A stretch of DNA of 20,283 nucleotides, from positions 1 through 20,283 of IMG/VR virus record IMGVR_UViG_3300028384_000335; one strand, written 5' to 3'. The notes below the pieces were generated by a model. That model did not search any database and was not told the DNA's origin. It saw nothing but the letters and a program-made list of their open reading frames with translations. Both the position numbers and the translations under genes were made by a program. Below, piece by piece: positions 1-20,283 of this stretch; positions within the stretch are counted from its first letter, which is position 1, and each line of letters starts with the position of its first letter. Source of the stretch: a virus.

Positions 1-90
1 AGATTCAAACTTCACCCATATGAAGCCGCCGTTTGGGCTTGGCTCAAAGGTTTGATTATGGGAATCCTTATTGGAATCTTCTTCTTATAA
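1..90 (+). CDS. C-terminal end of a small membrane protein (partial)
   Basis: Reading from base 1 in the first frame gives 29 residues ending in TAA at 88-90, so this is the 3' end of a gene that begins outside the window. The visible part has a short polar piece (RFKLHPYEAAVW) and then a hydrophobic stretch (LIMGILIGIFFL) running to the stop, which looks like a C-terminal membrane segment. Function is unknown. The mazG promoter starts just after it. Confidence 0.6.
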   Translation, partial: RFKLHPYEAAVWAWLKGLIMGILIGIFFL

Positions 91-104
91 ATTGTGTAAA
101 TATA

Positions 105-113
105 TGGTATAAT
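105..113 (+). promoter_or_regulatory. Extended -10 promoter for mazG
   Basis: TGGTATAAT is a consensus extended -10 (TGnTATAAT), 21 bases before the ATG at 135. No good -35 is visible 16-18 bases upstream, which is usual for extended -10 promoters. It falls after the predicted mRNA start of the longer reading frame that begins at 33, which supports the start at 135. Confidence 0.6.
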
Positions 114-134
114 GAATCTACATTTGAATTAATT

Positions 135-545
135 ATGACTCGACAAATTGACTTTGAAAAGTATTCTGAATTCGTTGATGCTGTTACGAGTGACGAATCT
201 AAAGACTTCGTTGCTCTTAGTGATCGTCTCGTCAGTCTTGACTCTAAAGGAGCTAACATTGAGCGTCTTATGACTGGCGCCATCGGATTGAATTCAGAAT
301 CCGGTGAAATCATGGAGATTGTGAAGAAACTTGTCTTCCAAGGTAAGAAGTGGGATGAAGAAACCATCTTTCATTTGAAGAGGGAATGTGGTGACGTGAT
401 CTGGTATCTGATGCAGGTATTGATGGCTCTTGAAACTCCTATCGAAGAAGTGGTCGAGATGAACATCGAGAAGCTGAAGAAGCGCTATCCTGGTGGTGAG
501 TTTGACGCATGGTATAGTGAGAATAGAGAAGAAGGAGATCTCTAG
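135..545 (+). CDS. mazG: MazG-like nucleoside triphosphate pyrophosphohydrolase
   Basis: This 136-aa protein is a short, single-domain all-alpha NTP pyrophosphatase of the MazG family, as found in marine cyanophages. Such enzymes hydrolyse (d)NTPs to the monophosphate and pyrophosphate. The metal-binding pattern ExxE...ExxD is visible as E55-S-G-E58 and E84-C-G-D87, and the C-terminus (KKRYPGGEFDAWYS) matches the usual MazG tail. The frame is open back to a possible start at 33, but that extension would overlap the preceding gene's end and the promoter at 105-113, so the ATG at 135 is chosen. From published work on cyanophage MazG, as I recall it, the likely substrates are dGTP/dCTP rather than ppGpp, suggesting a role in recycling host DNA nucleotides. 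This fits a phage that also carries nrdA, here at the far end of the window. Confidence 0.9.
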   Translation: MTRQIDFEKYSEFVDAVTSDESKDFVALSDRLVSLDSKGANIERLMTGAIGLNSESGEIMEIVKKLVFQGKKWDEETIFHLKRECGDVIWYLMQVLMALETPIEEVVEMNIEKLKKRYPGGEFDAWYSENREEGDL

Positions 546-549
546 AGTT

Positions 550-557
550 ACTAAATA
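550..557 (+). promoter_or_regulatory. T4-type late promoter box (ACTAAATA)
   Basis: ACTAAATA lies 18 bases before the ATG at 576 and just after the mazG stop. It matches the T4 late motif TATAAATA in its last six bases, and the same core recurs at similar distances before six other genes in this window. Confidence 0.55.
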
Positions 558-575
558 CTCAAAAAGCGTACTCTG

Positions 576-2906
576 ATGGGATTCTTTTCTAACTTTATTT
601 CCAGGGCACAATCTTCGCTTATTGAAGTATCGGATCCAACCAAAGAAATCAAACAACAACCAGAGGTACCAACAGAGGTGCCAGACGAGGTATCACCAGC
701 AGCACCTAAAATTGCTGATGGGGTATCTCGTCCTTTGTTGCAGAGTAAGTTTGAGCAAAGGAAACAACAGATAGGAGACGAAACTGCGAATGCGTGGGAT
801 AATGTTCCGGAAGATTGGAATCCACCCGCGGGCGTTCAATCGGATAACATTAGAAACTCTTTGGGTGAGAAGGGTAATTTTAGAGGATCTACTGACTCCT
901 GGTTATTCAATGATGGCAACAAGAGACAGATAGGTTACTCAGTTGGAAAAGCTGCTAGGGAATCCAATCATGACTGGATGTATAGAATGGATGAACCTAC
1001 CAACCTGAAAAGACTTGGTGAGTTTCTGAGTGAAGTAAATCCTAAAGGACATCCTGTACTGCAGTATCTTCAGTACAAGATGAACAATATTGAAAAGTGG
1101 CAGCAAGAAGATGATGATTACCAAAAAGGTCTGAAGTCTGGTAAAATCAATAATCCACGCAAGTTCATCAGAGACATCTTTCATGGTGCCAATGAAGATC
1201 TCAGAGGAGCGGGAAACGAAGATACAAGAAAGAAACTAAGAAAACTAATTCAAGGAAAACTCAAAGAGAAGTTTGGGGAAGATGGGTTTGAAGTGAGTAA
1301 ACTGGATGACTTTCTGTACGACATGGATTTGGACCCGAAAGAATTCCCAATGGAAGACTTCTACATTCCGGAAAGAAGAACGAAGTTAGGAGCAGGTGCA
1401 GAAATCATCAAAAGACTTCTTCAGATAGAAAGAGATGGAGCTTCTGGTGAGTTATCTCCTGTGTTTAAGAATCTCAGAAAACAAAACGAAGGAGCACTGA
1501 ATGCTCTTGGTTGGGCATCAGATGAAGGATTTGAGTATCCCTGGGAGGAAACTATCCTGGGACGATCAAATAACCCAACAAAAGATGACAAGGTGGATTC
1601 TCCAGATTTGGTTCCTGCACTTGCTGAAGCACTAAGTGATGCCATGAAAGGAAATAAGAACTGGGAGCAAGGTATAATGGCTGAAAAGTTAGAAAGATTA
1701 AACTCCGTCTACAAGAGATTCTTTTCTGACGAGGATTCCGTAGTAAATCAGGCCTTGGATGGGAAGAATCTCAGTGCACTCGATGATGTCATTGGAGATA
1801 TCTTAGATGACATCGATAACCCAAACGACGATAGACAATACGATGGTGGAAACACATCCTGGAGTCTCGAGTCTCAGTTTGGTGATGCCTTAATGGATAA
1901 TTTTGAATTAAATGATGAGATGGACACAAATATCGGAGAGTCATATCCAAAAGAAGTGTCTTGGGGAAATGATGTTCTCGGTGCTCTGGGATTTGGAAAA
2001 TTCAACGGAGGTGTGACCCCTGCGAAAATCAAAGAAAAGATAATGAACTCAACTGGAGGGGACACACAGAAAATACTGGATGCGATTATGGAGTCCAAAG
2101 ATAAAAGAAAGACTGTAAAACTCCTCGACGCTGTCAATGAATTTCTAGAAGCAAATCAGGGAGAGTACACTTTTGATGAGGCACTCGGTGAGAAGTCTGA
2201 TGAGTTCGCAAACCACTTCCTTAGGAAAACACCTCTTGACGCTCTAAGAACGTGGAAAGAGCAAGTACTTCCTGACTTAGAAGATGGAGACGTTCTAAAA
2301 AATTCACCAATGGGTGGGGGCCGCGGCGGAAACGCAAGGGAGAGATTGTACGCCAAGGCTGGATTTGGTGATTTGATGGATGATGACTACCAGTATGGAT
2401 ACATGGACTCAGAAAAGAATCCCAACAAACTGACTCCAATTACAAAAGAGGATGTATCATATAAAGATCCGATAGGAAGAGCCATCGAAGATATTGATTA
2501 TGAAGAATTAGCATACAATGAACCGTCAGCAACTCGACTAGGTATCACGTCAGATGAAATTAGAGATGCAATGGAACAAGAGCGAGAATATGGAACATTC
2601 GAAGGAATGGATGAAGATGATGTACGATCTTTTGCATATGATGCCTACAATAACATGATTGAAACTCGACTTGATGATTACGACTGGAGTAGTGATATCA
2701 GTGATAGTGAAGCATTCTCAAAGATTCTTGACGAAATAGACAGCGAAGACTTTGATGCGGATGAACTTGATGACTTCATTAATGAAGAAATCGCAGAGAT
2801 GAATATGGACGAGAAACTTAACCTTCTAAAAATGATTGAAAATGACGACGATAACCTGTATAATACCCTTAAAGGGTATCTAGAAACTTACCTCGCAGAC
2901 AAATGA
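576..2906 (+). CDS. Large acidic protein with C-terminal GGRGxNARER module; candidate internal head protein
   Basis: I do not recognise this 776-aa protein as a named family. It starts MGFFSNFISRAQSSLIEV, which has the hydrophobic F-x-x-F-I pattern of T4 capsid-targeting peptides and a weak L-I-E candidate cleavage site. A Pro/Val/Glu-rich low-complexity stretch follows (about residues 25-50), then a long charged, largely helical middle. Residues about 554-622 form a module (DALRTWKEQVLPDL...PMGGGRGGNARERLY.KAGFG...QYGYM) that recurs in the 554-aa protein at 8561. The last 150 residues are very rich in Asp and Glu. There is no signal peptide or membrane segment. A late box precedes it, so it is probably a late, perhaps virion-associated, product. 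The stop overlaps the next gene's ATG (ATGA at 2903-2906). Confidence 0.75.
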   Translation: MGFFSNFISRAQSSLIEVSDPTKEIKQQPEVPTEVPDEVSPAAPKIADGVSRPLLQSKFEQRKQQIGDETANAWDNVPEDWNPPAGVQSDNIRNSLGEKGNFRGSTDSWLFNDGNKRQIGYSVGKAARESNHDWMYRMDEPTNLKRLGEFLSEVNPKGHPVLQYLQYKMNNIEKWQQEDDDYQKGLKSGKINNPRKFIRDIFHGANEDLRGAGNEDTRKKLRKLIQGKLKEKFGEDGFEVSKLDDFLYDMDLDPKEFPMEDFYIPERRTKLGAGAEIIKRLLQIERDGASGELSPVFKNLRKQNEGALNALGWASDEGFEYPWEETILGRSNNPTKDDKVDSPDLVPALAEALSDAMKGNKNWEQGIMAEKLERLNSVYKRFFSDEDSVVNQALDGKNLSALDDVIGDILDDIDNPNDDRQYDGGNTSWSLESQFGDALMDNFELNDEMDTNIGESYPKEVSWGNDVLGALGFGKFNGGVTPAKIKEKIMNSTGGDTQKILDAIMESKDKRKTVKLLDAVNEFLEANQGEYTFDEALGEKSDEFANHFLRKTPLDALRTWKEQVLPDLEDGDVLKNSPMGGGRGGNARERLYAKAGFGDLMDDDYQYGYMDSEKNPNKLTPITKEDVSYKDPIGRAIEDIDYEELAYNEPSATRLGITSDEIRDAMEQEREYGTFEGMDEDDVRSFAYDAYNNMIETRLDDYDWSSDISDSEAFSKILDEIDSEDFDADELDDFINEEIAEMNMDEKLNLLKMIENDDDNLYNTLKGYLETYLADK
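2836..2879 (+). promoter_or_regulatory. Sigma70-like promoter with overlapping palindrome inside the end of the 776-aa gene
   Basis: TTGAAA (2836-2841), a 17-base spacer and TATAAT (2859-2864) give a near-consensus promoter 38 bases before the ATG at 2903. A palindrome, ATACCCTT-A-AAGGGTAT (2863-2879), overlaps the end of the -10 and the expected transcription start. It could be a repressor operator or a 5' RNA hairpin. The element lies in coding sequence, so chance is possible. Confidence 0.45.
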
Positions 2907-3133
2907 TTAACGACAAGGAATTAGATTACTGGCAAGAGCAATACCCAGATCTGGAGCTGGAAGAGATTATCGACCTGCTCGAAGCATTAGATCAGGACTG
3001 GAAAGATGAGGGATTTGAGTCAAATGGTCTCTTTCCAGACCCACCAGAAGAAGAAGGAGACAAAATGTCACAGATTGTTAAGCAAGTCTTTACCAAAATG
3101 AATAAAGGTAAAGTATTTGATTTTGACGACTGA
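2903..3133 (+). CDS. Small acidic protein, unknown function
   Basis: This 76-aa protein begins at an ATG that overlaps the upstream stop (ATGA), which suggests translational coupling. It also has a possible own promoter at 2836-2864. The sequence is acidic, with a helical Glu/Leu-rich start (DLELEEIIDLLEALDQDW), a short Pro-rich middle (PDPPEEEGDK) and a final helix ending in KVFDFDD. It has no recognisable domain, membrane segment or cysteines. The last codons (TTTGACGAC) overlap the -35 of the next promoter. Confidence 0.65.
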   Translation: MINDKELDYWQEQYPDLELEEIIDLLEALDQDWKDEGFESNGLFPDPPEEEGDKMSQIVKQVFTKMNKGKVFDFDD

Positions 3134-3152
3134 CACTTCTGTGTGTTATAAT
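3123..3152 (+). promoter_or_regulatory. Sigma70-like early promoter
   Basis: TTGACG (3123-3128), an 18-base spacer and TATAAT (3147-3152) preceded by TGT give a strong promoter with an extended -10. It drives the run of short overlapping genes from 3175 to 4550. The -35 lies in the last codons of the upstream gene. Confidence 0.7.
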
Positions 3153-3174
3153 GCCAATAACATGAGGTTGATTT

Positions 3175-3309
3175 ATGAGTTTAGATGTAGAAAACCAAAT
3201 GGATAAGCACGCCATGGAAATGGTTCTTCGTTTGAAGAAAGAAAACGAAGAGCTTCGTGCTCGCATTTCAGTGCTAGAAGCTCAATTGAGAGAAGCCAAT
3301 AGGAGGTGA
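3175..3309 (+). CDS. 44-aa coiled-coil peptide
   Basis: ATG at 3175 opens a 44-codon frame ending with TGA at 3307-3309. The product is a single amphipathic helix: from about residue 16 it has a leucine-zipper-like register (VLRLKKENEELRARISVLEA), predicting a parallel coiled-coil dimer. It follows the promoter at 3123-3152 by 23 bases, and GAGGTTGATTT provides a weak Shine-Dalgarno. Its final codons AGG AGG also serve as a strong Shine-Dalgarno for the next gene. Function is unknown; it may be an oligomerisation or decoy peptide. Confidence 0.6.
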   Translation: MSLDVENQMDKHAMEMVLRLKKENEELRARISVLEAQLREANRR

Positions 3310-3320
3310 ATGAATTGGGA

Positions 3321-3689
3321 ATGTTTGATTATTTTCGGTCATCTTATGACCTAGGTGAAGAATTTACCGATGTGGAGTGTCAGACAAAAGACATCGAAGG
3401 CACTATTGGTGGCACGATGAGTTTCTACTGGCTTGACCCTGCTGGACACCTCTGGGCGATTGATGAAAGAGGAGTCGCTGACCCGATTATGGAGACTGAG
3501 GAAAGGACATTCCCGTTTATCAAGTGGGTTCCCAATGGTAGGCATGGTAAAGTAAGAAGGCATTATATTACTTCTTACATCACCATCTATCGATCTAAAG
3601 GAGAACTTGTAGATATGAGATTGCATTTCAAAAGAGGGCATCTCATGGATTTTGAAAGAATAGGCACACGAAGAAATTTCGTAGATTAA
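3321..3689 (+). CDS. Conserved marine T4-like phage protein, unknown function
   Basis: The 122-aa product starting MFDYFRSSYDLG resembles, from memory, a small protein widespread in marine T4-like phages and without assigned function. It has a beta-rich pattern with many aromatics (FYWLDPAGHLWAIDERG, FIKWVPNGRHGKVRRHY). The frame can be extended to a GTG at 3306, but that start would lie on top of the AGGAGG ribosome site (3301-3306). The ATG at 3321 is preferred for that reason and because the family, as I recall it, begins with MFDYF. It is part of the operon that begins at 3175. Confidence 0.65.
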   Translation: MFDYFRSSYDLGEEFTDVECQTKDIEGTIGGTMSFYWLDPAGHLWAIDERGVADPIMETEERTFPFIKWVPNGRHGKVRRHYITSYITIYRSKGELVDMRLHFKRGHLMDFERIGTRRNFVD

Positions 3690-3690
3690 A

Positions 3691-4317
3691 ATGACAAAAG
3701 ACAATCATAGCCGATTGGAGGCACTTGGGTGCTTCCAAAACGAACAAGGAAACTTTATCTGTAACGATAAGAAGAAAGTAGCAATATTCGGATCATCGAG
3801 AACCAATCCAGAAAGCGGACTCTACAAATCCATTGAGAAGATGAGTTCGAGCCTCGCCGATGATGGATGGGTTGTTGTTACTGGCGGTGGCCCTGGTTCC
3901 ATGGAAGCTGCCAATAAAGGTGCATCCGATGTATGTGTAGATGGAGATATCTGTTCAATCGCTCACGCAATCTACTTACCATTTGAGGAAGAAATCAATC
4001 AGTACGTTCAATCCCACACAAAACACGATGAGTTCTATTCAAGACTTCAGACATTTGCTCAATGTGATGCCTTCATTGTCACCCCAGGAGGAATTGGAAC
4101 TCTTCTGGAAATGGCACTCGTATATCAACTCATACAAGTGTCCCACCTCGATAAGAAACCCGTCATTTGCGTGGGAAGAATGTGGAGAACCCTCAGGCAA
4201 TGGATCGAAGAGGAAATGTTAGATTCTGAATTCCTAAATCATGAAGAAGTGAAACTCATTCACTATGTTGACCGCTTCTCAGAAGCAAAAGCCCTACTCG
4301 ATGGATTAGTAAAATGA
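3691..4317 (+). CDS. LOG/SLOG-family Rossmann nucleotide-binding protein (possible NMP phosphoribohydrolase)
   Basis: This 208-aa protein matches the LOG (lysine decarboxylase-like, YgdH/YpsA-related) fold. Visible motifs are a first beta strand and loop (KKVAIFGSSRTNP, residues 28-40), a Gly-rich loop GGGPGSMEAA (65-74), and the family signature PGGIGTLLE (132-140). In LOG enzymes this signature holds catalytic residues that split the N-glycosidic bond of a nucleoside 5'-monophosphate. An Arg in FYSRLQTF (near 118) is at the usual place of the conserved LOG Arg. Related SLOG domains act as nucleotide sensors in defence systems, so a ligand-binding or sequestering role is an alternative. The gene overlaps the glutaredoxin-like gene by ATGA (4314-4317), implying co-translation. 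Confidence 0.8.
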   Translation: MTKDNHSRLEALGCFQNEQGNFICNDKKKVAIFGSSRTNPESGLYKSIEKMSSSLADDGWVVVTGGGPGSMEAANKGASDVCVDGDICSIAHAIYLPFEEEINQYVQSHTKHDEFYSRLQTFAQCDAFIVTPGGIGTLLEMALVYQLIQVSHLDKKPVICVGRMWRTLRQWIEEEMLDSEFLNHEEVKLIHYVDRFSEAKALLDGLVK

Positions 4318-4550
4318 CTGTAGTACTTTATTCCAATGGAAATCAAGAATGCCTTAGGATTAGGCAACTTCTCCTCAGTCTTGGGGAAGACGAATATTTG
4401 GAGTATCTTTTAGGAGAAGATTTCACCCAAAAGCAGTTTGACGTAGAGTTTGGAAGTCACGCTGAATTTCCACAGGTTGCTATCGGTAGCAAGCACATTG
4501 GAGGATTGAAAGATACACTTCGTTACTTCAAAGATAAAGGTTTGATTTAA
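4314..4550 (+). CDS. Glutaredoxin-like protein with degenerate active site
   Basis: The 78-aa product has the thioredoxin-fold layout of phage glutaredoxins: an N-terminal strand VVLYSNGNQEC, a helix with the RxRQLL pattern, the cis-Pro segment FPQVAIG, and the C-terminal HIGGLKDTLRYF that normally contacts glutathione. Aligned on the C-x-x-[AI]-x-x-L-L helix, the single Cys (C14) is the second Cys of the usual CxxC, and the first Cys is replaced by Asn (N-Q-E-C). A normal dithiol mechanism through the first Cys is therefore not possible. It may bind glutathione or iron-sulfur, or act by an altered chemistry. Glutaredoxins donate electrons to NrdAB, and nrdA is in this window. Confidence 0.75.
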   Translation: MTVVLYSNGNQECLRIRQLLLSLGEDEYLEYLLGEDFTQKQFDVEFGSHAEFPQVAIGSKHIGGLKDTLRYFKDKGLI

Positions 4551-4569
4551 TTTCAAGATCTGTTATAAT
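4541..4569 (+). promoter_or_regulatory. Sigma70-like promoter
   Basis: TGTTATAAT (extended -10, TATAAT at 4564-4569) is preceded by TTGATT at 4542-4547 (16-base spacer). The -35 lies at the end of the glutaredoxin-like gene. It serves the 50-aa gene at 4594. Confidence 0.6.
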
Positions 4570-4593
4570 TAGATTGTTCCTGAGATTCCTATC

Positions 4594-4746
4594 ATGAGTA
4601 AACGATCTAGAAAAGTTGTTCTTCAAAACACAAATTTCATGTCACAGTTGATGGCAAAGAAACTCCGTGATAAGGGATACGTGGTTTTGTATCGAAGCCC
4701 AGACGAACCGAATGTGAAGCCTGTCGATTTCCCATTCGCAGCCTGA
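4594..4746 (+). CDS. 50-aa basic protein, unknown function
   Basis: ATG at 4594 gives a 50-residue protein ending with TGA at 4744-4746. The N-terminus is basic (MSKRSRKVVLQN), then a helix (FMSQLMAKKLRDKG), a strand (YVVLYRSP) and a Pro-rich end. It has its own promoter and is closed by the rho-independent terminator at 4764, so it is a complete single-gene unit, which supports it being real. Function is not recognisable. Confidence 0.55.
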   Translation: MSKRSRKVVLQNTNFMSQLMAKKLRDKGYVVLYRSPDEPNVKPVDFPFAA

Positions 4747-4763
4747 GGTAAAGTTATGTTACA

Positions 4764-4786
4764 GGGGGCAGGCAGCCCCCTTTTTT
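4764..4786 (+). terminator. Rho-independent terminator
   Basis: GGGGGC-AGGCA-GCCCCC forms a perfect 6-bp G/C stem with a 5-base loop, followed directly by TTTTTT. It ends the transcription unit of 3175-4746 and abuts the next promoter. Confidence 0.9.
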
Positions 4787-4798
4787 GTGCGTTATAAT
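4787..4798 (+). promoter_or_regulatory. -10 promoter element after the terminator
   Basis: GTGCGTTATAAT carries a perfect TATAAT (4793-4798), 28 bases before the ATG at 4826, in the same context as the other GTTATAAT promoters here. The -35 region would fall in the terminator stem and has no TTGACA match. Confidence 0.5.
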
Positions 4799-4825
4799 AA
4801 AAGAGTAAAGGAAAGGGAAGACCCT

Positions 4826-5698
4826 ATGGCACAAAACAAACACCAAGAGCATCCAGAGGACCTCCTCCTCACAGGTGAGCTGTGGGTTATTGATGCTTTC
4901 TTTGGTGAATCTCAACTATCTCTAAAGATTGATGGTTGTCCTGCTGTTATTTGGGGCACTCATCCAGAGAATGGTCGCTTCTTTGTTGGCACCAAGTCAG
5001 TGCTCAACAAGCGTAAAATCAAAATCTGTTACACCCATGAGGATGTTGATTCCTTGTATTCTCATCAGGAATCTGTTGCTGAAATCCTTCATGCTTGTTT
5101 AGACCATCTACCACATACTGGCAAAATTTATCAGGGCGATTTCATTGGGTTTGGTGGTGGCAGAATCTACACTCCAAATACCCTCACCTATGTGTTTCCT
5201 GAGATTGTCACTGAGAAAATTATTGTGGCACCTCACACCCAATATGAAGGTGAGACCCTCCCTACAGCGGTTGCCAAACCCCTTCAGGAGCCTCTCCAAG
5301 CCACCTCTCAGTGCAAGCTTGTCCAACCCTTTGTGGACCGTGTCCCCCTCACACCAGTGGTGTTTGACACAGACTCACTAACCTTTCTCGATAAGAAAGA
5401 GGCAGACCAAGCAAAGGTTGCCATCAATGCTCTCATCAAGTCAGGTCAGGAAGTGGATATTCCCACTCTCACTGATATTATTGGTGATGAGAAGTTGGCA
5501 ACTCTCTATCACTCAGTAATGAATCTGAAGAATCAATTCCTCTCTTCTGTTATTGTGTATGATAGTCCTCGTTGCTTCCTGAATGGCTCTAAAATTATTG
5601 GTGAAGGATTGGTGCTTCATTCTGATAAGGGTAGCTTCAAGATTGTTGACCGGTATCAGTTTTCATACGCCAACTTCAACTCAGGAAAGTTTAGATAA
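4826..5698 (+). CDS. ATP-grasp-free ligase-like nucleotidyltransferase (DNA/RNA ligase superfamily-like)
   Basis: This 290-aa protein shows the spaced motifs of the covalent nucleotidyltransferase superfamily that includes DNA and RNA ligases. Motif I is K34-I-D-G, where the Lys would carry the AMP. A motif III-like segment is YQGDFIGFG (102-110), motif IV is GEGLVLHS (259-266), and a motif V Lys is in FKIVDR (about 272). The arrangement resembles a family annotated as DUF6267 in cyanophages, from memory. Nothing visible tells whether the substrate is DNA, RNA or something else. The ATG at 4826 has a GGAAAGGGAAG site upstream; an upstream in-frame GTG at 4787 would lie inside the promoter. 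A late box overlaps its stop codon. Confidence 0.65.
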   Translation: MAQNKHQEHPEDLLLTGELWVIDAFFGESQLSLKIDGCPAVIWGTHPENGRFFVGTKSVLNKRKIKICYTHEDVDSLYSHQESVAEILHACLDHLPHTGKIYQGDFIGFGGGRIYTPNTLTYVFPEIVTEKIIVAPHTQYEGETLPTAVAKPLQEPLQATSQCKLVQPFVDRVPLTPVVFDTDSLTFLDKKEADQAKVAINALIKSGQEVDIPTLTDIIGDEKLATLYHSVMNLKNQFLSSVIVYDSPRCFLNGSKIIGEGLVLHSDKGSFKIVDRYQFSYANFNSGKFR

Positions 5699-5701
5699 AT
5701 A
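5694..5701 (+). promoter_or_regulatory. T4-type late promoter box (GATAAATA)
   Basis: GATAAATA contains the TAA stop of the upstream gene and lies 18 bases before the ATG at 5720. A short inverted repeat ACTAAAA-AC-TTTTAGT (5701-5716) follows immediately in the expected 5' leader. Confidence 0.55.
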
Positions 5702-5719
5702 CTAAAAACTTTTAGTATT

Positions 5720-5890
5720 ATGTCTACTCCTCACTTTGAAAGTTATCAGGACTTCTGCTTCTGGTGTTACATGCGTGGTGTGAAACCAACTCTGGAAGGT
5801 TGGCACTCCAGCAACACTAATGTGAGCAGTCGTCCTGTCATCATTGAAGACATTCAGGAGCAAGTATTCCTAACAGAGGATGCTGAATAA
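5720..5890 (+). CDS. 56-aa protein, unknown function
   Basis: ATG at 5720 opens 56 codons ending in TAA at 5888-5890. The first half is aromatic and Cys-containing (YQDFCFWCYMRGVKP), with C13 and C16 in a CxxC-like spacing, and the second half is acidic. It lies alone between two late boxes, which supports it as a late gene. No function can be assigned. Confidence 0.6.
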   Translation: MSTPHFESYQDFCFWCYMRGVKPTLEGWHSSNTNVSSRPVIIEDIQEQVFLTEDAE

Positions 5891-5893
5891 ATA
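5886..5893 (+). promoter_or_regulatory. T4-type late promoter box (AATAAATA)
   Basis: AATAAATA includes the TAA stop of the 56-aa gene and lies 20 bases before the ATG at 5914. It is the likely late promoter for the 5914-8266 operon that includes the kinase-like gene. Confidence 0.6.
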
Positions 5894-5913
5894 CTAAGAA
5901 AGTGTTTATTGGC

Positions 5914-6324
5914 ATGGACTTCTCTAATTTTCTAAAATCAGCTGTACCTCCTCTGTATGAAGCAGAAGGTAAAGATCCCACGTGCCCCAAAGGATTTAAG
6001 TGGGATTCCGCTGCTGGTTGCTGTATGCCTCACACTCCAAAAGGGGAAGAGAGTTCCAATCCTGGAGATCAGGCACCAGCATTTACTCCAAACTATAATG
6101 TGTGGGGAGCGACAGGAATTGATGGTGATGGATGGGCAATTGGCGTTGAAGAATCCTACACACAAGGTCCAGATGATTATGAGAGATATGATAAGGAAAA
6201 GAAAGAATTTGAAAAGAAAGATCGCAGAATGAAATATGGAAAGTCTGGCGATTCAACAGGTCTGAAGCCAGGTGAAGTGAAAAGATTCAATAAAGTAACT
6301 GGGCGGTGGGAGTCGAACAAATGA
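5914..6324 (+). CDS. Candidate internal head protein with capsid-targeting-like N-terminus
   Basis: The 136-aa product begins MDFSNFLKSAVPPLYEAEGK. The M-x-F-x-x-F-L pattern followed by L-Y-E-A resembles T4 capsid-targeting peptides and the T4 prohead protease site (L/I-x-E, cut before A or G), so residues 1-16 may be removed in the prohead. A Cys cluster follows (C24-PKGFKWDSAAG-C36-C37), then a Gly/Asp/Trp-rich part and a basic, Lys-rich end (KKEFEKKDRRMKYGKSG). A GTG at 5902 would extend it by four residues, but the ATG at 5914 fits the leader pattern better. It overlaps the next gene by ATGA (6321-6324). Function is unknown. Confidence 0.65.
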   Translation: MDFSNFLKSAVPPLYEAEGKDPTCPKGFKWDSAAGCCMPHTPKGEESSNPGDQAPAFTPNYNVWGATGIDGDGWAIGVEESYTQGPDDYERYDKEKKEFEKKDRRMKYGKSGDSTGLKPGEVKRFNKVTGRWESNK

Positions 6325-7157
6325 AGAGATTGAGCGATTTCATCAAAGAAGATGAGAGTAAAGCAAAGAAAGAAGCTCTAAGACTCGGACTGAAATATAA
6401 AGGATTCGGTAATTGGGTCGACCCTGCCACAGGACAGACCTATAGAACCGTTGAGGATCAATTGGTGCCGGTTGAGGGAGAAGATTCAGCCGATATGGCC
6501 GATGTCGGTGCCGATATCGGAAAGGAACCCCGAACCTCTGGAATTACTCCAGGAAATGTCCCAAAGAATGTACAGAATGTCCTAAAGGCTCCGGATCCGG
6601 GAGAGGCAAAATCTCCTGGATTGATTGGTTGGTATGCTGGTCCTGACGGAGATACTTTGGTTGGTGACAACCCAACTAATCTTGGCACTCCTGATGATTC
6701 ATTCGAGAGAAAACGCAACAACCCGAACTGGGTAGCTGGACCTGAAGGATCCAACTTCACAAACGTCGACACAGGGAAGGTAGTCTCTGGTGAGTGGCCA
6801 GCGTGGAAGCCAATGGTTGGCGAATCTCTGAATGAAATCAATGCTGATTGGCCAGGCAAATCACAAGGTAAACCTTTGATTCCTGATTCTGCTCCTCCTG
6901 TTCCTGATTCTGAGAATCCAGCAAAGCAGAGAATGAAGAAGATTATGGGTAAGAAACCCGCTTCTGAAAGAACAAACAGAGAAGCTCAGAGTGCTCTGAA
7001 TAAAATGAGAGCAAATCCAGATCAACAGACTGTTTTTGGAAGGCAACTTGCTTCCATGATGAAGATTGCTAATCGTCCGGCTGCTCCAGATCCTTTTGCC
7101 ACTTATCCACAACCACCTGACACGCTTGACATCGAAAGAAACGAGAGAATGAGATGA
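6321..7157 (+). CDS. Candidate internal head protein with WVDPxTG module
   Basis: This 278-aa protein starts MKRLSDFIKEDESKAKKE, close to the T4 internal-protein leader MKTYQEFIxEA, with I-K-E a possible processing site. Residues 17-52 (EALRLGLKYKGFGNWVDPATGQ..RTV...LV) form a module that occurs twice more in the 554-aa protein at 8561. The rest is Pro/Gly/Asn-rich and probably extended, with a basic helix near 205-250. The ATG at 6321 overlaps the preceding stop; an upstream in-frame GTG (6306) is less likely. Its own stop overlaps the kinase-like gene's ATG (7154-7157), so both are probably made together. No enzymatic motif is visible. Confidence 0.65.
   Translation: MKRLSDFIKEDESKAKKEALRLGLKYKGFGNWVDPATGQTYRTVEDQLVPVEGEDSADMADVGADIGKEPRTSGITPGNVPKNVQNVLKAPDPGEAKSPGLIGWYAGPDGDTLVGDNPTNLGTPDDSFERKRNNPNWVAGPEGSNFTNVDTGKVVSGEWPAWKPMVGESLNEINADWPGKSQGKPLIPDSAPPVPDSENPAKQRMKKIMGKKPASERTNREAQSALNKMRANPDQQTVFGRQLASMMKIANRPAAPDPFATYPQPPDTLDIERNERMR
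6369..6476 (+). repeat. WVDPxTG module, copy in the 278-aa protein
   Basis: Encodes residues 17-52, pattern A/E-x-LGL-x(4-5)-G-x-WVDPxTGQ-x(2)-RTV-x(3)-LV. Two related copies are at 8648-8758 and 8843-8956 in another gene, so this is a shared protein module and not a DNA repeat. Confidence 0.6.
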
Positions 7158-8266
7158 ATAAGATTGCCAGAGGTTTGGTTCAGGATCCAGATTATGACAT
7201 GGGAGAAATAGATTTTGATGATGATGGTTATTTGGCAGAAGGTGCATTTGGTTCTGTTTATCTGAGACCAGATGGAAATGTGGTGAAGAAAGGAATGATT
7301 GGTCCTGATGAACTCAAGGCACTTCATGCCATGAAAGACAATCCTCGATTCCCCACTCTTATCAATGCGAAGTTTGAAACTCCCTTCAAGAACTTCTCTG
7401 CTGAGTACAACAACCCAATGAATGTTGATAATGAAAGAAGGGGTACTGCAGGTTATTGGGATCCTGATGATGCTTCAGACTTCGAAAGAAAGTTTCCCGG
7501 TGCAGAAGGAACTTATGCAATGACTCCAGCGAAGGGTCAGGAACTCTTCAGTGTTTTCGAAAGTCTGGATGATGAGACAAAGGATAAAGCAATGAGAAAC
7601 TTCTGGAAAGCTAGAGGTGATCTTCATAAGGCAGGTTTCTCTCATAATGACATGCACGGAGGAAACATCTTTGTGGATCCTGAAACTGGAGAAGTGAACA
7701 TCATCGACCTTGGGCTCGCAAAAGAAAACCGCAGATCCGCACTGATGGAAGCTCTGGGAGGAATGGATTATGAGCAGGGTGAGGATTATCAGCTAAGTGG
7801 GCAACTCTCAGGTGCTCAACTCAGCGATAGAATGAGAGATCTCTTTGATAAAAACAGAAGTAAAGTGGAGCAGATGATTATGGATAACATGCCAGCTGAA
7901 GCTTCAGAGTACGATGATTATGATGAGGATGAAGATTATTCGGAGCAGTTTGAAAGAGGCACCGAAGCACTTCAGTACCTTCTTGGTGGTGGAATCAGAA
8001 TGGAAAACTTTATGTTGGATAAGCTGGGGGAGGACATTCCATTCCTAAAAGATGATAAGAACGTTGAGGAATTGATTAAAGTTCTTTATGATGAGGTTGG
8101 TCAATCCGAACTGGCAGATAGAATGTCAGATGCCTTCACAAAGAGGCAAAATGACAGCAAGATTATCAGAGCAGCGGATAAGATTAGAAAGAGCAAAGGA
8201 CAGGCACCAATTGATGTGAAGAATCGTAACGTTATTCCTCCAAGGTTCATGGACTTTGACGATTGA
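7154..8266 (+). CDS. Protein kinase-like protein
   Basis: The 370-aa protein has the main kinase-fold landmarks in order: a Gly-rich loop AEGAFGSVYL (28-37), a Lys in VVKKG (45-46), a candidate alpha-C Glu (E53), a catalytic loop H164-N-D166-MHGG-N171, and a metal-binding D185-L-G in NIIDLGLAK. All catalytic residues (Lys, Asp, Asn, Asp) are present, so it is likely active. The HND-x-HGGN form recalls RIO, ABC1 and aminoglycoside-kinase-like groups more than typical Hanks kinases. The C-terminal half (about 195-370) is charged, helical and unassigned. It is translationally coupled to the 278-aa gene. Targets may be host proteins, by analogy with T7 gp0.7, but the sequence does not show this. 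Small-molecule phosphorylation is an alternative. Confidence 0.8.
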   Translation: MNKIARGLVQDPDYDMGEIDFDDDGYLAEGAFGSVYLRPDGNVVKKGMIGPDELKALHAMKDNPRFPTLINAKFETPFKNFSAEYNNPMNVDNERRGTAGYWDPDDASDFERKFPGAEGTYAMTPAKGQELFSVFESLDDETKDKAMRNFWKARGDLHKAGFSHNDMHGGNIFVDPETGEVNIIDLGLAKENRRSALMEALGGMDYEQGEDYQLSGQLSGAQLSDRMRDLFDKNRSKVEQMIMDNMPAEASEYDDYDEDEDYSEQFERGTEALQYLLGGGIRMENFMLDKLGEDIPFLKDDKNVEELIKVLYDEVGQSELADRMSDAFTKRQNDSKIIRAADKIRKSKGQAPIDVKNRNVIPPRFMDFDD

Positions 8267-8275
8267 TGTTATAAT
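8246..8275 (+). promoter_or_regulatory. Extended -10 promoter
   Basis: TGTTATAAT (TATAAT at 8270-8275) lies 24 bases before the ATG at 8300. At an 18-base spacing the -35 would be TTCATG, which is poor. A TTGACG at 8256-8261 is too close (8 bases) to act as its -35. Confidence 0.6.
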
Positions 8276-8299
8276 GAGAGCAAACTAAAGGAGACACCA

Positions 8300-8530
8300 A
8301 TGAAACGTTTAGACCAGTTCTTCGAATCAGAAGACGACAGAAAAGTAAGACCAACAAAAAAGAATGAGGGCAAGGATGACAAAAAGTTTATCGCTCTGAT
8401 GGATCAGTATAAGATGCTTCGCCGTCAGAAAGACAGAACAGAATCAGCTAAAGTACTCAAGCAAGCACTCGAACTTTCCAAAGAAGGAGACGTCTCTGAT
8501 AAAGCAAAGATGGCTGCTGCTTATCTTTGA
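8300..8530 (+). CDS. Small charged protein, unknown function
   Basis: The 76-aa protein has a clear AAAGGAG Shine-Dalgarno (8287-8293) before its ATG. It starts MKRLDQFFESEDD, again similar to the capsid-targeting pattern (F-F-E-S), and is otherwise highly charged and helical (YKMLRRQKDRTESAKVLKQ). Because it has an early-type promoter, packaging is less convincing for it than for its neighbours. The end is followed two bases later by a perfect late box for the next gene. Confidence 0.65.
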   Translation: MKRLDQFFESEDDRKVRPTKKNEGKDDKKFIALMDQYKMLRRQKDRTESAKVLKQALELSKEGDVSDKAKMAAAYL

Positions 8531-8531
8531 T

Positions 8532-8539
8532 TATAAATA
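8532..8539 (+). promoter_or_regulatory. T4 late promoter box, exact TATAAATA
   Basis: TATAAATA is identical to the T4 late consensus and lies 21 bases before the ATG at 8561, directly after the preceding stop. It is the best late box in the window and likely drives the 554-aa and 737-aa genes. Confidence 0.75.
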
Positions 8540-8560
8540 AGAGAAAGTATACTGAATGTA

Positions 8561-10225
8561 ATGTCTGAGTCGCGTTGGAGAAATTGGGTCGATAATTCGG
8601 TCAAAACAAATCGCGGTTTCAGAACCTTTATGGAAGGCCGCGCTGCTGAAGAGGCAAGGAAAGCAGGTCTCGTTTCCGACTTCTATGGTCGATGGAAGAA
8701 TCCAGAAACCGGTGAAGTTATCGCCAAAACAGTCGGAGATAGACTTGTCTATCTTGATGCTGATGAAGTGTCGAATCCAGGAGCAAGAGATCCTGAAGCG
8801 GATATGGGAAACCCCACCAGTGCTGCTAGTGGTCTCAGTCCTGCTGACAGAGCAAGAGCTCTTGGTCTTCAATCAGATGGTTCAGGTGGTTATGTCGACC
8901 CACAGACCGGCCAGGTCGCTGCCAGAACAGTGAATGGTGAGTTGGTATTCTACGACAGTCGCGGAAGCGGTGGTGCGGTTTCTGATGGTGCTGGCGGACA
9001 GGCGATGGTTCAGTCACAACCATCATGGAAAGATCCTGTGACTGGTGTCATCATCGTTCCTCCCGCAAAACCAGAGACTCCTTATGAATATGAGGCCATT
9101 CCTGCCGCTGTACCAGCACAGTCTCCTATGGGTTTCCAAAGCTTCTTGGACCAAAAGAGAAAGGAGATGTATGATAGTCAGGCTGCTGCGGCAGGGGCGG
9201 CGCCTCCTCAGGAGGCAGAAGCAGAATTAGAGCAAGAAACAGAGGCAGAAGAGAGTCCAGCGATGGCTAACTATCGCGAAGAGATGCAGGATGTCATTGG
9301 TTTGGCACGAGAAAGTGGAGACGAAGAAAAAATTATACAAGCCGATAAAGCAGAAAAGTTAATCAATAGTGATGAATTTAAGAAAGAAGTTCAAGAATAC
9401 TTTGAGCTCGCACCAGAAGATAAGCAAGAAGACATTCTAGACCTAGCCATAGAACTTGCAATTGTTACTGCCAAAAATGAAAGAGCCGAAGAATTATTAA
9501 AAGAAATCGATGACAATGATTCTTTAAGTGAAGAAGAGAGAAAAAAACAAACTAACGAGTTACTCGATAAACGGGATTATGACTTCCCTCACGTACTCAA
9601 GAAAGAAATTGAGGATATTGTCGGAGAGTTTCGATCTTCCGATCCGGAGGTGGATGAATATCCAGAAGAAGAAAAGAGGTATGATGGTGACAAGATATTC
9701 TACGATTTGAAATCTGTCAATCCATATGGATCTGATTTGGCTCCCTTTGATTATGATGATGTGGAAGTTGAAGCTAAAAACATTCTCAAAGATAATGGGA
9801 ATCCTTCTGGTATCAAAGGTCTCACTCGTATTGATTGGTATAACCAAAAAGAAGGAGAGATTCCTAACAGTGAAAAGAAAAGTAACGCTTTCGATGCTCT
9901 GAAGGTCTGGAGAAGACAAGTGCTTCCCGATTTGAAACCTGGAACTGTCGTTTACAATGCACCTATGGAAGGTGGAAGAGGCGATAATGCAAGAGAAAGA
10001 ATCTACACACTCGCAGGATTTGGCCCTCTGGATAAAGAGAAAGGTGTGCAACTTGGTGTTGTTGTCCAAGATGAGCAGGGCAAAAACAAGGTTGTACCTA
10101 TTGGAGAAGAGGAAGGAGGAAGAAGAAGGAGAAGAGTTGCAGAATCCATTATGTGGATGTTGGATGATGAAATAAATAACTTCGAAGAATATCGATTAAT
10201 GGAAAGTCTCTTTCATGGATTATAA
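8561..10225 (+). CDS. Modular late protein with two WVDPxTG repeats and the GGRGxNARER module
   Basis: The 554-aa protein begins with a charged, Trp-containing segment and has F-M-E-G at residues 23-26, a candidate prohead protease site. Residues 30-66 and 95-132 are two copies of the WxDPxTG module also found in the 278-aa protein, with a partial third copy (SWKDPVTGVIIV, 155-166). A Pro/Ala/Glu-rich linker and an acidic helical region (about 210-400) follow. Residues 444-514 (DALKVWRRQVLPDL, PMEGGRGDNARERIY, AGFG) match the module of the 776-aa protein. A run of five Arg lies near the end. It has links to two other proteins of this window and a perfect late promoter. Function is unknown; a virion or injected role is inferred. 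It overlaps the 737-aa gene by 11 bases. Confidence 0.75.
   Translation: MSESRWRNWVDNSVKTNRGFRTFMEGRAAEEARKAGLVSDFYGRWKNPETGEVIAKTVGDRLVYLDADEVSNPGARDPEADMGNPTSAASGLSPADRARALGLQSDGSGGYVDPQTGQVAARTVNGELVFYDSRGSGGAVSDGAGGQAMVQSQPSWKDPVTGVIIVPPAKPETPYEYEAIPAAVPAQSPMGFQSFLDQKRKEMYDSQAAAAGAAPPQEAEAELEQETEAEESPAMANYREEMQDVIGLARESGDEEKIIQADKAEKLINSDEFKKEVQEYFELAPEDKQEDILDLAIELAIVTAKNERAEELLKEIDDNDSLSEEERKKQTNELLDKRDYDFPHVLKKEIEDIVGEFRSSDPEVDEYPEEEKRYDGDKIFYDLKSVNPYGSDLAPFDYDDVEVEAKNILKDNGNPSGIKGLTRIDWYNQKEGEIPNSEKKSNAFDALKVWRRQVLPDLKPGTVVYNAPMEGGRGDNARERIYTLAGFGPLDKEKGVQLGVVVQDEQGKNKVVPIGEEEGGRRRRRVAESIMWMLDDEINNFEEYRLMESLFHGL
8648..8758 (+). repeat. WxDPxTG module, first copy in the 554-aa protein
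   Basis: Encodes residues 30-66, with EARKAGLVSDFYGRWKNPET, then G-x-VIAKTVGDRLVYL. It aligns with residues 95-132 of the same protein and 17-52 of the 278-aa protein. Confidence 0.6.
8843..8956 (+). repeat. WxDPxTG module, second copy in the 554-aa protein
   Basis: Encodes residues 95-132, with RARALGLQSDGSGGYVDPQT, then GQVAARTVNGELVFY. The conserved core is LGL, G-x-[WY]-V-D-P-x-T-G-Q, R-T-V, L-V. Confidence 0.6.
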
Positions 10226-12428
10226 GAAATTTATATCCGAAGCACCTAGAGTCTATCCTGCTTCTCCACCCAAATCAAAAGAATTAAATCCCACTCAGAA
10301 AGCAGTCAAGGATGCTGGAGATGTTGGTAAGAGAGAAATCGTTCAAAAAGCTACTGGGAAGACAGTTTCTAATAAAAACTATGGTAGAGAAGCGAGAAAA
10401 CTTACCACCAAAGGCATCGATACTCAGTGGGATGATGGACTGAGTAGAGAAGTAGGAAAAACATATGGAAGTGACGTATCTCCACAGGATACGGTTCCCG
10501 ATACTCCTGCTCCATCATTCAAAAAAGATGATGACTCTGAGAGAGATCGACTGGTTGATAGGGCACTCACACTGACTGCTCCAGATGCTATGAAGCAGAA
10601 GAAAAGAGAAGCGGTATCGGATCGTCAAGGTGCTGGAGCTTCTCCAGAATTGCAATCCGATTTTGAGGGGATTGTGAAAGCTCTTCAAGCTAAAAGAGAA
10701 GGTAAACCTGTAGATCCGAAATATGATTATGAAGATCTAGAACTTTCTCAAAAACAAAAAGAGTTAGGTGCGAGAGCTAAAATATCTGCAGCGAAATTGA
10801 CAGATCAACAAAAAGATCTTGTCAGGGGTATCGAATATAAAGATGGTGAGCCTGTAGACCAAGAATCGGCGCCAGAGAGAATGGATCGAGCTGCTCGAGC
10901 CATAGGACCACTGGGTGCGTTGACCGGAGACAAGAATGTTGATGATGAGATGAATAAGCTCATCCGATCTGCACAATCCGGAAATGTTAGAGCGCAACTT
11001 AAGTTAAGAGATCTTGAAATTGATGATCTCGATGACATCATCTACACTCGCCATTCCCAACAACCAGAAGCGTCCAATCTACCACGAGTTTTAGATGCTG
11101 ACGCGATTTCGACTCTCGGTGCCCTCACCAGCGACAAAAGAGAAGGTAGCAAATTGAAGAGAGACTCACAAGAGATCTCATCACAAAAGAAAAAGGTTGG
11201 AGAGAATCCACTAAACCCAAGTCCATCAAAGAGAGATTATGAGAATCTAGATGATCGTCTTCTTAAAAAGAATTATGAATCCGGAAAGCTAACGAAAAAG
11301 GAATACGACAAACAACTCAAAATCAATAAAGCTCTTCTGGGAGATGGCACAGAACCAAATGCAGAAGCGCTTCAAAAAGAAATCTTTACTCACGAAGTTG
11401 ATGATGATGCCATCGATCAATTCATGCAAATGTATGCTGGCGCCGAGCTGTCAAATGTCGGTGGCCGCGGCCTCGACCCAAAAAGAATGAAAGCGGCATA
11501 TGGTGGAGATTTAGAAAGTGAATTAGAATCCCTTGGCCTTTCTCCTAAGGACATTGAAGAATTCAAAGTTGAAGGAGCCCCCGATGGTGTGTGGAATCTC
11601 GCCGCCATGCAGAAGGCAAAAAATGCAGACATAAGAAAACTAGTTCCAATCGCTAATCAGAATCGACTGAAAGGTGTGATTGAAACTTACCTAAAGCAGG
11701 GTGGAAGAGATGCTTATGCCAGACACGAGGGTATAAGGTCAATTCTCGACATGAACTTGGAACATATCCATAGTTTAGATGCTGGTGGATATGACCACCC
11801 AGATAACTGGTCATGGGCAGGAGAAGAACTCAATAAGTTTAAGAATGCAAGAAACTTAATCGCTCATACTCAAAGTAAATTAGATGATGAGAAAGAAGTA
11901 CAAGTACCACAAGAATATCAAAGAAGTACTTTCTCAGATATAACACAGAAAGCGAAAGCAGCAGAAACAAAAAAAGAGCAACAGAAATGGAAGGATTCTT
12001 ATTCCGATTTCTTTGGAGGAAAGAGTCCAACTATTGGTGCTGGTGGAATTCCTGCTGCTTCTTATCTAAATTTTGATGCTGATACTATACAATCATTCAG
12101 ACAGAAAGCTATGGATGAGTTTGGAGTGGACCAAGAAGTAGCAGATTCTATGTTCCCCACACCAAAAGAAGTAGTTACTCGCAAAGGATTGTTGGATGGA
12201 CTTGATGACTATGAAGCAGCTAGATTGCAAAAAGAAAAGGAAAGAGTTCTAAGAGACACTGGATTGGAAAGACTTAAGAAATCTCTCGGATTTAGAAGTC
12301 AAGATGATGCAGCTGCTAGTGTAGCAGGCAAAGAATTCTTGAGAAGATTAGATACTTGGGGAGTGGAACCACCAACAGAAGACCAACAACCACCGGCACG
12401 CAGAAGAAGAGCAAGGGGTGCATTCTAA
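10215..12428 (+). CDS. Candidate internal head protein with HNH endonuclease-like motif
   Basis: The 737-aa protein starts MDYKKFISEAPR, very close to the T4 internal-protein leader MKTYQEFIxEA, with I-S-E-A as an ideal prohead protease site. A long, charged, mostly helical region follows, with a short repeated motif LGALT[GS]DK (near residues 234 and 304) and a SHOCT-like segment (LLKKNYESGKLTKKEYDKQL, near 348-367). At 516-544 lies an HNH-like pattern: E516-H517-I, GGYDHPDN531, then N540-KFK. The H-to-N spacing of 14 and N-to-N of 9 fits HNN-type nucleases. The tail is Arg-rich (RRRRARG). The ATG lies within the upstream gene, with GGAAAG 9 bases before. If packaged, this could be a DNA-cleaving or DNA-processing protein delivered to the host; that is inference. 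Confidence 0.7.
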   Translation: MDYKKFISEAPRVYPASPPKSKELNPTQKAVKDAGDVGKREIVQKATGKTVSNKNYGREARKLTTKGIDTQWDDGLSREVGKTYGSDVSPQDTVPDTPAPSFKKDDDSERDRLVDRALTLTAPDAMKQKKREAVSDRQGAGASPELQSDFEGIVKALQAKREGKPVDPKYDYEDLELSQKQKELGARAKISAAKLTDQQKDLVRGIEYKDGEPVDQESAPERMDRAARAIGPLGALTGDKNVDDEMNKLIRSAQSGNVRAQLKLRDLEIDDLDDIIYTRHSQQPEASNLPRVLDADAISTLGALTSDKREGSKLKRDSQEISSQKKKVGENPLNPSPSKRDYENLDDRLLKKNYESGKLTKKEYDKQLKINKALLGDGTEPNAEALQKEIFTHEVDDDAIDQFMQMYAGAELSNVGGRGLDPKRMKAAYGGDLESELESLGLSPKDIEEFKVEGAPDGVWNLAAMQKAKNADIRKLVPIANQNRLKGVIETYLKQGGRDAYARHEGIRSILDMNLEHIHSLDAGGYDHPDNWSWAGEELNKFKNARNLIAHTQSKLDDEKEVQVPQEYQRSTFSDITQKAKAAETKKEQQKWKDSYSDFFGGKSPTIGAGGIPAASYLNFDADTIQSFRQKAMDEFGVDQEVADSMFPTPKEVVTRKGLLDGLDDYEAARLQKEKERVLRDTGLERLKKSLGFRSQDDAAASVAGKEFLRRLDTWGVEPPTEDQQPPARRRRARGAF

Positions 12429-12434
12429 TCTCCA

Positions 12435-12463
12435 TTTACCACTCTCCTTTTTTGTGTTATAAT
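12435..12463 (+). promoter_or_regulatory. Sigma70-like early promoter for the methyltransferase
   Basis: TTTACC (12435-12440), a 17-base spacer and TGT-TATAAT (TATAAT at 12458-12463) form a promoter with an extended -10, 23 bases before the ATG at 12487. No late box is seen, so the gene is likely expressed early. Confidence 0.65.
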
Positions 12464-12486
12464 AATGCCGTGACAATGCTGCCTTT

Positions 12487-13341
12487 ATGTCTTTAGAAAT
12501 CAATAAAGTTCATCTGATGTCTAACATCGATGGGACTACCAAGATGGACCCAGAGTCTGTCAATCTGGTGGTTACATCTCCACCTTATGATAATCTACGT
12601 GAATACAATGAATCATCCACTTGGAACTTTGATGTGTTCAAGCAAGTGGCAGATGGTCTCATTCGTGTTTTGAAACCGGGTGGAGTGATTGCATGGAATG
12701 TTGCAGATGCCATTGTCGAACTTCACAATAAACAAGGAACTTCCAGAACAGGCACATCATTTCGTCAGTGCCTTTACTTTATGGATCATGGATTAAACTT
12801 CCACGATCATATCATTTACGAAAAACCTGCTGCTCGATTCTCTGCCTCTGCCTCCGGTAAGCGTTACTCTGATGTGTTTGAGTACGTTTTCATTCTTTCC
12901 AAAGGAACTCCGGACCACATGCAGGTGATTGCTGATAAAAAGAACAAAGGTTTCGGAACAACCTTCACCAAAGATGGAGGAAGGAATAAAGATGGCACTC
13001 GTAATCGAGATGCTGAGAGGAAACAGATTGCTGTGAAAGAGTTTGGTGTTCGCCATAACATCTGGAGAATCAATAACTCCTGTGGTGCACACGACATGCC
13101 CAAGGAAGCTTACGAACATCCCGCACTGATGCCTCAGGAACTGGCTGATGATTTGATTCGTTCTTATTCTCGCGAGGGTGATTTGGTGTTGGACCCATTC
13201 ATGGGCTCTGGTACCACTGCACGAATGGCTTATAAAAACAATCGCGATTACATTGGTTTTGAAATCGATCCCACTTATCACAAACTCTGTGAAGAAATCA
13301 ATGGGTCTGTAATGAATTCTGTGTTTGATAAGATTCTCTAA
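12487..13341 (+). CDS. DNA methyltransferase, N4-cytosine/N6-adenine beta-class
   Basis: The 284-aa protein transfers methyl groups from S-adenosylmethionine to an exocyclic amino group of DNA. The catalytic motif TSPPYDN (30-36) comes first and the SAM-binding motif LDPFMGSGTTA (235-245) near the C-terminus, the order of the beta class (the N6_N4_Mtase group, like many modification enzymes). SPPY is more usual in N4-cytosine enzymes than in N6-adenine ones, but does not prove specificity. The last part, NRDYIGFEID, is also typical. No restriction gene is next to it, so it is solitary. Likely roles are protection of phage DNA from host restriction or regulation. It has an early promoter, and its stop is embedded in the next gene's late box. 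Confidence 0.9.
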   Translation: MSLEINKVHLMSNIDGTTKMDPESVNLVVTSPPYDNLREYNESSTWNFDVFKQVADGLIRVLKPGGVIAWNVADAIVELHNKQGTSRTGTSFRQCLYFMDHGLNFHDHIIYEKPAARFSASASGKRYSDVFEYVFILSKGTPDHMQVIADKKNKGFGTTFTKDGGRNKDGTRNRDAERKQIAVKEFGVRHNIWRINNSCGAHDMPKEAYEHPALMPQELADDLIRSYSREGDLVLDPFMGSGTTARMAYKNNRDYIGFEIDPTYHKLCEEINGSVMNSVFDKIL

Positions 13342-13344
13342 ATA
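13337..13344 (+). promoter_or_regulatory. T4-type late promoter box (TCTAAATA)
   Basis: TCTAAATA contains the methyltransferase stop codon (13339-13341) and lies 29 bases before the ATG at 13374. Confidence 0.5.
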
Positions 13345-13373
13345 ACTAAAATACTACAGGAAATGGAAACCCC

Positions 13374-14240
13374 ATGAAGAACTTCGGTGCATTCTTTGAG
13401 GAAGCAGATGAAGCGTCCTCCATGCAACCCCCAAACAGAGTCTCTGATGATATTGTAACTACCTTTGGTAGACACAATCCGCCTCACTTGGGTCACAAAC
13501 TAACCCTAGATTATGCTAATGATGTTGCCAACAACATTGGGGACGGAGATACTCCTGCAGATCAAAGATTCTACACTTCCAGGTCTCAGGATCCTAAAAA
13601 GAATCCTCTTCCCTTTCAACTGAAGTTGGATCATCTGAAGAGAATGTTTCCAGAGCACGCAAATAAGTGGGATGATGACGATAATGTAAGAACTGTACTG
13701 AATGCAGCAACTAAAGCACACGGGCAGGGTTATAAGAACTTCCACTTCATTGGAGGTGGAGACCGTCGACAAGGTATGGAAGACCTTCTACGACGTTATA
13801 ATGGAAACCTCTACGATTTTGATAACATCTATTCACACTCTGCTGGAGAAAGGGATGAGGATTCAGAGGACCCTATTGCAGCACTCAGTGCCTCTGGTCA
13901 AAGGAAATCAGCGATGGGTGGAGACTTTGATTCGTTTCTAGGGGGAATTGGATTAAACGATCAATACACAGAGAACGATGCGAAGGAACTCTTCGAACTC
14001 CTGCGCAGGTTTATGGTGAAGAATGAAGAATTCATTTGGGAAGTGGATCATCGTGGGTGTAGAGATGAAATCCGCGATCGTTATTGTGAAGGGAAACTAT
14101 TCCACCAAGGAGATTTGGTGGAGTCATTGAGCTCTGGATTGGTTGGTAAGGTTCATCGTTGTGGTTCCAATCACCTTATCTGTGTCACAGAAAACGGAAT
14201 TATGTTCAAGAATTTCATTTATGATGTTCGTCCTCTCTAA
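13374..14240 (+). CDS. HxGH cytidylyltransferase-like protein with capsid-targeting-like N-terminus
   Basis: The 288-aa protein begins MKNFGAFFEEADEA, close to the T4 capsid-targeting pattern, with F-E-E-A as a candidate cleavage site. A nucleotidyltransferase domain of the HIGH superfamily follows: TTFGRHNPPHLGHKLTLDYA (29-48) contains H38-L-G-H41, which binds the nucleotide phosphates, and FHFIGGGDRRQGM (about 123-135) fits a later strand and loop. Such domains add NMP to small molecules (CTP or ATP to a phosphorylated alcohol, NMN or pantetheine). The final 50 residues (FHQGDLVESLSSGLVGKV, then LICVTENGIMFKNFI) look like a small beta-barrel (KOW/SH3-like) appendix that I recall from cyanophage proteins. 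Substrate is unknown. It has a late box, unlike the methyltransferase before it. Confidence 0.75.
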   Translation: MKNFGAFFEEADEASSMQPPNRVSDDIVTTFGRHNPPHLGHKLTLDYANDVANNIGDGDTPADQRFYTSRSQDPKKNPLPFQLKLDHLKRMFPEHANKWDDDDNVRTVLNAATKAHGQGYKNFHFIGGGDRRQGMEDLLRRYNGNLYDFDNIYSHSAGERDEDSEDPIAALSASGQRKSAMGGDFDSFLGGIGLNDQYTENDAKELFELLRRFMVKNEEFIWEVDHRGCRDEIRDRYCEGKLFHQGDLVESLSSGLVGKVHRCGSNHLICVTENGIMFKNFIYDVRPL

Positions 14241-14243
14241 ATA
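14236..14243 (+). promoter_or_regulatory. T4-type late promoter box (TCTAAATA)
   Basis: TCTAAATA overlaps the stop of the upstream gene (14238-14240) and lies 22 bases before the ATG at 14266. The ten bases CTCTCTAAAT resemble the box at 13337. Confidence 0.55.
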
Positions 14244-14265
14244 AGAGAAAGGATTAAACTACAAA

Positions 14266-14898
14266 ATGGACTTCCATTCAATTAGAAAACTGAAGGAAAT
14301 CAAATCTCTCAGAGAAGAGATGGTTTCTGATTGGCGCAAAGATTTAGAAATCGCCGACGATAAAGAGTTAGGAGAGGCAGCTTATGTTCCTCCCCCTCCT
14401 CCAGTTCCTGCTGAAGTTCGTCCTGCACCTAAGCAAGGTACAGCATCCAGGGATTTGATTGCTGGTGCCACTGCTGCTTTCTATGCAGATGCTGCTGCTG
14501 AGATGGCAGCCAAAAAGAAGAAAGGTAAGAAGGATGCGAAGAAGCAACCTAAAGTAAGACCTGTATGGAAAGAAGAGCATCTTGACGAAGCAGGTGATCA
14601 TCCTTATGTTGACATCATGCCAGACAGCAATGAAGCAAAGCAAGATGCTAAAGACAAGAAGAAGAAATCAAAGAAAGAAGAAGGCATGAGTGAATCTGTT
14701 TATTCAGATCACATGAGAAGGCAAGAAATGTTGAAGCAGAAGAAACTTCAACCAAGTCAGCAACAGTCAATGGTAAATCTGAGTGACAGATCGGATGCAC
14801 AGGCTGAAAAGGCGGCACGAAGAAAAGAAACTCAATCTCAAAGAAAGCAACTGAATTTGCAGAAGAAGAAACAGAAAAAAGGAGGGTTGATGTTGTGA
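14266..14898 (+). CDS. Lys/Pro-rich late protein, candidate internal or scaffold-like protein
   Basis: The 210-aa product begins with a charged helix (MDFHSIRKLKEIKSLREE), has L-G-E-A at about 35-38 as a possible protease site, then a Pro run (AAYVPPPPPVPAEVRP), an Ala-rich helix and three Lys-rich stretches (AAKKKKGKKDAKKQPK, KDKKKKSKKEEG, KKKQKKGG). A strongly basic, largely disordered protein of this kind would suit DNA binding in the head, but no known domain is visible. The late box at 14236 supports late expression. The end carries GGAGG, which serves the GTG of the next gene (14895), with a GTGA overlap. Confidence 0.65.
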   Translation: MDFHSIRKLKEIKSLREEMVSDWRKDLEIADDKELGEAAYVPPPPPVPAEVRPAPKQGTASRDLIAGATAAFYADAAAEMAAKKKKGKKDAKKQPKVRPVWKEEHLDEAGDHPYVDIMPDSNEAKQDAKDKKKKSKKEEGMSESVYSDHMRRQEMLKQKKLQPSQQQSMVNLSDRSDAQAEKAARRKETQSQRKQLNLQKKKQKKGGLML

Positions 14899-15608
14899 GG
14901 AAATTATTTCGCGAAATGAAGCTCACGCTTCAATCTCATGAAACACTGAATCCAAAACTTTGGAATGATAAAGCAAAGTTAGATCCTGAAGTCTGGCATG
15001 CTCTTAACCGCATTGGTAAAGAGTGGGCTGATTTTGCCAACATCCCAAAGAGTGCCATCAAAGATGTCATTCTGACTGGTGGTAATGCAAACTACAACTA
15101 CACTCCATACTCAGATTTGGATCTCCATTTGGTTGTCGATAAAGACAAAATTGATTGTGAAGGAATTTTAGATGATTATCTTCAATCTAAAAAACAATTG
15201 TGGGCGCTAACCCATGACATCACCATCAAAGGACAACCTGTTGAGCTTTATGCTCAAGATTACAAAGATCCATTCAAAGAGGGTCAGGGAATCTATTCTC
15301 TCCAATCAAATAAATGGCTTCAGGAGCCAACCAAATACGAGATTGATAGGAAGCACCCAGAAGTCATCAGGAAAACCAAAGATTTCATGTATCAAATTGA
15401 TACTCTTATTGATACCAACTCTGATGATCTTGATGCTCTGAAGAAACTAAAAGAAAGAATCAAACTTATGAGAAGAGGCGCCATTGAAAAGGGTGGCGAA
15501 TCTGCACCAGAGAATCTGGTTTTCAAGGAGTTGAGAAACAGGGGATATCTAGATAAACTCTCAAAATATATCAGAGATCTGGAAGATACATCTTTATCAC
15601 TCAAGTAA
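14895..15608 (+). CDS. DNA polymerase beta-like nucleotidyltransferase
   Basis: The 237-aa protein carries the Pol-beta superfamily signature TGGNANYNYTPYSDLDLHLV (61-80): the Gly-Gly turn and the Asp pair D74-x-D76 that binds metal, with a likely third acidic residue in QPVELYAQD. The family transfers NMP to proteins, RNA, or small molecules, and the form seen here is known from memory in T4-like marine phages without assigned substrate. The C-terminus is charged and helical. The GTG at 14895 is chosen because a GGAGG ribosome site ends 9 bases before it and because it overlaps the upstream stop; an ATG at 14916 is an alternative. It is co-transcribed with the Lys-rich protein. Confidence 0.75.
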   Translation: MRKLFREMKLTLQSHETLNPKLWNDKAKLDPEVWHALNRIGKEWADFANIPKSAIKDVILTGGNANYNYTPYSDLDLHLVVDKDKIDCEGILDDYLQSKKQLWALTHDITIKGQPVELYAQDYKDPFKEGQGIYSLQSNKWLQEPTKYEIDRKHPEVIRKTKDFMYQIDTLIDTNSDDLDALKKLKERIKLMRRGAIEKGGESAPENLVFKELRNRGYLDKLSKYIRDLEDTSLSLK

Positions 15609-15609
15609 T

Positions 15610-15617
15610 ACTAAATA
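15610..15617 (+). promoter_or_regulatory. T4-type late promoter box (ACTAAATA)
   Basis: ACTAAATA lies 22 bases before the ATG at 15640, one base after the upstream stop codon. Confidence 0.6.
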
Positions 15618-15639
15618 AAAGAAACATTCGGTTATTCCA

Positions 15640-16128
15640 ATGCCTAGAAGTTCTAACCAATCCAGCGACGTGGGATACGCAAAACCCAATGGCGGCGACG
15701 CTGATAAGGATAATATCTATCTCTCAGATCAGGGATGGGTATATCGCCATTTCAAAAACGAAGCTAAAGATGAGTACTGGGATGAAATCCTAGTTGCTGG
15801 TGCAGTCCCTTCAGGTGACAGCCCAGCATCCTTTGGAGCAGCTTCGCCCACCTTCCTCACAGGTGATGACATTCAGGAGCCTTACGGTGGCGTTGCCACA
15901 GGTGTTCCTGTTACTCTCACCATCGCCGCTGCTGGTAGTGGTTACTCCGACGATACTGGAGTGGAAATCACAACCGGTTCTGGTGTTGGTTTGATTATCG
16001 ACATCACCACTACCGCAGGAGCCATCACTGGTGTTACTCTTGACACCGCTGGTACTGGTTACTACGAAGGTGAGGATGTTCTCGTCCCCGGCGGCACCGG
16101 CGGTTATATCAACATTAGCCTCTCCTGA
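15640..16128 (+). CDS. Glycine-rich virion-structural-like protein
   Basis: The 162-aa product has an N-terminal part with NIYLSDQGWVYRHFKN and YWDEILVAG, followed by a Gly/Thr-rich beta-rich region with two similar blocks: LTIAAAGSGYSDDTGVEITT and, later, VTLDTAGTGYYEGEDVLVPG. The GSGY/GTGY blocks recur in tail and neck proteins of marine T4-like phages, which suggests a structural or fibre-associated role. There are no cysteines and no membrane segment. The late box at 15610 agrees with late expression. The exact virion position is unknown. Confidence 0.65.
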   Translation: MPRSSNQSSDVGYAKPNGGDADKDNIYLSDQGWVYRHFKNEAKDEYWDEILVAGAVPSGDSPASFGAASPTFLTGDDIQEPYGGVATGVPVTLTIAAAGSGYSDDTGVEITTGSGVGLIIDITTTAGAITGVTLDTAGTGYYEGEDVLVPGGTGGYINISLS

Positions 16129-16134
16129 TAAGTT

Positions 16135-16506
16135 GTGAATTTTAGTGAACTGAATAAAGACAACTTTATGTTGTTCGCAATTCGATACTATGAAAACCCC
16201 ACAGCATCAACACAAGAAGAGTTTGAAGAGGATCTAAAAAGATTCAAGTATGTTAAAAGGTGGTTAAAGAAATATCATCTATCAGGTGAAATCAATAGCC
16301 ACCTTTTATTGAATCACATTATAGTCATCTTTAATTGTTGGAACGACGCCGCTGTTCCTATGTTCTTTTATAAGATTGATTATATCTATTGGCCTTATCT
16401 CAAATCTTTCTTTGAATATCTAAATAGGATTCCTGAATTCCCTCATACCATATTACATGATATTGAGTGTGATTCAGTGTTGACAAATATCCTTAAGGGG
16501 CTATAA
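16135..16506 (+). CDS. Conserved marine T4-like phage protein, unknown function
   Basis: The 123-aa protein starts at GTG 16135 (MNFSELNKDNFMLFAIRYYE), a start that fits related phage proteins as I remember them. An internal ATG at 16168 is possible. The sequence is helical and aromatic (KRFKYVKRWLKKYH, HIIVIFNCWNDAAVPMFFYK) and looks soluble. It follows the preceding gene by only 6 bases, so it is likely co-transcribed, although its function need not be structural. From memory, relatives in cyanophages carry a DUF label only. Confidence 0.65.
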   Translation: MNFSELNKDNFMLFAIRYYENPTASTQEEFEEDLKRFKYVKRWLKKYHLSGEINSHLLLNHIIVIFNCWNDAAVPMFFYKIDYIYWPYLKSFFEYLNRIPEFPHTILHDIECDSVLTNILKGL

Positions 16507-16534
16507 GCTATCGCCACCTTCTTAGTTACACTAG

Positions 16535-16543
16535 TATTATAAC
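16535..16543 (+). promoter_or_regulatory. Weak -10-like element
   Basis: TATTATAAC overlaps two weak -10 matches (TATTAT and TATAAC) about 10-12 bases before the ATG at 16553. That is close to a start codon for a promoter, and no -35 is clear. Listed only because the 46-base gap has nothing else. Confidence 0.2.
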
Positions 16544-16552
16544 ATTAACAAC

Positions 16553-16753
16553 ATGGACCGTAAAGAAGACACAAGATCACTACAAGAAAGACTGAAAAGC
16601 ATCAAAGAAGAGGCTTGCGGTGCTTGTGGTATGTCAGGTGGAGCAGATGGATTCCAAGGGAGTGCAGATGCAGCCGGACCTGTTGCTGGTTATGACCCAC
16701 TTATGAAGGTGTTGGATAAGGTAAGAAAGAAGAAGGATAAGAAAACCAAGTAA
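16553..16753 (+). CDS. 66-aa protein with CGAC motif, unknown function
   Basis: The product starts with a charged helix (MDRKEDTRSLQERLKSIKEE), then ACGACGMSGGADG with a CxxC pair (C22, C25), a Gly/Ala-rich stretch with AAGPVAGYDP, and a Lys-rich end (KVRKKKDKKTK). It has no family assignment. The CxxC could bind metal or be redox active, but two Cys alone are not a zinc site. S-I-K-E-E at 16-20 is a weak match to a prohead protease site. Confidence 0.55.
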   Translation: MDRKEDTRSLQERLKSIKEEACGACGMSGGADGFQGSADAAGPVAGYDPLMKVLDKVRKKKDKKTK

Positions 16754-16772
16754 TCATCTACCACACAAAGAA

Positions 16773-17252
16773 ATGGGACCCGATTTATTGCTAGCAGCAG
16801 TGGGTCCATTGATTGGAGGCGTTGTGAGTGTTGTATTATGGATAGGTAATCGAAATGCCAAAGCCATCGACAATGGATTCACAAAACTACAAACAACAAT
16901 CGAAAGAGTTGATGTAAGAATCAATGAAGTCGATGATAAAATAGAAGGATTGAAAGTAAACGTTGCTGAAAACTACGTTACTAATTCTCGATTTCAAGAT
17001 CATCTCGATTTACAAGCGAGCATGCAAGCACGTTTGGCGGATGAGATACAACTCCAAAGAGAAGATCAAAAAGAAAGATCGAAAGAGCATCGCGAACACT
17101 CTCAGCAACTGAGAAATGATATCTCAGAGATTAAAGAGATGCAATGGAAGACTCGTATGGGACTTCTAGACATCATCGATAGAAGAATGGGAAGCCCAAG
17201 GGTGTATGAAAGTGACATCTGGGATGATGTTAAAAAGGATAATAATAAGTGA
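16773..17252 (+). CDS. Membrane-anchored coiled-coil protein
   Basis: The 159-aa product has a hydrophobic segment at residues 4-25 (DLLLAAVGPLIGGVVSVVLW) close to the N-terminus, followed by a long charged coiled coil (about 30-125) and a short soluble end. This topology suits an inner-membrane protein with its body on one side of the membrane. Lysis or membrane association are possible, but I see no holin or spanin signature. It precedes the primase by 27 bases. Confidence 0.65.
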   Translation: MGPDLLLAAVGPLIGGVVSVVLWIGNRNAKAIDNGFTKLQTTIERVDVRINEVDDKIEGLKVNVAENYVTNSRFQDHLDLQASMQARLADEIQLQREDQKERSKEHREHSQQLRNDISEIKEMQWKTRMGLLDIIDRRMGSPRVYESDIWDDVKKDNNK

Positions 17253-17258
17253 TACAAT

Positions 17259-17278
17259 AACTCTGAGTTTCCAGAGTT
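17259..17278 (+). promoter_or_regulatory. Hairpin immediately before the primase start
   Basis: AACTCTG-AGTTTC-CAGAGTT forms a perfect 7-bp stem with a 6-base loop and ends one base before the ATG at 17280. No Shine-Dalgarno is visible between it and the ATG. It could mask ribosome binding or be bound by a phage translational repressor; no U-run follows, so it is not a typical terminator. Confidence 0.45.
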
Positions 17279-17279
17279 T

Positions 17280-18266
17280 ATGTACACAGAAATTAAGTAT
17301 CTAAACCTCCTCTCTTCGCGACTCGCAAGGTTTAAGAGAACAAAGGAGTATGTTTGGAACTGTCGCTGTCCAATCTGTGGAGACTCTCAGAAGAACAAAT
17401 CGAAAGCGAGAGGATTCTTTTTTAGACATAAGTCTTCTCTTCTTTATAAGTGTCACAATTGTCAATTGAGTCTTCCATTTCCTAAAATGTTGGAGACACT
17501 TGATTCTGATTTGTATAAAGAATACAAGTTAGAGAAATTCAAAGACAGCGCGAAACCTCGTACTGATATGAGGAAAGTGAAGCGCATTGTGTCATCAAAA
17601 CCAGAGTTTAAGGTTGATGTTTTATCTAAAGTCACCCCAATAGAATTACTAAATAAATTACACCCGGCAAGAGAGTATCTCGAAAAGAGAAAACTGCCAA
17701 TAGAAGCTCTGTATTATACAGAGAAATTTAAGGAGTGGGTGAATACTATAAAGCCAGAAACTTTTGAGGACATCACCAATGATGAACCAAGAATCATCAT
17801 TCCTTTCAAAGATTCAGAGGGAATTGTATTTGGTTTCCAAGGTAGGTCCCTTTCTTCTTCTGGTATTCGATATATTACTATCCTCATCGACGAAAACCAA
17901 ACAAAAATCTTCGGATTAGAAAATGTCGACAGAAAGAAAAAAGTTTACATTACCGAGGGACCATTCGATTCGTTGTTACTCGACAATGCTATCGCGATGG
18001 CTGGTGCCGATGTTGACAGTAACTCTATCGACGTTGGGAGCAACGTGGTATTTGTATACGATAATGAACCTAGAAACTCCCAAATTACAAAAAGAATATC
18101 CTATCATATTCATAAAGGAGACTCGGTAGTTATTTGGCCGAATCATATCAAAGAGAAGGACATCAATGACATGTTCCTGGCAGGTTATGACGTGCAAGAA
18201 ATTGTAGATAATAATACATTTTATGGTCTCAAAGCACAACTTCAATTCAATAAATGGAAGAAATGA
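17280..18266 (+). CDS. 61: DNA primase, T4 gp61 type
   Basis: The 328-aa protein makes RNA primers for lagging-strand synthesis with the gp41 helicase. An N-terminal zinc-binding domain is visible: C30-P-I-C33 and C58-H-N-C61, with RLARFKRTKEYVWNCRC before it. The TOPRIM catalytic part includes YITEGPFDSLLL (E226), FVYDNEPRN (D261) and KEKDINDMFLAGYD. Length is near that of T4 gp61 (342 aa, from memory). The gene ends in an ATGA-type overlap with nrdA (18263-18266), an arrangement that links primer synthesis and dNTP supply. A hairpin sits at its start codon. Confidence 0.9.
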   Translation: MYTEIKYLNLLSSRLARFKRTKEYVWNCRCPICGDSQKNKSKARGFFFRHKSSLLYKCHNCQLSLPFPKMLETLDSDLYKEYKLEKFKDSAKPRTDMRKVKRIVSSKPEFKVDVLSKVTPIELLNKLHPAREYLEKRKLPIEALYYTEKFKEWVNTIKPETFEDITNDEPRIIIPFKDSEGIVFGFQGRSLSSSGIRYITILIDENQTKIFGLENVDRKKKVYITEGPFDSLLLDNAIAMAGADVDSNSIDVGSNVVFVYDNEPRNSQITKRISYHIHKGDSVVIWPNHIKEKDINDMFLAGYDVQEIVDNNTFYGLKAQLQFNKWKK

Positions 18267-20283
18267 ATCAAAAAGACATTCAGGTAAAGAAAAGAAATGG
18301 TAGAGGTACTGAGCCTCTTGATTTGAATAAGATTCACGTAATGGTAGAGGAAGCCTGTAAAGGTTTATCTGGTGTTTCTGCTTCACAGGTAGAAATGCAA
18401 TCACAACTTTCCTTCTACGATGGCATTACAACAGCAGACATTCAGGAAACTCTTATTCGTTCTGCTTCTGATTTGATTACAACAGACAACCCAAACTACC
18501 AGTATGTGGCAGCGAGGTTGCTTCTGTTTGCACTGAGGAAATCAATCAACGGTAGGATTTGGGAAACTTGCACACTCGCAGAGCAAATTGCTTATGGTGT
18601 CTCTGAGAATGTGTACGATCCCGCCATCTTCGATTACTACACCAACGAAGAGTTGGGTGTTCTTGATTCTTACATCGATCACGACAGAGATCTTAAGTTT
18701 ACTTACGCTGGTCTTCGCCAGGTCTATGATAAGTATCTGGTTCAGGACAGATCTACTGGGAAGATTTATGAGACCCCCCAGTTCATGTACATGATGATCG
18801 CTGCGACCATCTTCCATAACTACGATCCATCAATTAGGTTAAGTTACGTCAAGAAATATTATGATGCGGTATCGAAACACCTTATCAACATTCCTACTCC
18901 CATTATGTCGGGTGTTCGGACTCCTATTCGACAGTATGCTTCTTGTGTTCTCATTGAGTCTGATGATAATCTCAACAGCATCTTTGCTTCTGATATGGCT
19001 ATTGGCTACTATACTTCTCAGCGTGCTGGAATTGGCATTAACGCTGGTCGTATCCGTGCTCTTGGCTCTAAGATTAGGGATGGTGAAGTACAACATACCG
19101 GGATCATTCCTTTTCTCAAGAAGTTTGAGAGTACTGTTAGGTGCTGCACACAGAATGGGGTACGAGGAGGTTCCGCTACTGTTCATTTCCCCATATGGCA
19201 TAAAGAAATTGAAGACATTCTGGTTCTCAAAAACAATAAAGGAACTGAGGATAACAGGGTTCGTAAGTTAGATTACTCAATTCAGATTAGTAAACTATTC
19301 TATGAGAGGTTTATCAAAAATGAAGAAGTCTCCCTCTTCTCTCCACACGATGTTCCTGGTCTTTATGATGCTTTTGGTAGTGATGGATTTGATGACCTTT
19401 ATGTGGATTATGAACGAAATTCAGATGTTCCCAGAAAGACTATCAGTGCGCAAGAACTCTTCCTCAACCTAATTCAAGAGAGAAGTGAAACTGGTCGTAT
19501 CTATATCATGAACATCGACCATTGTAACTCACACTCATCATTCAATGTTCCTGTTTATATGAGTAACTTGTGTCAGGAGATTACACTTCCTACCAAGCCA
19601 CTCAACCACATTGATGACACTGAAGGTGAAATTTCTCTCTGTATTCTGTCTGCTATTAACGTCGGTAAGCTTAATAACTTAGATGAGTTGGATAGTCTCT
19701 GTGAAATTGCTGTTCGTGCTCTTGACGAACTGATTGACTATCAGGGTTATCCTGTCAAGGCTGCTGAGATTGCCACAAAGGCTCGTCGTTCTTTGGGTGT
19801 TGGTTACATTGGTTTGGCTCACTACCTGGCGAAGAATGGTGTGTATTATAACGATCCATCTGCTGCCGTTTTAGTTCATTCTCTCACAGAAGCCTTTCAG
19901 TATTTCTTGCTGAAGGCATCCAATCAACTGGCTAAAGAGAAGGGAGCATGTAGCGGTTTCTCAGAAACCAAATACGCTGATGGCCTACTCCCAATCGATC
20001 ATTACAAGAAAGAAGTAGATGAAGTGTGTGTCCAGGCTCCAGATTATCTTTATAACTGGGAAGAACTGAGAAATGACATCAAACAATATGGGTTGCGTAA
20101 CTCCACATTATCAGCACAGATGCCCTCTGAGTCCTCCTCAGTGGTGTGTAACGCCACCAATGGGGTAGAACCTCCTCGGGACTTCCTCAGCGTGAAGGTA
20201 TCAAAGAAAGGAACACTCAAGCAAATCGTTCCTCAATACTCCACCCTGAAGAATAAGTACACACTTCTGTGGGATATGAAATC
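18263..20283 (+). CDS. nrdA: Ribonucleoside-diphosphate reductase, large subunit (partial, cut at window end)
   Basis: This is the alpha subunit of class Ia ribonucleotide reductase, which reduces NDPs to dNDPs with the NrdB radical subunit. Reading from ATG 18263, which overlaps the primase stop, the frame stays open for 673 codons to the edge, so about 90 C-terminal residues (compared with 761 in E. coli NrdA) are missing. Residues about 4-90 form an ATP-cone (VKKRNGRGTEPLDLNKIHVM). Active-site residues are present: C228 in QYASCVLIE, N435-L-C437-Q-E439, and C460 in SLCILSAIN, near the E. coli positions 225, 437, 439, 441 and 462. PSESSSVVCNATNGVEPP is also typical. The C-terminal redox CxxC and nrdB are expected beyond the window. 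Confidence 0.95.
   Translation, partial: MNQKDIQVKKRNGRGTEPLDLNKIHVMVEEACKGLSGVSASQVEMQSQLSFYDGITTADIQETLIRSASDLITTDNPNYQYVAARLLLFALRKSINGRIWETCTLAEQIAYGVSENVYDPAIFDYYTNEELGVLDSYIDHDRDLKFTYAGLRQVYDKYLVQDRSTGKIYETPQFMYMMIAATIFHNYDPSIRLSYVKKYYDAVSKHLINIPTPIMSGVRTPIRQYASCVLIESDDNLNSIFASDMAIGYYTSQRAGIGINAGRIRALGSKIRDGEVQHTGIIPFLKKFESTVRCCTQNGVRGGSATVHFPIWHKEIEDILVLKNNKGTEDNRVRKLDYSIQISKLFYERFIKNEEVSLFSPHDVPGLYDAFGSDGFDDLYVDYERNSDVPRKTISAQELFLNLIQERSETGRIYIMNIDHCNSHSSFNVPVYMSNLCQEITLPTKPLNHIDDTEGEISLCILSAINVGKLNNLDELDSLCEIAVRALDELIDYQGYPVKAAEIATKARRSLGVGYIGLAHYLAKNGVYYNDPSAAVLVHSLTEAFQYFLLKASNQLAKEKGACSGFSETKYADGLLPIDHYKKEVDEVCVQAPDYLYNWEELRNDIKQYGLRNSTLSAQMPSESSSVVCNATNGVEPPRDFLSVKVSKKGTLKQIVPQYSTLKNKYTLLWDMK

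Follow-up and report, generated by a model that had tools for sequence, protein, structure and literature searches.

The internal proteins IPI-IPIII of phage T4 carry an N-terminal capsid targeting sequence (CTS) of 10-11 residues, which ends in a protease site and is followed by variable protein bodies. Mutagenesis assigned residues 4 and 7 of the CTS to targeting and residues 8 and 10 to processing (PMC9026906). T4 also packages and ejects Alt, an ADP-ribosyltransferase that is trimmed by gp21 and modifies host proteins early. In cyanophage virion proteomes, kinases and NMNAT-like enzymes have been seen since 2010, with the choice between cargo and contamination left open, and a kinase and a cytidylyltransferase were reported in virions of several cyanophages other than S-CREM2. 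The packaging of virion enzymes was likewise left open in PMC10665884, and no packaging signal is given in the accessible parts of the papers on the virion kinases and cytidylyltransferase/NMNAT of S-CRM01, S-CREM2, S-SM1 and S-SCSM1. Polyvalent proteins (Iyer et al., 2017, PMC5512222) are also packaged by phages, are multi-domain and polymorphic, and act on host defence.

The DNA analyzed here (the window, 20,283 nucleotides from IMG/VR record IMGVR_UViG_3300028384_000335) was found to be part of the genome of a T4-like Synechococcus phage of "cluster C". The block 5914-15608 is syntenic with S-CRM01 and S-CREM2, and all features described below are on the + strand. A sequence-only reading had proposed that genes of this region may form a cassette of packaged proteins with T4-like capsid-targeting leaders. 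The N-termini that it quoted were all found at the respective gene starts, and the proposal was supported: the leader is conserved independently of the protein body, and orthologues are present in S-CREM2 virions. Since the tag is common to neighbouring genes and relatives of nearly all of these are found in virions, the block looks like an enzyme set packed with the DNA, and its kinase, nucleotidyltransferase and possible nuclease are probably delivered into the host.

The leader resembles the T4 CTS in its location, length, positions 4, 7, 8 and, in part of the genes, 10, predicted protease-site end and variable bodies. The T4 internal proteins, however, are small and have no recognised enzyme domain, whereas the cyanophage cargo consists mostly of large enzymes and the leader often precedes a second element, the GHG module; cleavage is here a prediction. 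Alt is alike in being a head-carried enzyme, but the enzymes of the cassette are others (protein-kinase-like and nucleotidyltransferase) and the Alt N-terminus, MELITELFDED, fails the strict rule defined below. The enzymes detected in purified virions of S-CRM01, S-CREM2, S-SM1 and S-SCSM1 are orthologues of window genes.

Our strict rule consisted of CTS residues 4, 7, 8 and 10, as fixed from the T4 mutagenesis. A full fit was found for 6321 (MKRLSDFIKED) and 13374 (MKNFGAFFEEA). The targeting residues (hydrophobic or aromatic at 4, F at 7) are also exact in 8300 (MKRLDQFFESE) and 576 (MGFFSNFISRA), both of which fit at residue 8 and have S and R, respectively, at residue 10. In 10215 (MDYKKFISEA) and 5914 (MDFSNFLKSAVPPLYEAE) the 4/7/8 pattern is shifted one residue early, and in 8561 it is internal. 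The processing residues (hydrophobic 8, E10) are present in 6321, 13374 and, shifted, in 10215; 8300, 576 and 5914 lack E10. The end of the leader resembles the presumed maturation site of the MCP, which reads FLTE/A in T4, LLTEA in S-CREM2 and FLAEA in S-SCSM1, compared to FLTEA in the leader of S-CREM2 gp154, and from this likeness cleavage by the prohead protease is predicted. S-CREM2, S-B68, MC09 and S-SCSM1 have annotated genes for a prohead protease. None was found in the 20 kb window, which is uninformative because the window is a fragment of the genome.

The first cassette gene (5914..6324) encodes a small gp15-like protein with the variant leader MDFSNFL. The protein is 40% identical to the virion protein gp15 of S-CREM2 and 37% identical to the product of an S-CRM01 gene (L013:14989), and the N-terminal pattern M[ND][FY]S[EN][FWY] is conserved among its relatives. 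The following ORF (6321..7157) corresponds to the N-terminal half of a virion kinase, made up of the leader MKRLSDFIKE (6321..6350), a GHG module (6363..6476) and a linker; in alignments it pairs with gp14 residues 1-146 of S-CREM2 and with the kinase of S-CRM01. It overlaps (ATGA) with 7154..8266, which encodes a protein-kinase-like domain with no leader. This domain matches Pfam Pkinase (PF00069) over residues 123-206 with 32.3 bits against a cut-off of 31.7, contains the catalytic-loop and Mg-loop motifs (HNDMHGGN...IDLG) and is 40% identical to gp14 residues 386-753; a single-sequence IMG/VR scan with 7154 returned no relatives. Kinase domain and leader half are one fused protein in the relatives and two ORFs in the window. 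Judged from these alignments, 6321 and 7154 are halves of one ancestral gene, with the leader on 6321 only; that the kinase ORF lacks it counts against a role as tagged cargo. The small gp13-like protein encoded by 8300..8530 (leader MKRLDQFFES) is 43% identical to S-CREM2 gp13. Residues 4 (L) and 7 (F) are invariant in nine orthologues of this family, and the processing residues are present in seven of the nine members. An early-type promoter had been held against 8300 as cargo. We reject this argument as weak, because in S-CREM2 the orthologue is preceded by the late box GATAAATA and is represented in the virion proteome by one peptide.

Gene 8561..10225 encodes a gp12-like protein with an N-terminal part 27-61% identical to relatives and a variable C-terminal part in which these diverge. 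It had been listed as a weak case on account of FMEG. The leader-like stretch (GFRTFMEG, residues 19-26; FRTFMEGR at 8618..8641) is not N-terminal. It follows an SRW..W extension and aligns with GFSSFLKEAE and LRFASFMAEAA, which are internal in the orthologues as well. Two GHG modules follow (8642..8758 and 8843..8956, the former from hmmsearch, the latter from hmmsearch and alignment). The second large cargo protein (10215..12428) has no relative among the named phages and gave none in a single-sequence IMG/VR scan; a 32% identical relative in L002 was reached via a neighbouring gene. The leader of 10215 (MDYKKFISE, 10215..10241) is one residue short; in its L002 orthologue the strict leader is complete (MKSLKNFILE). 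The block most strongly conserved between the two, by a wide margin, is an HNH-like motif, MNLEHIHSL..GGYDHPDNW..N.FKN (11751..11849). The HNH-like identity proposed earlier has this conserved motif in its favour; neither HNH profiles nor searches of Pfam, NCBIfam and PDB sequences gave a match, and no profile match to gp12 was found either. A single-sequence structure model of the C-terminal half was unusable (pLDDT 47). From its motif, 10215 is a possible HNH nuclease. The adjacent gene (12487..13341) encodes a DNA methyltransferase (Pfam N6_N4_Mtase, 1.8e-41) with no leader and is probably a neighbour that is not packaged.

The cytidylyltransferase/NMNAT-like enzyme encoded by 13374..14240 (PHROG 395, E=1e-61, residues 23-286) starts with the leader MKNFGAFFEE followed by A (13374..13403), and its S-CREM2 orthologue is gp154. 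Conservation of the leader separately from the body is clearest in this family. M1, K2, F4, F7, E10 and A11 are invariant across six phages, behind the leader comes either an inserted domain or a linker whose length varies, and in metagenomic cyanophage data 77 of 80 cytidylyltransferases start with a strict leader. The leader is also present on non-homologous enzymes. Gene 14266..14898 encodes a protein 33% identical to the virion protein gp155 of S-CREM2; it was one of the weak cases, and a canonical leader is absent, LGEA being located near residue 36. The nucleotidyltransferase-fold protein encoded by 14895..15608 also lacks a leader and is 75% identical to gp156, another virion protein. 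The remaining weak case, a 776 aa protein with the possible leader MGFFSNFISR (576..605), fits at the targeting positions and at residue 8 and has a late box at 552, against which stands the R at residue 10. It shares a 90 aa domain with the 8561 protein.

The late box TAAATA was found 11 times on the coding strand of the window and not at all on the opposite strand. It is located at most 45 nt upstream of 576, 5720, 5914 (5888..5893), 8561 (8534..8539), 10215 (10173..10178), 13374 (13339..13344), 14266 (14238..14243) and 15640, and was not found within this distance of 6321, 7154 and 8300. In S-CREM2 a late box precedes 30 of 52 virion genes compared to 24 of 167 other genes (p=2e-9), and from the late boxes 5914, 8561, 10215 and 13374 are predicted to be expressed late.

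We consider it very likely that the cassette encodes enzyme cargo with a T4-type head-loading tag, which would be trimmed by the prohead protease and probably ejected into the host. The genes located at 5914-10225 and 13374, together with 10215 and perhaps 576, would be expressed late and encode head cargo. Their leader of 10-11 residues would act like the T4 CTS: residues 4 and 7 would bind to the core of the prohead, and a gp21-type protease would cut at the terminal [ILF]-x-E, a site of the type cleaved in MCP maturation. The trimmed kinase, NMNAT/cytidylyltransferase, large variable protein and possible HNH nuclease would stay alongside the DNA inside the head, and would probably be ejected with it to act ahead of phage gene expression. 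Alternatively, the leader could load proteins into the prohead core for a role inside the head (scaffold, core or DNA condensation) with no ejection. In T4, gp22, gp67 and gp68 are core proteins that lie inside the head and undergo degradation there (PMC5694885), and for some of the cargo (gp136 and gp13) no enzymatic domain is recognised. The kinase, SAM lyase (PF23780, E=2e-19) and cytidylyltransferase domains, however, make little sense within a capsid, and the CTS cargo of T4 is ejected (PMC9026906). We find a purely internal role unlikely.

Virion proteomes of relatives were taken from the published S-CREM2 data and the S-SCSM1 record annotation; for the window phage, cargo is predicted from its genes. 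In S-CREM2, a close relative, the orthologues of 5914, 6321 plus 7154, 8300, 8561, 13374 and 14266 were all detected in virions, as were those of 14895 and 16553, which were outside the earlier list. Peptide numbers were 28 for gp12, 21 for gp14, 6 for gp156, 4 for gp15, 3 for gp154 and 1 for gp13; two of the detected proteins, gp155 and gp156, carry no leader, a point against the tag as explanation. Orthologues of mazG, 4314, 4787, 15640, 16135 and 17280 were absent from this proteome. The S-CREM2 authors warned that CsCl-purified virions may hold abundant non-packaged proteins. The cassette proteins could thus be abundant late products co-purifying with virions, with a common N-terminus unconnected to packaging, and the low peptide counts of gp13 and gp154 fit this. 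Against it, the strict rule selects 5 of 219 S-CREM2 proteins (gp6, gp13, gp14, gp136 and gp154), all of them detected in virions by MS (Fisher p=6e-4), while the non-virion enzymes NrdA, NrdB and primase are absent from the detected list. Pooled with S-SCSM1, 6 of 7 leader proteins were detected compared to 94 of 494 others (p=3e-4); the exception, S-SCSM1 ORF30, has a perfect leader yet is absent from the detected virion proteins. Moreover, kinase and cytidylyltransferase recur across independent virion preparations, and we regard co-purification as improbable.

The GHG module comprises about 38 aa, predicted to fold into a helix and a four-stranded sheet, and sits behind the leader. An HMM built from cytidylyltransferase N-termini matched the 6321 protein at E=1e-16, where alignments show the module as well, and found the two domains of the 8561 protein. 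A structure model of leader and module, made from an alignment of window and IMG/VR rows only, had a pLDDT of 72.9 overall and about 87 across the module, and gave no significant fold match in the PDB. The combination of leader and module is common to the kinase and, often, the unrelated cytidylyltransferases. Among the 501 proteins of two phages the significant carriers were gp12, gp14 and ORF91, all of them virion proteins, which would be expected if packaging were real and the module instead of the leader were its signal. This too is improbable, slightly more so than co-purification, as gp6, gp13, gp136 and gp154 are virion proteins with a leader and without the module.

Shuffling residues 2-12 of the S-CREM2 proteins gave a mean of 0.08 strict matches compared to the 5 seen, and none of 2000 shuffles reached 5. 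This chance rate (about 0.0004 per protein) corresponds to an estimated 0.01 matches among the approximately 25 genes of the window, where 2 were seen. The strict rule matched at 0 of 850 internal Met contexts, and at any ATG in 150 kb of T4 it found only IPII, IPIII and gp61.1. A looser rule of residues 4 and 7 alone had no predictive power (5 of 13 matches in virions, p=0.17). Similarity of the whole leader to the T4 internal proteins (BLOSUM) did not separate virion from other proteins overall (p=0.28), with virion proteins making up five of the six top-ranked ones. The leader might instead be an amphipathic N-terminus that arose by chance, or reflect a preference of these genomes at translation starts, as degenerate cases (14266, 576 and relatives such as L003, MKSFNHFSEQ) could suggest. 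Such an origin is very hard to reconcile with the shuffles, with the invariance of residues 4, 7 and 10 next to 20-80 variable residues, and with the unrelated bodies that bear it.

New here are a known, T4-type signal on enzymes of cyanophage virions, for which the discoverers had left encapsidation open, and a shuffled leader and GHG module with interchangeable cargo. The link between the proteins is the leader; no common polyvalent domain was identified, which sets them apart from polyvalent proteins. Tentatively, the observations may be joined into a transferable head-loading tag (leader with or without GHG) for interchangeable effectors (kinase, NMNAT, SAM lyase, HNH-like nuclease and possibly ADP-ribosyltransferase), a tag that would then be used throughout marine T4-like phages. 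The large variable cassette protein would be a polymorphic effector with a constant delivery end and a swapped C-terminal end, and the methyltransferase, often encoded by an adjoining gene, would shield phage DNA from a packaged nuclease targeting the host chromosome.

The match of the leader to the mapped signal of T4 offers a mechanism for enzyme packaging, a direct mutational test, and a way to list the cargo genes of abundant ocean viruses from sequence alone. It would mean that cyanophages can affect host proteins and NAD metabolism at injection, ahead of the reading of their own genes.

In mutagenesis of the T4 capsid targeting sequence (CTS) by Mullaney and Black, targeting depended mainly on residues 4 and 7, and processing on residues 8 and 10 (as summarised in PMC9026906). 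The N-terminus of both T4 internal proteins IPII and IPIII is MKTYQEFIAEA. The sequence-only reading had proposed that 5914-14898 is a cassette of packaged proteins with similar N-termini (here called leaders; window genes are named by start coordinate), and all the N-termini it quoted were found in the window. The fit to T4 was full at all four positions in 6321 and 13374 and extended to positions 4, 7, and 8 in 8300 and 576, while 10215 and 5914 fit the CTS positions one residue early. In 8561 and all its orthologues the motif sits behind an SRW..W extension, and 14266, which had also been listed, was without a canonical leader.

The window is a stand-alone virus record of 20,283 bases, and its closest named relatives by gene content are the "cluster C" T4-like Synechococcus phages S-CRM01, S-CREM2, S-B68, S-H34/MC09, and S-N03. 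Gene order was near-identical in S-CRM01 (mazG, small gene, kinase, short gene, gp12-like, cytidylyltransferase, nucleotidyltransferase, gp61, nrdA). The cassette of 5914, kinase, 8300, and 8561 was present in every cluster C phage examined and in the metagenomic relatives L002, L003, L018, and L019. Window positions 3691-4317 encode a protein of the LOG family/SLOG type (Lysine_decarbox PF03641, E=1e-18), whose fold class is tied to nucleotide signalling.

The leader was conserved apart from the protein body, in line with the proposal: M1, K2, F4, F7, E10, and A11 were invariant in six cytidylyltransferases and the linker that follows was variable in length. The S-SCSM1 cytidylyltransferase has a whole small domain inserted behind the leader. 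Among metagenomic cyanophage-type cytidylyltransferases 77 of 80 had a strict leader, of which MKSFFQFLSEA is the typical form. Behind it there is usually that small domain, [GS]DGHGGWYDx.GEFVAKTExGKLKF, which we named the GHG module. The kinase half 6321 also has this module behind its leader, and 8561 contains two copies. The only significant carriers among the 501 proteins of S-CREM2 and S-SCSM1 were gp12, gp14, and ORF91, all virion proteins. In the predicted structure of leader plus GHG module, a single helix is combined with four strands; the mean pLDDT was 72.9, with about 87 across the module, and the leader was poorly defined. The model had no significant match in the PDB. A viral structure library gave matches to cyanophage kinase N-termini, with weaker ones to cytidylyltransferases and to one phage protein carrying an ADP-ribosyltransferase annotation. 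Sharing of this N-terminal part by a kinase and a nucleotidyltransferase is what one would expect of a transferable tag.

A rule built from T4 data, M-x-x-[FYWLIVM]-x-x-F-[ILVMF]-x-E, was run on the complete S-CREM2 proteome, for which virion proteins are known from mass spectrometry (PMC10665884, Table 3). Five of 219 proteins matched (gp6, gp13, gp14, gp136, and gp154). Each of them was on the list of 52 virion proteins (Fisher p=6.5e-4), although they are not fully independent confirmations since the analysis was prompted by window genes to which several of them are orthologous; gp6 and gp136 are orthologous to no window gene. All five also belong to the 26 virion proteins to which that table assigns no structural or lysis role. 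When residues 2-12 were shuffled, the mean was 0.08 matches and five were never reached (0/2000 trials), and none of 850 internal methionine contexts fit the rule. Predictive power was lost under looser versions, so the claim depends on all four residues of the pattern together. In S-SCSM1, a more distantly related cyanophage, there were two matches, the virion NMNAT ORF91 and ORF30, the latter undetected in virions. For both phages pooled, 6/7 leader proteins were virion-detected compared to 94/494 others (p=3e-4). S-CREM2 gp6 (L014:3837-5081), with a strict leader, virion detection, and a SAM lyase domain (PF23780, E=2e-19), is a candidate injected anti-restriction enzyme. When every ATG of ORFs of at least 40 aa was scanned in T4 (150 kb), the matches were limited to IPII, IPIII, and a short protein, gp61.1. 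The latter (54 aa; L023:18966-19130, T4 NC_000866, minus strand; MKTFKEFIKED) is possibly an unrecognised internal protein, judged from its sequence.

The S-CREM2 counterparts gp15 (5914), gp14 (6321 plus 7154), gp13 (8300), gp12 (8561), gp154 (13374), gp155 (14266), gp156 (14895), and gp160 (16553) were all detected in virions, whereas none of those of mazG, 4314, 4787, 15640, 16135, and 17280 were. Peptide numbers were 28 for gp12, 21 for gp14, 3 for gp154, and 1 for gp13. Virions of S-CRM01 and further cyanophages are also reported to contain kinase-like proteins, and those of S-SM1 (PMC3037559) and S-SCSM1 (PMC9602691) cytidylyltransferase/NMNAT proteins. Whether such proteins are packaged or co-purified was left undecided by the S-CREM2 authors (PMC10665884). 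The virion proteins gp155 and gp156 (orthologues of 14266-14898 and 14895-15608) lack a leader, and therefore another route of virion entry must exist. Window 16553-16753, gp160, and S-SCSM1 ORF97 form a small virion-protein family that has the stretch GFTG..A.EGP.AGYDP in common with the major capsid protein (MCP), just downstream of the presumed MCP maturation site.

A TAAATA late box was found within 45 nt upstream of 30/52 S-CREM2 virion genes compared to 24/167 others (p=2e-9), including gp6, gp13, gp15, gp136, and gp154. In the window TAAATA is confined to the coding strand, where it stands before 5914, 8561, 10215, 13374, and 14266 among others. It is absent before 8300, whose early-type promoter had been held against packaging; this objection is weak because the orthologue gp13 has a late box. 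The T4 MCP propeptide has 65 residues (PMC5694885). The leader of gp154 ends in FLTE/A, identical to the T4 MCP site (residue 65) and similar to the presumed MCP sites of S-CREM2 (LLTE/A) and S-SCSM1 (FLAE/A). This likeness is what would be expected if one protease cuts both.

The 8561 family, last in the cassette, is polymorphic, with a conserved N-terminus and a phage-specific C-terminal part; sizes run from 183 aa (S-CRM01) to 973 aa (MC09). The proteins of 576-2906 and 8561-10225 have in common a 90-residue domain (46% identity; LPDL..G.V..NAPM.GGRG.NARERIY..AGFG). For the second large protein, 10215, the sole relative found was in L002, 32% identical and with the full leader MKSLKNFILE. 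One strongly conserved block between them resembles an HNH motif; HNH was supported by neither profile nor structure, so the label is hypothetical. In S-CRM01, S-CREM2, MC09, S-B68, S-N03, L002, L003, and L018 one protein comprises the whole kinase. In the window it is split into 6321-7157 (leader and GHG half) and 7154-8266 (kinase half) by an ATGA overlap, with the leader on the first ORF only. The split may be natural or a sequence error, and the 7154 kinase domain may be packaged, e.g., by association with the 6321 product. One to three DNA methyltransferase genes often lie directly 3' of the gp12-like gene or 10215 (window 12487-13341; L003:7410-8267; L018:7517-9966; L020:12309-13202; L022:10303-11196); none adjoins the gp12-like gene in S-CRM01 and L002.

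What was observed is the leader with its conservation independent of the rest of the protein, the late boxes, and the orthologues in virions, and it is very likely that the leader proteins are T4-type head-loaded cargo. The window set resembles T4 CTS proteins in targeting, virion (via orthologues), and late-gene features, but its cargo differs from the small internal proteins of T4. The signal itself is already known as the T4 CTS. The open literature on capsid targeting and cyanophages gave a T4 review only; subscription papers were mostly outside this scope and priority is unproven. As far as could be seen, what is new is that a group of enzymes carries the signal, apparently unrecognised before, together with a second common module (GHG). 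Leader residues 4 and 7 would bind the core and the prohead protease would trim the leader; the cargo would be packaged in the window phage itself, would be ejected with the DNA, and may act early in the host.

Follow-up and report, generated by a model that had tools for sequence, protein, structure and literature searches.

A kinase-fold gene of a T4-like cyanophage contig, separated from the leader-bearing half to which it is fused in its relatives

Introduction

The closest described relatives of the gene studied here come from the cluster C cyanophages S-CRM01, S-CREM2, S-B68, S-H34, and S-N03 (PMC10665884). Mass spectrometry of S-CREM2 virions recovered the kinase homologue gp14 (21 unique peptides, 23.6% coverage), and the same virion table holds gp15, gp13, and gp12 (the last with 28 unique peptides) as well as gp154, gp155, gp156, and gp160 (PMC10665884). 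The S-CREM2 authors label gp14 as APH/ChoK-like and caution that proteins present in abundance could accompany the virions through CsCl purification; kinases had earlier been detected in S-CRM01 and S-TIM5 virions, as cited in the same paper, and S-CBWM1 kinases are reported in the virions of a cyanomyovirus (PMC10665884). In T4 itself, proteins are targeted to the core by a leader of ~10 residues, conserved between IPII and IPIII, which gp21 cleaves off; such a ~10-aa leader also packages foreign proteins (PMC9958956, PMC10229621). Polyvalent and MuF head-protein effectors instead deliver kinase or toxin domains within a virion protein (PMC5512222, PMC5576092).

Here, we describe a member of the gp14 family from an IMG/VR virus record of 20,283 bases, referred to hereafter as the window (the whole stretch of DNA that was analysed). 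An earlier note on this DNA had held that a late or virion-associated kinase would be notable in a T4-like marine phage; such a kinase is not new, virion-associated kinases of T4-like cyanophages being already published for S-CREM2 (PMC10665884) and for S-CRM01 as cited there. To this we add a leader motif of the T4 IPII/IPIII type in the N-terminal half of the protein, a repeat of ~38 aa, and, for most relatives, late-promoter motifs ahead of the module.

Results

A four-gene module shared with S-CREM2

The MazG, LOG-family, cytidylyltransferase, DUF7207, primase, and ribonucleotide reductase genes of the window match those of Synechococcus T4-like myoviruses. Full-length homologues of the kinase occur in 12 phage records, all from Synechococcus phages (the carriers being S-CRM01, S-CREM2, S-B68, S-H34, S-N03, and the MA01 group), and the S-CREM2 gene order gp15-gp14-gp13-gp12 is preserved in the window. 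The features discussed below all lie on the + strand:

5886..5893, +, late-promoter-like AATAAATA, 20 nt upstream of the first module gene
5914..6324, +, first module gene, homologue of S-CREM2 gp15; 136 aa from ATG 5914 (38.7% identity, E 1.5e-30)
6321..7157, +, N-terminal half of the kinase protein; 278 aa, with leader MKRLSDFIKE, a ~38-aa repeat at residues 13-53, and a variable linker
7145..7154, +, apparent deletion junction; 70 nt of the fused relative L008 absent, with a -1 frame shift (DNA alignment)
7154..8266, +, kinase-fold ORF, C-terminal half of the putative ancestral protein; 370 aa, ATG start (homology, Pfam, structure model)
8300..8530, +, 76-aa protein with a MKRLDQFFESED leader (near motif match), homologue of S-CREM2 gp13
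8532..8539, +, T4-type late promoter motif TATAAATA, with ORF 8561 following after 21 nt
8561..10225, +, 554-aa protein holding the ~38-aa repeat twice; homologous to S-CREM2 gp12 in its N-terminal region, different in its C-terminal part
13374..14240, +, NMNAT/cytidylyltransferase-like protein with strict leader MKNFGAFFEE, homologue of S-CREM2 gp154
14895..15608, +, nucleotidyltransferase-like protein, 75% identical to S-CREM2 gp156

Genes at 14266 and 16553 additionally match S-CREM2 gp155 (over 24 residues only) and gp160, respectively. As regards neighbouring proteins, S-CREM2 gp12 is annotated as Cas9-like and presents only a short HNH-like stretch, with no Pfam match; the window also encodes a 737-aa protein (10215-12428) with a leader-like start, MDYKKFISEA, a possible HNH-type motif (LEHIHSLDAGGYDHPDNW), and weak family matches. 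ORFs 576-2906 and 8561-10225 have in common the motif WxxQVLPDLxxGxVxxNxPMxGGRGxNARERxYxxAGFG.

The 7154 ORF has a predicted kinase fold and a complete catalytic set

All of the motifs that the earlier note had read in the ORF at 7154-8266 were recovered—a glycine-rich loop, VKK (K45), HNDMHGGN (H164, D166, N171), and DLG (D185-G187)—with the qualification that Ala28 replaces the first glycine of GxGxxG (AEGAFGSV in the window kinase, vs LGxGAFG in most relatives). The residue set of the kinase superfamily (Lys, alphaC Glu, HxD Asp, Asn, and DxG Asp) is thus complete, and K45, G47, E53, H164, D166, H168, N171, D185, and G187 show no variation across 31 aligned sequences; the three residues on whose conservation the kinase assignment had been staked (D166, N171, and D185) are among these. 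In profile searches, Pfam Pkinase scored just above its cut-off (32.3 bits against a gathering score of 31.7, E 8.5e-8), with APH and ABC1 slightly under theirs.

An AlphaFold2 model built from the 31 aligned sequences (mean pLDDT 83, pTM 0.79) predicts a two-lobed protein-kinase-like fold for the 7154-8266 product, in line with the structure check that had been proposed. Foldseek matched the model to 923 PDB chains at E<=0.001, the top matches listed being protein kinases, and VIA-align superimposed it on baculovirus PK-1 with Z 11.0 and rmsd 3.9 over 187 residues. The nearest viral structure models are proteins of S-CRM01 and S-H34, followed by the S-CBWM1 kinases. PADLOC returned PD-T4-6 and Stk2 for the 7154 kinase, which looks like generic kinase similarity; we do not adopt either identity.

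Several more distant kinase relatives have other architectures. Those at L022:4600-6792, L025:2935-5055, L055:4486-6726, and L047:2304-5156 are fused C-terminally to Phage_Mu_F (the last with a Zeta-toxin domain between the kinase-like and Phage_Mu_F domains), and a viral protein of 1461 aa (L044:4849-9231) has at least two kinase-like domains, one of which resembles the OspG kinase profile.

The kinase ORF and its upstream partner are halves of one gene in relatives

The kinase start codon overlaps the stop of the upstream ORF (6306-7157), forming at 7154 the ATGA overlap that the earlier note had described. This note had further proposed coupling to an upstream protein with a capsid-targeting-like leader: the upstream protein and its leader are real, but the protein is not a separate partner: in relatives, its counterpart forms the N-terminal part of the kinase protein itself. 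In all 17 of the relatives examined (six cyanomyovirus genomes and the 11 closest IMG/VR loci), the upstream part and the kinase form one protein of about 640-820 aa (646-821 aa in the six genomes); possession of both halves on one chain, usual in the cluster C family if not strictly defining, does not extend to the window. DNA alignment with the nearest relative, L008 (fused, kinase 69% identical), places the difference in 70 missing nucleotides that encompass a conserved linker and shift the frame by one. Sequence comparison thus identifies the window gene as an apparent ancestral fused gene, split by a 70-nt deletion. L008, S-CRM01, and S-CREM2 likewise have a methionine where the window kinase ORF starts.

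The split is known from one metagenomic contig. In IMG/VR, two exact DNA patterns recovered the junction from no further contig, a negative of little weight since records very near the window may fall outside the scan, and a search using the kinase alone gave no matches; an alignment query with the kinase returned 69 loci. Comparison of the window with L008 gave a dS of 4.6, such that synonymous sites are saturated (third positions being the most variable) and dN/dS neither dates the split nor shows later selection. Programmed frameshifting as a means of joining the two ORFs, which overlap by 28 nt, is not favoured, there being no slippery site by eye. On the subject of divided genes, the T4 record (L082:25066-25451; alt.-1 and alt.-2) holds an old duplicate of the alt start, now in two ORFs, which parallels the division of a head-cargo gene.

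Leader and repeat mark virion proteins

Read from its likely start at ATG 6321 (MKRLSDFIKEDES), preferred over GTG 6306 because it yields the leader, the upstream ORF opens with MKRLSDFIKE. We described such leaders by a strict pattern with T4 IPII/IPIII spacing, M..[YFLW]..F[ILVMF].E, which matches T4 ipII and ipIII and does not match ipI or alt. Five of the 219 S-CREM2 proteins carry this pattern, all five within the 52-protein virion set (Fisher p 6.5e-4, an optimistic value in that the pattern was fixed after the S-CREM2 N-termini had been seen), against a mean of 0.036 matches among shuffled S-CREM2 N-termini. Enrichment is weaker with the loose pattern (10 of 20 matches in the virion set, p 0.0067) and the relaxed one (7 of 14, p 0.025), and the two strict matches of S-SCSM1, its virion NMNAT and a small protein without a virion flag, are not significant alone. 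The strict matches of the window are ORF 6321, which bears out the capsid-targeting-like leader claimed for the upstream protein, and the NMNAT-like ORF 13374; the kinase ORF at 7154 gave no match to the strict pattern. Within the family, MA01, S-H34, S-N03, and L008 match the leader motif poorly. The family leader probably ends in a prohead-protease site.

Beyond the leader lies the ~38-aa repeat (consensus GLKYKGFGYWADPQTGxxxYKTxxDxLVPV, with no significant Pfam match), present at residues 13-53 of ORF 6321 and at residues 28-66 and 94-129 of ORF 8561. Among S-CREM2 proteins, a profile built on this repeat finds only gp12 and gp14 (E below 0.01), and among those of S-SCSM1 only the NMNAT (S-SCSM1_91), each of them a virion protein by mass spectrometry. 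A further carrier outside the window, S-MbCM6_171, runs from leader (MKKFSAFLSEA) to repeat to NMNAT-like domain, the same leader-then-repeat order as in the window. These arrangements suggest that leader and repeat form a common tag on different enzymes; this tag is the more interesting lead, beside the split kinase.

Late-promoter motifs precede the module

The window and 11 of the 16 listed relatives (L002, L005, L008-L015, and L018, with L014 and L015 near-identical to each other) have a NATAAATA motif ~13-22 nt upstream of the first module gene. In S-CREM2, the motif upstream of this gene is exactly that of T4, TATAAATA. Sites of the NATAAATA type number 31 on both strands of the whole S-CREM2 genome (174,876 bases). 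The frequency of late-promoter motifs within the window alone is not above chance; the argument for late expression rests on the conserved position of the motif, which supports the late context that the earlier note had assigned to the kinase.

Discussion

A proposed head-carried kinase family with one apparently divided member

The explanation that we favour, and hold to be fairly probable, is that the 7154 ORF encodes the kinase half of a protein that cluster C T4-like cyanophages carry as virion cargo; this protein would be made late, packaged in the head, and ejected. The family protein would be expressed late as one chain of leader, repeat, and C-terminal kinase-fold domain; the leader would take it into the scaffold core and be trimmed by the prohead protease, and the kinase, ejected together with the DNA, would phosphorylate a target of the host (or of the phage) as infection begins, much as T4 Alt acts by ADP-ribosylation. 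In the window, a tagged N-terminal half and an untagged kinase would be produced instead, probably together by stop-restart coupling at the ATGA, with the kinase either carried bound to the N-terminal half or acting only late in the producing cell. Virion presence was recorded for homologues only; the window's own kinase, which has no leader itself, may or may not be packaged.

How the window is read depends on whether its split is real. An assembly or sequencing error in a single metagenomic contig, the real virus having a fused and tagged kinase, is a serious contender that we place slightly short of an even chance: every one of the relatives examined is fused, L008 at 69% identity included, the stretch lost at the junction includes a conserved linker, and no second contig with this junction was found. 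Yet the reading frames of both halves are otherwise uninterrupted, the restart methionine is shared with several relatives, and the tidy ATGA overlap would make for viable biology. Were the split genuine, the freed kinase might go unpackaged and act late in the producing cell, on head assembly or on host proteins before lysis. Retention of the leader on the upstream ORF and its absence from the kinase ORF would fit such a role, as would the late-promoter context of the module; we nonetheless regard it as unlikely, in that the split is seen in no other family member and, given translational coupling and their common ancestry, the two halves may plausibly associate, which would retain the kinase in the virion.

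Doubt may also be cast on the virion itself, if the kinase and its module were abundant late proteins contaminating CsCl-purified particles rather than cargo. The S-CREM2 authors voice this co-purification caveat (PMC10665884), but the numbers of unique peptides (21 for gp14 and 28 for gp12), the selection of virion proteins only by the strict leader motif in S-CREM2, and the report of virion kinases from several cyanophages (PMC10665884) render contamination quite improbable. As regards the substrate, the catalytic loop is HNDMH rather than of the Hanks HRD type, no APE follows DLG, and the Pkinase profile is covered at positions 77-163 of 263 only; given the DMH of this loop and the short activation segment beyond DLG, a small-molecule substrate is possible. 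A phosphotransferase of small molecules or nucleotides (APH/choline-kinase-like), in place of a protein kinase, is accordingly a reading we entertain while leaning against it: Bud32/UbiB/APH profile matches and the APH/ChoK-like naming of the S-CREM2 homologue (PMC10665884) fit it, whereas Pkinase is the top Pfam score and the PDB fold neighbours are protein kinases, the weight of the latter being tempered by the dominance of protein kinases in structure libraries.

More tentatively still, a standard tag (leader plus DGxGxW-type ~38-aa repeat) may carry interchangeable head enzymes—kinase, NMNAT, and nuclease-like protein—with the window kinase riding in trans or having turned unpackaged; if true, the tag system would be a lytic-phage counterpart of polymorphic effectors. 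Returning to the head-cargo reading that we favour, a phage kinase brought in at entry could reprogram its picocyanobacterial host ahead of any phage gene expression. The leader-plus-repeat signature would provide a sequence rule for predicting head-carried cyanophage proteins, and such predictions a testable list of early effectors in abundant marine viruses.

Comparison with known systems

The window stands closest to S-CREM2 gp14 and S-CRM01 g130 ("PKN8"), with which it is homologous over both halves (for gp14, 36% in the N-terminal half and 41% in the kinase) and shares the four-gene order, late-promoter context, leader, and repeat; it differs in that theirs are fused proteins, whereas the window has separate ORFs and a kinase half lacking the leader. 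T7 gp0.7, a kinase of the early class, had been put forward as the precedent. This is the wrong comparison: gp0.7 offers the general idea of a phage kinase acting on the host, set apart here by early/late context alone, and T4 Alt and the internal proteins, as packaged and injected effectors, are nearer.

The APH-, RIO-, and ChoK-like virion kinases of S-CBWM1 are the next nearest viral folds, and differ in showing ~17-21% identity to the window kinase and in belonging to a phage that is not T4-like. With the MuF effectors, the link is through the distant relatives L022, L025, and L055, which carry the MuF domain; the 7154 and 6306 ORFs gave no Pfam match to Phage_Mu_F, and the delivery tag of the window is instead a T4-type leader. 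Polyvalent kinases moreover lack the C-terminal subdomain (PMC5512222, PMC5576092), whereas the window kinase retains its C-lobe.

Among T4 proteins, IPII and IPIII provide the model for the window leader, which is of ~10 residues and has the spacing of MKTYQEFIAEA. The cargo of the window is not homologous to that of the T4 internal proteins or Alt, being of kinase fold rather than an ADP-ribosyltransferase, and Alt itself does not have the strict leader motif. Alt is nevertheless a head-carried enzyme of late synthesis and early action, the same course that we infer for the window family.
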